Part shown: positions 1 through 61,312 of the stretch, piece by piece
Layout of the letters: each line of letters opens with the position of its first letter
Numbering within the stretch: position 1 is the stretch's first letter
From: Candidatus Gastranaerophilales bacterium
Lineage (GTDB): Bacteria > Cyanobacteriota > Vampirovibrionia > Gastranaerophilales > Gastranaerophilaceae
Direction of reading: 5' to 3'
Assembly (NCBI GenBank): GCA_944322935.1
Contig: CALUQO010000011.1
Location: 1 to 61,312 of the forward strand
DNA length: 61,312 bases
The notes under the pieces: generated by a model
Databases searched by the model: none
What the model was told of the DNA's origin: nothing
What the model saw: only the letters and a program-made list of their open reading frames with translations
Made by a program: the position numbers and the translations under genes

Positions 1-80
1 TGCGCTGCGCCTTAGCTCACTTTGTACCTCACTTTCCGGATTTCATCCGTCCGCAAATTCGCTCACACCGCTTAAGCAAT
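1..80. other. GC-rich left-edge sequence, possible dispersed repeat
   Basis: The first ~80 bases are clearly richer in G and C than the AT-rich 200 bases that follow, and contain short inverted elements such as TGCGCTGCGC. A frame open through the window edge exists on the plus strand, but it has no start and no recognisable protein. It could be the end of a multicopy repeat, which would fit a contig border, or the tail of an unknown gene. The remaining bases up to 281 hold no gene I can support. Confidence 0.3.
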
Positions 81-281
81 ATCTAATAAAGCAACTCAAT
101 AGATTAATATAAAAATACAATATTATTTTTAGATTTACATAATAAATATTATCACTAGTACATTTTAGGTTTGGTAATGCACATCTGTATTCTTTTATAA
201 CAATAAAAAATTTATCAATTTTCGGCAATTATTTTTCTTAATTTGTTTTTATTAATATATCAACTATTCACGGGGGGATTT

Positions 282-806
282 ATGACTGTTAATTTTGGTT
301 CAAGTTTTGAAAACTGGTTTGCCAGCAAAGATAACTATGATAAGGCCTTAAACGGGCAAAGTGTACCTGATTTTAATTTTATGAAGGTTGATATAAAAAC
401 TTTGCCTGCGGAAAAAAAGGGCGAAGCCTATAAAATTGATGTTTTAAACATTGCACAATCAAGAATCGCCAACTACGATTCAAATAACAATGGTAAAATG
501 GAATTGTCCGAATATGTTGAAGAGCAAAAGGCTGTTTATCAAAAAATGTTCAATGAACAGGTCGATATGAACATATCAGGTATGCAGGATGTTTTTAACA
601 ACTCTTTTGCAAACTGCGATACAAACAAAGACGGTTCAATAGATGACAAAGAAATGGCTGCAGTATTTGCTTATATGGATGCATCCGGCAATGACGGTAC
701 AATGGACGGTAAAATAAGTTATAATGCTGCACTTGGCACAGACTGGGGTAACAAAGATATAACCGACGTGCTTTCAACTTACAAAAAGTTTATTTTCGGC
801 GAGTAA
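282..806 (+). CDS. EF-hand calcium-binding protein
   Basis: A 174-residue protein starting at the ATG at 282, which has a purine-rich CGGGGGG stretch 6 bases upstream; the frame is open further upstream only through a TTG. Two canonical 12-residue EF-hand loops are visible: D66-SNNNGKMELS-E77 and D113-TNKDGSIDDK-E124. A third, expanded loop begins near D133 and contains GNDGTMDGK. There is no signal peptide or membrane segment, so it is probably cytosolic unless exported by an unusual route. The partner is unknown. It stands alone between the window edge and a shared terminator. Calcium binding is inferred from the loops; the biological role is unknown. Confidence 0.85.
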   Translation: MTVNFGSSFENWFASKDNYDKALNGQSVPDFNFMKVDIKTLPAEKKGEAYKIDVLNIAQSRIANYDSNNNGKMELSEYVEEQKAVYQKMFNEQVDMNISGMQDVFNNSFANCDTNKDGSIDDKEMAAVFAYMDASGNDGTMDGKISYNAALGTDWGNKDITDVLSTYKKFIFGE

Positions 807-830
807 TTAATTGATAATGAATAAAATATA

Positions 831-869
831 AAACTAAAAGGCTGTTGCATAACAACAGCCTTTTAGTTT
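831..869. terminator. bidirectional intrinsic terminator
   Basis: The arms AAACTAAAAGGCTGTTG and its complement flank a tiny loop. A-rich and T-rich ends allow it to serve both the EF-hand gene on the plus strand and rpmA on the minus strand. Confidence 0.85.
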
Positions 870-882
870 TTGAGAATTTTTA

Positions 883-1137
883 TTAAACAGCGTAAACGCT
901 TACCTGTTTTCTGTCACGTCTGTGAGGTTCAAAAACAACTTTACCGTCTATAAGAGCAAATAAAGTGTCGTCTTTACCGATACCTACGTTGTTACCGGGG
1001 TGGATTTTTGTTCCTCTTTGACGAACAATGATGTTTCCGGCAAGAACCTGTTCACCGCCGAATTTTTTAACGCCAAGTCGCTTACTTTCGCTGTCACGAC
1101 CGTTTTTGGATGAGCCTACGCCCTTCTTATGTGCCAT
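883..1137 (-). CDS. rpmA: 50S ribosomal protein L27
   Basis: An 84-residue L27 beginning [16 protein letters not shown], the typical conserved start. It carries the usual [15 protein letters not shown] core. The N-terminus reaches into the peptidyl transferase centre of the large ribosomal subunit. There is no N-terminal extension of the kind removed by a protease in many Firmicutes. AAAGGAG precedes the ATG. It lies 57 bases downstream of rplU, the usual order, and ends at the shared terminator. Confidence 0.98.
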
Positions 1138-1194
1138 TTTATTATCTCCTTTAAATTAGTTTTTTGTTTAATACGGGATTACCCCGAGTGCGAG

Positions 1195-1557
1195 TTATTC
1201 AGCAGGTGTTTCTGCTTCTGCTGCAGCTGCTTTTGATTTAGCGGCAGTAGTTCTGATTTTTGTAACCATAACTCTTGTAAAGAACTGTCTGTGACCTTGT
1301 TTTTTTCTGTAGCCTTTTTTAGCTCTTTGTTTGAATACGATAACTTTTTTAGCTTTGTCGTGTTTAACGATTTTGCCTTCTACTGTTGCTTTTTCTACAT
1401 AAGGTGCGCCTACTTTTGATTTTGCACCGTTAACGAGCATAACAACTTTGTCGAATACAACTTTGTCGTTTTCTTCACCGTCGATAAGTTCGATATCAAC
1501 GTAGCGGCCTTCTTCTAATTTGTACTGTTTTCCGCCTGTTTCAACTATTGCGTACAT
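1195..1557 (-). CDS. rplU: 50S ribosomal protein L21
   Basis: A 120-residue L21 ([20 protein letters not shown] start; [24 protein letters not shown]-binding stretch). The final ~18 residues form an Ala/Glu-rich tail ([16 protein letters not shown]) longer than the minimal L21. It binds 23S rRNA in the large subunit. GAAAGGAA lies just before the ATG. It is co-transcribed with rpmA from a strong promoter and a leader of about 150 bases. Confidence 0.98.
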
Positions 1558-1713
1558 TTGTGTTTCCTTTCACTTGAGGGGCTGTAGCAGAGGGGTATTA
1601 TTAATTTAATTATTTCGTGGCTAAGGCTATATTTTGCCTTCTTCGGTCTTTCTAACCTTTTGCCATCCCCCAGCATTTATAGACAGCCGACCTATCTAAT
1701 ATTCGTATAATAA
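1558..1713 (-). promoter_or_regulatory. rplU-rpmA 5' leader
   Basis: About 150 bases lie between the predicted transcription start and the rplU ATG. The leader contains short complementary segments, for example GGCAAAATATAGCC and ATAG...CTAT, so it may fold. Ribosomal protein leaders that bind L21 are known in other bacteria, but I cannot match this sequence to one of them. Autoregulation by L21 is a guess. Confidence 0.4.
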
Positions 1714-1742
1714 AGTGTAACAAGCACATAAGCCGGTGTCAA
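1714..1742 (-). promoter_or_regulatory. strong promoter of rplU-rpmA
   Basis: On the minus strand, a perfect TTGACA (1737-1742) is followed by a 17-base spacer and TACACT (1714-1719). A TGT just before the -10 box gives it an extended -10. It is the best sigma-70-type promoter in the window. Confidence 0.85.
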
Positions 1743-1762
1743 CACTGATTGTAAAGCTTTGT

Positions 1763-1802
1763 TATAAAAAATAAAAACCCGTCCGGTGTGAATCAGGCGG
1801 GT
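1763..1802 (-). terminator. intrinsic terminator after the TPR gene
   Basis: On the minus strand ACCCG...CGGGT form a stem followed by TTTTTATTTTTT. A second perfect 7-base inverted repeat (GGGTAAT 1822-1828, ATTACCC 1846-1852) lies between it and the gene. Together they end transcription from the TPR gene before the rplU promoter. Confidence 0.75.
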
Positions 1803-1890
1803 AAATAGCTGGATCGTGTCTGGGTAATTAAATGTTATTTATTATATTACCCGTTGATTTTTTTTAGCCTATTACCCGACTTACCTATAT

Positions 1891-3024
1891 TTATTGTGTC
1901 ATTAATTTGTTGTACATTTCAAGTGCTTCTTGTGCTTTTTTATCTTTTTTCATCATTTTGTATGTGTATGCAAGATTATAGTAAAAAGCAGGTTCATCAG
2001 GATTGGCTTTTATTGCCAGTCCAAACTCATAGCGAGCGTTGAACCAGCTTTGTTTTCTTAAATAGCAGCATCCTTTGTTGTAGTATGCATAAGCAAAGTC
2101 TTTTTTTAATCTTATTGCTTTTTTATACTCACTCATTGCCATATTTATTTTATTGTCATAAAAATACAGATTGCCAAGATTGTAGTGGGCTTTGTAGTTG
2201 TTGTCGTCAGCAGCTATAGCTTTTTTCAATAAGAATACTGCATCAATAGGTTTATCGTTGTCTTGAGCGATGTTAGCCAGAAACAGCCAGTCATCCGATA
2301 TTTTTTCCGAATCCGGTATTTGATTAAACAGCTGTTGAGCTTCTTCAAGTTTATTTGAATTATACAAAAATTTTGCTTGTTCCCGTGCATCATTAATCTG
2401 AGATGGATTTATCGATGTGCTTTGAGATTCATTTTGTTTAGAGGAGCTCTGAATTTCGGATTTTTGCTCCTGTAAAGTTTTGGGCTGTTCCTTTGTTTTT
2501 ATGCTTTTGGGAAGAGCTTCATTGTTTGTTTGTTCTTTTTTATTCAGATTATTTTGTTTTGTTAGTTGTTTTTCAGTCTCTTTTGTTTTTTTTATTTCTG
2601 TTTTATCTTCTGTCGATTTTGTTTTTTTGATTTTGTTTGTTAAGTTTTTAAAGTTATTCTGAAGTTTACTTTCTTGTTTTGGGGTTTGGGATTTATTTTG
2701 TTTTTTTTCTTTATTCAATATTGATTTATTTGCAATAGGACGTTTTTGGGGCTTTTTAGTTACTTCATTGTTGCTTTTTTCTTTAACTTTAATTTCTTCT
2801 TCATTTTGCTCTTTTGGGGTATTTTCAGTTTGTATTATTTGAGCAGGTTTTTGCTGTACAGGCACAGATTGTGCAGGTTGCTGTCTTACTTCGTGAACTT
2901 CTGTTTTGATTTTTTGTTCCTGCAGCTTTTTCGGCCCCATTGGCACCGGCGGCCCCTGGGCTATAGCAGGATTAAAAACAAATAATATTGCACTTATAAG
3001 AAGTAAAGTTTTTGTCTTTTGCAT
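1891..3024 (-). CDS. exported TPR-repeat protein with Lys/Gln-rich linker
   Basis: A 377-residue protein starting at the ATG at 3024 (MQKTKTLLLISAILFVF). An upstream TTG at 3042 is in frame but would put six residues in front of a good signal peptide. Residues 1-23 form the signal peptide, about 30-205 a low-complexity region rich in K, Q, N, E and T, and about 215-370 several TPR helices (for example KAHYNLGNLYFYDNKINMA). TPRs bind other proteins, so this is probably an envelope scaffold; partner unknown. It has no Shine-Dalgarno sequence, and TATAAT sits 6 bases before the ATG, suggesting a leaderless mRNA. Confidence 0.8.
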   Translation of the reverse strand: MQKTKTLLLISAILFVFNPAIAQGPPVPMGPKKLQEQKIKTEVHEVRQQPAQSVPVQQKPAQIIQTENTPKEQNEEEIKVKEKSNNEVTKKPQKRPIANKSILNKEKKQNKSQTPKQESKLQNNFKNLTNKIKKTKSTEDKTEIKKTKETEKQLTKQNNLNKKEQTNNEALPKSIKTKEQPKTLQEQKSEIQSSSKQNESQSTSINPSQINDAREQAKFLYNSNKLEEAQQLFNQIPDSEKISDDWLFLANIAQDNDKPIDAVFLLKKAIAADDNNYKAHYNLGNLYFYDNKINMAMSEYKKAIRLKKDFAYAYYNKGCCYLRKQSWFNARYEFGLAIKANPDEPAFYYNLAYTYKMMKKDKKAQEALEMYNKLMTQ

Positions 3025-3030
3025 GGCAAA

Positions 3031-3059
3031 ATTATAATCCAACAGTGAGTTTTTAACAA
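3031..3059 (-). promoter_or_regulatory. leaderless-type promoter of the TPR gene
   Basis: On the minus strand TTGTTA (3054-3059), a 17-base spacer and TATAAT (3031-3036) are followed by only six bases before the ATG. Transcription would start at or within the start codon. Confidence 0.6.
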
Positions 3060-3178
3060 ATTTATGATTTCCGTTTTTTGTAAATAAATATTACGATTTT
3101 ATGTTGATTTATAAAATTTTTTCATTAAATTGTTTTTATTAATATACAAGGTTTTAGTTATACAAAAGAAGAGTACAA

Positions 3179-3346
3179 ATGAACAATCAAAACAACAATG
3201 AGTTAAATATTGTGTTTGATTCTACTCCGGCACTATTTAACTTAAAGCAAAAAGCTTCACAAATTCAAAATAATTATTCTTTGCAAAATAAGATTAATGA
3301 GCTTATGAGCTTTGTGCAGGCTAATAAATTAAGTTTCAGCAATTAA
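3179..3346 (+). CDS. small Asn/Gln-rich hypothetical protein
   Basis: A 55-residue reading frame starting MNNQNNNELNIVFDS with a purine-rich AAAAGAAGAG upstream of the ATG. The second half (LFNLKQKASQIQNNYSLQNK) is predicted helical. Its last four bases overlap the convergent end of dapL. I do not recognise it; no signal peptide or membrane segment is visible. The reading frame and upstream spacing make it plausible, but it could be chance. Confidence 0.5.
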   Translation: MNNQNNNELNIVFDSTPALFNLKQKASQIQNNYSLQNKINELMSFVQANKLSFSN

Positions 3347-4590
3347 ACGTTATACACAAAGCCGTCCTGTTTAAGTCGGTTTATTGTTTCTTTTAATTGG
3401 TCATCACTTGCTACAGCGGAAAGACGGAAAAATCCTTCACCGTTGTTTCCAAAAGCATTTCCGGGAACGAGTACAATACCTGAGGTTTTTAAAACATCAG
3501 AGGTAAAGTCTGTTGATTTTTTGTATCTCGGCGGTATTGGCAGCCATATATAAAATGTGGCTGACGGTATATCTTCGTCTTTTATTTGCCAGCCGAGTTC
3601 TCTAAATCCGTTTATAACTATCATTTGCTTTTCTTTAAAGCTTTTGTTTGCTGCTTTGATGTAGTCATCACCTTCTTTTGCATTTAAAACTTCTGCTGCG
3701 CATTTTTGCAGAGCTTTAAAAAGACCTGTGTCTATAGTTGATTTTAGACGTCCGAAGGCTCCTACTGCATCGGCGTTGCCGCATACCCAGCCGAGTCTGA
3801 AGCCTGTCATTGAATACGGTTTTGAAAAGCTGTAAAACTCAACAGCAACATCCTTTGCTCCTTCAATTTCAAGCACGCTGTGCGGTTTTTGATTTTCGTC
3901 AAAATAAATGTCGCAATAGGCAGCGTCACTTATCAGCCAGATTTGTTTTTCTCTGCAAAAATCAACTATATGTTTTAAATATTCTTTTGTGCAGGTTGCA
4001 CCTAGCGGGTTTGACGGATAGTTTATAACCATTGCTTTTACTTTTGCCGGATTTATTCCGTCTTGAAGCATTTTTTGCCATATTTTGTTCATATCAGGCA
4101 TATAGTTGTCGGCTTTGGTTAAGGGGATTCCGTAGCTTTTGCCGCCGCTTGTCTTTATCATCTGCGTGTAAGACGCATATCCGGGGTCTGGAACAAGTAT
4201 TACGTCTTGTTCGGCGGGATTTGTTGTCGGGTTAATAAGTGCTCTTATAAAATTGGCAAGACCTTCTTTTGAACCTATCAGAGAAAATATTTCGGTTTTA
4301 GGGTCAAGTTCAACGCCGAATCTGTTTTTCATTCTTTTAGCTATCGCTTCAAGAAAAAAAGCTTCGCCTTTGGGGGTTGAATATGTATGAATCTGCGGTG
4401 TTTTCAGTGCTTCAGTTAATTTGTCATATACAAATTGCGGCGGTGGTGCAACCGGTGCCCCCATAGCCAATGCAATAGGTGCTCTGCCTTTTGCTTCAAG
4501 TTCAGGCGTGAGGTTCGCAGCTTCCTGTTTAATCCTAAACATTATATATGTATCAATTGATTTTACATATTCATTAAACAGTTCTTTCAT
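3343..4590 (-). CDS. dapL: LL-diaminopimelate aminotransferase-type PLP enzyme
   Basis: A 415-residue class I/II aminotransferase. The PLP lysine is in SFSKPYSMTGFRLGW (about 255-269), and the substrate/cofactor signatures YPSNPLGA and SDAAYCDIYF are present. Length and overall form fit the LL-DAP aminotransferase group that makes diaminopimelate, and hence lysine and peptidoglycan, directly from tetrahydrodipicolinate, a route typical of Cyanobacteria. Another aspartate-type aminotransferase cannot be excluded. It follows folE2 by three bases in an operon with the 110-residue protein. GGAT lies before the ATG. Confidence 0.75.
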   Translation of the reverse strand: MKELFNEYVKSIDTYIMFRIKQEAANLTPELEAKGRAPIALAMGAPVAPPPQFVYDKLTEALKTPQIHTYSTPKGEAFFLEAIAKRMKNRFGVELDPKTEIFSLIGSKEGLANFIRALINPTTNPAEQDVILVPDPGYASYTQMIKTSGGKSYGIPLTKADNYMPDMNKIWQKMLQDGINPAKVKAMVINYPSNPLGATCTKEYLKHIVDFCREKQIWLISDAAYCDIYFDENQKPHSVLEIEGAKDVAVEFYSFSKPYSMTGFRLGWVCGNADAVGAFGRLKSTIDTGLFKALQKCAAEVLNAKEGDDYIKAANKSFKEKQMIVINGFRELGWQIKDEDIPSATFYIWLPIPPRYKKSTDFTSDVLKTSGIVLVPGNAFGNNGEGFFRLSAVASDDQLKETINRLKQDGFVYNV

Positions 4591-4593
4591 TTT

Positions 4594-5403
4594 TTATCCT
4601 TTTGATTCAAGCTGATATGCCCAGGCACTGTGATTGTGAATACTTTCAAGTGATTCTACCTCGGCTTCAAAATATTTTATTTTTTCATTGTTTCTGAATT
4701 TTAAAACGATATCCCTTAGTACATCTTCAACAAATTTGGGGTTGTCGTAAGCGTGTTCGGTTACGTATTTTTCGTCCTCTCGCTTTAAAAGCGGATATAC
4801 TTCACAGGAGGCTGTTTTTTCGATTTCGGAAATCAAATCTTCTAACCAGATTTGTTCTGTTTCATCGTAGCTTATGACAACTTTTATTATCGCCCTCTGG
4901 TTGTGTGCCGAGTAGTCGGATATTTCTTTTGAACAAGGGCAAAGGGTAGTAACCGGTACTTTGACTCCGAGATAAAATTTGTAGTTATCTTCTTCAAGAA
5001 TCCCTTCAAATGAACAGTCGTAAGCCATAAGTGACTTTTGTTTGGAAACTGGAGCTTCTTTTTCTATAAAATACTTAAAGACAAATTTTACCTGAGCCGC
5101 TTTAGCCCCGAGTTTTGCTTTAATTGCTTCAAGGCAGCCTTTAATATCAACGCCGAGAAGTTCTTTTTCTCTCCATTCGTTTAATATTTCCATAAAGCGA
5201 GACATATGCGTTCCCTTAAAATTCATATCAAGAGAAGCGCATATCTGTGCTTTTGCATAAACTACCTGATTGTCCTGACCTTTTCTCTGTATAATTAGGG
5301 GAACATCTACATTTTTGATGCCTACTTTCTGGATATCAATACCTCTGTTGTCGGCAAGGTTTTGGACATCCCTGAGCGGCAAATCCTTTATACGGCTTTT
5401 CAT
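4594..5403 (-). CDS. folE2: GTP cyclohydrolase FolE2 (type IB)
   Basis: A 269-residue protein with the FolE2 hallmark CPCSKEISDYSAHNQRA near residue 165. FolE2 converts GTP to 7,8-dihydroneopterin triphosphate, the first step to folate and to queuosine precursors, using a metal other than zinc in many cases. No classical folE is in the window. It is the middle gene of a three-gene operon, 11 bases after the 110-residue protein and three bases before dapL. Confidence 0.93.
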   Translation of the reverse strand: MKSRIKDLPLRDVQNLADNRGIDIQKVGIKNVDVPLIIQRKGQDNQVVYAKAQICASLDMNFKGTHMSRFMEILNEWREKELLGVDIKGCLEAIKAKLGAKAAQVKFVFKYFIEKEAPVSKQKSLMAYDCSFEGILEEDNYKFYLGVKVPVTTLCPCSKEISDYSAHNQRAIIKVVISYDETEQIWLEDLISEIEKTASCEVYPLLKREDEKYVTEHAYDNPKFVEDVLRDIVLKFRNNEKIKYFEAEVESLESIHNHSAWAYQLESKG

Positions 5404-5414
5404 ATTTATCTTTC

Positions 5415-5747
5415 TTATTTAAAATCGTCAAGCTGTTCTGTTGATTTTTGTTCCAGAGCAAGCAACAGTTTTAGAGCTGCAATTCTTTGCATTTTGGGTG
5501 GTGCAAGTCTGAGCATTTCGATAGCTTTCATCATAACAGGGTCATTATCATACCAGCGGTTACCCTTGCCATGATACTTTGCAATTGTTTCATACAGATG
5601 TTCAATCACATCTGCGGCTACTTGTTCTTGCAGCTTTAATATGTAATCAGCCGCTTCTGCCTTTGTTTCGTCTGTTTGGAGTCTTAAAAGTTCAAGTGCT
5701 TCTTTTAAAACCGGATCTTTGTCATACCAGCGTCTGCCTTCTGTCAT
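5415..5747 (-). CDS. hypothetical protein with duplicated RWYDxDPV motif
   Basis: A 110-residue protein made of two similar halves. RWYDKDPV at residues 6-13 and RWYDNDPV at 64-71 are each followed by an amphipathic helix ending LRL. No signal peptide or membrane helix. The internal duplication is seen directly; the family and function are not recognised. It opens the operon with folE2 and dapL, preceded by GAGGAAA, so a cytosolic role linked to these genes is possible but unproven. Confidence 0.75.
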   Translation of the reverse strand: MTEGRRWYDKDPVLKEALELLRLQTDETKAEAADYILKLQEQVAADVIEHLYETIAKYHGKGNRWYDNDPVMMKAIEMLRLAPPKMQRIAALKLLLALEQKSTEQLDDFK

Positions 5748-5820
5748 TCTTATTTCCTCATTAGTATCTTTTATTTGATTATATTAACTTTCTTTGAATA
5801 TGTCTATTTGTAAAAACAAT

Positions 5821-7023
5821 TTAAAGATTGAACGGCTTAAGCGCACGTTCTAAAATGCCCAGACAATATGAAATGACAATGCCGTAATTTGTTATGGGCA
5901 AGTCAGCCTTTTTGCATTTCATAATTCGGGACAATACTTCTCTTCGATTTGTCATACAGGCTCCGCAGTGAATTAACAGAGAGTAAGACGTTAATTCCTG
6001 TGGAAAATCGTGGCCTGAATGGTAAACAAATTCAAGCTTTTTGCCTGTCTTTTGGGTTAACAATCTCGGAATTTTTACTCTTGCTATATCATCTTCAATC
6101 TGGTGGTGCGAGCAGCTTTCGCAAATTAAAACTTTATCGTTATCTTTGAGATTGTCTATTTGTTTTGCGCCTTCATAAAATTCTTTTAAATCACCTTTCA
6201 TTCTTGCAAAAAGGATTGAAAATGAAGTTAGTTCAATATCTTCGGGTACATCTTGCGATACTGAGGCAAAAGCCTGAGAGTCGGTTATTACTAATCTTGG
6301 CTTGTTTTTAAGTTCTTCAAGAGTTTCTTTAAGCTCGCTATCCTGAGTGACAAATGCCTTGCACCTGTTATCAAGCAAATCTCTTAACACCTGCACCTGA
6401 GGAAGGATTATTCTGCCTTTTGGGGCTTCTTTGTCAACGGGAATAACGAGTACAACCGTATCTTTGGGCTGCACAAGGTCGCCGAGGATAGACGGCGGAG
6501 TTATAAAGTCATCGGGGCAAACATTTACAAGCTGCTCTTTCAATCTGTAGACCACTTCACGTCCTGATTTTAGGCTCGTTTTGAGCGGAGTTTTAACGTA
6601 TTGTTGTATGTTTTGCAGTTTTTCGTCCGATATTTCCTGAATATCCTGTTTGTTAATTACAGCGAGAACAGGTATTTTTCTTTCTTCAAATTCTTTGTAC
6701 AGTGCTTTTTCGTATTCATTCCACCCGTTTGAGTCACAAATTATTATTGCAATATCAGTTCTGTCAAAGATTTTTTTTGTTTTTTCAATTCTCTGTTCCC
6801 CTAAATCTCCGATGTCGTCTACTCCTGCTGTATCAATAAAAACAACAGGGCCGAGCGGTAGAAATTCCATTGTTTTTTCGACAGGGTCAGTAGTAGTTCC
6901 TGCAGTAGGCGAAACTATTGAAATATCCTGATTGACAAGACTGTTTAAAAGTGATGATTTGCCGGCATTTCTTTTGCCGAATATACCTATGTGCAGCCTG
7001 TTTGCTTTAGGCGTTCCCTGCAT
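5821..7023 (-). CDS. hydF: [FeFe]-hydrogenase maturation GTPase HydF
   Basis: A 400-residue HydF. The GTPase domain has a P-loop GKRNAGKS at 16-23, a TAGTTTDPV switch region, DTAG and NKQD. A dimerisation region follows, and the C-terminus carries the iron-sulfur ligands CSH and HCGAC. HydF is the scaffold that carries the 2Fe subcluster made by HydE and HydG to the hydrogenase. Neither of those, nor a hydrogenase, is in the window. It overlaps the upstream membrane gene by 17 bases and has GAGG before its ATG. Confidence 0.95.
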   Translation of the reverse strand: MQGTPKANRLHIGIFGKRNAGKSSLLNSLVNQDISIVSPTAGTTTDPVEKTMEFLPLGPVVFIDTAGVDDIGDLGEQRIEKTKKIFDRTDIAIIICDSNGWNEYEKALYKEFEERKIPVLAVINKQDIQEISDEKLQNIQQYVKTPLKTSLKSGREVVYRLKEQLVNVCPDDFITPPSILGDLVQPKDTVVLVIPVDKEAPKGRIILPQVQVLRDLLDNRCKAFVTQDSELKETLEELKNKPRLVITDSQAFASVSQDVPEDIELTSFSILFARMKGDLKEFYEGAKQIDNLKDNDKVLICESCSHHQIEDDIARVKIPRLLTQKTGKKLEFVYHSGHDFPQELTSYSLLIHCGACMTNRREVLSRIMKCKKADLPITNYGIVISYCLGILERALKPFNL

Positions 7024-8065
7024 TGTCTGCCTCGATTCCTTCTTTGCTGTCGGAAGGGCTTTCCATCTCTTCCTCTATTTCTTCTTTGATATCCTGAATT
7101 TTAGTATTTGTAAAAAGAAAGTAAATCATTGATATAACTGTTATTGTAAGCATTATTGTTATCTGATGAATAAAAGCTATACCGAGAGCGTAGGATTTTT
7201 CTATATGGTATATGCCTAGTGCCAGTATATAAGCATATTGATAAGGTCCTACAAAAACTGATGATGACGGTATTATAGTTGATAAAGCTATAAAACTTAT
7301 AATAAATAAAGCTATAGAAAATCCGTAATGCTGTCCGAAGCCAAGAACAAGAATGTATGTTATTATGCATTCAATTCCCCAGGCAAGGCAGCTTGTTGCA
7401 AATGCCATAAGCAGGCATTTAGGTTTGTTCAAGGCCTGAAAACCTTCCATAAAACGGTTTACAATACCTGAAATTTTTATAAATGCCGGCTCGAATTTTG
7501 ATAACGCCGGTATGGCAGCAAGTTTATTAAAGAACCACGTAGTCTTGTTGAATTTAAAAATTAAGAAAAATACAATGAGGCTGCCTATAAACAGCGAAGA
7601 TGCCACATATGTTATTTTTAAAACCCACGGGTGTTTAAAATAAGTTAAAACAGCAAAGGCCAGAATCAATAATACCGAAACACCGTCAATAATCCTTTCA
7701 AGGATAATGGAACCGAGTATTTTCATTTTGCTTTCTTCAAGCTTTTTGCCTATGTGAAATGCTCTCCAAAAATCGCCTGCACGTGCAGGAAGGTAACTGT
7801 TCAATGTGTTTCCTGTTGTAAAAGCAAAGAATGCTTCTTTTACGGTTAACTTTTTACTGTCACACAAAAGATATTTCCATCTTACACCGCGCAGGTAAAG
7901 CCCAGAAATATACAGCGGTACAAATATAAGTAAAACTCTGTAATCGAAGATTTTAAATGTTGCGACCAGCTGTTTAAAATCAAGATTCCAACAAATTAGA
8001 GCTATAAAAATCAGAGTTATAATAAGTCCGATAATTTTTTCTTTGTGCTGTTTTAATTTTTTCAA
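7007..8065 (-). CDS. flippase-like integral membrane protein (UPF0104/LPG synthase TM family)
   Basis: A 352-residue protein with about seven to eight membrane helices and the family signature around residues 85-120 (TTGNTLNSYLPARAGDFWRA, then an ILERIIDG stretch). This is the membrane part shared by MprF-type lysyl-phosphatidylglycerol synthases and AglD/YbhN proteins; the aminoacyl transferase domain is absent. The tail is acidic and polar. The start is a TTG at 8063-8065, with AAAGG upstream, just after the dehydrogenase stop. It probably moves or modifies a lipid-linked substrate; the substrate is unknown. Confidence 0.8.
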   Translation of the reverse strand: MKKLKQHKEKIIGLIITLIFIALICWNLDFKQLVATFKIFDYRVLLIFVPLYISGLYLRGVRWKYLLCDSKKLTVKEAFFAFTTGNTLNSYLPARAGDFWRAFHIGKKLEESKMKILGSIILERIIDGVSVLLILAFAVLTYFKHPWVLKITYVASSLFIGSLIVFFLIFKFNKTTWFFNKLAAIPALSKFEPAFIKISGIVNRFMEGFQALNKPKCLLMAFATSCLAWGIECIITYILVLGFGQHYGFSIALFIISFIALSTIIPSSSVFVGPYQYAYILALGIYHIEKSYALGIAFIHQITIMLTITVISMIYFLFTNTKIQDIKEEIEEEMESPSDSKEGIEADNAGNA

Positions 8066-8066
8066 C

Positions 8067-9029
8067 TTAATTAACCTTTACAAGTACTTTTACTGAAGAT
8101 TTTTCGGTATTTCTCTCAAAAGCTTTTATTGAATCATCTATACTAAAAATATCAGAAATAAGCGGTTTTACGTCAATTCGGCGGCTTTCCAGCAATCTTA
8201 GTGCTGGTGCAAATTGCCCGCATCTTGAACCGACAATTGTTATTTCATCCACAACTATGGGCGCAAGGTTGAACTCTTTAGAAGCAGCTATAGTGCTTTT
8301 TAAAATGAGGGTTCCTCTTGGCTTTGTAAGAGCAACGGACGTTTCGAATCCTGAAATAGAGCCTGTTGCTTCAACAACAAAATCGTAAGCTTTTTCTATT
8401 TTTAAATCACTGAGCAGCTTTGTTTTTACGCCCTGAGCTTTAGCAATTGCAAGCTTTTCTTCGTGCTTGCCCACAAGTGTAATATCAAGACCCGCAGCAT
8501 TCAATGCCAACGCAATAATCAGCCCGAGTTTGCCGTCACCAAGTACTATAACGCTTTTGTAAGGCGGAATGTGTACCTGCTCCAAAATTTCAAGTGCTGC
8601 TGCAAGCGGTTCAACAAAAACAGCTTCTTCATCAGTAACGTTAGCGGGAATTTCCAGCAGATTTTTTACCGGCAAACAAACATATTCCGCAAAGCAGCCT
8701 TCTCTTTTCCAGATACCGAGGGTAGAACGGTTAAAACAGTGCCTTGCAAGCCCCTGTTTGCACCAGTCGCATTCTCCGCAGCCGCAGTTGATTTCGCCCA
8801 CAACTCTTTTGTTTAAAAGTGTTTTGTCACTGTCGTTTATTGCTTCCACAACACCGGTAAACTCGTGTCCGAGTATTCCTTTGTATCCCATATATCCTTT
8901 TGTTATTTCGTAATCGGTGTTACAAATGCCTATGGTGTTTACTTTTATTAATGCTTCTCCTGTTTTTGGTTCAGGTTTGGGATAATTATTATCAAGTTTT
9001 AAACCGTTATCGAAAACAACTGCTTTCAT
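8067..9029 (-). CDS. zinc-dependent medium-chain alcohol dehydrogenase
   Basis: A 320-residue MDR-family enzyme. Catalytic zinc ligands are seen in GICNTDYE and GHEFTGVVE, the structural zinc cysteines in CGCGECDWCKQGLARHC, and a Rossmann nucleotide-binding turn in VLGDGKLGL. It is a little shorter than the common 340-350. The substrate cannot be read from sequence; sorbitol/threonine dehydrogenase-like and BchC-like enzymes share this form. GGGGAG precedes the ATG. It heads the operon running into the flippase-like gene and hydF. Confidence 0.85.
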   Translation of the reverse strand: MKAVVFDNGLKLDNNYPKPEPKTGEALIKVNTIGICNTDYEITKGYMGYKGILGHEFTGVVEAINDSDKTLLNKRVVGEINCGCGECDWCKQGLARHCFNRSTLGIWKREGCFAEYVCLPVKNLLEIPANVTDEEAVFVEPLAAALEILEQVHIPPYKSVIVLGDGKLGLIIALALNAAGLDITLVGKHEEKLAIAKAQGVKTKLLSDLKIEKAYDFVVEATGSISGFETSVALTKPRGTLILKSTIAASKEFNLAPIVVDEITIVGSRCGQFAPALRLLESRRIDVKPLISDIFSIDDSIKAFERNTEKSSVKVLVKVN

Positions 9030-9124
9030 TTTTACTCCCCGTGTACTATTCTTAAAATAATTTACTTTTCAATTATATGCTAATGTAAATTTTTTGTCCA
9101 AAATCGGCAAAAAAATTTATTTTA

Positions 9125-10837
9125 ATGTTTTATTTGAATATGGATTCTGTCGGATTGAATACATACGCTGATTTTAATCTGTGCGGTAAAGACATGAGGT
9201 ATGATAAACTGCAAAAAAGGTTGCAGAAAAATCAGTATGCGAAAAATGAAAAAGAAATTTATTTAAAAAAATTGGGGCTTTTAAAAAATAATATATCAGA
9301 ATTGCACAAACAGGCGATACTTGCTTTTTCTCTTGCCGGTGCAGCTTTATTGTGTCAGATTTTATTCAGAGGTGTTAATAAGATTCATTTTGCCGATATT
9401 AAAAAAATTAAAAATCTTGCACGTCAAATGACAGAACACTATAATCTTAACAAGAAAGGGTTTAGAGCAGTACTAGCTGAAAAAAATAAAAGTTCATATA
9501 TTGATATATACGGTAGTCCAGTACCTAAGCTTAAACATAAATTAACAAGATGCGCGTTTTATTTATCTCCGTCAAACATTGCAGTTGCTTGGAAAGATTC
9601 TCCGCTTGAACTTTTCCATGAAATAGGGCATGGTGTTACCGGATGTAAAAAACACGGAGCAAAATGGCTGCATTTGGCCTGTAAAATGCCCTTATATTCA
9701 CCTGTTCCGGCTTTATTGTGTATTGCGGATACTTCTGATGCGGATAAAAAGCCTCACGGTCTAAAAAAGCTATATAAAACATTAGATGTATTAAAAGACA
9801 ACGCTTATCTCGTTTCTATGGCCATGTTTGCACCGCTGTTGCTGGAGGAGTTTAACGCTTCAAAGAGAGCTTTTGCGTTTTTAAGTAAAAATGATAAGAC
9901 ACTTGCATTAAAAAGTCTTTTGCTTTTTGTACCTGCTTTTTGCTCTTATCTTGTTAATGCTGTGGCTGTATCCAACCTTGTTAAGTTTTTAAATACAAAA
10001 GCTGATAATATATATTTGCAAAAATCATTGTACAGACAGTCTAAACATTATGAAAACACCTTAAATTTTGATGAAAGTATTACGCCTAAAATTGCCGTTA
10101 TAGATGAATATCATCGAAAGTCAGTAAAGATTGATTGGGACAATAAACCGGACATGATACATGGTGTCGCTGTGGAGTCTTTTATAAAAAAGGGACTGCC
10201 AAATGCGCAAATTTCGAGATTTGACACCAATTTAGATGAGGTAAGCGTTAAAAATGCACTGGATGATATTATAAAAAGTCGTGTAAAATACGATGCAATT
10301 AATATTTCAAAGTCTTCGGACATAAAAATTAGCGATTTATCAAAATTAATGGGCGTTGATTTGAATACACAAAATTTGAAAATGAATAAGAAACTTATAA
10401 AGGAAAAGTTTTTTGCTTCTTCTTATTCGGACGTTAAAGATATAAGGGATATAATAAATAAGCTGGAATTTCTTGCATCGAGGGGTGTAAAAATTTATGT
10501 TTCTGCCGGAAATAAAGGCAAAGAATATCTAAATCTCTATACATTGGCAGACAATATTAATGTAGTTGGTGCCGCGAATAAATATGGGGTTTCCAAAGCA
10601 AATTTCAGCTGCGATAATTCACTTGTTATACGCTGGTGCAAAGGGGTATTTAAAGTTAAAAAAATAAAAACATCAGATGCTAAAATGGCATTTGACATTA
10701 ATGAGGACGGAAAAGCAGATATTCTTACTGCAGAAACAAGCTCTAAATTTAAAATACCGCAACGTTACATTTATGGCACATCTTTTGCCGCACCCGGTGC
10801 ACTTGTGAATGATTTAAAAAGAGAGCTTGATGAATGA
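9125..10837 (+). CDS. fusion of HExxH zincin-like membrane domain and subtilisin-like protease domain
   Basis: A 570-residue protein with two protease-type halves. A membrane helix lies at about 63-82. HEIGHG at 165-170 is a zinc metalloprotease motif, and LLEEFNAS near 239-246 could supply the third ligand as in M48-like enzymes. Further hydrophobic stretches are at 226-240 and 262-288. The second half resembles subtilases: D327 in AVID, H346 in IHGVAV, N463 in SAGN and S553 in GTSFAAPG. D524 starts a calcium-loop-like DINEDGKADI. No signal peptide and no strong Shine-Dalgarno; a second ATG at 9140 is possible. Alone between divergent and convergent neighbours. Activity of either half is inferred. 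Confidence 0.7.
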   Translation: MFYLNMDSVGLNTYADFNLCGKDMRYDKLQKRLQKNQYAKNEKEIYLKKLGLLKNNISELHKQAILAFSLAGAALLCQILFRGVNKIHFADIKKIKNLARQMTEHYNLNKKGFRAVLAEKNKSSYIDIYGSPVPKLKHKLTRCAFYLSPSNIAVAWKDSPLELFHEIGHGVTGCKKHGAKWLHLACKMPLYSPVPALLCIADTSDADKKPHGLKKLYKTLDVLKDNAYLVSMAMFAPLLLEEFNASKRAFAFLSKNDKTLALKSLLLFVPAFCSYLVNAVAVSNLVKFLNTKADNIYLQKSLYRQSKHYENTLNFDESITPKIAVIDEYHRKSVKIDWDNKPDMIHGVAVESFIKKGLPNAQISRFDTNLDEVSVKNALDDIIKSRVKYDAINISKSSDIKISDLSKLMGVDLNTQNLKMNKKLIKEKFFASSYSDVKDIRDIINKLEFLASRGVKIYVSAGNKGKEYLNLYTLADNINVVGAANKYGVSKANFSCDNSLVIRWCKGVFKVKKIKTSDAKMAFDINEDGKADILTAETSSKFKIPQRYIYGTSFAAPGALVNDLKRELDE

Positions 10838-10884
10838 GTTAAATAAAATACTTATTTAATAGTCTGTAGTAAATATTTCATAAT

Positions 10885-10920
10885 AAAACAAACGGGCTTG
10901 CATTTAAACCCGTTTGTTTT
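10885..10920. terminator. bidirectional intrinsic terminator
   Basis: A 12-base perfect stem (AAAACAAACGGG 10885-10896, CCCGTTTGTTTT 10909-10920) with T-rich ends in both directions, between the protease fusion gene and nusA. Confidence 0.88.
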
Positions 10921-10931
10921 GGTTATTATAA

Positions 10932-12167
10932 TTATTCATCGGCTTGTTCGTCTGTCTCTGACGTTTCTTCAACCATATCTTCCGCATCGATTCCGTATTC
11001 TTCTTCTACGATTGGTTCTTCGTCAGAATCGTCAACGGGAACATCCGCAAAGTCATCTTCATCTGCATGATGTTCTTCTTCATATTGGGCCTGATATGCA
11101 GCTTCTGCCTGTGCAGCCTGTGATTCATTTTTTATATCAATTTTCCAGCCTGTCAGCTTATGAGCCAGTCTTACGTTTTGACCTTCTCGGCCAATTGCAA
11201 GGCTAAGTTGGTCATCAGGTACAACAACTAGAGCTTCATGAGCATTTTCGTCATCTGCAAGTATGTCAACGGAAAGTATTCTTGCCGGAGAAAGTGCGTT
11301 AACAATGTATTCTACAGGATCTTCCGACCATCTTACGATATCAATTTTTTCATTTTTGAGTTCACCAACGATAGTCTGGATTCTTGAACCTCTAGGGCCA
11401 ATACAAGCGCCTACTGAATCAATTTCAGGGTCATTTGAGTGTACAGCAAGTTTTGTTCTAAAGCCTGCTTCTCTGGCAATGGATTTAATTTCTACAATGC
11501 CGTCTTCAATTTCAGGAACTTCAAGTTCAAATAGTTCTCTTACAATTTCGGCATGAGCATGTGAAACAATTACCTGAGGCAATCTGTTTGTCTCTTTAAC
11601 GTTGAGAACAAAAACTCTGATTCTGTTGCCGGGTTTGTAGTATTCACCCGGGATTTGTTCTCTGAATGGCAATATCGCATCAGTTTTGCCTATGTTTACG
11701 AAGACATTTCTGTTTTCAACACGCTGGATAATACCTGTTGTCAGAGTGCCTTTTTTCTCCATAAATTCATCAAGAACGAGTTTTCTTTCGGCTTCTCTGA
11801 TTCTTTGGGTAATAACCTGTTTAGCAGATTGAGCCGCAATACGTCCAAAATTTTCAGGCGTAACTTCAATTTTAACTTCATCCTCTAATTCAACTTCATC
11901 ATCGATTTCTTTTGCATCTTCTAATGAAATTTCCAGGTTTTCATCTTCAACGTTTTCAACAACGAGTTTTGTTCTGAAAACACCGATTTCACCTGTTACT
12001 TCGTCTAAAATTGCTTCAACATTAGGTGCTTCTTTAGCCCTGATGTGTTTTTTATAAGCTGCAACAAGTGCATCTTTTAAGGATTCTATAATAACTTCTT
12101 TAGAGATTCCTTTTTCTCTTTCGAGTTCTTCTGTTGCTTCAAAAAGAGCTGTTCCGATTTTAATCAT
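10932..12167 (-). CDS. nusA: transcription termination/antitermination factor NusA
   Basis: A 411-residue NusA: N-terminal RNA polymerase-binding domain (1-125), S1 domain (about 130-200), then KH1 and KH2 (about 205-345) with VGACIGPRGSRIQTI and LAIGREGQNVRLA. It ends in a very acidic tail (from ~360) in place of the two C-terminal repeats of E. coli NusA. It acts with RNA polymerase in pausing, termination and antitermination. It follows rimP by nine bases; GGAG lies between the two. Confidence 0.96.
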   Translation of the reverse strand: MIKIGTALFEATEELEREKGISKEVIIESLKDALVAAYKKHIRAKEAPNVEAILDEVTGEIGVFRTKLVVENVEDENLEISLEDAKEIDDEVELEDEVKIEVTPENFGRIAAQSAKQVITQRIREAERKLVLDEFMEKKGTLTTGIIQRVENRNVFVNIGKTDAILPFREQIPGEYYKPGNRIRVFVLNVKETNRLPQVIVSHAHAEIVRELFELEVPEIEDGIVEIKSIAREAGFRTKLAVHSNDPEIDSVGACIGPRGSRIQTIVGELKNEKIDIVRWSEDPVEYIVNALSPARILSVDILADDENAHEALVVVPDDQLSLAIGREGQNVRLAHKLTGWKIDIKNESQAAQAEAAYQAQYEEEHHADEDDFADVPVDDSDEEPIVEEEYGIDAEDMVEETSETDEQADE

Positions 12168-12176
12168 CTTATTCTC

Positions 12177-12665
12177 CTATATGTCTTCCATATGTAATTG
12201 TGCTTTTAAAATTTTATCTTTAGGTATTGTGTATTCTTTGTTGTCATCGAGCTTTAGTACTGTTAACCCTCTTTCTATATCAAAATCTAGTATTTTGCAT
12301 AAAAAGTGTTTTTCATCCGTACCTTCAATAAGACTTTTAAGTTTTAAATCAATTGTTTTTCCGTTAAAAATGATAAATTCTTTGTCTGATTTTAGCTTTC
12401 TTTCCAGACCAGGAGAACTTACTTCCAGGTAGAACTTAACAGGTATAAGCTCGTCCAAAAAAGGATTTAAGCTGCGTGAAACATTTTCACAATCATCAAG
12501 AGTAACACCGCTGTCTTTGTAAAGAAAAATTCTTAAAAACCATTTGCCTGATTCTTTTGAAAAATCAATTTCTATGGGAATCATATTATACCGCATTGCT
12601 GTGTTTTCAATGAGCGGTGTAAGTTTTTCAAGAATTTCAGTTTTGTTAAAGTTGGCGGGCTGCAT
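12177..12665 (-). CDS. rimP: ribosome maturation factor RimP
   Basis: A 162-residue RimP with the family core LDDCENVSRSLNPFLDE and YLEVSSPGLERKLKS. It assists assembly of the 30S subunit. The ATG is preceded by AGGGGG. It is the first gene of the rimP-nusA unit, the classical order. Upstream lies a terminator-like hairpin and a possible extended -10 promoter, suggesting attenuation. Confidence 0.95.
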   Translation of the reverse strand: MQPANFNKTEILEKLTPLIENTAMRYNMIPIEIDFSKESGKWFLRIFLYKDSGVTLDDCENVSRSLNPFLDELIPVKFYLEVSSPGLERKLKSDKEFIIFNGKTIDLKLKSLIEGTDEKHFLCKILDFDIERGLTVLKLDDNKEYTIPKDKILKAQLHMEDI

Positions 12666-12695
12666 ATATCCCCCTGCAATTTCCGTTTTAAATAA

Positions 12696-12722
12696 AAAAG
12701 AAACGGTTGTGCCGTTTCTTTT
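12696..12722 (-). terminator. terminator-like hairpin in the rimP leader (possible attenuator)
   Basis: An 11-base perfect stem (12696-12706 with 12712-12722, loop of five) is followed on the minus strand by TTTTTTATTT. It lies only about 30 bases before the rimP ATG. No minus-strand gene ends upstream, because the next gene is divergent, so a simple gene-end terminator is unlikely. Confidence 0.7.
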
Positions 12723-12735
12723 CCTAACACATTTA

Positions 12736-12763
12736 ATAATAACATTAAATTGATATTTTTCAA
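12736..12763 (-). promoter_or_regulatory. possible promoter of rimP-nusA
   Basis: On the minus strand TTGAAA (12758-12763), a 16-base spacer and TATTAT (12736-12741) preceded by TGT, an extended -10 form. The predicted start lies just upstream of the leader hairpin. Confidence 0.5.
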
Positions 12764-12877
12764 TAGAATTGTGAATAATTCTTTATCTTTTCTTAATTTA
12801 AAAAATATAGACTACTAAATTTGATGAGTTATAATCTTATTTGTAGAATCAGATTTTGGAGTTAGGTTTTAAATATA

Positions 12878-13648
12878 ATGGAAAATACAAACAAACGTGC
12901 AGATTTTAATATTGACCTTGCCCGGTTTTTTAATGATAACAATACCGATAAAGGACTTGAATTGATTGATTTTGTAAGTTCTGTAAATATATCCTGCGCT
13001 GTCAAAGAAGGCGGAGAGTTATCAATAAAACAAGCTATTGAACACTGCAAGTTTAAAAGTAAAGAAATCGGAGCCCTTATATACTTGCCTGAGCGCGTTA
13101 GTGAGCCGCTTTCTCTCAGAGAAGAAGAAATTGAAGCTATTGTTTTGTATCAGCTTGGGGCTATTTCCGCGTTTACTAAAGCAGCCAGTCTTAATATTGA
13201 ACATGTAAGACCCTGTGGTTTGATGTATCAAATAGCTTCACAAAATTTTGATTTTTCAGTTGCAATTGCTAAGGCAGTTAAAAAATTCAGCGAATGGCTT
13301 GTATTATACGGTGCATCCGGAAATATTATCAGAGAAACAGAAGCAGCTGCAAATATTAATATTGCGCAGGAAATAATCATAAATAAGAAGTATAATTCTA
13401 ATGCGATTATAGATTTTTCAGCTGAAAATATTGATAATTCAGAGATATTGCTATCTCGTTTAAAACATTTGATTAATAATGGCGAAGTTGATTATGCAGA
13501 AAATGAGTTTGTGAAAATGGATTGTGATACTATACATTTTGATGTTGAGTCCACAAATATTTTAGATTTTCTAAAAGAAGCAAACAAAATTCTTGAACCC
13601 AGACCGGTAAATTATAACAAAGTTGTGGCATCAGGCTGGGTAGAATAG
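12878..13648 (+). CDS. divergent LamB/YcsF (PxpA-like) family protein, catalytic residues apparently lost
   Basis: A 256-residue protein whose length and spacing match PxpA, subunit A of bacterial 5-oxoprolinase. VNISCAVKEGG (36-46) sits where the family has a conserved NIACGFHAGD-type segment, and RPCGLMY (111-117) where it has a KPHGALY-type one. The histidines expected in both are absent, and the N-terminal D-x-N segment is also missing. The assignment is by eye and the homology needs a profile search. If right, this is a pseudoenzyme or an enzyme with changed chemistry. No pxpB or pxpC follows. It precedes yvcK by 34 bases, on the same strand. Confidence 0.55.
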   Translation: MENTNKRADFNIDLARFFNDNNTDKGLELIDFVSSVNISCAVKEGGELSIKQAIEHCKFKSKEIGALIYLPERVSEPLSLREEEIEAIVLYQLGAISAFTKAASLNIEHVRPCGLMYQIASQNFDFSVAIAKAVKKFSEWLVLYGASGNIIRETEAAANINIAQEIIINKKYNSNAIIDFSAENIDNSEILLSRLKHLINNGEVDYAENEFVKMDCDTIHFDVESTNILDFLKEANKILEPRPVNYNKVVASGWVE

Positions 13649-13682
13649 ATTATTGAGTGAATGATATATTGGGAGATGCATT

Positions 13683-15020
13683 TTGAAAAAGATTTTTAAC
13701 AAAATTAGAATGCCTAAAGATGCTGGGTGGTTATTGCCGGGGCTGCAAATAAAAAGATGGTTCGGATTGATAATAATAGGTACTGTGATAAGTTTACTTG
13801 GGCTATGTGTACTTTTTAATATGCGTCCCGTATATTTTGCAGTAGGAATACTTAAATACATAGCGACTACTGTAAATCAAGAATTGCTCGGTATTATACT
13901 TGTATTTGCCGGCGCTTATATCTTTTTAAAAGGCTGGAAAAACACAAACTATTCAATACTCGACTTGACTGAAGACAGGGACAGACATGCTCTGTTAGAG
14001 TCTTTGTATAAAAGAAGAAAATTGAACTATGGCCCTAAAATTGTTGCTGTAGGCGGAGGAACAGGTTTGTCTACAATGCTAAAGGGTATTAAAAAACTTA
14101 CAAATAATATAACTGCTGTCGTTACTGTTGGTGATGATGGGGGCAGCTCGGGTAGATTAAGACATGAGATGGGTGTACTCCCACCCGGTGATATACGTAA
14201 CTGTATTGCTGCTCTTGCTGATGATGAGGATTTAGTAACAAAGTTGTTTCAGTATAGATTTAAAACAGGAGAGGGACTTGAAGGTCACAGCTTCGGTAAT
14301 CTATTTTTAACTGCTCTATGCTCAATCACCGGCAATATGGTTCGTGCTGTGCAAGAGTCATCCAAGGTTCTTTCTATCAGGGGCAGGGTTTTGCCTTCAA
14401 CTTTGGATGATATGAAACTTGCTGCTGAACTCGAGGATGGGACAATTGTTCGCGGTGAATCCAGTATTCCAGAAACTGGTAAAAGAATTAAAAGATTATT
14501 TACTGAACCTGCAAATTGTAAAGCATTACCCGATGTATTACAAGCGATAAAGGAAGCTGATTTAATTATTTTGGGGCCGGGAAGTCTTTATACAAGCGTT
14601 ATTCCAAACCTGTTAATAAGAGAGATATCTCAGGCGATTTCAAAATCAACAGCGAAAAAAATATATGTATGCAATATTATGACACAGCCCGGAGAAACTA
14701 CAGGCTATACTGCGTCCGAACATATTAAAGCAATATTAGACCATGCCGGATATCCGGATATGATTGAATCTGTGCTTGTGAATAATTCTCTGCCGGATGA
14801 TTTGTCCCCTGATTATGCTGCGGCTAACTCTTATCCTGTTGTCGTTGATGCAGATAAGATAAAAGCTCTTAATATTAATATTGTTGCTACCAGACTATAT
14901 GAAGAAAATGAAGAAAAATATGTTCGTCACAGTCCTTCTAGATTGGCAAGAGCAATAAGCTACTGGTACAAAAAACAGTTAAAAGCAAAAAATGGAAATA
15001 AAAAGACAAGTAAGGTGTAA
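13683..15020 (+). CDS. YvcK/CofD-like gluconeogenesis factor with N-terminal membrane helices
   Basis: A 445-residue protein. Two membrane helices lie at about 27-47 and 68-84, then a CofD-like domain from ~118 with AVGGGTGLSTMLKG, VGDDGGSSGRLRHE, PPGDIRNC and EGHSFGNL. YvcK-type proteins bind UDP-sugars and govern cell-wall/central-carbon balance. The N-terminal membrane part is like cyanobacterial members and unlike the Bacillus protein. The start is a TTG at 13683 with GGGAG seven bases upstream; a later ATG would lose it. The gene runs directly into panB. Confidence 0.85.
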   Translation: MKKIFNKIRMPKDAGWLLPGLQIKRWFGLIIIGTVISLLGLCVLFNMRPVYFAVGILKYIATTVNQELLGIILVFAGAYIFLKGWKNTNYSILDLTEDRDRHALLESLYKRRKLNYGPKIVAVGGGTGLSTMLKGIKKLTNNITAVVTVGDDGGSSGRLRHEMGVLPPGDIRNCIAALADDEDLVTKLFQYRFKTGEGLEGHSFGNLFLTALCSITGNMVRAVQESSKVLSIRGRVLPSTLDDMKLAAELEDGTIVRGESSIPETGKRIKRLFTEPANCKALPDVLQAIKEADLIILGPGSLYTSVIPNLLIREISQAISKSTAKKIYVCNIMTQPGETTGYTASEHIKAILDHAGYPDMIESVLVNNSLPDDLSPDYAAANSYPVVVDADKIKALNINIVATRLYEENEEKYVRHSPSRLARAISYWYKKQLKAKNGNKKTSKV

Positions 15021-15021
15021 T

Positions 15022-15912
15022 ATGTCGGTCGAAACTAAACTTAAAGACGTTACAGTCGCTACTTTTGCAAAGAAAAGACATAATAACGAAAAAATTACCA
15101 TGCTCACGGCTTATGATTACTCAACGGCTAAGTACTTTGATGAAGCAGGTGTTGACTCTATTCTTATAGGTGATTCACTTGGAATGGTTGTTTTAGGCTA
15201 TGATTCAACAGTTCATGTAACAATGCAGGATATGCTGACTTTTACATCTGCTGTATCCAGAGGTGCTAAAAGATGTTTGGTTGTTGCTGATATGCCATTT
15301 ATGAGCTACCATGCTTCGGTAGAGGAGGCTGTAATTAATGCCGGTAATCTTATTAGAGCAGGTGCTTCTGCAGTTAAACTCGAAGGGGCGTCTGAGCACA
15401 TACTATCTGTTGTGAAAAGATGTGTAGAATCAGGAATTCCTGTTGTTGGACACTTAGGGTTTACGCCTCAATATTTGAATGTATTAGGCGGGTACAAAAT
15501 ACAAGGAAAATCTGCTGAAAAAACAGAATTTATCCTCCAACAGGCTAAAAAGTTGCAATATGCAGGAGCTTTTTGTGTGGTTTTAGAGATGGTACCGGAA
15601 GAGTCTGCAAAATACATTACTGAAAATCTTGACATTCCGACAATCGGCATTGGTGCCGGACGTTACACAAACGGTCAGGTGCTTGTTGCCGATGATATTC
15701 TGGGGAAATATGGAGAATTTAAGCCTAAATTTGCAAGAAAATACGCTGATTTGCATTCTATTATTAAAAATGCAGCATTGAATTACGTTAATGATGTTAA
15801 TACCGGCGCATTTCCTGCTGAATCAGAGGTCTTTCACCTTGATGAAACCTCGTTAAGTGAATTACAGAAATTGCAGGAGATAAAGGAAAATGAGCTTAGT
15901 TGTAGTAAATGA
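15022..15912 (+). CDS. panB: 3-methyl-2-oxobutanoate hydroxymethyltransferase
   Basis: A 296-residue PanB, with KITMLTAYDYSTAKYFD and ILIGDSLGMVVLGYD holding the Mg2+ and substrate ligands, and VVGHLGFTPQ. It makes ketopantoate from 2-oxoisovalerate and methylene-tetrahydrofolate, the first committed step to pantothenate. The ATG at 15022 with TAAGGTG upstream is preferred over an ATG 30 bases earlier inside yvcK. It overlaps panC by 23 bases. Confidence 0.95.
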   Translation: MSVETKLKDVTVATFAKKRHNNEKITMLTAYDYSTAKYFDEAGVDSILIGDSLGMVVLGYDSTVHVTMQDMLTFTSAVSRGAKRCLVVADMPFMSYHASVEEAVINAGNLIRAGASAVKLEGASEHILSVVKRCVESGIPVVGHLGFTPQYLNVLGGYKIQGKSAEKTEFILQQAKKLQYAGAFCVVLEMVPEESAKYITENLDIPTIGIGAGRYTNGQVLVADDILGKYGEFKPKFARKYADLHSIIKNAALNYVNDVNTGAFPAESEVFHLDETSLSELQKLQEIKENELSCSK

Positions 15913-16750
15913 AATAAAAAAAATTAGAGAGATTATAAGAGAATATAAAAAACAGGGTAAGAGCATTGCGCTTGTTCCCACGATGGGGTGCCTTCATAAC
16001 GGACATAAATCTCTTATGGAAAAAGCACATTCAATTGCTGACATAACTGTTGCATCAGTTTTTGTCAATCCGATTCAATTTTGTCCTGGTGAGGATTATG
16101 ACAAATACCCTAGAACCCTTGAGAATGACAAAATAGTTGCGCAAGAGGCTGGTGTAGATATTATTTTTGCTCCGTCTGTTAATGAAATGTATCCGAATTT
16201 GCAAAAATTTTCTGATTTAACAATGGTCGCTCCTCCGTATGAGTTGACAGATATCATGTGTGGAAAATCACGTGTTGGGCATTTTGACGGCGTTGAAACT
16301 GTTGTGACAAAACTTTTTAACATAGTTCAACCTGATTTTGCTTGCTTTGGTATGAAGGATATTCAGCAGTTATTTTTAATTAAAAAGATGGTTAGAGATT
16401 TGAATTTTCCTATTGAAATTATACCCTGCCCACTTGTCAGAGAAGAAAGCGGGCTTGCATTAAGTTCAAGAAACAAGTATCTTTCTCATGAACAAAAAAA
16501 ATCTGCCCTATCTTTAAGTAAAGCTCTTTTTTCAATAAGGGATTTGTATAATGCAGGTGTAAAAGAAACTAAAAAATTGTTTGATACAGGATTGACAAAT
16601 CTTGATAAAAATGTTGAACTGGAGTATCTGGAGTTTGTCGGTTACAATACTTTTAAACCGGTAGAAAATATTACGGAGACAACAATATGTGCATTAGCAG
16701 CAAGAGTTGGTGGTGTTAGGTTAATAGACAATATTGTACTTGAGGTATAA
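15890..16750 (+). CDS. panC: pantothenate synthetase
   Basis: A 286-residue PanC with VPTMGCLHNGHKSLM (HxGH ATP site), VFVNPIQF, KSRVGHFDGVETVVTKLF and SSRNKYLS. It joins pantoate and beta-alanine using ATP. Translation is coupled to panB by overlap, and the next gene starts directly after the stop. The aspartate decarboxylase panD that supplies beta-alanine is not here. Confidence 0.96.
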   Translation: MSLVVVNEIKKIREIIREYKKQGKSIALVPTMGCLHNGHKSLMEKAHSIADITVASVFVNPIQFCPGEDYDKYPRTLENDKIVAQEAGVDIIFAPSVNEMYPNLQKFSDLTMVAPPYELTDIMCGKSRVGHFDGVETVVTKLFNIVQPDFACFGMKDIQQLFLIKKMVRDLNFPIEIIPCPLVREESGLALSSRNKYLSHEQKKSALSLSKALFSIRDLYNAGVKETKKLFDTGLTNLDKNVELEYLEFVGYNTFKPVENITETTICALAARVGGVRLIDNIVLEV

Positions 16751-17692
16751 ATGTTTTATAAAATTGCTAGATTTCTTGATAATTTTTTTGAAGAAATAAA
16801 ATACATGGTGACACTTGTTGTGTTCTTTTGTATCGCAATGGCTGTCTTATTTTTTATATACTGGCTTGTCTTCAGTGCAAGACTGACAATGCCGTATTGG
16901 CTTGAATTATTTGTATGGAATGTTATTGATTTTTGGGCTCAAGGCATTAAGGGAACACCGCTTTATCGGGAAATTGTGCCTATTTTACCTGTGCTGGTTT
17001 GCGGAATTTTTGTAGTTATAACATATTTTCTTAATTGTTTTATTGTATTTTTGGAAAGCAATCATAAACTTTTGAACCAAAAGGTAGAGGACTATAAACA
17101 AAATATTGCAAAAAAAATCAATGAAGAACTTCATCATGACTTCATAAATGAGCTTAAGAAAAACAGCCATATGCTTTTGAAAATTAAAATTTCCGCTACT
17201 ATGCATTCCTCTTACCTTACGGCAATGACTGACGTACAGGTAGACACGGATAAATTGGAAGATAAATTACAAAAGGCTATTCTAGCATCGATGCATGAAC
17301 CTTACATACAGAGTAAGTCAATAGACAATGGCTCTCTCACATTCTTGTTAAACGATATTTCAATGTCTAAAGATTTTATTATAAATCTTGTAACAAATGC
17401 ATCAAGACTCATTAAGCCCGAATTGGTTCCTAAATTGGAGGTCGCTTTTTATTGCGCGGTGGATTTACTTGATAATTTAGTTGATTTACAAGCAAAAGAG
17501 TTGTATTTAAGCAGAGTCTTGAATATTAAAATTAAAAATAAAATTATTGCAACTCCTCGCTTTAAACTCTTTTTTGAAACTATTTATCCCAGTGCTTATC
17601 ATTTTGATACGTTAGGACAATACAATATAGAATCAGAACATGACGGAAAATTAACCTCTGTAATGATTTACTCTTTAAGAAGAAAATACTAG
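16751..17692 (+). CDS. two-helix membrane protein of unknown function
   Basis: A 313-residue protein with membrane helices at about 19-42 and 78-102 and a soluble C-terminal domain of ~210 residues. A charged helix (about 105-140, NHKLLNQKVEDYKQN) links the two. It starts directly after the panC stop, so it is likely co-transcribed with pantothenate genes. I do not recognise the soluble domain, and it shows no clear enzyme motif. Its end overlaps the convergent decarboxylase gene by four bases. Confidence 0.7.
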   Translation: MFYKIARFLDNFFEEIKYMVTLVVFFCIAMAVLFFIYWLVFSARLTMPYWLELFVWNVIDFWAQGIKGTPLYREIVPILPVLVCGIFVVITYFLNCFIVFLESNHKLLNQKVEDYKQNIAKKINEELHHDFINELKKNSHMLLKIKISATMHSSYLTAMTDVQVDTDKLEDKLQKAILASMHEPYIQSKSIDNGSLTFLLNDISMSKDFIINLVTNASRLIKPELVPKLEVAFYCAVDLLDNLVDLQAKELYLSRVLNIKIKNKIIATPRFKLFFETIYPSAYHFDTLGQYNIESEHDGKLTSVMIYSLRRKY

Positions 17693-19047
17693 ATAATTTG
17701 TATGTAATCGTTTTCAATATATTGGATATGTTCCTTGCGTATTATTTCACCCGGGAGCAAAAGAGGAATCCCGGGAGGATATTTTATAATACACTCACCA
17801 CAGATTTTACCTTCGGATTCACTTTTTTTAATAGTTTTTTTAGGCATTTTATATGCATTACGCGGTAGGTATTTTGTTTCAATTAATGTTTTGGGCAGAT
17901 AACACGCTGAAAGCCAGCTATCTTTTTTATTTGATATTGTTTTTAAAATTTGTTTTAATGCTGTTAATAGGTGATTCAACTTATTTTTATCCGTACCTAT
18001 ACCTGTAATAAACAGCAATGCTTTTTCAGTTGAGTATTCTTCTTCTATACGGTATTTTGTATTTAAGATTTCAGCAATTTCCATTGCATTGCGCTCTTTG
18101 AATTGTAATAAGATTTTTGTCGGGTCATTGTTGCCTGAATATACACGTATACTATCCGGTAATGAGTTTGTAAAATCATTAATTTCTTTTAGCAGTCCGT
18201 TAATATGACTTTTTCCGTTTTTGGAATTAAGGTATTTAACAGTGGCTTCAACGTCTGCTATAAGCGGATAAGAAGGAGATGTCGTATTAATAAGATTAAG
18301 TGCATTTTGCAAGCACTCCGGGGAAATGTCACTTGTTTTGGAAATATGCAGCAGCGCTGCCGGGTTTATTGCCCCCGCAGTTTTGTGTAACGATTGAATA
18401 GCAATGTCCGCCCCAAGTTGTATCGCCGGCTTGTATTTGAATTTTCCGAAATTCAAAAGTGCCCCGTGGGCCTCGTCAACAACAAGTTTGACTTTATATT
18501 TACTGCAAATTTTGGATATATCCTGAATATTGCTAAATAGGCCTTCGTATGTGGGACTGGTTATTACTAGAGCTTTTATATCTTCATTTTGTAAAAAATA
18601 TTTTTCAATGTCTTCTGTTTCAACACCTTTATAAATTCCCCATTGACTGTCATATTTTGGTGTAAACCATACAGGACATGCACCTGTTAACACCAGACCA
18701 TTGTAAACGGATATATGACAATTTCTTGCTATTAGAACCTTATCGCCGTCTTGTAACAAAGAGAACATAGCCGCAAGTATACCTGATGTTGAACCGTTTG
18801 TAAGAATAAATGTTGCTTTGGTATCATATATTCCCGCAAGTATTCCAAGTAAATTTTTGATAGTATTTTTCGGGTCGCGAAGATTGTCAAACCCCTCAAT
18901 CTCAGAAAAATCAGCTTTGAAATATTTGCTTCCCAGTATTTCTTTTGCTTCGGGTACAATAAAGCTTCCCAGAGAATGTGATGGCGTGGTAAAAAGCCGG
19001 CTGTTATCTATTTTATAATAATCAATGATTTTTTTTATAATACTCAT
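17689..19047 (-). CDS. Orn/Lys/Arg decarboxylase-family PLP enzyme
   Basis: A 452-residue enzyme starting at the ATG at 19047 (MSIIKKIIDYYK). Starting further upstream would add a hydrophobic stretch read from the intergenic region. Motifs: TNGSTSGILAA phosphate site, VDEAHGA, and the PLP lysine in SLHKTAGA. The C-terminal IKYPPGIPLLLPGE is typical of the family's C-terminal domain. Members decarboxylate arginine, lysine or ornithine for polyamine synthesis; arginine is the likely substrate in cyanobacterial relatives, but sequence does not decide it. No Shine-Dalgarno is seen. It is divergent from ligA. Confidence 0.88.
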   Translation of the reverse strand: MSIIKKIIDYYKIDNSRLFTTPSHSLGSFIVPEAKEILGSKYFKADFSEIEGFDNLRDPKNTIKNLLGILAGIYDTKATFILTNGSTSGILAAMFSLLQDGDKVLIARNCHISVYNGLVLTGACPVWFTPKYDSQWGIYKGVETEDIEKYFLQNEDIKALVITSPTYEGLFSNIQDISKICSKYKVKLVVDEAHGALLNFGKFKYKPAIQLGADIAIQSLHKTAGAINPAALLHISKTSDISPECLQNALNLINTTSPSYPLIADVEATVKYLNSKNGKSHINGLLKEINDFTNSLPDSIRVYSGNNDPTKILLQFKERNAMEIAEILNTKYRIEEEYSTEKALLFITGIGTDKNKLNHLLTALKQILKTISNKKDSWLSACYLPKTLIETKYLPRNAYKMPKKTIKKSESEGKICGECIIKYPPGIPLLLPGEIIRKEHIQYIENDYIQII

Positions 19048-19063
19048 CGTTTTTTTGGTGTAA

Positions 19064-21097
<2,034 letters not shown>

Positions 21098-21098
21098 T

Positions 21099-21512
21099 AT
21101 GAATAAAAAATTTAATATTATTAGGATTAATGGTTTTAAAGGTTTGCTTCTTGCTTTATTTTGCGTGGGCTGCCTTATTGCCGGTTTTTTAATTTTTCCC
21201 GGTTGGGTTTGTATGCACGTATGGAATTATTTTGCGGGATTTTTTGCACAGGCTCCTTTTATGAATCTTGTTCATGGTGTTTTGTTATGGTGTATAGTTG
21301 CCCTTTCTCTATATGCACTTAATAACGGTGATTTTGCAATATCTTTTGGTAGTGCATCAAGTATTTCTCCAAATGAAGAGAGAATTCGGGAAGTTTTCAG
21401 TAAAATTAATGAAAAGAATGCGAGAAATATTATACTTGCAAAAAAGCATCTTGAAGAAGCCGCCAAAAGTGATAACACAGAGTCTGAGCACGATGACAAA
21501 TTGTTGAAATAA
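21099..21512 (+). CDS. small two-helix membrane protein
   Basis: A 137-residue protein from the ATG at 21099, one base after the ligA stop. Hydrophobic segments lie at about 14-36 and 50-72, followed by a charged helical tail (about 90-137). The first segment contains Gly and Cys residues (FCVGCLIAGFLIFPGW). No known family is recognised. It is probably co-transcribed with ligA and ends at a strong terminator. Confidence 0.7.
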   Translation: MNKKFNIIRINGFKGLLLALFCVGCLIAGFLIFPGWVCMHVWNYFAGFFAQAPFMNLVHGVLLWCIVALSLYALNNGDFAISFGSASSISPNEERIREVFSKINEKNARNIILAKKHLEEAAKSDNTESEHDDKLLK

Positions 21513-21553
21513 GTTTGGCGGGAACAATTCTGTTTTTTTACTGTCTTAACAAT

Positions 21554-21590
21554 AAAACCCTTGAATATAACTTGTATATCCAAGGGTTTT
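21554..21590. terminator. intrinsic terminator between convergent units
   Basis: Arms AAAACCCTTG (21554-21563) and CAAGGGTTTT (21581-21590), with extra pairing inside (ATATA/TATAT), followed by T residues on the plus strand. It serves the ligA unit, and also the minus-strand small gene. Confidence 0.85.
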
Positions 21591-21608
21591 TTGAATCTTT
21601 TTGGCTAA

Positions 21609-21707
21609 TTACTGCTGTTTAGCTGCTCTCTTTTCCATAATTTCCGGAATTGTGATTAAGCTTAAATACATTAAACCGCCAAATGCCACTAAAGTTAAAA
21701 TTTCCAT
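21609..21707 (-). CDS. 32-residue single-helix membrane protein
   Basis: A very short frame, MEILTLVAFGGLMYLSLI then TIPEIMEKRAAKQQ, with AGGTGG six bases before the ATG. It has one membrane helix (about 2-20) and a basic tail. Small proteins like this often join membrane complexes, but the partner is unknown. It stands alone between a terminator and a divergent zinc-ribbon gene. The good ribosome site makes it likely to be real. Confidence 0.6.
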   Translation of the reverse strand: MEILTLVAFGGLMYLSLITIPEIMEKRAAKQQ

Positions 21708-21854
21708 GATGCCACCTACTCATTCTGTTTAACTACAACATTTAACTATTACATGTATATAATTCCCATTTTTTTGAATTTATAACACTTTTTTGCTAAA
21801 TTTTGCTTATTTTGTTACAAATCTTTACATTTTTTATTGTAATATGAGGAAAGT

Positions 21855-22196
21855 ATGGACAAGAAATTAATAAATATGCTGCTTTCGGACATGTGTTGTT
21901 CGGAATGTAAATCGGATTTTACGGATGATTCTGTATTTGTATTGAGAAAAGAAAAAAATCTCAATGTTATACAGATAATCTGTCAGAATTGCGGAAAATC
22001 ATTTGGTATAGCTATACTTGGCGATTGTGATGAAAAAGAAGCTTTAAAATATTCACAATCCGAACTTGCTTTGCAAATTCAAGACGGCCCTGACGCGATT
22101 TGCTACGACGATGTTATAGACGCACATAACTTCTTTAAAAATCTGGATGAAAGCTGGGAAAAGTATATCCCTGAAAATCTTAAAAAGAATCTATAA
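21855..22196 (+). CDS. small zinc-ribbon-like protein
   Basis: A 113-residue protein with two cysteine pairs, CCSEC at 14-18 and CQNC about 30 residues later, a probable zinc ribbon, followed by an acidic helical C-terminus. GAGGAAAG precedes the ATG. TTTGTTACAAA lies 34-44 bases upstream. No family is recognised. It converges on engB with a six-base overlap. Confidence 0.7.
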   Translation: MDKKLINMLLSDMCCSECKSDFTDDSVFVLRKEKNLNVIQIICQNCGKSFGIAILGDCDEKEALKYSQSELALQIQDGPDAICYDDVIDAHNFFKNLDESWEKYIPENLKKNL

Positions 22197-22772
22197 AATA
22201 GTCTCTTCAATATAGTTTAGTATCAAATCGTTATAGCGCTTATTAACTGATGAAAAAGGAAGAACTTCTCTTTGGGTTATTCTTTTAAGCTCACTAATTT
22301 TCGCCTGCGTGCGGGATTTGGCTGTTAAATCAATTTTTGTTGCAATTACAATAGATTTCAATTGATTGTATTGCAGCCATTCCTGCATTTGCAGGTCATT
22401 TTTTTGTATTTCGTGTCTTGAATCAACAAATTGTATTAGCAGCTTAAGTGATTTTCTTTGCAGAAGATACTCCTCAAGATTTTTTTGCCACTGATTTTGT
22501 ACTTCTTTGGATACTTTTGCATAGCCATAACCGGGTAAATCCGCTATTATAAACTTGTCGTTGATATTAAACAGGTTAATTAATCTTGTTTTTCCCGGCT
22601 TATTGCTTGTTTTGGCAAGCTTTGAATTGTTGCAAATTGTGTTAATAAACGTAGATTTCCCTACATTTGAACGTCCGAGTAAAGCTATTTCTGGCAGGTT
22701 ATAATTTGGACACTGTGAGAGATTTTGTGCGCTTGTTAGGAATTTGGCCTGTTTTATTATCATATTCACCAT
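22191..22772 (-). CDS. engB: ribosome biogenesis GTPase EngB/YsxC
   Basis: A 193-residue small GTPase with GRSNVGKST (P-loop), TSNKPGKTRLIN (switch I), DLPGYG (switch II) and TKID. It assists assembly of the 50S subunit. Two ATGs nine bases apart (22772 and 22763) are possible, and GGTGA precedes the second. The 5' end overlaps an upstream small frame in another register. Confidence 0.95.
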   Translation of the reverse strand: MVNMIIKQAKFLTSAQNLSQCPNYNLPEIALLGRSNVGKSTFINTICNNSKLAKTSNKPGKTRLINLFNINDKFIIADLPGYGYAKVSKEVQNQWQKNLEEYLLQRKSLKLLIQFVDSRHEIQKNDLQMQEWLQYNQLKSIVIATKIDLTAKSRTQAKISELKRITQREVLPFSSVNKRYNDLILNYIEETIL

Positions 22773-22998
22773 TTAACAACTTTTTTTTATATAGTACGGT
22801 AGAAAGAAGATTGTATGTTCCCGGGCTGTTATATACGTTAATTTGGGCTGATTCGTTTGATAAGTTAAACTGTATTTTGTTTTGTATATCAACACCGTCC
22901 GCTTCAACATGGCAAATTTGTATTATTCGATTACGAATAATACTCAATGGTTCAGCCATAAAAGTTTCAAAAGTTTGAAAAATATTAATCTTCTTCAT
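22699..22998 (-). CDS. hypothetical 99-residue protein upstream of engB
   Basis: A reading frame from the ATG at 22996-22998 (MKKINIFQTFETFMAEPLS) that extends about 70 bases into engB. It has no membrane segment or known motif. Support comes from a promoter-like TTGAAT, 17-base spacer and TAATAT ending seven bases before the ATG, the leaderless layout seen elsewhere here. The long overlap with engB counts against it, so I hold it as possible only. Confidence 0.4.
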   Translation of the reverse strand: MKKINIFQTFETFMAEPLSIIRNRIIQICHVEADGVDIQNKIQFNLSNESAQINVYNSPGTYNLLSTVLYKKKLLNGEYDNKTGQIPNKRTKSLTVSKL

Positions 22999-23120
22999 CA
23001 CGCTTATATTAGCAAACAAGCGTATGAAATTCAAATTTAAAACCCTAATTATAAAGGATTGGTAAACATTATAAGGTATTTGTTACATTTAAGTAATACC
23101 GAAATGCATTCCCTGTAAAA

Positions 23121-23426
23121 TTATGCATTTACGTTTAATTGGAAATCGTTCTTAACGTTAGTATCCAATATTTTCTGCATGCTTTCCAATTCGGATGCTG
23201 CAGCTTTTTGTTGAGTTTCCAAGTTCTTTTGCTGCAATTCAAGGTAAGAATCCATTGCCTGTAATTGCTGAACTCTCGGATCATTTTCCCAGTCTACATC
23301 AGCCAATTGCATAGTTTGATAAGCAATTTGTTGTCTTTTGTTACTGATAGATGTAATGCTGAATTCAAGGTTGCTTTTGTACAACGTCAAAGACAATAAT
23401 CTTGTGTTAATAGCCCCTATAGTCAT
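23121..23426 (-). CDS. short member of the MGMA-type coiled-coil family
   Basis: A 101-residue, almost entirely helical protein starting MTIGAINTRLLSLTLYKSN. It matches the proteins at 49569, 50827 and 53299 in its ends: A-x-x-x-R-x-L-x-LT-x-x-K-x-x-x-E at the start, DPRVQQL in the middle, and an L-x-x-N-x-x-x-x-F pattern at the end (ILDTNVKNDF). It has no signal peptide. AAGGAGAAA lies before the ATG. It is monocistronic, with a ~190-base upstream region containing a 7-base hairpin (GATAAAC/GTTTATC, 23496-23516). Function unknown. Confidence 0.75.
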   Translation of the reverse strand: MTIGAINTRLLSLTLYKSNLEFSITSISNKRQQIAYQTMQLADVDWENDPRVQQLQAMDSYLELQQKNLETQQKAAASELESMQKILDTNVKNDFQLNVNA

Positions 23427-23618
23427 TTTTTTCTCCTTAAAACTTAGTCTAGGTACGGTGGTAAATAATTGAATGGTATTTATTAGGTATTTGCTGATAA
23501 ACTCTCTCGGTTTATCTTTTTCTCTCTTGTATATATATAAAAAAAAATTGATATAGAAAATTGCTATATTTCTTATATACCGTGTTACATTTCTTTACAA
23601 TTGCGAAATCAACATAAA

Positions 23619-23651
23619 AAGCAAGGCTGATGAACGATTTTGGCCTTGCTT
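23619..23651. terminator. intrinsic terminator after the LapA-like gene
   Basis: A 9-base stem AAGCAAGGC (23619-23627) and GCCTTGCTT (23643-23651) with A/T runs on both sides. On the minus strand it ends the unit that includes lspA and the pseudouridine synthase. Confidence 0.8.
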
Positions 23652-23678
23652 AAAAAAAATAAAGTATATACTTTGTAT

Positions 23679-24041
23679 CTACTTGTTTTTTAATGCGGAA
23701 TCTAAAGCAGCCTCTAATGTGGCAATTTTAGCCTCAAGAGCAGAAATTTTAGCTTTATCCGTATCTTTTTCTATTGATATATTCTCGTGTCGTTTTTGAT
23801 ATGCATCAACCAGTGCGCTGACTTTTGTTTTAAAAAATGCGCATAATGCAAAACCTGCAATGTGAGAGCAAGCAAATATTAGTAAAGCGGGATATATTAG
23901 TTTTGTTGTATACATTTTTTGCATAAAAGGGCAAAAATAAGTGACATAAGTCGTTTTATTAAAGTATATAAATGCGGTAAATGCCAGCACAATAGCAATT
24001 TCTATTATTAAATACATATATTTTTCAATTGTTTTGTTCAT
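23679..24041 (-). CDS. small membrane protein with two helices and a coiled-coil tail (LapA-like form)
   Basis: A 120-residue protein with membrane helices at about 8-28 and 48-70 and a coiled-coil tail of alternating A/L/E/K (ISALEAKIATLEAALDSAL). This is the layout of LapA/DUF1049 proteins of the envelope, though I would not claim that family. AAGGAG precedes the ATG, and it overlaps the pseudouridine synthase stop by four bases. Confidence 0.65.
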   Translation of the reverse strand: MNKTIEKYMYLIIEIAIVLAFTAFIYFNKTTYVTYFCPFMQKMYTTKLIYPALLIFACSHIAGFALCAFFKTKVSALVDAYQKRHENISIEKDTDKAKISALEAKIATLEAALDSALKNK

Positions 24042-24964
24042 TTTTTGCTCCTTAGGTAATTTAATGTTTTTATTATATCATCATCAAAATCAATTTTTAC
24101 GATATGTTCTGCATTATCATAAGGGGATATAAAGCGGAGCGAATAAGACTCAAGAACTTGTTCTGAGGTTTTTACGGGAATTTTCGGCGCACCGTATAGG
24201 GTATCATTAACAACCGGGTGTTTTATGGAAGACATATGGACTCTTATTTGATGTGTTCTCCCTGTTTCAAGATTGATGTCAATAAATGTGTGTGTACCAA
24301 ATCTTTCTATGACTTTGTAATGGGTAATTGAAGGCTTACCGTCTTCAGCAACAGCCATTTTCTCAGGTCGTGTTTTGTGGCGGCTGATTGGTTTATTGAT
24401 TGTTCCTGATTCTTCTTCTATATTTCCGCACACAACAGCATAATATTTTTTTTCTATTGCGTGTTCCTGCATTTGTTTTTTTAAAAAATCATATGTCGTA
24501 TTATCCTTAGCAATCATCAGCAATCCGGAGGTATTTCTGTCAAGCCTGTGTACTATTCCCGGACGAAAAGCACCGTTACAATCAGACAGTTTGCCGTTTG
24601 TATAATACAACAGCGCATTTACAAGCGTGTTAGTTTTTTCTGTGGAAGTCGGATGCGTAAGCATTCCTGCCGGTTTATTAATAACAAGCATACAAGGATC
24701 CTCATACGCTATATTAAGAGGAATACTCTGGGGTTCTATAAAATCAGCGGCGGCTTTATCTAAAGTAGCACAAACTGTATCATCTGTTTTGAGAGTATAA
24801 GATGGCTTTTGCAGAGTGTTGTTGACTGTTACGTTTCCTGATTTTATTTGTTTTTGTATATAAGAACGTGACAAATCAGGATAAACATCAGCAAGGAAAG
24901 TGTCCAATCTAATATTGGCATCCTCTTGTTCTATAGTAAATGTTTCAAGTCTTTTTTCGTTCAT
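24038..24964 (-). CDS. RluD-type rRNA pseudouridine synthase
   Basis: A 308-residue enzyme from the ATG at 24964 (MNEKRLETFTIEQ); longer versions would read hydrophobic residues from the end of lspA. An S4 RNA-binding domain (about 12-75) precedes the catalytic domain, with RPGIVHRLDRNTSGLL holding the catalytic Asp, and GRTHQIRVH. It makes pseudouridines in large-subunit rRNA. It overlaps lspA by 20 bases, a common lspA-rluD order. Confidence 0.93.
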   Translation of the reverse strand: MNEKRLETFTIEQEDANIRLDTFLADVYPDLSRSYIQKQIKSGNVTVNNTLQKPSYTLKTDDTVCATLDKAAADFIEPQSIPLNIAYEDPCMLVINKPAGMLTHPTSTEKTNTLVNALLYYTNGKLSDCNGAFRPGIVHRLDRNTSGLLMIAKDNTTYDFLKKQMQEHAIEKKYYAVVCGNIEEESGTINKPISRHKTRPEKMAVAEDGKPSITHYKVIERFGTHTFIDINLETGRTHQIRVHMSSIKHPVVNDTLYGAPKIPVKTSEQVLESYSLRFISPYDNAEHIVKIDFDDDIIKTLNYLRSKK

Positions 24965-25409
24965 TATTAAAAAGTATATTACAAATAAGAATAAAAGCCC
25001 CAACGCTGATATAAACATCAGATGTATTAAAGATTGGAAATGCGACAAAAGTGAGCCGAATATAGTCAGTGACGTATCCGTCTGCAATTCTCTCAATAAG
25101 ATTGCAGATTATACCGGCGCATAGCATTGCTGAAAAGAATAAATCAAAGTTTGTAAACTCTTTGATATGTTTGAATATGTAAACCAATGCCGTAACAAGT
25201 ATTATTATCGATACGAAAACAAGGAATGACGTATGTGTATGTAACAAACTGAATGCAGCTCCGTAGTTTTTTATAAATTCAATTTTAAGTAAACCAAAAT
25301 CATAATTGTTGAAATTGTGAACTAAAATTGTTCTTATTAAAAATGACAAAATGGCCAATGTTATCAGAATTAAATGAAAACATAGTAATTTCTGTTTTCT
25401 GTTATTCAT
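24945..25409 (-). CDS. lspA: lipoprotein signal peptidase LspA
   Basis: A 154-residue protein with four membrane helices. NYGAAFS, then ICNLIERIADGYVTDYI and FNTSDVYISVG carry the two catalytic aspartates (TDY and SDV). It removes signal peptides from diacylglyceryl prolipoproteins. It lies between a secreted protein gene (overlap of eight bases) and rluD-like. Confidence 0.92.
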   Translation of the reverse strand: MNNRKQKLLCFHLILITLAILSFLIRTILVHNFNNYDFGLLKIEFIKNYGAAFSLLHTHTSFLVFVSIIILVTALVYIFKHIKEFTNFDLFFSAMLCAGIICNLIERIADGYVTDYIRLTFVAFPIFNTSDVYISVGAFILICNILFNNERKKT

Positions 25410-26394
25410 TTTCTTGGCTTTCTTTATTATTATCCTTATTCTCAGATATATTGTAACCTATATCTATTTTTTTTTGTGGTTCCATCACATTAACTCTGCT
25501 GGAAAGTAATGCTACACCGACAATCTCTGCTTTAACTTCAATATTATTTTCCAATCCAGAGTTGCTGGCTTTTGCTTTAACAATTCCGATTGTAGCCATT
25601 ACGCTTTCGTTTTTATTCTCATTATTGCTATATAATACACGTTCGAGAATACCTGATGATTTTACGCCTCTGGGAGCTGTTTCGTGTATTTTATTGGCTA
25701 TATTTGACGCAGACAATTCTTTATCAATAGAAACAACTGCAGCATATTTGTCATTAGGCAGATTTATTTTTAGTGTTGCAGTATATTCTTGTTCTGGAGT
25801 TACAAGCGCCGGTGCATCGAGCAACATTGGTACATATTTTGCAAAGCCATATCGAATTGCACTTTTTTCATTTACAACGAAATCAGAGACAATTTTCCAT
25901 TCGTTTGAAAATCTTTTTAAATAATATATATTGATTGATTTGGCGTCAAAACTGCCTTTACCTTTAATATACTGTATATTAGAATCTACACTTGCATACA
26001 GAGATTCTTGCGTTATTACTGTAGCATTGTCAACTTCTACATTAACGGACACAACATCTATGTCATACTTTATATCAGGATAATTTTTAAGCACATCTTC
26101 AGCAATCTCTCTGAGTTTGTCTTTAGTGTATCCTTCAGTACTTTTGTAGTTTTCTGAATAAAGAGCCATAAACTTATCAACATCTTTTGCATTAAGATTT
26201 TTTTGATAGTTTTTAAACATATTGTTAATTTGTGTCTCGGGCGATATATCAAGTCTCTTATGAAATCCTATTTTGGTTATATCAATAGTATTTTTTATTT
26301 TATTTGTATCTGCAGAAACTATTGTGTTTGTTTCTGCCAAAGCAGGGGTAATTACAGTAAATAGAATTGCAAATATTATAAATATTTTTTTCAT
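25402..26394 (-). CDS. secreted protein with NTF2/SnoaL-like domain
   Basis: A 330-residue protein with a signal peptide (1-20, ending PALAETN). Residues ~55-165 resemble an NTF2-like domain (MFKNYQKNLNAKDVDKFMAL...KRFSNEWKIVSDF). A second, beta-rich region follows (about 190-310), then a polar tail. It should reside outside the cytoplasmic membrane. The function is unknown. Gene order with lspA suggests an envelope role. GAGGT precedes the ATG. Confidence 0.7.
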   Translation of the reverse strand: MKKIFIIFAILFTVITPALAETNTIVSADTNKIKNTIDITKIGFHKRLDISPETQINNMFKNYQKNLNAKDVDKFMALYSENYKSTEGYTKDKLREIAEDVLKNYPDIKYDIDVVSVNVEVDNATVITQESLYASVDSNIQYIKGKGSFDAKSINIYYLKRFSNEWKIVSDFVVNEKSAIRYGFAKYVPMLLDAPALVTPEQEYTATLKINLPNDKYAAVVSIDKELSASNIANKIHETAPRGVKSSGILERVLYSNNENKNESVMATIGIVKAKASNSGLENNIEVKAEIVGVALLSSRVNVMEPQKKIDIGYNISENKDNNKESQENE

Positions 26395-26496
26395 TTTGAC
26401 CTCACTCTATATTCTGGCAATATTATAACAAAAATTAATTACAGCATAAAATTACTTAATAGTTTTTTTTTGTTAAAATAATCTTGAGGTAAAACT

Positions 26497-27270
26497 ATGC
26501 TTTTAACATTAGATATCGGAAACACATCCACAACAATTGGTCTTTTTGATGGCAATAATTTGCTGGAAACGTGGACAATTGCATCTGAAAAGCACCGTTC
26601 TGAAGATGAGATTGGTATTTTGTTATTGAATCTTTTAAAAATACACAACTATGAACGTGACGTTGATTCGGCATGCCTTTGCAGTGTTGTGGTATGTCTC
26701 ACGGAACGTTATAAAAATGCTCTTAAAAGGTATTTAGGTATAGAGCCATTTGTTGTTTCCAATAAGACAACTAATATGTTAAAATATTCCGTTGATTATC
26801 CTGAAGAGCTTGGTGCAGACCGTATAGTAAATGCGTTTGCTGCTTATACTTTATATCATAAAACGTGCATCGTTGTGGATATGGGCACTGCAACATCATT
26901 TGATATAGTTAAGGGAAATGGTGAATTCATAGGCGGAATAATTTGTGCAGGCATGAAAATCCAGGCAGAAAGCTTGAAAAAGTTTACTTCCAAACTGCCG
27001 CTTATTAAGATTGAGGCTCCAAAAAACGCTATAGGTTCCAATACTATTGACGCAATGTTGTCAGGTATTGTACGAGGTCATGCCTGTATGATTGACGGAT
27101 TAATTCAAGAATGTGAAACAGAGCTTGGAGAAAGAGCCGTTGTTATTGCTACCGGCGGCTATTCTGATATAGTAGCACAGTATATGAAACGCCAATTTGA
27201 TTACATTAGTCCGAATATCACACTTGAAGGTTTAAAAATGGTTTATGATGCTCACGTTGTTAATGTTTAA
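26497..27270 (+). CDS. coaX: type III pantothenate kinase
   Basis: A 257-residue CoaX with LDIGNTSTTIGLFDG, EELGADRIVNAFAAY and VDMGTATSFDIV. It phosphorylates pantothenate, the first step of CoA synthesis, and so acts downstream of panB and panC found 10 kb away. TTGAGG precedes the ATG. It is divergent from the secreted NTF2-like gene. Confidence 0.96.
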   Translation: MLLTLDIGNTSTTIGLFDGNNLLETWTIASEKHRSEDEIGILLLNLLKIHNYERDVDSACLCSVVVCLTERYKNALKRYLGIEPFVVSNKTTNMLKYSVDYPEELGADRIVNAFAAYTLYHKTCIVVDMGTATSFDIVKGNGEFIGGIICAGMKIQAESLKKFTSKLPLIKIEAPKNAIGSNTIDAMLSGIVRGHACMIDGLIQECETELGERAVVIATGGYSDIVAQYMKRQFDYISPNITLEGLKMVYDAHVVNV

Positions 27271-27370
27271 TCTAAATTTCATCCATTAAGCCGAGTATAA
27301 TTTATCTAAAATAGGTTATAGTGTATTTGTAGGGTTATTTTGTGTATGTTATAGACATAGGAGCATTTGT

Positions 27371-27625
27371 ATGTACTCTTCAGTAACGGCTATCACAGAT
27401 TTGTTTGTTCCGCAAACTAATGGTGAAATATCAAAATCGATAATGCAAAACTGGACTCTTCAAGCTATAGAATGTTATGAAATTAAGTCAGATTGCAAAA
27501 AATGCTCACTTCACAGCAGCAACTACAATTATTCATTTGTCTGCCAGATGCCAAAAATAGTTAAGGCTCTGTTAAATACATACGGAGAGCCTGATTCAGC
27601 ACTAAAAAAGATTTCAAACTTTTAA
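27371..27625 (+). CDS. small cysteine-containing protein, unknown
   Basis: An 84-residue protein with CKKC at about 42-45 and a third cysteine in FVCQMPKIVKALL. The C-x2-C-x12-C spacing could bind zinc or an iron-sulfur cluster, but a fourth ligand is not obvious (C34 is a candidate). ATAGGAG precedes the ATG. It ends in a four-base overlap with the convergent gene. Not recognised. Confidence 0.65.
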   Translation: MYSSVTAITDLFVPQTNGEISKSIMQNWTLQAIECYEIKSDCKKCSLHSSNYNYSFVCQMPKIVKALLNTYGEPDSALKKISNF

Positions 27626-27948
27626 AATTTTTCAATAAATAATTTTGTTGCTTCGTCAATGGTTTCGGGAGTGTAGAGGTTTTTATTTACATCAATATAG
27701 CTTATCTGGGTATTATCTTCTTTATCTTTGAATCGTTTATATGTTCTGAGGCCTAAATAAAGAACCAGACAAGAACCGCCCACAACCGACATGGCAATAG
27801 CAAACTTTGCAAGAACATGTTTAAGTTCGCTTTTGGAGCCGGAATTTTCATTTGCTGTCGGCTGCGACTGTTCTGCACAAACAGGCAAGATTGAAAATAC
27901 ACCTAATACTAAAAATACAAAACAGACAAATAATTTATTTTTGTTCAT
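27622..27948 (-). CDS. small exported membrane-anchored protein
   Basis: A 108-residue protein with a signal peptide (1-25), a polar linker, one membrane helix (about 46-68, IAMSVVGGSCLVLYLGL) and a charged tail. GAGGTA precedes the ATG. It lies 12 bases downstream of the RNase E/G gene on the same strand and may be co-transcribed. No family recognised. Confidence 0.65.
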   Translation of the reverse strand: MNKNKLFVCFVFLVLGVFSILPVCAEQSQPTANENSGSKSELKHVLAKFAIAMSVVGGSCLVLYLGLRTYKRFKDKEDNTQISYIDVNKNLYTPETIDEATKLFIEKF

Positions 27949-27960
27949 GCTGCTATACCT

Positions 27961-29838
27961 CTATACAGTTTGAGCTTCTTGATTTTCTTGCTTTTCAACT
28001 GTCTTTTTGCGTGCTCTTGATGCTTTTCTTGTTTTTGTCGGCTTTTTAACGTTTTTTTGTTGTTCTGCATCTGCAGCCGGTTGCTCAACAACGCTTTCTA
28101 CAGTTGTATTCACAATGTTTTCCTGTACTTTTGCCGCTGCTTCTTCAGCCTTTTTAGACTTACGGGGAGTTCTTTTTCTTGTTGTTTTAGCCGGTTTTTC
28201 TTCAGCCGGCATTTCATCTTTAGCAATCAGTGCAGGCTGCTCCTCCTGCTTCGGGATATCAACAGTTATTTCAGCAGACGGCTGTTGAATCAGCTCTTCT
28301 GAGCTTGTTTCTTTTATTTCTTGCTGTTGGGCCTGTTCTTTATAGTTATCCTTTTTATTTCTGTTTTTTCTGTTGTTTTTATTGAAACGCTGTTTCTTAT
28401 CAGGCTTTTGTTCTGATTGCGTTTCGATATTTTCTATATCAGATGCAACATCCTCTGATTTATGATTTCTCCTGTCATAATCATTCTTTTGCTGATTATT
28501 TTGTCCTGGATTTTGGTAGTTAAATACTTTATTGTTGTTGTGTTTGTCGTTATGCTTATTCTTATTTCCGTTCATAGGGAGTTTAAGTTTTGCTGCTTTA
28601 GAACGCTGCTCACCTTCTGAAACTGCAGAAGCAAAGCCGAAATCTTCCAGAATGTGGCCAGTACCGTGGCAATGCGGACATTTTTTAGTAAATATTTCAG
28701 CAAGGCTCTGTCCCTGTCTGTGTCGTGTCATTTCAACAAGACCGAGGTCAGAAAGTTGACCGACCTGCGGTTTTGCTTTGTCATCTTCTACTGCCAGCTC
28801 TAGTTCTTCTAAGATTGCAATTTTATCAGCACGGCTGAGCATATCAATAAAATCGATAATAACCATACCGCCGATATTTCTCAATTTAAGCTGTCTGGCG
28901 ATCTCTTTAACAGCTTCTTTGTTAGTTTTAAGGATTGTTTCATCCTGTGTTGCAGAACTTATGAATTTGCCGCTGTTAACATCTATTACTGTTAATGCTT
29001 CAGTAGCCTGGATAAACAAATAACCGCCTGAGGGAAGGTTAACTTTGTCCTGAAGAGCAAGTTCAATTTCTTTTTTTACTCCGGAAGCTACTAGTAGAGG
29101 CTCACTTCCTTTATAAACGGATATATCAATATTTCTGTTTAAGTTCCAGTTTTGTATGAGCTGTTGCGTTCTGTGCATTGCATACGGAGTGTCGACAACA
29201 ATTTCTTTAACATCTTCTGTGCAGGCCTCTCTTATAACTCTATAAAGTAAGTCTTGATCTCTGTACAGAAGGTTTGGAGCGTCAACAAGCTCTGCCTGCG
29301 TAACAATCGTATTCCATTTCTCTAGAAGAATTTCCAAATCCTCCTGAATTTCCGCTTCAGTTTGGCCTTCGGCTTCTGTTCTAATGATAACGCCTAACCC
29401 TACCGGTTTAAGAAGGCTTACGATAGATTTAAGCCTTGCGCGTTCTTTGGATGACATAATCTTTTTGCTTACGCTTATGCCGGACTCTTGAGGCATAAGT
29501 ACACAGAATCTTCCTGGAAGGCTTATAGATGTAGTAACTCTCGGACCTTTGTGTCCGGTCGGCTCTTTTACAACCTGAACAACCAGTTTTTGTTTGGGAG
29601 ACAATTTATCCTGTAAACCGCCCTTGCCTATAACATCTGCGGCATGCAAGAAGCCCATCTTATCAGAACCTACATTAACAAATGCTGCTTCAATACTGGG
29701 TAATATATTTTCAACCTTACTTAAATAAACATCTCCTAAAAGAATGTCACCTCTATGAATATAAAATTCCGTAATCTGGTTATCCTCAAAAACAGCAGCG
29801 ATATTGTCGCGTTCAGCAATAACAATTGATTTAGCCAT
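27961..29838 (-). CDS. rne: ribonuclease E/G
   Basis: A 625-residue RNase E/G: S1 domain at 35-120 (HRGDILLGDVYLSKVENILP), catalytic aspartates in VIDVNSG and IDFIDM, and a zinc-link CPHCHGTG near 400. The ~210 residues after ~415 are low-complexity and basic/acidic (KNKHNDKHNNNK, RKRTPRKSKK), like the unstructured tails of cyanobacterial RNase E, and probably hold protein- and RNA-binding sites. It processes rRNA and starts mRNA decay. AAAGGAAA precedes the ATG. It lies 49 bases after the radical SAM fusion. Confidence 0.95.
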   Translation of the reverse strand: MAKSIVIAERDNIAAVFEDNQITEFYIHRGDILLGDVYLSKVENILPSIEAAFVNVGSDKMGFLHAADVIGKGGLQDKLSPKQKLVVQVVKEPTGHKGPRVTTSISLPGRFCVLMPQESGISVSKKIMSSKERARLKSIVSLLKPVGLGVIIRTEAEGQTEAEIQEDLEILLEKWNTIVTQAELVDAPNLLYRDQDLLYRVIREACTEDVKEIVVDTPYAMHRTQQLIQNWNLNRNIDISVYKGSEPLLVASGVKKEIELALQDKVNLPSGGYLFIQATEALTVIDVNSGKFISSATQDETILKTNKEAVKEIARQLKLRNIGGMVIIDFIDMLSRADKIAILEELELAVEDDKAKPQVGQLSDLGLVEMTRHRQGQSLAEIFTKKCPHCHGTGHILEDFGFASAVSEGEQRSKAAKLKLPMNGNKNKHNDKHNNNKVFNYQNPGQNNQQKNDYDRRNHKSEDVASDIENIETQSEQKPDKKQRFNKNNRKNRNKKDNYKEQAQQQEIKETSSEELIQQPSAEITVDIPKQEEQPALIAKDEMPAEEKPAKTTRKRTPRKSKKAEEAAAKVQENIVNTTVESVVEQPAADAEQQKNVKKPTKTRKASRARKKTVEKQENQEAQTV

Positions 29839-29887
29839 ATAAATTTTCCTTTAAACTTGTATAAACCTTTATAAAATCACCAAAATA

Positions 29888-32392
29888 CTATAAGACATTA
29901 AAATCCTTGTCATACAAAGCTATTCTGGTAATATTAAACTTATCTTCGGGATAGAAAATTTTCATTAAATCATCAGCACGCAGCGCGGGAATCTCCTGAT
30001 TCTGTCCTGCTTTAAGGGTTACATATAGTTTATTCTCTTTGAATTCAACATCTTTGACTGAATGTTTAATGTTTATTAATTTGTCTATACCTTTTTTAGT
30101 CTTCTTCTTTAAGAATATTTCATCTTCTGAAGTAAGCTTATCTTTAATATACCCTAAAAGTTCTATTTTGAAAATACCCTCATCCAGAGGTGATATCTCA
30201 TAACGCGCCCATTGAGTCGTTATATCAAGAGAATCAGCATTTTTAGGTATTTCATAAATATTAATAATTTGAGCATTTTTATCAAATGCTCTGCTCAAAG
30301 CAGCTTTTATATCAGCTATAGGAGTATCTCCGTACAACTCAAAATCAATAAATTCCGTTAAACTCTCGATAAAAATAGGTAATGCAGCACCGAGTGAAAT
30401 TTTAGGTATAGGGTTAAAGCCCTCTGTAAACACAACGGGCAAACCTGAACGGAACAGTCCTTTTACCAGAGTATTTTGCCAATCCAGATGTGATAGGTAT
30501 TTCAAATATCCTTTTTTGGTAATTTTAGCCCTGTATTTTTTAATTATATCTTTAGAATGGTCAATTTTTTCGGTTAATTTAGGTTCATACGGTTTATCCA
30601 GATGTTTTGCTACTTTATATTCCTGACATATACCGCAATTGGAACATTTTGTTTCGCAGGGAACGCTTGATTCACTTTGCAAAGCTTTTTTATATTCGTT
30701 TACAAACCACTCTTTTTTAATGCCGACATTGATAAAATCCCAGGGAAGGTTTTCATCCAATTCGTACGTTTTTTGTGAAAGCTCTCCAAGGTTAAAACCG
30801 CATTCTTGCGCCAGAGAGTACCATTTATCTTTATCAAAATTTTCGTCCCAAGCATCAAGATAGCAGGCGTTTTCGTATAATTTTTCAATATAATTACACA
30901 GTGAAGAATCTCCACGCGTAAGTACAGCCTCGATTTCAGATATGTATTTTTCGTGAATTTTTATTCTTACACCTTTGAGTGATTTTGATTTTTCTCTTAT
31001 ATATGCGATTTTTTGTGTAATTGTTTCAAGTGAATCCTGTCCTACCCACTGGAAAGGGGTAAACGGCTTAGGAACAAATATTGAGAGTGTGCAATTGAGT
31101 TTTAAATCCTGCTTTAAGCCCAGTTCGTTTTTTATCTGTTTTGCTCTGAATCTTATGCCACCGAGCAATTCAATCATCTCGTCTATGTCTTCATAAGTTT
31201 CAGTCGGAAGACCGAGTATAAAGTAGTATTTTATGCTGTCGTAGCCGTTCTTGTAACAATCCAGAGTAGTGTTAACAATCTGTTCTCTTGTAATATTTTT
31301 GTTAATAACATCTCTCAGTCTCTGTGAGCCAGCCTCAGGCGCAAGTGTTATGGTTGTTTTTCGCACATCTTTAACAAGATTTGACAGTCTTATGTTAAAA
31401 CGGTCTATTCTCTGACTTGGCAAGGATGCTGAAACCTTTTTGTCGCTAAAATAGCAGGTTAATTCTTCCAGCACCGGTTCAATATTTGTATAATCGTTAG
31501 AAGACAATGAGAGCATTGAAAACTCATCGTAACCGGTGTTTTTAACCAGCTCTTTAGTTACGCTTATAATATCCTCAGCTTTTCTTTCTCTAATCGGCAG
31601 ATTTACATGCCCGGGCTGGCAAAATCTGCACATTCTTCCGCAGCCACGTCTTATTTCCGTTACTGCACGGTCATGAATCGAGGTTGAAAAAGGAACTGGA
31701 GGCTTTTTAGGGATGGAATCAATTGAGAAATCATAAATTCTTTTATTGATTTTTTCTCCACTGTGTATTGCCGGCACATACATTCCGTCAATTTTGGCAA
31801 GTTCTTCAATAATTTGAAAACGGTTTTTTCCGGAATTTTTTGCCTGTTTGTATGTTTCAACAATTTCCTTTAATATGTCTTCACCATCGCCTATTAAAAA
31901 GCCGTCTATAAAGTCTTTCATAGGCTCGGGATTGTACGTGCATGGGCCGCCTGATAAAACTATAGGGTCGTTCTCGTTTCTGTCCATAGAACGGACAGGA
32001 ACGCCTGATAATTTCATCATCGCAAGAACAGTAGGGTATGCCAGTTCATACTGCAGAGAAAAACCGAGCAAGTCAAAATCACCAAGACAAACTTTTGATT
32101 CTACACCGTATAAAAATAGTCCCTGTTTTTCTATCTCTTCTTTGCAATCAGCATCTGGAGCATAGGCTCTATCGCACATGCTGCCTTCAATAGAGTTTAG
32201 GGTTTCATAAATAATTCTGTGTCCGAGGTTGCTTGCTCCTACCTCATATTTGTCAGGGAATGCGATAGCAAAGCGTACATCAGACTTTTCAAAATCTTTA
32301 TTATATGAGTATAGCTCGTACCCCATATACTGATAAGGCTTGTTTACACTAAATAAAAGCTTATCAAGAGTTTTATCGTCAAGTTTTCTCAT
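29888..32392 (-). CDS. B12-binding-type radical SAM protein fused to DUF2344
   Basis: An 834-residue protein. The N-terminal ~230 residues resemble the B12-binding-like part of TIGR03960. The radical SAM cluster is in RRGCGRMCRFC (C-x3-C-x2-C). A second cysteine group, CETKCSNCGICQEY, lies near 595-610, followed by a C-terminal domain of the TIGR03936/DUF2344 type (from ~640, KGYLKYLSHLDWQNTL). Such fusions next to RNase E/G are usual in Cyanobacteria and Firmicutes. The reaction is unknown; an RNA or protein modification is a common guess. The ATG overlaps the upstream stop (TAATG). Confidence 0.88.
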   Translation of the reverse strand: MRKLDDKTLDKLLFSVNKPYQYMGYELYSYNKDFEKSDVRFAIAFPDKYEVGASNLGHRIIYETLNSIEGSMCDRAYAPDADCKEEIEKQGLFLYGVESKVCLGDFDLLGFSLQYELAYPTVLAMMKLSGVPVRSMDRNENDPIVLSGGPCTYNPEPMKDFIDGFLIGDGEDILKEIVETYKQAKNSGKNRFQIIEELAKIDGMYVPAIHSGEKINKRIYDFSIDSIPKKPPVPFSTSIHDRAVTEIRRGCGRMCRFCQPGHVNLPIRERKAEDIISVTKELVKNTGYDEFSMLSLSSNDYTNIEPVLEELTCYFSDKKVSASLPSQRIDRFNIRLSNLVKDVRKTTITLAPEAGSQRLRDVINKNITREQIVNTTLDCYKNGYDSIKYYFILGLPTETYEDIDEMIELLGGIRFRAKQIKNELGLKQDLKLNCTLSIFVPKPFTPFQWVGQDSLETITQKIAYIREKSKSLKGVRIKIHEKYISEIEAVLTRGDSSLCNYIEKLYENACYLDAWDENFDKDKWYSLAQECGFNLGELSQKTYELDENLPWDFINVGIKKEWFVNEYKKALQSESSVPCETKCSNCGICQEYKVAKHLDKPYEPKLTEKIDHSKDIIKKYRAKITKKGYLKYLSHLDWQNTLVKGLFRSGLPVVFTEGFNPIPKISLGAALPIFIESLTEFIDFELYGDTPIADIKAALSRAFDKNAQIINIYEIPKNADSLDITTQWARYEISPLDEGIFKIELLGYIKDKLTSEDEIFLKKKTKKGIDKLINIKHSVKDVEFKENKLYVTLKAGQNQEIPALRADDLMKIFYPEDKFNITRIALYDKDFNVL

Positions 32393-32754
32393 TATATTAT
32401 ACTTTTCGGCAAAAATTTATCTATTTCAATGATACTTCCGTTAAGTTCATTATTTCTGAACATCAAAAGAAAATCAAGCAGCTTTTCACTGGGAACATTA
32501 TAGCTATATAAAGATGGGGAACCATTTTTCTTTCTCATAACTTTTACAATGTAGTGACAGTCCTTTGCATAATCCAGTAGATTGTCTTCTTTAAAAGGAT
32601 AGCCGTTAACGTCTTTATCCATCCTTACATAACTGAATCCAGCAAAAGTTTTAACCTGTTCATTAGACTTAACGGGCTTATTTTTGATGTGTTTACTGAA
32701 TATGTTTATAACTTTTTGATTTATTTCATCCGACATACTTTTATTAAAGACCAT
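32392..32754 (-). CDS. hypothetical protein upstream of the radical SAM gene
   Basis: A 120-residue protein from the ATG at 32754, with a TTG nine bases earlier and an internal ATG as alternatives. It is alpha/beta in appearance, with no membrane segment or cysteine motif. Its stop overlaps the next start (TAATG), so translation is coupled with the radical SAM fusion, suggesting a linked role. No family recognised. Confidence 0.65.
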   Translation of the reverse strand: MVFNKSMSDEINQKVINIFSKHIKNKPVKSNEQVKTFAGFSYVRMDKDVNGYPFKEDNLLDYAKDCHYIVKVMRKKNGSPSLYSYNVPSEKLLDFLLMFRNNELNGSIIEIDKFLPKSII

Positions 32755-32791
32755 TTTCGTCAAACTGTCTAAATATTAACTTTTGTAAAAA

Positions 32792-32830
32792 ATAAAGGCA
32801 GAATCTGAAAAGTTACAGATCTGCCTTTAT
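32792..32830 (-). terminator. intrinsic terminator after the HEAT-repeat gene
   Basis: Arms ATAAAGGCAG (32792-32801) and CTGCCTTTAT (32821-32830) with inner ATCTG/CAGAT pairing, followed on the minus strand by TTTTTTAC. Confidence 0.82.
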
Positions 32831-32848
32831 CCATATTTTGTAATTTTG

Positions 32849-33925
32849 CTATGCTGCCTGAGCGGGAGCTGCTTGAGAAGCAGGAGCATCCATTACAGTT
32901 GCCAGTTTTGAAAGACCTTCTGCCGCAACTTTGCGAACATTTTCATCAGCGTCCTGTTGTGATAATTCAAAGATTTCTTTCATAACAGGTTTGTATTCAG
33001 GTCTTGCATTATATGCAAGTGCTGCCAAGCCGCTTGCTCTTAACATCGGGTTCGGGTTATCTTTGATTGTTTTAGTAATTTGTTCCATACCCGGTAATGC
33101 CATAATGTCAGGAGTTACGTTATTAGTTTTCTTGTATTCATCAATCAATTGATTTTGCAAGATAGCTGTTGTAAACAATGCATATTGTTTATTTCTTTCT
33201 GCCATTTCCAGCGGAGTGATCTTGTTAGCTTCGGCCATGTCAGCTTCGGAAAGCTGTTTACCTTCCAAAACCTGCATTCTTAAATCTTTTTGTTTTTCTG
33301 TCGGGCCTTCAAGCGTGCTGCTGTCTTTACCAATAACACCTAATAAAGCCTCCATTAAATCAGTATCAAGAAGTTCAGGTGCGTGTCTTGTTTGGGCAAT
33401 ATCTGCAACTTCTTCTATTGCTTTGCCAACATCTTCAATATCATCTGATTTAATTCTCTGTGTAAAGGCCGGTACATTTACTGCCGGTGTTGTGGCAGGT
33501 GCTGGCTGCGGAGCTTCAGGCGCTTGAACCTGAGCCGGTGCCTGTGCAACTGCTGCTTCTTGTGCAGGTGCGGCCTGTTGCGGTATTACTGACTGTGGTG
33601 CAGTGTTAACATTTTGTGTATTTATTACTTGAGGAGCCGGAACTGATACAGCCTGTGGAACTACTGGCGGTTGAGGCATGATAACCTGTGCCTGTTGTTG
33701 TACAGGGGGTTGTGCATAAACCTGCTGAGGGTAAACTTGTTGTTGTGCCTGCGGGTAGCTGTAGATTTGTGATTGAGGATAAGAATATACCGTTGGAGTT
33801 TGTTGAACACCCGGAACGTTAACTTTCGGGTCAACGATATTAATCTTAATCGCATTATATTCCGGTGCCGGAATTTGTGCCGGTTGAATCGGCATAGTGT
33901 AATTTGGTAAAGGTGACTGTATCAT
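32849..33925 (-). CDS. Pro/Gln-rich protein with C-terminal HEAT-like repeats
   Basis: A 358-residue protein. The N-terminus has PEYNAIKINIVDPKV (about 20-34), shared with the small protein at 34077. Residues ~45-165 are Pro/Gln/Ala-rich and probably disordered (YPQAQQQVYPQQ). The remainder is helical, ending in HEAT-like repeats (NPMLRASGLAALAYNA, DENVRKVAAEGLSKLA) and an Ala/Gln tail. It looks like a scaffold or adaptor. No signal peptide. AAGGGGAAA precedes the ATG. Function unknown. Confidence 0.75.
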   Translation of the reverse strand: MIQSPLPNYTMPIQPAQIPAPEYNAIKINIVDPKVNVPGVQQTPTVYSYPQSQIYSYPQAQQQVYPQQVYAQPPVQQQAQVIMPQPPVVPQAVSVPAPQVINTQNVNTAPQSVIPQQAAPAQEAAVAQAPAQVQAPEAPQPAPATTPAVNVPAFTQRIKSDDIEDVGKAIEEVADIAQTRHAPELLDTDLMEALLGVIGKDSSTLEGPTEKQKDLRMQVLEGKQLSEADMAEANKITPLEMAERNKQYALFTTAILQNQLIDEYKKTNNVTPDIMALPGMEQITKTIKDNPNPMLRASGLAALAYNARPEYKPVMKEIFELSQQDADENVRKVAAEGLSKLATVMDAPASQAAPAQAA

Positions 33926-34036
33926 TTTTTTCCCCTTATTTATCTTATTTAATTTCTACCTATTTAATATAGCTAAAGAATTAAAATTGCTATTTGGCGG
34001 TTTGCTAATTAATAATTTGTAACAATTAATCAGGTC

Positions 34037-34075
34037 AAAAAAGCAACCGTATTTGATATAAACGGTTGCTTTTTT
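34037..34075. terminator. intrinsic terminator at the end of the 63-residue gene
   Basis: A 13-base perfect stem (AAAAAAGCAACCG 34037-34049, CGGTTGCTTTTTT 34063-34075) directly after the stop codon, with T runs on both strands. Confidence 0.88.
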
Positions 34076-34076
34076 A

Positions 34077-34268
34077 TTAAGCGGTATAATTTACGTTTTG
34101 TCCAACATTTTCAGGTTGTTGAGGTGCAACAGTCTGTGGCGGCATGATGGGAGCAGAAGAGCCGACAGTTGCGCCCTGAATATCTATTTTAATTGCGTTA
34201 AACTGTGGAGCTTGAGGCATCACCGGAGCCTGCGGCATGGGTGAATAAGTAGTAGGTTGGTTTATCAT
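34077..34268 (-). CDS. small Pro/Gln-rich protein sharing the NAIKI motif
   Basis: A 63-residue protein from the ATG at 34268, with GGAGGG three bases upstream. APQFNAIKIDIQGATVG (about 20-36) matches the N-terminal region of the HEAT-repeat protein (EYNAIKINIVDPKV). The rest is Pro/Gln/Met-rich. It looks like the N-terminal module alone. It may be a short partner or competitor of the larger protein, but this is a guess. Confidence 0.65.
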   Translation of the reverse strand: MINQPTTYSPMPQAPVMPQAPQFNAIKIDIQGATVGSSAPIMPPQTVAPQQPENVGQNVNYTA

Positions 34269-34522
34269 TTTCCCTCCGTTAAACAAAAGTAGGTGGTTTA
34301 CAATAACTTAATAACCAAATATAAAAAAATTTGTTAGCTATATACCGGATTATTAACAAAAGTTAACAAAAAACAGATACGCATTAACATCCATAAAATA
34401 TTCCGGTAAAAATAAGAATATCTCTAACAATCTATAAATGCAAATTTTGATTGAAATTTACCCGCAAGATTAGTAGTAAAATTTAACCTTTTGTATTAGA
34501 ATTCTATTAAAGGGGATAAATT

Positions 34523-36166
34523 ATGCCGATGAAACATTCAACATATTCAGTAATTATAGTAGGCAGCGGAATAGCTGGATTGTATGCAGCTATAAAGCTC
34601 GCTCAAACGGCAAAAGTCCCGGATGGCATCCTTTTATTAACTAAATCAACACTTTCTGAGTGCAATTCAAGATATGCACAGGGCGGAATTGTTGGTGTTC
34701 TGGATGAAAATAAACAAGATTCGATAAGCTTGCATGTTGCAGATACAATCAAAGCAGGCTGCGGCTTGTCTGACTTTAATGTTGTTAAATTTATCTCTGA
34801 AAACAGCCAGCATGCAATAAAAGATTTAATGGCATGCGGAGTTGATTTTGACAAAAATGAACAGAATCAGCTTAATTTTACGTTGGAAGGTGCTCACAGC
34901 GTCCGCAGAATTCTGCATGTAGGGGGGGATGCCACCGGATACGGCATAGAAAAGGCTCTTGTAGAAAAAATAAAAAATGATAAGGCTATTGCCTCTAATA
35001 TTACTATATATGAACAGACAATTGCTGTAGAACTGCTTATTGACGCAAATAAAAATTGCAGAGGGCTTATTTCTTATAACGCGGCAACAAAAGAATATGA
35101 AGCTCTTTATGCTCCAGTAACAGTACTTGCAACAGGCGGTACAGGACAGGTATATAAATATACAACAAACCCCTCTGTAACAACAGGTGACGGGTTGGCT
35201 CTTGCGATAAAGGCACACGCCGAAATTAAAGATATGGAATTTATACAATTCCATCCGACTGCGCTTTCTTTGGAAAACAGTGACTCAAGATTCTTAATTT
35301 CCGAATCCGTAAGAGGCGAAGGAGCCAAGCTTATCAATCAAAATGGTGAATACTTTATGAAAAATCACCCGCAAAAAGATTTGGCGCCAAGAGATGTTGT
35401 TGCCAGAGAAATTTATGCGCAGCTATCCAAGGGAAATAAAGTATTTTTAGACGCATCATTTATTGGGGTAGAAAAGTTTAAGAAAAGATTCCCTAATATT
35501 TATAAAACATGTCTTGAAAATAATATAGATATTACCAAAGATTTTATACCTGTTTCGCCTGCTGCACATTATTGCATGGGTGGTATTAAGACAGAGGTTA
35601 ACGGGCAATCATCAGTCAACAATCTTTATGCAATAGGCGAAGCAGCATGTACATCTTTGCACGGTGCAAACAGGCTGGCCAGCAATTCTCTTCTTGAATG
35701 CGTTGTGTGCGCTCATGAATTTGTCAGCACTATATCGAAACAAAATTTACTCAGCTCAAAAATAATTGATGAAACTGTTTTGAGCACAATAAAACGTTAT
35801 GCAGAGACGGAAAATTATTATTCGGTTGATATAAATGTTACTGAGCTAAAAGCACAAGTTAAAAACATCATGTGGAATAATGTCGGAATAATAAGAACTG
35901 AATCATCATTATTGACGGCTTTATCCGAGATTAACAAGATTGAAGAAATATTTGCCAACAAAGATAAATGTGCATCCCTTGACGAATATGAACTCAGAAA
36001 TATGATTCTTGTTGCAAAATGTATTATAAATGCCGCACTAAGCAGGAAGGACTCAATCGGTGCTCATTACAGGGCTGATTCTACACCTGTTTCAACCGTA
36101 AATGAACATGCCGGTTTTGCTGAAAAATCAGAGGACAAAGCAGATGACTCAAAGATTATTGCATAA
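34523..36166 (+). CDS. nadB: L-aspartate oxidase
   Basis: A 547-residue flavoprotein. The FAD site is VIIVGSGIAGLYAA near the start; also SRYAQGGI, HPTAL, RGEGA and SPAAHYCMGGI, all typical of NadB/succinate dehydrogenase flavoproteins. It oxidises aspartate to iminoaspartate for NAD synthesis, using O2 or, anaerobically, fumarate. AAAGGGG precedes the ATG. It starts an operon with nadC and etfBA; nadA is not here. Confidence 0.95.
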   Translation: MPMKHSTYSVIIVGSGIAGLYAAIKLAQTAKVPDGILLLTKSTLSECNSRYAQGGIVGVLDENKQDSISLHVADTIKAGCGLSDFNVVKFISENSQHAIKDLMACGVDFDKNEQNQLNFTLEGAHSVRRILHVGGDATGYGIEKALVEKIKNDKAIASNITIYEQTIAVELLIDANKNCRGLISYNAATKEYEALYAPVTVLATGGTGQVYKYTTNPSVTTGDGLALAIKAHAEIKDMEFIQFHPTALSLENSDSRFLISESVRGEGAKLINQNGEYFMKNHPQKDLAPRDVVAREIYAQLSKGNKVFLDASFIGVEKFKKRFPNIYKTCLENNIDITKDFIPVSPAAHYCMGGIKTEVNGQSSVNNLYAIGEAACTSLHGANRLASNSLLECVVCAHEFVSTISKQNLLSSKIIDETVLSTIKRYAETENYYSVDINVTELKAQVKNIMWNNVGIIRTESSLLTALSEINKIEEIFANKDKCASLDEYELRNMILVAKCIINAALSRKDSIGAHYRADSTPVSTVNEHAGFAEKSEDKADDSKIIA

Positions 36167-36989
36167 TTTTATTGTTGAAGAACATATAAAAAATGCTCTT
36201 AAAGAAGATATAGGCTTTGGCGATATTACTACTGATTTTTTATACAGCGATACTGACGAAATTACAGCACAGTTGAATACTAGAGAAGATACCGTTGTAT
36301 GCGGCATCGAGGTATTCAAACTAGTTTTTTCTATATTATCAGATAAAGTTGTAGTTAATACATTTTATGAAGACGGAGCTTGGGTTGAAAAAAATACCAC
36401 TCTAGCACAAATAAAAGGCCCCGCAAGATCGATATTAACAGCTGAACGCACAGCTTTAAATTATATGCAAAGAATGTGCGGTATTGCTACACAAACTAAA
36501 AAATATCAGGATGCAATCGCACCTTATACTGCTAAAGTTACTGATACACGGAAAAACACTCCAGGGTTCAGAATGTTTGAAAAATATGCAGTTATGATAG
36601 GCGGGGCAAGACTTCATAGATTTAATTTATCAGACTGTGTCATGATAAAAGACAATCATATAAAGCATGCCGGTTCTATTACAAAAGCTGTAGAATTAAT
36701 AAAAAATAATTTATCTCATGCCCACAAAATAGAGGTAGAATGCGACACTTTTGAGCAGGTACAAGAAGCTGTACAGGCTGGTTGCGATATTATAATGCTT
36801 GATAATATGTCAATTGACGAGATGAAAAAAAGTGTTGAATGTATCAACAAGAGGGCTATTGTAGAAGCGAGCGGCAATGTTAAAATAAATACAATAAATG
36901 AAATTGCATCTACGGGGGTTGATGTTATTTCCACAAGCGCTATTGTTGCGCAGGCTCCTGTGATTGACTTAGGATTGGATATTTTATAG
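36144..36989 (+). CDS. nadC: quinolinate phosphoribosyltransferase
   Basis: A 281-residue NadC from the ATG at 36144 inside the end of nadB (23-base overlap). Signatures: EDIGFGDITTD, RTALNYMQRMCGIAT, DTRKNTPGFR and IEVECDTFEQ, plus ASGNV near the end. It turns quinolinate into nicotinate mononucleotide. The nadB-nadC order suggests de novo NAD synthesis, with nadA elsewhere. Confidence 0.95.
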   Translation: MTQRLLHNFIVEEHIKNALKEDIGFGDITTDFLYSDTDEITAQLNTREDTVVCGIEVFKLVFSILSDKVVVNTFYEDGAWVEKNTTLAQIKGPARSILTAERTALNYMQRMCGIATQTKKYQDAIAPYTAKVTDTRKNTPGFRMFEKYAVMIGGARLHRFNLSDCVMIKDNHIKHAGSITKAVELIKNNLSHAHKIEVECDTFEQVQEAVQAGCDIIMLDNMSIDEMKKSVECINKRAIVEASGNVKINTINEIASTGVDVISTSAIVAQAPVIDLGLDIL

Positions 36990-37793
36990 ATGACTTTTAA
37001 GATAGCAGTATTTATAAAGCAGGTGCCTGATACTGATGATATCAGGTGGACAGAGCATAATACAATACAAAGAGAAGGACTTGAGTCCGTTATAAATCCG
37101 TATGATATAGGCGCAATTCAGTTGGCAAAAAACGTAAAGTTTTTATTGAATGATTGTGAAATAACAGCTGTATCGATGGGGCCTATGCAGGCGCAGGAAT
37201 CTTTAAAAGAGGCTCTAGCAATGGGATGCGATAATGCATTTTTACTTTGTGATAAGAAATTTGCCGGTTCTGATACCCTTGCTACAGCTTATGTTTTGTC
37301 GCAATTTATAAATACTCATTTAAATGATTTTAACTTGATAATATGCGGTTATCAGGCGGTTGACGGTGATACTGCTCAAACACCATCCAGCCTTGCTCAA
37401 AAACTCAATATTCCGCAAATTACAAACGTTACAGCGCTGAAAGATGTGAATAATGAATATTCAATCTGGTTTAAGGAAACCAACTCCTATAATCAGCAAA
37501 TCAAAATTCAACACCCGGCTTTAATATCAACAACAATTAAAAATGCGGAAATATTGCCGGATATAAATAGCTATATCAGGGCTAATTCGACTGAGGTAAA
37601 TGTATTAAGCGCTGACGCTATTATGGCGGACACATTAAAAACAGGGTTTGCTGGTTCTCCAACGCAGGTTAAGAAAGCATTTAGGCCGGAAATTAAACGT
37701 AATACAAAACTTATTGAAGAAGAAAACACTGATAAGATTGTGGATTGTATTTTAGATATTATAAAAGAATGCAAGGAACGCGATGACGACTAA
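36990..37793 (+). CDS. etfB: electron transfer flavoprotein beta subunit
   Basis: A 267-residue EtfB with the start FKIAVFIKQVPDT, NPYDIGAIQLA and LIICGYQAVDGDTAQTP (AMP/FAD site). It forms a heterodimer with EtfA to carry electrons from flavin dehydrogenases. It begins directly after the nadC stop and overlaps etfA by 11 bases. No acyl-CoA dehydrogenase or ETF dehydrogenase lies nearby. Confidence 0.93.
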   Translation: MTFKIAVFIKQVPDTDDIRWTEHNTIQREGLESVINPYDIGAIQLAKNVKFLLNDCEITAVSMGPMQAQESLKEALAMGCDNAFLLCDKKFAGSDTLATAYVLSQFINTHLNDFNLIICGYQAVDGDTAQTPSSLAQKLNIPQITNVTALKDVNNEYSIWFKETNSYNQQIKIQHPALISTTIKNAEILPDINSYIRANSTEVNVLSADAIMADTLKTGFAGSPTQVKKAFRPEIKRNTKLIEEENTDKIVDCILDIIKECKERDDD

Positions 37794-38763
37794 AACGCTT
37801 GTTTATATTGAAAGTAATAATCATGTAATTGAGAGAGTTTCAAAAGAAATTATATCTCACGTAAAGCATTTTTTTGCTGATTCAACTGTCTACGGGGTTA
37901 TAGCCGGTGATGAATACTCAATAGAGGCTGTATTACCTGAATTAAAAAAATTGGGATTAGAAAACGTTTTTGTCATACAAAATCCACTGCTTTCAACATA
38001 CAATGTTTGCTCATACTCAAATGTCATTGCACAATTAATAAGTAACATTTCACCGGATGTATTTTTAATGGGAGCGACTTCGAACGGTCGTGAACTTGCA
38101 CCGAGGATTGCATCAAAGTTGGACATAGGACTAACAGCTGATTGCACGGATTTGCAGCTTGATATTGACGAAAAATTACTTGCGACACGTCCTACATACG
38201 GCGGAAAAATGATGGCAACAATTATTTCCAAAACAAAGCCAAACTTTGCAACTGTTCGTCAGGGAGCATTTAAATTGAGGCAGATTCCAATGCAACAAAC
38301 AGAAATCTCTTATTTTAATGCAAATTTAGCTGATGTAGCTGGAATGCTCGATAAATATGAAATTCTTAAAACAGAGGACAAAGAACAACCTGAAGACTGG
38401 ACTAATGCTGATGTTATAGTTGCAGGAGGCTTAGGATTAAAATCTAAGGAGAACTTTGAGCTTATATACCGGCTTGCAGAACTATTAGACGCTAAACCAG
38501 CAGCATCTCGCGCTGCTGTTGAACTCGGATGGGCTCCACAAAGTATACAGGTTGGACAAACAGGAAACTCTGTGAATCCAAAACTGTATATTGCATTTGG
38601 AATATCAGGAGCGCTTCAACATATGATAGGTATAACTAATGCACAAAAAATAATAGCAGTTAATATTGATAAAAATGCCCCAATTATGAATACAGCAGAT
38701 ATTGCTATACCTGCTGATGCTGTGGAAGTTATAAACTCTATGTTGTCTAAATTATCAGACTAG
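37783..38763 (+). CDS. etfA: electron transfer flavoprotein alpha subunit
   Basis: A 326-residue EtfA. Its C-terminal FAD domain contains VAGGLGLKSKENF, ASRAAVELGWAP, QVGQTGNSVNPKLYIAFGIS and a final NIDKNAPIMNTADI. It is the FAD-binding partner of EtfB. The stop overlaps the convergent response regulator gene by nine bases. Whether this pair is bifurcating cannot be told by eye. Confidence 0.95.
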   Translation: MTTKTLVYIESNNHVIERVSKEIISHVKHFFADSTVYGVIAGDEYSIEAVLPELKKLGLENVFVIQNPLLSTYNVCSYSNVIAQLISNISPDVFLMGATSNGRELAPRIASKLDIGLTADCTDLQLDIDEKLLATRPTYGGKMMATIISKTKPNFATVRQGAFKLRQIPMQQTEISYFNANLADVAGMLDKYEILKTEDKEQPEDWTNADVIVAGGLGLKSKENFELIYRLAELLDAKPAASRAAVELGWAPQSIQVGQTGNSVNPKLYIAFGISGALQHMIGITNAQKIIAVNIDKNAPIMNTADIAIPADAVEVINSMLSKLSD

Positions 38764-39417
38764 CCCCTCTTTTATAGCCTTAACAGCAGCCTGAGTCCTG
38801 TCATCAACAACAAGTTTTTGTATAATATTACAAACATGAGCTTTAGCCGTATGTTCACTTATAGTAAGTGTATTGGCTATTTCTGCATTAGACTGGCCAT
38901 CTACAACAAGTTTCAAAACTTCATACTCTCTTTCTGTAAGATTGGCGTGCTGTGCTCGAAAAGCAGCTCTGGACGTCTGTTTTTGTGGAATAAAACAAGA
39001 GGATTTATCCCTTATCAGTGGTACAATTTGCGGATCAAGCCAGATTGCGCCATCATTGACTGTTTTTATAACCATAAGAAGTATTTCGGTGTTAATATCC
39101 TTAATAACATACGCATAGGCCCCCGCACTAAGGGAATCCATTACTTCCTTTTCATTTATATGTGATGTAAGTATTACAATTTTTTGTTCTGGATTATTAG
39201 CCAAAATCCTTCTTGTAGCCTCTATTCCAGACATATCCGGTAGCCCTATATCCATAAGAATAACATCCGGCTTTGTTGCTCTAGCCTTATCTATGGCGTC
39301 TTTAGCACATTCAGCCTCAGCTATAACCTTTATGTCCTGTGTTTCATTAAAGAGCGATTTAAGACCAACTCTGAGTAACTTATGGTCTTCAACCATAAGA
39401 AGTGATATTGATTTCAT
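38755..39417 (-). CDS. NarL/LuxR-family response regulator
   Basis: A 220-residue regulator. The receiver domain has E10/D11, D56 (VILMDIGLP, the phosphorylation site), T84 (ILTS) and K106 (VIKD). A C-terminal LuxR helix-turn-helix (LTEREYEVLKLVVDGQSNAEIA) binds DNA. No sensor kinase is adjacent. GAGAGGAA precedes the ATG. It is divergent from the MnmC-like gene, and three direct repeats lie between them. The signal and targets are unknown. Confidence 0.92.
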   Translation of the reverse strand: MKSISLLMVEDHKLLRVGLKSLFNETQDIKVIAEAECAKDAIDKARATKPDVILMDIGLPDMSGIEATRRILANNPEQKIVILTSHINEKEVMDSLSAGAYAYVIKDINTEILLMVIKTVNDGAIWLDPQIVPLIRDKSSCFIPQKQTSRAAFRAQHANLTEREYEVLKLVVDGQSNAEIANTLTISEHTAKAHVCNIIQKLVVDDRTQAAVKAIKEGLV

Positions 39418-39714
39418 AACAAATTCCTCTCTCGCATGAATTTTTCTAATTAAAATATAATTAAAGTTGAATCAAACTACATCACCATAAAAAATTTATT
39501 AGTAGCATAATTTTTAATCTTAAAACTTAAAATTTATTTATAACTTTTCGATATATACTGATAATATTTGTAGTTAATTCAATTATACGAATCGATATAT
39601 AACGATAACCATTTGAAGTAATTTCAAAATATTATCATTGTGTGTCGGTGCGATACATATTGATAACATTATTAATAAATAGCTATAATTTAACAATAAA
39701 ATTATAATAGTATT
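39418..39714. promoter_or_regulatory. divergent regulatory region with three CGATAYATA-type direct repeats
   Basis: 297 bases without a gene. Three near-identical sites start at 39549, 39593 and 39651: CGATATATACTGATAA, CGATATATAACGATAA and CGATACATATTGATAA. The third overlaps a TTGATA (39660-39665) that could be a -35 box, 18 bases before TATAAT (39684-39689). A second TATAAT at 39703-39708 is six bases before the ATG of the MnmC-like gene. The repeats are the most evident operator candidates in the window. Confidence 0.6.
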
Positions 39715-40800
39715 ATGAAAATGGATTATAAAGACAACTACTTCAATTTTACTTTTACAGCCGATAAATCGACGGGATTATATAATAATATTGTCGGTGA
39801 TGTTTATCATTCCATATATGGAGCTCTTGAAGAGGCTGAGGAAAAGTTTATTGCACCGCTGGATTTTATCAATAATTATTATAGTAAGCCGGAGATAAGA
39901 GTCCTGGATATATGCTATGGCATAGGCTATAACACAAAAGCATTCTTAAAAAAAATTTTGCAAATAAAATATAAAGGAAAAGTTTATATAGATATTTTGG
40001 AATACGATAAAAATCTTGTAACAATATCACCTTTTGTAAAAGATACTTTATTTAAAACTTATCCCGAAATTTCTTACATCCTATCATCCTCCTTTCTTGA
40101 ACAAATTTATGAAAATAGAAATAATGTTAATTTGATAATGTCTGCTAAAAATAATAAAAAATTTTTTGAGCCCTTTTACTGTTCTTTAATGGAAAAATAT
40201 TATTATCTTGGGTATAGTTATAACCCCAAGACTAAAAATAATTCGTTTTTACATAATATATATTATCATTGTATATCGTCACGCATTAAAAAGCCGTTTA
40301 ATGGCCTTAAAACAAACAATTTTATAATTAAACCTTATTTTTTAGATGCAAGAAGAACAGTAAAACAACTTTCTGGTAAATACGATATTATATTTTTGGA
40401 TGCATTTACCCCATCAAAATTACCTACATTGTGGACTCTGGAATTTTTTAAGGAGTTAAACAGGCTGGCTTCGCAAAATTGTATTCTTGTTACATATTCA
40501 AATTCGTCTGCTGTAAGACATGCCATGTCGGATGCGGGCTTCTCGGTCGGAAAACTATTCGATAAGAATAAAAGACACTGCGGTACGATTGCAAGCGTGA
40601 ATGATAACATAATTAAAAACAAACTGAACGAATATGATATCGGACTTATGCATACAAAAGCCGGAATTTATTACAGGGATAATGCATTAATATCAACAGC
40701 GGATGAAATCATTGCACAATATAAAAAAGAAAAATTGGACTCATCTCTGCAATCTTCAAGCCAATTTATAAAAAAATACAAAATGGAGAATAATTTATGA
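39715..40800 (+). CDS. MnmC-like tRNA-modifying methyltransferase domain protein
   Basis: A 361-residue protein. VLDICYGIGYNTKAFL is a SAM-binding motif I, and the later part IIFLDAFTPSKLPTLWTLEF, LVTYSNSSAVRHAMSDAGF matches the DUF752 methyltransferase half of MnmC, which methylates the side chain of wobble uridine (nm5U to mnm5U). The canonical bifunctional enzyme also carries an oxidoreductase half; here the next gene, overlapping by four bases, is a separate FAD oxidoreductase. There is no Shine-Dalgarno before the ATG. An ATG six bases later is also possible. Confidence 0.8.
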   Translation: MKMDYKDNYFNFTFTADKSTGLYNNIVGDVYHSIYGALEEAEEKFIAPLDFINNYYSKPEIRVLDICYGIGYNTKAFLKKILQIKYKGKVYIDILEYDKNLVTISPFVKDTLFKTYPEISYILSSSFLEQIYENRNNVNLIMSAKNNKKFFEPFYCSLMEKYYYLGYSYNPKTKNNSFLHNIYYHCISSRIKKPFNGLKTNNFIIKPYFLDARRTVKQLSGKYDIIFLDAFTPSKLPTLWTLEFFKELNRLASQNCILVTYSNSSAVRHAMSDAGFSVGKLFDKNKRHCGTIASVNDNIIKNKLNEYDIGLMHTKAGIYYRDNALISTADEIIAQYKKEKLDSSLQSSSQFIKKYKMENNL

Positions 40801-42065
40801 ACCGATACGATTTAACTGTATGTGGCGGAGGCACAGCCGGTGTTGCTGCTGCTTACATAGGAGCAAAATACGGTCTTAAAACACTGGTTATTGAAAAAAG
40901 AATCCATCTTGGCGGAACAATGACATCCGCACTGGTTATGCCGGTCATGAAATCAAATACACAAAATATTAATTGCGAATTTTACAATGACTTTATAGAC
41001 GAACTTAAAAAATTTAACGGTCAAATCACATACTGTGACGGTAATAGAGGCTGGTTTAATCCAGAACTTTCCAAGCTGGCTTTAGACAGTATGTTGGAAA
41101 GAGTTAACTGCGATATATTATATAACACGGAAATTGTGGACGCTTTTACAGAAGACAGGTTGGTTAAATCAATTTGTGTTTCTTCAAAAATGTTATCATT
41201 ATATATCGATTCGTTATATTTTGTAGACGCAACCGGCGATGGGAATTTTTCCCAAGCTTTAAAAAATAATATGCTGAAAAATCCAAAATCCAGACAGCCG
41301 ATGACATTGCGCTTTCAAGTTTCAAATATCGATATGAAAACTTTTTCTGACTGGCTCTTAAAAATTGACACAGACAGAAATGTAACTACCGTATGTGAAG
41401 TAAACGGAGAAATACATCTTTCTACAGCTTGCACGTGGGATAACAATAAACATTGGGCTTTAAAGAGCATATTTGATGAAGCTGTTAAAAATGGTGATTT
41501 AACAATATCGGATACTGCATATTTCCAAATATTCAGTATTCCGGGGATGCCGGGGTCAATATCACTAAATTGCCCAAGAATACAGTTAGACAAGGATATT
41601 GACCCATTGGATGCATTTGCACGTTCTAAAGCATTAACACTTGCTCGAAAGCAGATATGGCATCTTTATTGCTTTTTAAAGAAGTATTTTCCAGGGTTTG
41701 AGCATTCATATATCTCAAATATGGCTGATATGGTCGGTGTAAGGGAGTCAAGACGTGTTGAGGGCCAAAAAATATATACAAAAGAAGATATATTAAGCGG
41801 TAAAAAATACGATAATCCTGTTTTGCATGCTGATTACCCAATAGATATACATTCATACAATAAGGACGGTTCAACTCTGCAATCAACCAGAGTTGATTAC
41901 GAATTACCAATGGAGTGCCTTAAAGCATCTGGATTTGATAATTTATACATTGCGGGGAGAATTGTATCAGCTGATTTTGAGGCACAAGCTGCGCTAAGAA
42001 TCCAGTCTTCATGCTTTTCTATGGGCGAAGCTGCTGCAAAAGATATTTATAAAAGATTAAGATAA
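40797..42065 (+). CDS. FAD-dependent oxidoreductase
   Basis: A 422-residue protein with an N-terminal dinucleotide-binding motif VCGGGTAGVAAAYIGAKYG and a second FAD contact FVDATGDGNFSQAL, then a C-terminal NLYIAGRIVSADFEAQAALRIQ. This is the PF12831-type FAD oxidoreductase layout and not the DAO-type half of MnmC. It overlaps the MnmC-like gene by four bases, so their products are made together. Substrate unknown. Confidence 0.85.
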   Translation: MNRYDLTVCGGGTAGVAAAYIGAKYGLKTLVIEKRIHLGGTMTSALVMPVMKSNTQNINCEFYNDFIDELKKFNGQITYCDGNRGWFNPELSKLALDSMLERVNCDILYNTEIVDAFTEDRLVKSICVSSKMLSLYIDSLYFVDATGDGNFSQALKNNMLKNPKSRQPMTLRFQVSNIDMKTFSDWLLKIDTDRNVTTVCEVNGEIHLSTACTWDNNKHWALKSIFDEAVKNGDLTISDTAYFQIFSIPGMPGSISLNCPRIQLDKDIDPLDAFARSKALTLARKQIWHLYCFLKKYFPGFEHSYISNMADMVGVRESRRVEGQKIYTKEDILSGKKYDNPVLHADYPIDIHSYNKDGSTLQSTRVDYELPMECLKASGFDNLYIAGRIVSADFEAQAALRIQSSCFSMGEAAAKDIYKRLR

Positions 42066-42097
42066 GTAAATATATTCAGTAAAAATTTAAAGATTAC

Positions 42098-42111
42098 CGG
42101 CAATGTTGCCG
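42098..42111. repeat. short palindrome upstream of the 97-residue gene
   Basis: CGGCAATGTTGCCG is a perfect 6-base inverted repeat with a two-base centre, 38 bases before the ATG at 42149. It has no T run after it, so it is more like an operator than a terminator. What binds it is unknown. Confidence 0.4.
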
Positions 42112-42148
42112 ACATGATATTGTGTAGCATAAATTGAAAGGAACAATA

Positions 42149-42442
42149 ATGCATATATCAGGTGACATTCCATCTCCAGATAATATCCCGAATTACGACA
42201 ATAACCCCGTTGTATCACACAATAATGAAAAAGTTTCTACATTTTCAAAAGATAATCCTGAATACAAAAATGAGGATCAACTTGAGCGCGAAAAGGTAAA
42301 CGAAGAACTTAAACAAGAAATGGGCAATCAGGAATTAAAAAAGCCTAACAAAATAAAAATGTTTTTTAACAAATTATTCGGTAAAAAGCCAAAAAATCCC
42401 GAGTATGATTATAATACCAATCCTCCTCCATATGACAAATAA
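42149..42442 (+). CDS. small polar hypothetical protein
   Basis: A 97-residue protein from the ATG at 42149; GAAAGGA lies upstream, and an in-frame TTG earlier is not needed. It is highly charged and Asn/Pro-rich (PDNIPNYDNNPVV), with a basic stretch IKMFFNKLFGKKPKN near 71-85 that could touch membrane or nucleic acid. No known family. It lies between the FAD oxidoreductase and ribE. Confidence 0.6.
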   Translation: MHISGDIPSPDNIPNYDNNPVVSHNNEKVSTFSKDNPEYKNEDQLEREKVNEELKQEMGNQELKKPNKIKMFFNKLFGKKPKNPEYDYNTNPPPYDK

Positions 42443-42477
42443 TTAATACATACCAATATTTGTGGTACAGTATTGAT

Positions 42478-43131
42478 ATGTTTACAGGTTTAATTGAAGA
42501 AATTGGAAAAATTACCAAATCGGATAAGGGTAATAATTCACTTTATCTTACTGTCGAATGCACTAAAGTACTTGATGGTTTAAAAATTGGCGACAGTGTT
42601 GCAATAAACGGAGCCTGTCAAACTGTTATTGATATATATACAAACGGTTTTAAAATTTTTGCATCTTCTGAAACACTCGCTGTTACAACATTTAAAAGTT
42701 TTTCATACGGTACATATGTTAACCTTGAAAGAACACTGCGTCTTTGTGACAGGCTGGACGGACACATTGTCAGCGGACATGTAGACGGAACTGCTTTAGT
42801 GAGTAACATTACCAGAAACGGTGGTACTGTAATATTTACTTTTACGCCTCAACACAATTTGCTCAGGCAAATTGTACACAAAGGCTCTGTGACAATAGAC
42901 GGGATTAGTTTGACTGTTTCTGATATAGACTCCGCCTCTTTTAAAGTAGCCGTTATACCTCACACATATAATAATACTACTCTTAAATATTTAAAAACTA
43001 ACGATACAGTTAATCTTGAAACTGATATCATATCAAAATATGTTGAAAAATATTTATCATCGAACGATAATAATAACAAAGATGCCAAAACCATTGATAT
43101 TAATTTATTAGAAAGAAACGGGTTCATTTAA
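42478..43131 (+). CDS. ribE: riboflavin synthase alpha chain
   Basis: A 217-residue protein starting MFTGLIEEIGKI, the classical start. The two similar halves each hold a lumazine-binding fold: SVAINGACQTV, DGHIVSGHVDG, SVTIDGISLTVSD. It converts two 6,7-dimethyl-8-ribityllumazines to riboflavin. No Shine-Dalgarno is seen; TACAGT preceded by TGG ends six bases before the ATG, suggesting its own leaderless start. The ribBA ATG follows the stop directly. No FMN riboswitch was recognised. Confidence 0.95.
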   Translation: MFTGLIEEIGKITKSDKGNNSLYLTVECTKVLDGLKIGDSVAINGACQTVIDIYTNGFKIFASSETLAVTTFKSFSYGTYVNLERTLRLCDRLDGHIVSGHVDGTALVSNITRNGGTVIFTFTPQHNLLRQIVHKGSVTIDGISLTVSDIDSASFKVAVIPHTYNNTTLKYLKTNDTVNLETDIISKYVEKYLSSNDNNNKDAKTIDINLLERNGFI

Positions 43132-44415
43132 ATGTCAGTACTTCAAAATGTAAATGAAGCATATAATATTGGTACAGGTTTTCAATTTGATACTGTTGAA
43201 GATGCTATCGATGCCTTAAAAAAAGGCTCTATGATTATCATTGCTGATGATGAATCAAGAGAAAACGAGGGTGATTTGATATGTGCAGCAGAATTTGCAA
43301 CCCCTGAAAATGTCAATTTTATGATAACAGAAGCCAAAGGTGTCCTTTGTGCACCTATCAGTGTTTCACGGGCACGAAAACTCGGACTTGACTACATGGT
43401 TAAACACAATACTGATATAAAAGGTACAGCCTTTACCCAGAGTATTGATGCCGACCCTAAATACGGCGTTACAACCGGCGTATCCGCGTATGACCGTTCT
43501 CTCACACTCAAGCTTATGGCATCAGACAATGCAACAGCTTTTGACTTCAGGCAACCGGGACACATTTTCCCGCTCATTGCTAAAGAAGCAGGGGTATTGG
43601 AAAGAGTCGGACACACGGAAGCTACAGTGGATTTATGTAAGCTAGCCGGACTCAAAGATGCCGGCGTTTGCTGCGAAATTGTTAACCCTGACGGTTCAAT
43701 GGCAAGACGTGATGATTTGAAAAAGTTTGCGGATAAACACAATTTGAAATTTATTACTGTGGCTCAGCTTATTGCTTACCGACTAATAAATGAAAAATTG
43801 ATGGTTAGAGAGGCCCAGGTCAATTTACCGACAGCTTTCGGTACTTTTACCCTAATCGGCTACAGACATGCATTAACAGGGCAGGAACACGTTGCATTAT
43901 TGAAAGACGACGGTTCTGATAAAATACCGCTTGTTCGTATGCACAGCATATGCCTGACAGGTGATACCTTCCACAGTCTGAGATGTGATTGCAACAGTCA
44001 GCTTCAGAACTCAATGAAAATGATTGATAACTACGGTAAAGGTGCTGTAGTTTATTTAATGAACCATGAGGGTCGCGGAATCGGAATAGTTAATAAAATT
44101 AAGGCTTATGCATTGCAGGATAAGGGTGAAGATACTATTCAAGCTAATTTATCACTCGGATTTAACTCCGATTTAAGAGATTACGGTGACGGGGCTCAAA
44201 TACTGCTTGACTTAGGCTTTAAAAAGTTTAAACTTATCACAAACAATCCTCAAAAAATTGTGGGATTAGAGGGCTACGGCCTGGAAATTGTTGAAAGAGT
44301 GCATGTCGATTCGGAATGCACAAAGTATAATTACAGATATCTATGTACAAAAGCAAATAAAATGCATCACCTGCTTGAAATAGATAAAATGAAAGAAACT
44401 CTGGAGCAAAAATAA
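43132..44415 (+). CDS. ribBA: bifunctional 3,4-DHBP synthase / GTP cyclohydrolase II
   Basis: A 427-residue RibBA. The RibB half holds IIADDESRENEGDL and GHTEATVDL; the RibA half holds VRMHSICLTGDTFHS, the zinc cysteines in LRCDCNSQ, and NHEGRGIGI. The two halves start the two branches of riboflavin synthesis. It follows ribE without a gap; the next ATG overlaps its stop. ribD and ribH are not in the window. Confidence 0.97.
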   Translation: MSVLQNVNEAYNIGTGFQFDTVEDAIDALKKGSMIIIADDESRENEGDLICAAEFATPENVNFMITEAKGVLCAPISVSRARKLGLDYMVKHNTDIKGTAFTQSIDADPKYGVTTGVSAYDRSLTLKLMASDNATAFDFRQPGHIFPLIAKEAGVLERVGHTEATVDLCKLAGLKDAGVCCEIVNPDGSMARRDDLKKFADKHNLKFITVAQLIAYRLINEKLMVREAQVNLPTAFGTFTLIGYRHALTGQEHVALLKDDGSDKIPLVRMHSICLTGDTFHSLRCDCNSQLQNSMKMIDNYGKGAVVYLMNHEGRGIGIVNKIKAYALQDKGEDTIQANLSLGFNSDLRDYGDGAQILLDLGFKKFKLITNNPQKIVGLEGYGLEIVERVHVDSECTKYNYRYLCTKANKMHHLLEIDKMKETLEQK

Positions 44416-45395
44416 TGACAGAAACTTTGGCATATAAAGTACAGGAATATAACGACGAATTCAAAAACATTTTCAAAGGTGTTTATAACGATTTTAAAAA
44501 CAAGGCGTATTCGTTATATAAGTTTGAGCTAGAACCTTTGGAATACGACGAGTTTACGGCCAGCGTTAATGCAGGTCTGATAAAATGTATTATACTCTTT
44601 GAAGAACAAATACCTACAGCATTTCTTGTGTATACAACAGAAATCAGTGAGGCATTAGAGCTTAACATAATACACTGTCTTGGTGAAGAAAATCTAAATG
44701 CTAAAAGACGTATGCTTATGGATAAGTTCATGGAATTAAACAAAGACATAATAGCGGAAAAAGTGGTGACATATCCTATGCTTGGCTCACAGGATGAGTT
44801 TACTCCTGAGATAACTAATTACGGATTTAAACTTGTCGGACTTGCCGTTGAAAGACTTATTTTTTCAAATATCGCTTCAGTAGAAATATTTAAGTCTTAC
44901 AAGGCAAAAGCATTACCCGAAGGCTACAAAATCGTTGAATGGAATCAAAAATATAAAGATGATTTGGCTACTGTTGTTAATCAATCATTTGAAAATACAT
45001 CAGATGCTTTATTTGACCCTCGATTCGTTACCAAAGATGGGTGTAAGGATGTAATTAATAAAATTACTTCCGGCATATACGGCAAATTTTTGGGTGATTG
45101 TTCTTGCATACTCTTGCACAATAAAAAGCCTGTAGGTATATGTTTTGTCAACATAACAGCCGGCAGAATAGCTAATATACCAATAATCGGACTTAAAAAA
45201 GATCATTGCGGCAAGTGGCTTGGTGAAACACTGCTGCATACAGCTTTAACAAAACTTATAGGCAGACATCTAAACCATCTTTCTGAAGTTAACGCCAGCA
45301 CAGAAACCGACAACTATCCTGCACTAAAAATGTACCGCAGAATGGGCTTTAAGGAAGATTACTATTATCCTCAAGCCTACAGACCTGTTAAGTAA
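44415..45395 (+). CDS. GNAT-family acetyltransferase
   Basis: A 326-residue protein. The C-terminal part has GNAT motifs (IIGLKKDHCGKWLGETLLH acyl-CoA loop and NASTETDNYPALKMYRRMGF). The N-terminal ~170 residues resemble a second, degenerate GNAT fold. It starts in a TAATG overlap with ribBA, suggesting co-translation, but a link to riboflavin chemistry is not known. Substrate unknown. Confidence 0.8.
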   Translation: MTETLAYKVQEYNDEFKNIFKGVYNDFKNKAYSLYKFELEPLEYDEFTASVNAGLIKCIILFEEQIPTAFLVYTTEISEALELNIIHCLGEENLNAKRRMLMDKFMELNKDIIAEKVVTYPMLGSQDEFTPEITNYGFKLVGLAVERLIFSNIASVEIFKSYKAKALPEGYKIVEWNQKYKDDLATVVNQSFENTSDALFDPRFVTKDGCKDVINKITSGIYGKFLGDCSCILLHNKKPVGICFVNITAGRIANIPIIGLKKDHCGKWLGETLLHTALTKLIGRHLNHLSEVNASTETDNYPALKMYRRMGFKEDYYYPQAYRPVK

Positions 45396-45483
45396 TGTTA
45401 CGTTTTTAGTAAAACACTCTAAAGAAATTCACGATTTGAACGATAAATATATTACAGACATTTATTTATTCAGGGGTGAATTT

Positions 45484-46296
45484 ATGTACGTTGCTATTTT
45501 TAACACGAGCTTTGGTCAAAATGTCACGCAAATCAACGAAGTTAACACTGTGACAACCAATGAATCTAACTTATTTAACCAAAAAATTGCTGAAATTGAC
45601 TCAGCCAGAAGCCAACTAACGGCTAAGCATATGACAGAAATGGCTACAGCAATGGATTTGGCTGACAAAATGATTAATAATAATGATATACTAAGCAAAT
45701 TAAACGCAAATGAGCTTACTTCCGTTGCGCTTAGTGCCTCGTCAAAGGCAAATTCTATTATAGGCTCATTAAAGTCCGCCATCGGGAGTTATGCTTCTGA
45801 AATCGCTGATATTATGAATAATCCGTTTTTAAGCGATTCGGAAAAGAAATCTAAAATAAAGCTTATCGAAGACAAAATTAAAGCAGCAGCACAGGAAGCC
45901 ACATCAAAGATTATGAATTTGTATTTAATATCCGAAATGATGGTAAGCCTCTCATCAACAGTAGCAGGCCTAAAAAACAGCGGATTTGACATATCAGAAT
46001 TCACATCAGTACTAAAACAGGCGCTGACAACAGTTAACACAAAACCTTCTGATTTATCCGAGGCATCTGACAAATCAGAAATGTATGACATTATTGATAA
46101 AAATGAAAAAATGTTTTTTGATAGCAACGCTACTGAAGCTATGAAATCACAAGCTGAAAAGGCGGACAAAAAGCTTAAAGAAAATGAATCACTGCTGAAA
46201 AGAGATGATTTAACAAAAGAAGAAAGAAAGCGCATACAATCCGAAAATGTTATTTATAAAACAGAAAAGAAGCTGTTTGAATCATTAACGAATTAA
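45484..46296 (+). CDS. helical protein of unknown function
   Basis: A 270-residue, mostly helical protein from the ATG at 45484, with AGGGGTGA upstream. It starts MYVAIFNTSFGQNVTQINEV and has long coiled-coil-like stretches (about 35-65, 100-150 and 215-265), rich in Lys/Glu/Ser. No signal peptide or membrane segment. The helical, serine-rich nature recalls secreted filament or effector-type proteins, but no family is recognised. Confidence 0.65.
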   Translation: MYVAIFNTSFGQNVTQINEVNTVTTNESNLFNQKIAEIDSARSQLTAKHMTEMATAMDLADKMINNNDILSKLNANELTSVALSASSKANSIIGSLKSAIGSYASEIADIMNNPFLSDSEKKSKIKLIEDKIKAAAQEATSKIMNLYLISEMMVSLSSTVAGLKNSGFDISEFTSVLKQALTTVNTKPSDLSEASDKSEMYDIIDKNEKMFFDSNATEAMKSQAEKADKKLKENESLLKRDDLTKEERKRIQSENVIYKTEKKLFESLTN

Positions 46297-46313
46297 TATG
46301 CGCTTCAAATATT

Positions 46314-47753
46314 TTATGCAACTCTGCCTTTAAAGCTTTGTTCAAGCTGTCTTTCTATTTCAGATTGAACATGAAACTCTTTTTTGCCGTTTTGATGTTT
46401 TTCTCTGTATTTCATCATAGAATACGGAACAATCAAACCGAGGAACAGGCAGGTAATACCCATATTGGCTGCAACAGAACCAATCTTCATATTTCTGCAG
46501 GATTTTAAGAATGCGCCGATGTCTTTATGCTTAATTGCTTGTTTATAAAGCTTGTCTACGTTATTTGCACAATTGTCAATATCGGAAATCTTAATATATT
46601 TTTGTGGGTCAATTTTGTGAGTATTAACCGCTTTTCCGGTGAGTCTTTGCCACCAGTTTCCGTTAACAATAGTTTTGATTATGCCCGAATGTTTTGCTGC
46701 TTTAATAACAGTGTTATCCTGATTTTTTGCATCATAGATAAATTCGAATAAAGCCTTTTTGGCGTTGCTCAGCTTAGCTTTAGCAGCATCTGATTTGTCA
46801 GTTTTAAGATTTTCTTTTGCTGCTTCAACAGCGTTAGTTAATGCCTTAACTTCTTTTACATCCTTAGCGGCTTTTCCGTTTGTAATTGAATCATTCATAT
46901 AGCTTGAAGCAAGTACTTCAGCGTGTAATCCTATTGGTTTGCCCAGTTTTTCACTCAGCTTTTCAATGCCATCTTGTACATATCTGCCGGCAATATACAT
47001 AAAGAACAACAGGCTGCCTTCTTTTATAGCTGTTTCGGCAAATTCGGTTTTTGTTCTTGAAGCAATAAGTCTTTCTCCTGTAATGCCAGCATCTACGATG
47101 AATAGGTTTTTAACAGGATCAAACATAACGCCTGATAATGTAGAGACTAAACCCTTAAAGGTAACATTTTTATTAGTTTGATTTTTTTGTTCATCATTTT
47201 GTCTGAAGGCCTTAAATGCCGGACTTTTTGCAACATTATTGCTGTAGAAGTGCTGTTCTGATTTTTTAGCCCAGAACTGTTTTTCAATCTCTTTTTTAGT
47301 GTAGTGCTGTTTAACTTTAACAAGAGTAAAGAACGAAGCCAATGTTAATGCTGTAGCTGCAGCGAATTTGCCTAGAAATAACCCCTTAGCCTTTTTGGAG
47401 TGTTTAACAACATTATCAATAGTTTCTGCAATATTGGTATTTTTAAGCGTTTTGGCATAATTTTGTGCCGCACTTAACTGTTCTTTATCCTTTAATAGTC
47501 TGACATCTACATCAGGACTCAATTTTGCAAGCTTATATGCAGTAACGTCTATTAACCCTTTATAACCGGGGAGTCCGCCCATCCAGATAGCCATTGTACC
47601 AAATTCGTCAAGACCTCTGTCTTTTGCTTCTATTTTTCCGCCTGCATCGTATGAAAAAGCCGTCATTCCGGCACTGTTTACTACATCTTTTGTAAACAAG
47701 GGGAGTAAATTTGAGTGATCGCCATATGTTGAAGTAAGTTTATTAATTAACAT
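46314..47753 (-). CDS. multi-segment membrane-associated protein of unknown function
   Basis: A 479-residue protein. Hydrophobic stretches lie at about 133-151 (FAAATALTLASFFTLV), 244-256 and 435-455 (NMGITCLFLGLIVPYSMM). NVTFKG is at about 198-203. An Ala/Lys-rich coiled-coil lies near 300-340. It begins MLINKLTSTYGDHSNLLP, and AAAGGA precedes the ATG. It is downstream of a 41-residue gene with an 11-base overlap, so the two may be translated together. No named family. Confidence 0.7.
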   Translation of the reverse strand: MLINKLTSTYGDHSNLLPLFTKDVVNSAGMTAFSYDAGGKIEAKDRGLDEFGTMAIWMGGLPGYKGLIDVTAYKLAKLSPDVDVRLLKDKEQLSAAQNYAKTLKNTNIAETIDNVVKHSKKAKGLFLGKFAAATALTLASFFTLVKVKQHYTKKEIEKQFWAKKSEQHFYSNNVAKSPAFKAFRQNDEQKNQTNKNVTFKGLVSTLSGVMFDPVKNLFIVDAGITGERLIASRTKTEFAETAIKEGSLLFFMYIAGRYVQDGIEKLSEKLGKPIGLHAEVLASSYMNDSITNGKAAKDVKEVKALTNAVEAAKENLKTDKSDAAKAKLSNAKKALFEFIYDAKNQDNTVIKAAKHSGIIKTIVNGNWWQRLTGKAVNTHKIDPQKYIKISDIDNCANNVDKLYKQAIKHKDIGAFLKSCRNMKIGSVAANMGITCLFLGLIVPYSMMKYREKHQNGKKEFHVQSEIERQLEQSFKGRVA

Positions 47754-47868
47754 TTAAAATTCCTTTATACACCGGGGTATAGCGTACTATAGACCCCATA
47801 CCAAGTTCATAACTAATACAATTTGAGAGTTTGCTCTTGATTGTGTATATCGTCGATTATTAAACATT
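47743..47868 (-). CDS. 41-residue protein upstream of the membrane protein
   Basis: A short frame starting MFNNRRYTQSRANSQICI, with AAGGAG eight bases before the ATG. It overlaps the start of the 479-residue gene by 11 bases, the layout of a leader gene or coupled partner. No membrane helix. Sequence is basic at the N-terminus. The ribosome site and overlap are the support; the product is unrecognised. Confidence 0.5.
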
Positions 47869-48299
47869 TGATTTCTCCTTGATTTATTTTTTTAATACCT
47901 GTGAAGGTTTGTTTGTGCTATTAAAATTAACTATTTTTATAATTTGTAACAAATTTTTGATTTTTTAGAGACAAAAAAGCCTTCCGAATTTATCAGAAGA
48001 CTCCACAAATTCTGCTCTATGCTCATGCGGAACTACCGCAATCTTTTCAAAATATTGCGAAGGCTTCTAATTAGTATAAAACTGTCGCTTTTGGTATTTT
48101 CTGATTCTCATCTTTGTTACCGAAAAATGTTAATACTACACTATATAGTAATACATAAAAATAAATTTTTGTCCAGCATTTTCAACTATTTTTATTAAAT
48201 ATTTTTTTAATAAATATATCGCAATAATTTAACCCGATACAAAAATAATGTGCTAGAATAATTAAAAAATAAACGAGTATTACGTAAAAGGAGAGAAGA
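47869..48299. other. 431-base divergent intergenic region
   Basis: It holds, from left to right: the ribosome site of the 41-residue gene, the palindrome AATTTGTAACAAATT (47941-47955), the structured element, and the AT-rich promoter region of ilvC. On the minus strand a frame open over ~34 codons inside the element has no start codon and is preceded by an in-frame TAG, so I do not call it a gene. Confidence 0.6.
47972..48072 (-). ncRNA. structured RNA-like element ending in an intrinsic terminator
   Basis: On the minus strand AAGCCTTC pairs with GAAGGCTT about 90 bases later; the second arm is followed by TTTTTT. The enclosed part holds two further hairpins: GCGG/CCGC and CAGAA/TTCTG. The result is a three-way junction closed by a terminator stem. 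It lies ~100 bases before the 41-residue gene, so it may be a cis-acting leader (riboswitch or attenuator) or a free small RNA. The short stems make it uncertain. Confidence 0.5.
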
Positions 48300-49328
48300 A
48301 TGGCTCACGAATTAAAAGTTTACATGGATGCTGACATTGATAAAAGCAAAATCCTGAATAAAAAAGTTGCCGTTATCGGCTACGGTTCACAGGGCTACGG
48401 CCAATCAACAAACCTGAAGGACAGCGGTGTTGATGTTGTAATCGGGGCAAGATTAGGCGGTGCATCAGCTAAAAAGGCTCAAGCCGAAGGTTTAAAGGTA
48501 ATGAGCATAGAAGATGCCGTTAAATGGGCTGATTTAATCCAAATTCTTATCCCTGACGAAGTTCAGGCTAAAGTTTATGAAGAACAAATAAAACCAAATA
48601 TGCGTTCCGGTCAATATTTGATGTTTGCCCACGGTTTTAATATTCATTTTAAAAGAATTGTTCCTGATAAAGATATTAACGTGTTAATGGTTGCACCAAA
48701 AGGTCCCGGCCACACAGTAAGGAGTGAATATCAAGCCGGTAAAGGCGTTCCTTCTTTGATAGCAGTATATCAAGACCCTGCCGGAGATTCAAAAGAAGTT
48801 GCATTAGCTTATGCTTCCGCTATTGGTGCAGGTAGAGCAGGTATTTACGAAACTTCATTCAAAGAAGAAACGGAAACAGACCTCTTTGGCGAACAGGCTG
48901 TTCTTTGCGGTGGTTTATCAGCATTAATTACAACAGGTTTTGAAGTTCTTGTTGAAGCAGGTTATTCCCCTTACATGGCTTATTTTGAATGTCTGCACGA
49001 AATGAAGCTTATTGTTGACCTTGTTAACCAGGGCGGAATTTCCGATATGAGATACTCTATCTCTAACACTGCGGAATGGGGCGATTTAACTATTGGCCCT
49101 AGAATTATTACCCCTGCGGTTAAAGAAGAAATGAAAAAAGTTCTTAAAGAAATTCAAGACGGTAAATTTGCCAAAGAATGGATTGAAGAATATGAATCAG
49201 GCATGAAAAAATTCCGTGCACTGGAAAAGGAAGGGGAAGAACACTTAATTGAAAAAGTAGGAAAAGAACTTCGCTCTAAATTTGCCTGGAAAGATAACGA
49301 TAAAATTATTAACAGAGATAAAAACTAA
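48300..49328 (+). CDS. ilvC: ketol-acid reductoisomerase
   Basis: A 342-residue class I KARI. The Rossmann start is [20 protein letters not shown]; most homologues have GSQGHA here, so GYGQ is a variation. The catalytic part has [39 protein letters not shown] and [12 protein letters not shown]. It acts in valine, leucine and isoleucine synthesis, and its product path also feeds 2-oxoisovalerate to panB. AAAGGAG precedes the ATG. Alone, with its own terminator. Confidence 0.96.
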
Positions 49329-49349
49329 CTATCTGTATACATTGTGCAT

Positions 49350-49377
49350 AAGACCGGAATTAATAAATTCCGGTCTT
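49350..49377 (+). terminator. intrinsic terminator after ilvC
   Basis: A 12-base stem AAGACCGGAATT (49350-49361) and AATTCCGGTCTT (49366-49377) followed by TTTTTT. Confidence 0.92.
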
Positions 49378-49568
49378 TTTTTGTGAAATTTGACTTATAT
49401 TCAAAAATCATTAAAGCATATTTAATGCATAAATGGTTAGTTTTACTGAATTTTAGTCTAATTGTAAATTTTTTGTAACATTATAACTCAAATTACTAAA
49501 GTTTTAGCAAAGGTATGCCGATAAATATAACAGATATGCAAATTAAAAAAATGTAAGGAGTATTAGCA

Positions 49569-50588
49569 ATGGGAATGGCAGCATCACAAGCCAGATACCT
49601 CGGCTTAACAGCAAGAAAAACAAACGTTGAATATGAAGGTCAACAGGTGAACCAGGAAAGAACAGCACTGGCTAACCAGAGCGCAGGTTTATTTAACCAA
49701 ATGTTGTCACTCAATGTGCCAACTCCGCCTTCTGCTAATGATTATACAAAAACCGAGTATGTATTTACAGACAACTCGACAAGTCAAGAATATACAATCG
49801 ACAGCATTTACAGAAATCCTACACCCGATGAAGAAGGTAATTATTATTATACTATATCTACTTACAGATCCAGAACAGATGTTCTTTCTAACAGATCTGA
49901 AATTGTAAGCAGCGGTACAAGCTCAAACAGATTTACAATCGCAAGAGGCGAAAACGATACATATACTATCCAAATCGGACATAACACAGCTCACACACTT
50001 GTTGAGCCTCAAAATTACACAGCTTTAACATCAAGTTTTCAAGATGCTGATGAAAAAGCCGGTATTACAGACAGCACTATCACTGATGATACAACTTTCT
50101 TTAAATTTACCGACGGCGGTGTGGAATACTATATTCCGACATCTGACGATCTTCAAACACTTGATGATTTATTAAATTACAGCGGAACGCTTACAATGTA
50201 TTCTGCAGAAAGTATTGCAAAAACAGAATACAAAACGTACAACGATGCTGTTCTTGAACAGGCAGGCGACGGTACCGGAAGATATACATCCGTAACATTT
50301 ACAAATGAAAACGGAGATATCGTAACCTGCAGCTTGACACAGCAAACAACTCAGGATGATGAAGCTTATGATGCAGCTATGGAAACATATAATGCTGAAA
50401 AAGCTATTTACGATAAAACAATATCTGAAATAAATGCACAAACTGAAATCATCCAACAACAAGACAAAACTCTTGAATTGCACTTAGACCAGTTAGATAC
50501 TGAGCAACAGGCAATTCAAACAGAAATGGACGCAGTTAAAAAGGTAATTGATAAAAACATAGAAGAAACATTCAAAACATTTGCATAA
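49569..50588 (+). CDS. long member of the MGMA-type coiled-coil family (paralogue 1)
   Basis: A 339-residue protein with a helical start MGMAASQARYLGLTARKTNV, a polar beta-rich middle (about 60-255, rich in Thr, Asp and Tyr), and a long helical end (about 268-339) finishing KKVIDKNIEETFKTFA. The ends match the protein at 50827 almost residue for residue, while the middle differs. This is the plan of flagellin-like or secretion-filament proteins, where conserved helical ends pack and the middle is exposed; that is analogy only. No signal peptide. AAGGAG precedes the ATG. Confidence 0.8.
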   Translation: MGMAASQARYLGLTARKTNVEYEGQQVNQERTALANQSAGLFNQMLSLNVPTPPSANDYTKTEYVFTDNSTSQEYTIDSIYRNPTPDEEGNYYYTISTYRSRTDVLSNRSEIVSSGTSSNRFTIARGENDTYTIQIGHNTAHTLVEPQNYTALTSSFQDADEKAGITDSTITDDTTFFKFTDGGVEYYIPTSDDLQTLDDLLNYSGTLTMYSAESIAKTEYKTYNDAVLEQAGDGTGRYTSVTFTNENGDIVTCSLTQQTTQDDEAYDAAMETYNAEKAIYDKTISEINAQTEIIQQQDKTLELHLDQLDTEQQAIQTEMDAVKKVIDKNIEETFKTFA

Positions 50589-50593
50589 TACTC

Positions 50594-50644
50594 CAATTTT
50601 CAACCGGCTTTTTAATAGTCTGCTTGGAAAATTGAAAAGCCGGT
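50594..50644 (+). repeat. interleaved inverted repeats after paralogue 1
   Basis: Arms CAATTTTC (50594-50601) with GAAAATTG (50627-50634), and ACCGGCTTTT (50603-50612) with AAAAGCCGGT (50635-50644). The two pairs interleave, so only one can form easily at a time. A modest T-rich stretch follows. It may work as a weak terminator of paralogue 1. Confidence 0.5.
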
Positions 50645-50826
50645 ATTTATTTAAAATTGTGGGTACATCAAACAGAGGATTTTTCTTTTAAGAGGCTTTA
50701 AAAATTGTTATATAAACATTTATAATTAAGGTAATAAAACTTAATATAAACTGCCTTAAATATGACAATTCAAGAAAGATAATTAAATTTAAATGGTTAG
50801 TAAGTTAAGAATGGAGACACGACGAT

Positions 50827-51804
50827 ATGGGCATGGCAGCATCACAGGCAAGATACTTAGGTATTACGGCAAGAAAAATTAACGTTGAGTATGAAGGACA
50901 ACAGGTTAACCAGCAAAGGACTGCTTTGGCAAATGAAAGTGCAGGGCTTTTCCGCAGGTTATTGTCTTTAAATACACCGACACCGCCAACGCAATCAGAT
51001 TATTATACAGATGTATATCAGTACAGTGACGCAGCAGCATCTGACGGTAAAGTTACTGTTACATCTATAACACCAAATGAAGGAACAGACCCGCAAACCT
51101 ATACGGTTATTACAAAGTACAATGCAGATGTTCCGCAGTATAACGTTTCAAGTAATCAGTCAGTTTATGTAAACGCTACATCAAGCGGAAATAAAATATA
51201 CATGAGCAACGGTAATAATTATGATTTATCTAACAGTATTACCGATTTGCCCCAATATATGCTTGATGAATTTAACCAAAACCCGAATTTGACATATCAA
51301 AATGAAACAACAGACCAATATTACATGTTCACAAATTCATCTAACGGTTCGACTTATTACATTAACGCAACAAAAACCGGCTTTGACCCGACAACTGCAG
51401 GAAGCCAAACTGTAGATTTACTTAGCGTAATGACAGTACAACAGGAGCAAACAAATACTATTAATAATGCAACAGTCGGCACTTCATCTTCAGGTTTGTA
51501 CAATTCTATAAGCTGGACTGACGATCAGGGTTATCAATACAACTATGACCTTTCTGTTGCACAAGAGTATGATGAACAGGGCTATAACGATGCAATGGAT
51601 CAATATAACGTTGACAAAGCAAATTACGAAAAAGAAGTTGCCGATATCAACGCAAAAACCGAAGAACTGCAAGAAACAGACCGAACTCTTGAATTAAAAC
51701 TAAAACAATTGGATACAGAGCAGGAAGCTCTTCAAACAGAGTTAGATTCTGTTAAGAAAGTTATTGATAAAAACGTAGAAAACGTATTTAAAACATTTCA
51801 ATAA
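50827..51804 (+). CDS. long member of the MGMA-type coiled-coil family (paralogue 2)
   Basis: A 325-residue protein. Start MGMAASQARYLGITARKINV and end KKVIDKNVENVFKTFQ nearly repeat paralogue 1; YEGQQVNQ and LALAN-type residues follow in both. The middle (about 60-255) is Asn/Thr/Tyr/Ser-rich and differs strongly from paralogue 1 in sequence, but both have a similar length. Starts at the ATG at 50827, with GGAG 10 bases upstream. It is 46 bases before the Gly-rich gene, so probably one transcript. Confidence 0.8.
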   Translation: MGMAASQARYLGITARKINVEYEGQQVNQQRTALANESAGLFRRLLSLNTPTPPTQSDYYTDVYQYSDAAASDGKVTVTSITPNEGTDPQTYTVITKYNADVPQYNVSSNQSVYVNATSSGNKIYMSNGNNYDLSNSITDLPQYMLDEFNQNPNLTYQNETTDQYYMFTNSSNGSTYYINATKTGFDPTTAGSQTVDLLSVMTVQQEQTNTINNATVGTSSSGLYNSISWTDDQGYQYNYDLSVAQEYDEQGYNDAMDQYNVDKANYEKEVADINAKTEELQETDRTLELKLKQLDTEQEALQTELDSVKKVIDKNVENVFKTFQ

Positions 51805-51850
51805 TTAGGTAAATAGATTATTAAACAGTTAGAATACATGAGGGCACATT

Positions 51851-52678
51851 ATGTCTTACAAAAATGACGGATATCTTGTAATAGCAAATAAATTTGGTAA
51901 AGCAAGTTCTGATGCAAAAGCCGAATTATTTGAAACTTATGATAGATTAAGAGATCTTACGGTAAGCGGTTCATCACTTGATGGCGGCGGCTTTGGTACA
52001 GCCGGCAGTTTTCTGTGGCAAATAGCAAGATTAATTTCACCCAGTGCCTTCATGCCGATTATGGGCGGAAATACAACAATGAATATTCCCGGTACTTCAT
52101 ACTGGTCGCCGATAAGCGGTGGTAATTCAATTTTGGACAGCGGTAGCGCTGCATTTGGTATTACCGATTTGGGTAATTACCCCGGATTTCCAAGCGGGGC
52201 TGCACCGATTGCCTGGGGCTTTGGTATGGATACAAGCTACAGTGACGGTACAATCACCGGCGGTGCTTCAAGTTTGTACTCTGCAAGCAGCATAGGCGGT
52301 TCAGTCGGACTTAATGCTGCTGCCTACGGTGCTGGTGTTGCCTCAGGCTTCGGCGTACCGGGTACTACGTGGGTCTTGCCTGCTGCAGGTATCGTATCCG
52401 GGTTCGCCGGTGTTGTTCAAGCAATGGCGCCCTATATGGGCAGCTTTGGGCTTGGTGCAACGGTTTTGGGTAACCTGCTTCAAGGTACTTCCTCTGCCGG
52501 TCTGGCTGCGTATCAAAATATTTCTGGCAACATCCTTTCTAACGCAGATACAATACTTTCTAACAAAGTAAGAAATATTGAAACAGTTGTAAAAATGCTC
52601 GACACTCAGGGGGATATAGTTAAGAAAATGCTAAAAGATTCTATTGAGGGCGACAGCAAACAAGTTCAAAATATGTAG
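51851..52678 (+). CDS. Gly/Ala/Ser-rich hydrophobic protein, unknown
   Basis: A 275-residue protein. A helical start (1-37) is followed by a Gly/Ser/Ala-rich middle (about 40-235) with repeated aromatic residues (YWSPISGG, NYPGFPSG) and hydrophobic stretches around 165-215, then a helical end (about 232-275). The composition suggests a membrane-inserting or surface-assembling protein. No signal peptide. It lies between members of the coiled-coil family on the same strand. Not recognised. Confidence 0.7.
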   Translation: MSYKNDGYLVIANKFGKASSDAKAELFETYDRLRDLTVSGSSLDGGGFGTAGSFLWQIARLISPSAFMPIMGGNTTMNIPGTSYWSPISGGNSILDSGSAAFGITDLGNYPGFPSGAAPIAWGFGMDTSYSDGTITGGASSLYSASSIGGSVGLNAAAYGAGVASGFGVPGTTWVLPAAGIVSGFAGVVQAMAPYMGSFGLGATVLGNLLQGTSSAGLAAYQNISGNILSNADTILSNKVRNIETVVKMLDTQGDIVKKMLKDSIEGDSKQVQNM

Positions 52679-52694
52679 TAATATAAAGGGTTTT

Positions 52695-52895
52695 ATGAAA
52701 AAAGCAAGATACAAATCAGTTGTTAATAATAAGCTGGTCTCTTTTGGTATGCTTAAACAAATTGTAACGTTTTATTACAATATTCTGTTTAACTATTCAA
52801 AAATACTAAAGAAAAGTGAAAATGTGTCGATAAATACTTTAGAGCACAAAAACTGTCTGTCTTTATTGAAGGCATCAGTTTACAGTAATTATTAA
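52695..52895 (+). CDS. small basic hypothetical protein
   Basis: A 66-residue protein from the ATG at 52695 (MKKARYKSVVNNKLVSFG), 16 bases after the Gly-rich gene; AAAGGG lies upstream. Helical, with hydrophobic and basic residues (QIVTFYYNILFNYSKILKK), perhaps membrane-touching. No family recognised. Probably co-transcribed with its neighbours. Confidence 0.55.
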   Translation: MKKARYKSVVNNKLVSFGMLKQIVTFYYNILFNYSKILKKSENVSINTLEHKNCLSLLKASVYSNY

Positions 52896-52999
52896 CTTTA
52901 TATATTAAGAAATATTAAAATATTTTGAATATAGAGCAATAATATACTGTGTTCTGTTTTTATTGTTATGTAGGTGTCCAAGTGGACAAGGAGTAAACA

Positions 53000-53272
53000 T
53001 TGTTTCAAGCAGCTTTAACAACAAACTTGCAAAAAATAATTAACTTCTTTGGTTACTTGATGGCTTATCTGAGAAAGCATAATCCGCTGCAGATATTTTT
53101 GGCCGAAATTACTACAATGCTCAAAGAGTATCTTACAATGAACAGAAAGCGTAAAATGGCCAAATATCGTTTGAATTACCAGATGTACAAACTGAACCAG
53201 ATGGAGCAGCTGATTGCAGAAAACAACGAACACGTATTTCTCAGAGGCAACAGAATCAACCTGCAACGATAA
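53000..53272 (+). CDS. small basic helical hypothetical protein
   Basis: A 90-residue protein from a TTG at 53000 with AAGGAG upstream at good spacing; the first internal ATG at 53057 lacks one. It is helical and basic (MNRKRKMAKYRLNYQMYKLN) with an N-terminal hydrophobic stretch (about 12-35). It ends 26 bases before the short coiled-coil family member. No family recognised. Confidence 0.6.
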   Translation: MFQAALTTNLQKIINFFGYLMAYLRKHNPLQIFLAEITTMLKEYLTMNRKRKMAKYRLNYQMYKLNQMEQLIAENNEHVFLRGNRINLQR

Positions 53273-53298
53273 TTAACTAGACAAGGGTGGGTCCTGTT

Positions 53299-53622
53299 AT
53301 GGGCATGGCAACAGCACAATTGAGATTAACTTATCTGAATGCTTACAGACTTGATCTGGAGTATAAGATACAGTTGATTTCCGAAGCAAAAATGAATCTG
53401 GCAAAAACCTGTACCGATCTTCTTAATGTCGGTACCGATTTAGATGCCGACGACCCTCTGGTAAAAAAACTGGAAGCACGTAAAGAGCGTTTGAATGTAA
53501 TGGAAAAACAACTCGATATGAAGATGGAACATTACAAACAGACCTTGCAAATGATAGAAACAGAATACTCATCTTGTGAACAAATGCTCCAAAAAAATAT
53601 CGAGCGGTCTTTCAAATACTAA
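53299..53622 (+). CDS. short member of the MGMA-type coiled-coil family
   Basis: A 107-residue protein. I chose the ATG at 53299 so it starts MGMATAQLRLTYLNAYRLD, as its relatives do; a GTG 12 bases earlier is in frame. It is a helical hairpin with DADDPLVKKLEARKE at about 49-63 and an end LQKNIERSF like the KNI/KNV-x-x-x-F end of the others. It lacks the large middle of paralogues 1 and 2, and is closest in size to the protein at 23121. Confidence 0.75.
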   Translation: MGMATAQLRLTYLNAYRLDLEYKIQLISEAKMNLAKTCTDLLNVGTDLDADDPLVKKLEARKERLNVMEKQLDMKMEHYKQTLQMIETEYSSCEQMLQKNIERSFKY

Positions 53623-53630
53623 TGCAATAA

Positions 53631-54338
53631 CTAATCATCTGTTTTAGAAATTTTTGCGTTAGACATAGCAAGTTTTATAAAATTTTTGGCTTCATTTATC
53701 GGCACTGCAAACCCAATGCCGATATTTGATATATTGTTATCAGGATTATATATGGATTGACTTATACCGATAACTTCTCCGTGAATGTTCATTATAGGGC
53801 CGCCGGAATTCCCGGGGTTTATCGCCGCATCAGTCTGGATTTTATTTTTTTTATAATCAATACGCGAAACAATACCGGTTGTTAATGTATTGCTAAAACC
53901 GAACGGATTGCCGATTGCGAGAACCCTTTGACCAACTTTTACCTTTTCTGAATCACCAAGTGATATAACAGGTAAGCTCTTTTTAGCATCAATTTTTATA
54001 ATCGCCAGATCATTATCTTTGCCCATTACAGAAACTATGTCACCTTTAAAAACCTCACCTGTTGAAATTGTAACCTGCACAGAGGGTGCACCGGTTATAA
54101 CATGCGAGCTTGTTAAAATATAACCTCTTGAATCTATAACACATCCTGTGCCTGTTGAAACTCCGTCGGGCAAATCAGCCTCAATCAAAACAATTGATGG
54201 TGATGTCTTTTCATAAATGGAAGTAACTGCAGAATCTTCGTCATACCTGTTTGAATCAAGAATTCCGCAAAATGCAGCATTAGGTAAAAATCCGCTCAAA
54301 ACAGACACAATACACATAGTAATAATAAATTTACGCAT
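53631..54338 (-). CDS. HtrA/trypsin-like serine protease without PDZ domain
   Basis: A 235-residue protein with a signal peptide (1-24). The triad is seen in SSHVI (His), DNDLAII (Asp) and GNSGGP (Ser); GIVSRIDY and IGFAVPI are typical of DegP-like enzymes. The usual C-terminal PDZ domain is absent and the length ends right after the protease fold. It should act outside the cytoplasm in quality control. GAGGAG precedes the ATG. It converges on the coiled-coil family gene, eight bases apart. Confidence 0.9.
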   Translation of the reverse strand: MRKFIITMCIVSVLSGFLPNAAFCGILDSNRYDEDSAVTSIYEKTSPSIVLIEADLPDGVSTGTGCVIDSRGYILTSSHVITGAPSVQVTISTGEVFKGDIVSVMGKDNDLAIIKIDAKKSLPVISLGDSEKVKVGQRVLAIGNPFGFSNTLTTGIVSRIDYKKNKIQTDAAINPGNSGGPIMNIHGEVIGISQSIYNPDNNISNIGIGFAVPINEAKNFIKLAMSNAKISKTDD

Positions 54339-54505
54339 AATACACTCCTCATTCTCGATTTTATATTTACGAAGAAATTATGAATATAAATTTGACGATT
54401 AATAATGCTTTGTAAGTACACAAAAAAGACAATTAATATTTTTGTTAAAATATTTTTTATAATTAAAATACTTAATAAACTGTTTTATTTGTCAAAAAAC
54501 TGAAT

Positions 54506-54511
54506 TATAAT
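54506..54511 (+). promoter_or_regulatory. -10 box placed six bases before the glcD-type ATG
   Basis: TATAAT lies six bases before the ATG at 54518; no Shine-Dalgarno is present and the -35 is weak. It has the same spacing as the -10 boxes at 3031 and 39703. Confidence 0.45.
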
Positions 54512-54517
54512 TTATAT

Positions 54518-55930
54518 ATGCTAACAAAGGATATCAACACAATTACACACTTTGATGACGGTATTATTGCAGCCCTCACCAAAATAGTCGGACAAAATAA
54601 CATAATAACTGATTTTGAAGGCATATATGCATACTCTTTTGACTGTGCACATATACCGTTTAATAAAAAATACCCAAAAGTTGTTGTCTTGCCGGAAAAT
54701 ACTAAACAGGTAAGCGAAATATTAAAGATAGCAAATAAACACAGAATACCTGTAATAGCAAGAGGAGCAGGCTCTAACCATGCCGGTGGTTGCAACCCTC
54801 TCAAAGGCGGTATAATTTTACATTTTTCGAGAATGAATAAAATTCTGGAAATAAACAACCAGGATTTAACCTGCAAGGTTCAACCTGGTGTCGTTGTCGG
54901 TGATTTACAAAGAGCTGTTAAAGGAATAGGTCTGTTTTTTCCGCCCGACCCATCAAATCTCGCTGTTTCTACAATAGGTGGGGGTATAGCATTATGTTCA
55001 GGTGGCCCGAGAGCTTTTAAATACGGAACATTTAAGGATTATGTATTAGACCTTGAAGTAGTACTTGCTGACGGTTCAGTTATAAAAACCGGTTCTCCTA
55101 CTGTTAAAAACGTAACCGGCTACAATTTAACGCAACTAATAGTCGGTTCGGAAGGTACTCTCGGTATAGTTACAGAGGCAACGTTAAGATTAATACCAGC
55201 CCCTGAAACATCAAATGTAATGCTCGCATATTTCAACACAATAGAAAATGCTGTAGATGCAGTCAGCGGAATAATAAACAACCATTTAACACCATCTGTT
55301 ATTGACCTTATAGATAAAAAAACTGTACAAACAATCGAGCACTTTTATCCAAACGGTCTGTTATGCGATAAGGAAGCCGTATTACTTATCGAAATAGACG
55401 GCGACAGCGCCTCTGTATCTTTACAGCAAGAAAAAATAATACAAATTTGTAATGAATACGGGGTCCAGCAAATAGATTGTGCAGCCGATGAAATACAAAA
55501 ACAAAAAATATGGACGGCAAGACGCTCAGCTTTCGGAGCTTGCGCACAGCTAGCCCCTAATGTAATTACCGAAGATGTTGTTGTTCCACGTTCCAAAATT
55601 GCACAGCTTTCAAAAGGGATTCTTGAAATAAGCAAAAAATATAATTTGATAACAATGGTTATGGGACATATAGGCGACGGCAATATTCACCCTAATTTTG
55701 CACTTGACCTTAGAGACAGAAAGCAAAAATTGAACTTTGAAAGAGCAAAAGAAGAACTGTTTAAGCTGTCTGTATCACTTGGCGGCACATTATCAGGGGA
55801 ACACGGTATAGGATGCCAGAAAGCCAATTTTTTGCCATTAGCAATTGATAAAACTACACTAAGCATAATGATACAAATAAAAAAAGTATTTGACCCAAAT
55901 TATATTTTAAATCCCGAAAAAATGTTGTAA
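54518..55930 (+). CDS. glcD: FAD-linked glycolate/D-lactate oxidase subunit GlcD-type
   Basis: A 470-residue FAD-binding type 4 protein: RGAGSNHAGGCNPLKGGI and VGPRAFKYG-like FAD contacts, VGSEGTLGIVTEATLRL, then a C-terminal MGHIGDGNIHPNF and GEHGIG. It oxidises a 2-hydroxy acid such as glycolate or D-lactate. The iron-sulfur partner GlcF and GlcE are not seen. The substrate is open. CutA follows 30 bases later. Confidence 0.9.
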   Translation: MLTKDINTITHFDDGIIAALTKIVGQNNIITDFEGIYAYSFDCAHIPFNKKYPKVVVLPENTKQVSEILKIANKHRIPVIARGAGSNHAGGCNPLKGGIILHFSRMNKILEINNQDLTCKVQPGVVVGDLQRAVKGIGLFFPPDPSNLAVSTIGGGIALCSGGPRAFKYGTFKDYVLDLEVVLADGSVIKTGSPTVKNVTGYNLTQLIVGSEGTLGIVTEATLRLIPAPETSNVMLAYFNTIENAVDAVSGIINNHLTPSVIDLIDKKTVQTIEHFYPNGLLCDKEAVLLIEIDGDSASVSLQQEKIIQICNEYGVQQIDCAADEIQKQKIWTARRSAFGACAQLAPNVITEDVVVPRSKIAQLSKGILEISKKYNLITMVMGHIGDGNIHPNFALDLRDRKQKLNFERAKEELFKLSVSLGGTLSGEHGIGCQKANFLPLAIDKTTLSIMIQIKKVFDPNYILNPEKML

Positions 55931-55960
55931 GATATAATTGTATTTCTAAAGGAGATTATA

Positions 55961-56275
55961 GTGAAAAATTGTGTAATTTACTGTACAGTACCAAACGAGT
56001 TTAATGCAAACCTGATTGCTACCACACTTGTTGAAGACAACCTTGCAGCCTGTGTAAATATAGTTCCAGGCATAACATCTGTATACAAATGGGAAGAAAT
56101 AACTCAGGCTGACTCAGAGCTTCTGTTAATAATAAAAACACAGGAAGACAAATTCAATGAGGTGGAAGAAAAAATAAAAGAACTTCACGAAAATACATTA
56201 CCTGAAATCATTTCACTGCCAATTATTAAAGGCAGCGAAGAATATCAGGCATGGATTGTCAAAGGGACATCATGA
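55961..56275 (+). CDS. cutA: divalent-cation tolerance protein CutA
   Basis: A 104-residue CutA1 with LAACVNIVPGITSVYKWEEI and LLIIKT and the ending of the family (YQAWIVKGT). It is a small trimeric protein of debated role. The start is a GTG at 55961 with AAAGGAG upstream. Its stop overlaps the next start (ATGA). Confidence 0.93.
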   Translation: MKNCVIYCTVPNEFNANLIATTLVEDNLAACVNIVPGITSVYKWEEITQADSELLLIIKTQEDKFNEVEEKIKELHENTLPEIISLPIIKGSEEYQAWIVKGTS

Positions 56276-57108
56276 ATTCTATCGAAAGCCCCGAGATAAT
56301 TGATTATGAAAAAATCTTTACAGAAATGGTCGTTTATATACGCTCACTTGGTTTAACCGTAAATACAACAACCAAAGCACGCGGTCATCAGGGGTTTTTC
56401 TTAAAGAACAGAATTGATATTTCGGCCAATATACCGGCTGACAGAAAAATAGAAGTTTTAATACATGAATTTACGCATTACATACATTCAAAAATTGATG
56501 CTGCTATAACTCAAAATCACGGTAGTCTTGAAAAATTATTTCCAAATTCCGACTATGACAGACTTGAAAACGAGCTTTTTGACGTAACAAAACAGTTTGA
56601 CAAAAATAAAGGGTTCAGGCTTTTACAGGAAAAAAAAGCATCTATTCTTTCTGAAATCAAAGATTATTCAATAAAAATAAAAAACAAATATTCAGATTTT
56701 AAACGTTCGGAACCTTACAAAAAAATTGAGAGAATAATAAAAAAAACTGATGCAAAATATCTTTTGAAATATGACAGAGTAAGAGTAAAAAATGCATTTT
56801 TCGGCGGTAGCAAGGATTATTCCGTTTCAACGCTTAATCAGGATTTCCCTCAATTTGATACAGAAACAAAACTCTATCTTTTACTGAAAGCAAAACAAAG
56901 AACACTAAAACGAATTAATGCCAGAATTAACAGACTTAATAACTACTACAGGCGCCCTAGTGAACTATTTGCAAGATTTGTTGAAGCTTTATTTGTTGAC
57001 ACAAATAAAGTTACCCAAATCGCACCGTATGCATATCTTGTTTTTTGCAGGGAACTGGCAAATAACAGATATCTTGAACTTGCAGAATTTATTAATAAGT
57101 TTTTTTAA
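56272..57108 (+). CDS. HExxH-containing putative zinc-dependent protein
   Basis: A 278-residue protein from the ATG overlapping the cutA stop. H65-EFT-H69 in EVLIHEFTHYIH is a zincin motif; PSELFARFVEALF near 240 could provide a third ligand. The middle is highly charged and helical. No signal peptide, so it is probably cytosolic. It may be a peptidase or a regulator of the ImmA/IrrE sort; neither is shown. Confidence 0.7.
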   Translation: MNSIESPEIIDYEKIFTEMVVYIRSLGLTVNTTTKARGHQGFFLKNRIDISANIPADRKIEVLIHEFTHYIHSKIDAAITQNHGSLEKLFPNSDYDRLENELFDVTKQFDKNKGFRLLQEKKASILSEIKDYSIKIKNKYSDFKRSEPYKKIERIIKKTDAKYLLKYDRVRVKNAFFGGSKDYSVSTLNQDFPQFDTETKLYLLLKAKQRTLKRINARINRLNNYYRRPSELFARFVEALFVDTNKVTQIAPYAYLVFCRELANNRYLELAEFINKFF

Positions 57109-57135
57109 AATTCAAAATAGAGTATAATTATAAAC

Positions 57136-57747
57136 ATGAAAAAACATCTTTTATGGATAGCAGAGTTGCTCATATGGGCACTGTTAATATTTTTAACAGC
57201 ATTTATAAGTCTATATGTATACAATAAAAACATACGCGAAAAACATACTTACTATGTTTTTTTCAATGATGTAGACGGTCTTATTAAGGGCTCGCCCGTT
57301 AAAATACAGGGATATCAGGTTGGTTATGTATCAGATATATCTATTGTTGACGAAGATGTATTCATTACTTTTATAATAACCGACAACGAAATGATTATGC
57401 CGAAAAAACTTGCGGCTACTGTTGAATTTACAGGAATGGGCGGCTCAAAATCTTTGGAACTGTATGTACCCAAAGAAGGCTCGCTGGCCAAAAATTATAT
57501 TTCAACAACTGAACCTAAACGTTTGCAGGATTTTTACGTCTATCAAAACCAAATTGCTAATGACCTCATTACAATGACTACGAACTTTATGAGTATGATG
57601 ACCCCCAAAAACACTGATACTGTTGTAAACTTTATTAAAGACCCGATTGCATTGGAACAAATTCATAATATACTTGATATCGTTCAGAATAAAGAATCAG
57701 CTTTACTTGAAAAACGGAGTAAACATGAACAAAGAAAATCTAAATAA
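57136..57747 (+). CDS. MCE/MlaD-domain lipid-transport protein
   Basis: A 203-residue protein with an N-terminal membrane helix (about 8-28) and one MCE domain (about 38-125, DVDGLIKGSPVKIQGYQVGYV). MCE proteins form hexameric channels for lipids between membranes. The rest is helical. No MlaE/MlaF partner is nearby. TATAAT lies seven bases before the ATG, with no Shine-Dalgarno. It overlaps upp by 23 bases. Confidence 0.85.
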   Translation: MKKHLLWIAELLIWALLIFLTAFISLYVYNKNIREKHTYYVFFNDVDGLIKGSPVKIQGYQVGYVSDISIVDEDVFITFIITDNEMIMPKKLAATVEFTGMGGSKSLELYVPKEGSLAKNYISTTEPKRLQDFYVYQNQIANDLITMTTNFMSMMTPKNTDTVVNFIKDPIALEQIHNILDIVQNKESALLEKRSKHEQRKSK

Positions 57748-58393
57748 TGTAATTGTTGTAAAACACCCGCTTTGTGAACATAACTTGGGAGTAATTAGAG
57801 ATAAATATGTAAGCTCGGACGGATTTAAAAATTCAATGAAACGTTTGGCAACAATTCTGATTCTTGAGGCTACAAAAGAACTGCCATTAAAGTCATATAA
57901 TATCGAAACCCCAATAAAGGAATGCTGTGTACAAAAGCTCAATGATGAATACAAAATTATCTTTGCACCTATTTTAAGAGCAGGTCTTGCAATATCTGAT
58001 GTTGCAAGTGAAATTATACCTGACGCCAGTATTCAGCACGTTGGCATGTATAGAGACGAAACAACTTTGGAACCGGTTTGGTATTATGACAAAACTCCAG
58101 TTTTGTACGAAAACCCCGAAAAAATTAAAGTGTTTATACTTGACCCAATGATTGCTACAGGAAATTCAAGCCACGCTGCGATTTCTCTTTTTCTGAAAAA
58201 AGGTATTTTAATTCAAAATATGGTTTTTGTATCTATATTAAGCTGTCCCGAGGGCTTAAAACTTTTAAGCAAAGATTTTCCGAACTTGAAAATTATTACG
58301 GCACAGATAGATGAGCGCTTAAATAGCAGAGGTTATATTGTGCCGGGCCTTGGTGACGCAGGTGACAGACTGTTTAATACATTTGAAAAATAA
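57725..58393 (+). CDS. upp: uracil phosphoribosyltransferase
   Basis: A 222-residue protein from the ATG at 57725, with GGAG upstream. PILRAGLAISDV and the PRPP loop DPMIATGNSSHAAI, ending GLGDAGDRLFNT, match Upp. It salvages uracil to UMP. It is translated from inside the end of the MCE gene. Confidence 0.95.
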   Translation: MNKENLNNVIVVKHPLCEHNLGVIRDKYVSSDGFKNSMKRLATILILEATKELPLKSYNIETPIKECCVQKLNDEYKIIFAPILRAGLAISDVASEIIPDASIQHVGMYRDETTLEPVWYYDKTPVLYENPEKIKVFILDPMIATGNSSHAAISLFLKKGILIQNMVFVSILSCPEGLKLLSKDFPNLKIITAQIDERLNSRGYIVPGLGDAGDRLFNTFEK

Positions 58394-58398
58394 AACTC

Positions 58399-59151
58399 AT
58401 GTTTAAATTTGGAACTATTAATAATAAAAAAATATTAAAATCCACTCTGCTTGCACGGGCAGAACATTTTTTTACCACTCGTGAATCCGTCATTACTCCG
58501 CGTGATTTGCCTGAACTTTCGCCTGTATGCAAACAGAATCTTGATGACATATCTAAATATCTAAACATACCGCAAGAAAATTTTGTCACCCCAACACAGA
58601 CACACTCCAGCAATATCAAATTAGCCCGCAAGGGACAACTATATACAGATACTGATGCACTTGTCGTTGATGACCCAAATGTTGCAATAATATTAAACTT
58701 TGCTGATTGCACACCGGTAATTTTATACGATGAAATAAACAATATAGGTGCAATTTCTCATGCCGGCTGGAGAGGAACGGCAGCATCAATTGTGCCCAAA
58801 ACAATAGATTTCATGCACAATGAGTTTTCAACCGAGCCTCAAAATATTACAGCAATCATCGGCCCTGCTATATCGTTAAAAAATTACCTGGTAGATAAAG
58901 ATGTTTTTGAAAAAGTAAAAGCGAGCCTGAGCACTGATTATGGCGACTATTACTCTTTTGACAAAACAGCTGACAAGTATAATATCGACTTAAAAACCGT
59001 AAATTTATATCAGCTTAAAGAGCTAGGAGTTGAGAGAATTGACATTTGCGAATATTGTACTTATGATTCGATTGATGTATTCTTTTCTTACAGACGAGAA
59101 AACGGCAAGACTGCGCGTCATAGCGCAGTGTTAAAATTAAAAAATAAATAG
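58399..59151 (+). CDS. pgeF: peptidoglycan editing factor PgeF / YfiH-family protein
   Basis: A 250-residue YfiH-type protein with [32 protein letters not shown] and the metal site near DICEYCTY, ending FFSYRREN. The family was known as laccase-like, and members act on purine nucleosides or edit peptidoglycan precursors. It starts five bases after upp. Which substrate is used here is open. Confidence 0.93.
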
Positions 59152-59165
59152 GGGAGTTATTTAAA

Positions 59166-60479
59166 ATGTCAGTAATAGACAAAATATCATCAATAAGTGA
59201 CACACTAAGCAAAATATTTCAATACGCTCAAGCAAATCAGGAAATCAAAGAAGATTTTGATGAATATTTAAAGACCATCGGAGCATTCAATGCGCCATCA
59301 TCAAAGATTAGTTCCTTGCTTGTAACATATGTATTTGAAAGAGCGTTTCACAGAGGTGCTGACACAGTATTTTCAATGTATTTAAAGGATAACCCCGACA
59401 TTGACAGCGACACAAAATCGGTTGTTGATGCCTTAAAACATTCTATTGATGCTCTATTTGAAGTAATCAAGGTTAATAAAAACGGATTTGACCTGTTAAG
59501 CCTTGTTAACGAAAAAAAATATTTTGCTATGCCTCTTGTTAAAATGAGCCATTTAAAAGGTATTTTCAAAGGCAACTACATGCTTGCCAGAATTTTCCAA
59601 TATGAAAATGAGTATTACATTATAGAAATTCGGGAAACATTTTCATCACTTGATAAAGATAAAGTTTTAAGATATGCAGTGGCTAAAATTATTGAACAGC
59701 CTGAAAATCTGTATAAAGACAACCCTGAAAAACTTAAGGAAATAGAAAACGAAATTGCAAAATTTACTGAAAAATTTACCGAATGTTTCGGCACTGATGA
59801 AATTGTAACAACAAACAAATATGTTGACCAGTTGATAAGCGATTTTAATGACTACTATTTTGATTCGTCAGAGAAAACTCCTGATGATATAAAAGAGCTG
59901 ATAAAGCCGGTTGAACAATACGCGTATTTTAAGGTTCCAGAGTTTAACAGCAGCTATGATACATATATAGAATCATCCCTTGCAGGTTTTTCCAGCCACA
60001 GCTCCTGTTATGATGTGGGAGTAATTTTTGATAAAGAACTCGGAATGTTCATTGTTCCATTTTACGGAACACTTTGCCACATTCTGGAAACCGAGAATTA
60101 TAAAGAAGTACCCGGATGGGAAGAATGTATTAAGGCATTTATGGAAAACGACAAAATTCCGGCCAGCCTTGTTCAACGACTTGCCTCAAGGTATCCTAAC
60201 TTCGTTGATATTTTAAACGATTTATACGGGTCTGAGATGACCCTGAACGGCTTTTTAGAAAGATATAAGATAGATTACCTCAGAGATAAAATTTATTCGC
60301 CAACAAGCGTGCTATACTCTTCTAAAGCGTTTGCTGATTTAATGGGATTTATCCCCACACCTGAGGAAACAAAAGCAAAAGAGATACATCAAAAGTTAGG
60401 TTCAACTGTGGGAAGAAATGACCCTTGTCCGTGCGGAAGCGGCAAGAAATATAAAAAATGCTGCGGAGCTATGGTATAA
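59166..60479 (+). CDS. SEC-C motif protein with a long uncharacterised N-terminus
   Basis: A 437-residue protein. The C-terminal 22 residues ([19 protein letters not shown]) form the zinc-binding SEC-C motif known from SecA, which binds ribosomes or SecB. The ~410 residues before it are helical, without a recognised domain. It may be a ribosome or translocase-linked factor. GGGGAG lies before the ATG. Confidence 0.8.
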
Positions 60480-60507
60480 TAATACTATAGTCAATTAAAG
60501 GGTTTAT

Positions 60508-61134
60508 ATGAAGCATCTTCTGAGCAGAGTTGTTTGCAAAAACAGCGATGAAAAACAGAAGGCTCTTGCTGAATTACAAAATATTTGTAATCAATGCAAG
60601 GCCTGTGCATTATGCAACACAAGGACTTGTACGGTTTTTTCCGACGGAAAGGCCGATGCACCGATAATGCTGATAGGAGAATCTCCTGGGCCTGATGAAG
60701 ATGCCGCAGGCAAACCTTTTGTCGGAAGAACAGGACAGCTTTTAAATACATTTTTAGCAGAAGCAGGTCTTGACAGAGAAAATGATTTTTATATATGTAA
60801 CACCATAAAATGTAAAACCCCACAGAGCAGAGTTCCGACTAATGAAGAAAAAAGAGCCTGTCAGCCGTATTTATTCGGACAAATTTCAATAGTAAGACCC
60901 AAAATTATTCTTCTGTGCGGCACAACAGCTATGCACACATTTGTCGATGAGGATCTAAAACTTACTGATATCAGAGGCAAATGGCTAAATATTTTTGATG
61001 ATATAGAGGTTATGGCAATATTTCCTCCGTCTTACCTGCTAAGGCAGCACTCAACCGAGCCTAACACACCAAGGTGGTTTACCAAAAAAGACCTTGAAAA
61101 GGTAAAAGCCACACTGGATGATTTAACATTGTGA
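60508..61134 (+). CDS. family 4 uracil-DNA glycosylase, second motif altered
   Basis: A 208-residue type 4 UDG with an iron-sulfur cluster (CKACALC and later CNTIKC...C) and motif 1 GESPGPDED. Motif 2 in relatives is F-H-P-x-x-LLR; here it is FPPSYLLR, so the histidine is a proline (codon CCT at 61024-61026; CAT would need one base change). Function may be altered, or this is a base error. The family removes uracil from DNA, with thermophile origin. AAAGGG precedes the ATG. Confidence 0.88.
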   Translation: MKHLLSRVVCKNSDEKQKALAELQNICNQCKACALCNTRTCTVFSDGKADAPIMLIGESPGPDEDAAGKPFVGRTGQLLNTFLAEAGLDRENDFYICNTIKCKTPQSRVPTNEEKRACQPYLFGQISIVRPKIILLCGTTAMHTFVDEDLKLTDIRGKWLNIFDDIEVMAIFPPSYLLRQHSTEPNTPRWFTKKDLEKVKATLDDLTL

Positions 61135-61220
61135 GCTTATCGGTTTGGAGTTCTTGAAGCGTACAAATAAAAAAGTAATTGATGAGTAGGCCATATCAAT
61201 TAAGTATCGCATGGCAGACT

Positions 61221-61312
61221 TCAGGCTACCGTTGCGTCATCAACAAAATCAGAGATTTCGACGTGCCACTTGTCGGGAGACAGTTCATTCAGTTCAATCC
61301 CTCGCCCCTTGC
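61221..61312 (-). CDS. C-terminal fragment of a gene cut by the window edge
   Basis: An open frame from the edge to a TGA at 61221-61223 encodes KGRGIELNELSPDKW then HVEISDFVDDATVA, 29 residues. It is rich in G/C compared with the rest, as is the left edge. Protein-like, but too short to identify. It may be the end of a gene or a pseudogene/foreign sequence. Confidence 0.4.
   Translation of the reverse strand, partial: KGRGIELNELSPDKWHVEISDFVDDATVA

What the first reader, a model, noticed from the sequence alone, without database searches (positions are those of the whole stretch)
49569..53622. A family of proteins with conserved helical ends around a variable middle, clustered with unknown genes
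Four proteins (23121, 49569, 50827, 53299) share a start of the MGMAASQARYLxLTAR type and an end of the K-N-I/V-x-x-x-F type. Two are short coiled-coils (~100 residues); two carry ~200 extra residues between the ends, and in those two the ends are nearly identical while the middles differ. The three at 49.6-53.6 kb run on one strand with a Gly-rich hydrophobic protein and two small basic proteins. Conserved ends with an exposed variable middle are the plan of flagellin, hook and secretion-filament proteins, but no flagellar or secretion gene is here. The simplest inference is a self-assembling or exported family with short and long forms.
Basis: partly seen in the sequence, partly recalled or inferred. 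Interest (0 to 1): 0.78.

Follow-up and report, generated by a model that had tools for sequence, protein, structure and literature searches.

The report
Filament-like proteins of second secretion machine
A gut bacterium's unknown genes belong to a large family shaped like flagellum-filament proteins; they appear to serve a second protein-export machine, related to the flagellum but separate from it, that earlier papers read as an incomplete flagellum.

Summary
In detail: 49569, 50827, 53299 and 23121 are one family (here "AX"), with at least three more copies in this genome; decoys score far worse. No known sequence family matches. AX is in all 117 Gastranaerophilales genomes sampled. The AF2 model of a long form (pLDDT 86.6) is helix, beta domain, helix; its 21 best structural neighbours are flagellar axial proteins (Z up to 9.2). 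The window's gene order (AX, Gly-rich, 90-aa, short AX) recurs across the order and in several genera lies within 15 kb of a second flagellar-type secretion operon (FliE, FliF, FliH, FlhA), distinct from the true flagellum. Genomes without flagellin or P-ring keep that operon and AX. Long AX genes and the 90-aa/short-AX unit often carry sigma-28 promoters, like flagellins; core genes do not. All 162 AX-bearing genomes in the class have an FlhA-type gene; none of 54 without one has AX. Most likely AX are axial or secreted subunits of this second system. Export, polymerisation, outer-membrane passage and purpose are not shown. Earlier papers treated these genes as an incomplete flagellum.

The parts
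49497..49524 (+). Sigma-28 (FliA/SigD)-type promoter TAAAGTTT-N12-GCCGATAA, perfect match, ending 45 bp before the first AX gene
   Evidence: 0 mismatches; Markov expectation for <=1 mismatch in the whole window 0.05; the same element lies at -57 to about -95 of many AX genes in relatives. Seen by eye, then tested.
49569..50588 (+). AX-339, long axial-type protein (conserved helical ends, variable middle)
   Evidence: ends profile 6.1e-62
50827..51804 (+). AX-325, long axial-type protein; AF2: helix 2-47, beta domain 60-248, helix 250-324, pLDDT 86.6; nearest solved folds are flagellar axial proteins
   Evidence: no strong sigma-28 site upstream
51851..52678 (+). Gly-rich hydrophobic protein (MSYKND family), usual partner directly after a long AX gene; role unknown (cap, plug or pore-like component possible)
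   Evidence: follows AX in most cassettes, 54-95% identity; AF2 model uninformative (pLDDT 40.7)
53000..53272 (+). 90-aa basic protein (p90), first gene of the p90/short-AX unit; sigma-28-type promoter in many relatives (in the window only a 4-mismatch site)
   Evidence: 39 of 70 p90 upstreams match with <=3 mismatches
53299..53622 (+). Short AX (107 aa from ATG; the ORF could start at GTG 53287), helical ends without a middle domain
   Evidence: 9.5e-11; profile-profile E 1.4e-7 with long AX
23121..23426 (-). Solitary short AX (101 aa), away from the cassette
   Evidence: 5.4e-12
53631..54338 (-). Trypsin-like (HtrA/DegP-like) peptidase next to the cassette; association suggested only
   Evidence: PF13365 1.3e-30; next to the cassette in most of the closest loci; a homologue lies near FlgE/FliK/FliJ-like genes in a relative (L157)
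52644..52895 (+). 83-aa basic ORF overlapping the Gly-rich gene; probably not a gene
   Evidence: absent from many otherwise identical cassettes

Best explanation
The window holds the axial-protein cassette of a second, non-motility type III secretion machine of Gastranaerophilales. SHOWN by sequence: the genome has genes for a flagellum and, separately, for a second flagellar-type basal apparatus with its own FlhA, FliI, FliH, FliF, a 339-aa protein in the FliG position, FliM/N-like, FliO, FliP, FliQ, FliR, FliE, FlgB, FlgC, two FlgF/G-like proteins and a lytic transglycosylase. A non-flagellate relative has, in addition, hook-like, FliK-like and YscO/FliJ-like genes. AX genes were found only in genomes with an FlhA-type gene, persist where flagellin and P-ring are gone, are linked to this operon in several genera, and often have sigma-28 promoters where the core genes do not. 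INFERRED: as in flagella, core and rod are built first, then sigma-28 is freed to transcribe late genes; AX proteins are exported unfolded and assemble through their N- and C-terminal helices (D0/D1-like) onto the rod or hook, with the variable middle domain facing out. Cassette long AX plus the Gly-rich protein, which mostly lack sigma-28 sites in non-flagellates, would be earlier (hook, junction or cap-like); 49569-type and orphan long AX, and p90/short AX, would be late filament or secreted subunits. The 380-780-aa orphans give each species a set of different surface middles, suited to contact with host or neighbours. How the structure crosses the outer membrane is unknown, since no P-ring gene was found where the system occurs alone.
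For: Fold: the 21 best structural rows are all flagellar axial proteins: flagellin, FlgL, rod, hook, FliD; best Foldseek row is flagellin, E 1.7e-3. Linkage: same gene order within 15 kb of the second FlhA operon in 12 of 40 loci taken for diversity, plus L128-L133, which were picked for linkage. Co-occurrence: 162/162 AX genomes have FHIPEP, 0/54 FHIPEP-free genomes have AX. 23 of 33 genomes lack flagellin but keep AX and the second FlhA. The second FlhA forms a separate group with 100/100 support and scores below both flagellar and injectisome cut-offs, while the flagellar copy of the same genome passes. Sigma-28 sites (<=3 mismatches): 65/163 long AX, 39/70 p90, 34/1796 other genes, 0/259 core genes; in non-flagellates alone 18/53, 13/17 and 7/547. 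FliA-type sigma factor in a non-flagellate.
Against: No experiment shows export or polymerisation. Profile-profile comparison with this order's flagellins finds no sequence relation. Z of 6-9 for long-helix models can reflect a shared arrangement only (note). Linkage to the operon is limited to some genera of one family and may descend from one ancestral arrangement; in the window's genus the cassette is on another contig. 24 genomes have FHIPEP without detected AX. The outer-membrane channel, FliG function and motor genes of the second system are unresolved. Cassette long AX of non-flagellates mostly lack the sigma-28 site (1 of 21).
Confidence: 0.72

Rival explanations
1. AX proteins are effectors or adhesins secreted through the second machine rather than subunits of a filament: the common ends are a secretion/chaperone frame and the middles are separate activities.
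For: About 7-11 genes per genome, many solitary among housekeeping genes, with 380-780-aa forms whose middles differ; one middle carries GLUG motifs; sigma-28 late promoters would suit effectors too.
Against: Both ends are conserved as long helices that pair in the model, which an export signal alone does not need; short forms are ends only; structural neighbours are axial proteins; nine of ten long forms tested have no Pfam domain above cut-off.
Confidence: 0.3
2. The second system is a decaying flagellum and AX are leftover or divergent flagellins/hook-associated proteins of the ordinary flagellum.
For: [quoted passage not shown] PMC3787301).
Against: Flagellate genomes carry both systems, with FlhA copies in separate 100/100 groups; the second one is the near-constant member of the order and its listed FlhA frames are nearly all intact; AX persists where flagellin is gone.
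Confidence: 0.08
3. The second system is a real but unusual flagellum (rotating, or periplasmic) whose filament is made of AX.
For: Rod, hook-like and FliK-like genes and sigma-28 control resemble a flagellum; lack of a P-ring would fit a periplasmic filament.
Against: The FliG position is filled by a protein with only a weak match to FliG (hhalign probability 26%); Soo et al. infer non-motility of such members from gene content. Motor (MotA/B) genes were not searched in these genomes.
Confidence: 0.15
4. AX are cytoplasmic coiled-coil scaffold proteins with no link to secretion.
For: No strongly hydrophobic (signal- or membrane-like) stretch in any of 169 long forms; short forms look like generic coiled coils.
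Against: Axial-type fold, sigma-28 control, operon linkage and FlhA co-occurrence; lack of a Sec signal is also expected of type III substrates.
Confidence: 0.05

Closest known systems
Flagellin FliC and hook-junction protein FlgL (PF00669 and relatives)
   Same: Helix, exposed variable beta domain, helix plan; conserved ends; sigma-28-type promoter; nearest solved folds (FlgL 5yti: Z 8.1, rmsd 2.0 over 117 residues)
   Different: No detectable sequence relation; kept in genomes without flagellin; many paralogues with large middles; partnered by a Gly-rich protein and p90
Bacterial flagellar type III export/basal apparatus
   Same: FlhA, FliI, FliH, FliF, FliE, FlgB, FlgC, FlgF/G, FliOPQR, FliM/N-like; in a relative FliK-like and hook-like proteins
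   Different: Separate FlhA group below the flagellar equivalog cut-off; no flagellin and no P-ring where it occurs alone; unrecognised protein in the FliG position
Injectisome (non-flagellar T3SS) with SctF needle and EspA-type filament
   Same: Would work like it if AX form a non-rotating surface tube; a single FliM/N-like (SctQ-like) ring protein
   Different: Has FlgB, FlgC and FliE, which the rule of PMC3459982 excludes; no secretin seen in the loci examined, but none was searched genome-wide
Buchnera and Lysobacter flagellar gene sets kept without flagellar motility
   Same: Basal apparatus genes kept without flagella-driven motility
   Different: Here a separate second system with its own substrate family; Buchnera comparison is from general knowledge, Lysobacter from an abstract (PMC9927559)
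Myxococcales secretin-less NF-T3SS (Abby and Rocha 2012, PMC3459982)
   Same: A system earlier called a relic but conserved across species; no outer-membrane channel known
   Different: That one lacks FlgB, FlgC and FliE; this one has them

Membership tests
Flagellin / hook-associated (axial) proteins | Sequence match to flagellin or other axial Pfam/NCBIfam models, or to this order's flagellins | tested here: not met
   No such model hit at E<=1; profile-profile probability 0.4%
Flagellin / hook-associated (axial) proteins | Fold with paired N- and C-terminal helices around an exposed domain, matching solved axial proteins | tested here: met
   a predicted model, Z 6-9, so shared arrangement rather than proven homology
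Flagellin / hook-associated (axial) proteins | Late (sigma-28) transcription | tested here: met
   by promoter pattern only, for a part of the family (65 of 163 long forms)
Flagellin / hook-associated (axial) proteins | Exported by a type III apparatus and polymerises | not testable with these tools
   Needs fractionation, microscopy or mutants
Flagellum (the second system) | Export gate, ATPase, MS-ring and rod genes | tested here: met
   FlhB was not searched here, but flhB is in the list of genes shared by four genomes including MEL.A1
Flagellum (the second system) | Flagellin filament and P-ring | tested here: not met
   Flagellin absent in 23 of 33 genomes that keep the second system; FlgI in 9 of 30, flagellin-bearing genomes only
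Flagellum (the second system) | Stator and FliG | tested here: inconclusive
   339-aa protein in FliG position, weak match; MotA/B not searched in non-flagellates
Non-flagellar T3SS (injectisome) | Lacks FlgB, FlgC, FliE (rule of PMC3459982) | tested here: not met
   FliE 4.9e-15, FlgC-type 7.2e-10 and 2.4e-5, FlgB-type 7.5e-4 (just under its cut-off)
Non-flagellar T3SS (injectisome) | Secretin SctC | not tested
   No genome-wide secretin search was run; only a 122-aa protein with a weak T2SS-T3SS_pil_N match was seen

The most novel reading that the evidence does not exclude
A third kind of type III machine, neither motility flagellum nor injectisome, present throughout Gastranaerophilales: a flagellar-type rod apparatus that builds a non-flagellin, sigma-28-controlled filament from a large AX family with species-specific exposed domains, possibly used to touch host or neighbouring cells. 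The 'incomplete flagella' of this gut order would be this machine.
Probability: 0.5. Interest if true: 0.88.

Novelty: new variant of a known kind. Interest (0 to 1): 0.72.

Why it matters
It gives a candidate surface apparatus and substrates to an order of human and animal gut bacteria, known mostly from metagenomes, in which no second type III system was described in the papers found here. It recasts gene sets published as incomplete flagella as a conserved second machine, and offers an independent case of how a flagellar export system can take on new axial proteins, which bears on the flagellum-to-injectisome question.

Tried and rejected
Pfam, NCBIfam, PHROGs and PDB sequence searches of AX, Gly-rich and short forms gave nothing convincing; for the short-form profile the PDB hits (best 0.0023) look like unrelated helical proteins. 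AF2 of the Gly-rich protein failed. Profile comparison of AX with flagellins found nothing. Generic coiled-coil similarity was tested with reversed and shuffled decoys and rejected. A first FlhA tree left out the flagellar copies through a wrong score cut and was redone. Co-occurrence, linkage and promoter counts are not corrected for shared ancestry. The sigma-28 pattern was chosen after seeing the window site, then tested on other loci with scrambled patterns and other genes as controls. No paper linking Melainabacteria/Gastranaerophilales to a second T3SS was found in the held library.

Full report
1. The observation. The four ORFs are present. No library of known families recognises them. 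Own-genome search with 50827 found 49569 (E 1e-58), a 224-aa copy on C15, 23121 and weaker ones. An ends-only profile from 61 long forms separates seven family members (6e-62 to 2.6e-5) from 574 reversed decoys, best 0.075. The two window long forms are rows of that profile. Short and long profiles match at 1.4e-7, shuffled best 0.0098. Iterated profiles started from the long form, from 53299 and from 23121 end on sets of the same size, 244 ORFs. Ends are conserved and middles are not: 85/27/62% identity between the two window copies, and mean majority fractions 0.85/0.39/0.77 across 61 sequences.

2. Distribution. The long-form profile hits 117 of 117 sampled genomes of the order. In 240 genomes of the class AX is in 162, including families outside the order; all 162 have an FHIPEP (FlhA-type) gene, and the 54 genomes without FHIPEP have no AX; 24 have FHIPEP only. 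These genomes are related, so the counts are not independent tests. A looser profile finds roughly 7-11 genes per genome in five genomes, counted by me from the match list, with forms of about 100 to 780 aa.

3. Gene order. The cassette long AX, Gly-rich (MSYKND), p90, short AX recurs across the order, whole or in part, in most of the 77 loci fetched. In G001 and G067 it lies upstream of FliE, YscJ/FliF, an unknown protein of about 338 aa, FliH and FHIPEP. Among 40 FHIPEP loci chosen for diversity and not for linkage, 12 had the cassette within 15 kb; random placement in a 2-Mb genome would give about 0.4 (my estimate, ignoring ancestry). In the window's genus the core operon is on C28 (L126) and the cassette on C11.

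4. Two systems. The own genome has two full FHIPEP genes: C31 (passes the flagellar FlhA cut-off, 846.5 over 772.1) and C28 (696.3, below flagellar and SctV cut-offs). The two classes form separate 100/100 groups. Flagellar genes proper lie on C6, C8, C17, C18 and other contigs: flagellin, FlgL, FlgK, hook, P-ring and MotA/B-like genes, some named by inspection only. System 2 in this genome: FliI, FlhA, FliH, the 339-aa protein and FliF on C28; two FlgF/G-like, FlgB, FlgC, SLT transglycosylase and FliE on C52; FliM/N-like, FliO, FliP, FliQ, a 122-aa protein with a weak pilus N-terminal domain, and FliR on C4. A non-flagellate relative has hook-like, FliK-like (below cut-off) and YscO-like genes in one place (L157). 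Flagellin is in 10 of 33 genomes, those with the high-scoring FlhA; FlgI in 9 of 30, again only in genomes with flagellin. G085 has flagellin but no FlgI was found.

5. Structure. AF2 of 50827 with 61 sequences: pLDDT 86.6, pTM 0.53, helix 2-47, beta domain 60-248, helix 250-324. Of the 32 best rows of the structural comparison, all but two are flagellar axial proteins or caps, Z 9.2 to 5.5. The tool's own note warns that such Z values can mean a common arrangement; what counts here is that one functional class fills the top of a list drawn from 350,542 chains. Sequence comparison with flagellins gives nothing, so common descent is not shown.

6. Promoters. Upstream of 49569 is TAAAGTTT-N12-GCCGATAA (49497-49524). 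With at most 3 mismatches this pattern occurs before 65 of 163 long AX genes (62 of them at -50 to -95), 39 of 70 p90 genes, 34 of 1796 other genes and none of 259 core genes (FliE, FliF, p338, FliH, FlhA, FliI, a few of them flagellar copies); scrambled patterns show no excess at <=3 mismatches. Top hits among other genes include two flagellins and FlgF/G-like genes of system 2. Limited to non-flagellate loci: 18/53 long AX, 13/17 p90, 7/547 other genes. There, long AX in loci with the Gly-rich gene mostly lack the site (1 of 21) while the other long AX have it more often (17 of 32). A FliA/WhiG-family sigma factor is present in non-flagellate G001 (TIGR02479 241.6 over 189.6).

7. Reading. 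I conclude that AX are axial or secreted substrates of system 2 (0.72). Polymerisation into a filament is the likelier of the two main readings but is inferred from shape. The order of assembly (cassette AX and Gly-rich early; 49569-type, orphan AX, p90/short AX late) is inferred from promoters. The function of the middles is open; one long form has GLUG motifs, the other nine tested have no domain above cut-off. Passage through the outer membrane is unexplained.

8. What was known. Di Rienzi et al. 2013 list 13 flagellum-related genes shared by four genomes, two of them flhA, and read the lack of filament, cap, junction, L and P rings in MEL.A1 as possible ongoing reduction. Soo et al. [quoted passage not shown] Those absences resemble what I find for genomes with system 2 only. 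Under the rule of Abby and Rocha 2012 system 2 is not an NF-T3SS because it has FlgB, FlgC and FliE. I found no paper in the held library describing a second type III system or the AX family here; subscription literature was not searchable.

Noticed in passing
window 45484-46296 (+): 270-aa protein (MYVAIFNTSFGQ...) of no known family; homologues in relatives (L050, L052) have a one-mismatch sigma-28 site at -63, while the window copy has only a degenerate one. Possible further late substrate.
   Followed up: partly
L126:15296-16552 (G000 C28): HD-type c-di-GMP phosphodiesterase-like regulator with a perfect sigma-28-type site, close to the system-2 core operon.
   Followed up: no
L153:7731-8099 (G000 C4); same place in L151: Small 122-aa exported-looking protein with a weak T2SS-T3SS_pil_N match between FliQ and FliR; could be an envelope ring part.
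   Followed up: no
L152:5895-6575 (G000 C52): Lytic transglycosylase between FlgC and FliE, suited to opening peptidoglycan for the rod.
   Followed up: no
G018 C3:293871, G060 C2:259203: Another 165-175-aa unknown protein (MALSVSQNLNLGID...KRAAEKNSQY) just after a sigma-28-type site in two non-flagellate genomes.
   Followed up: no
G086:C28:23102-23512; G007:C2:401045-401440: Flagellin N-terminal domain in open frames of 3249 and 1557 aa: possible giant flagellins.
   Followed up: no
window 49350-49377: Terminator-like hairpin between the ilvC-like gene (48300-49328) and the first AX gene, which would mark the cassette as its own unit.
   Followed up: no
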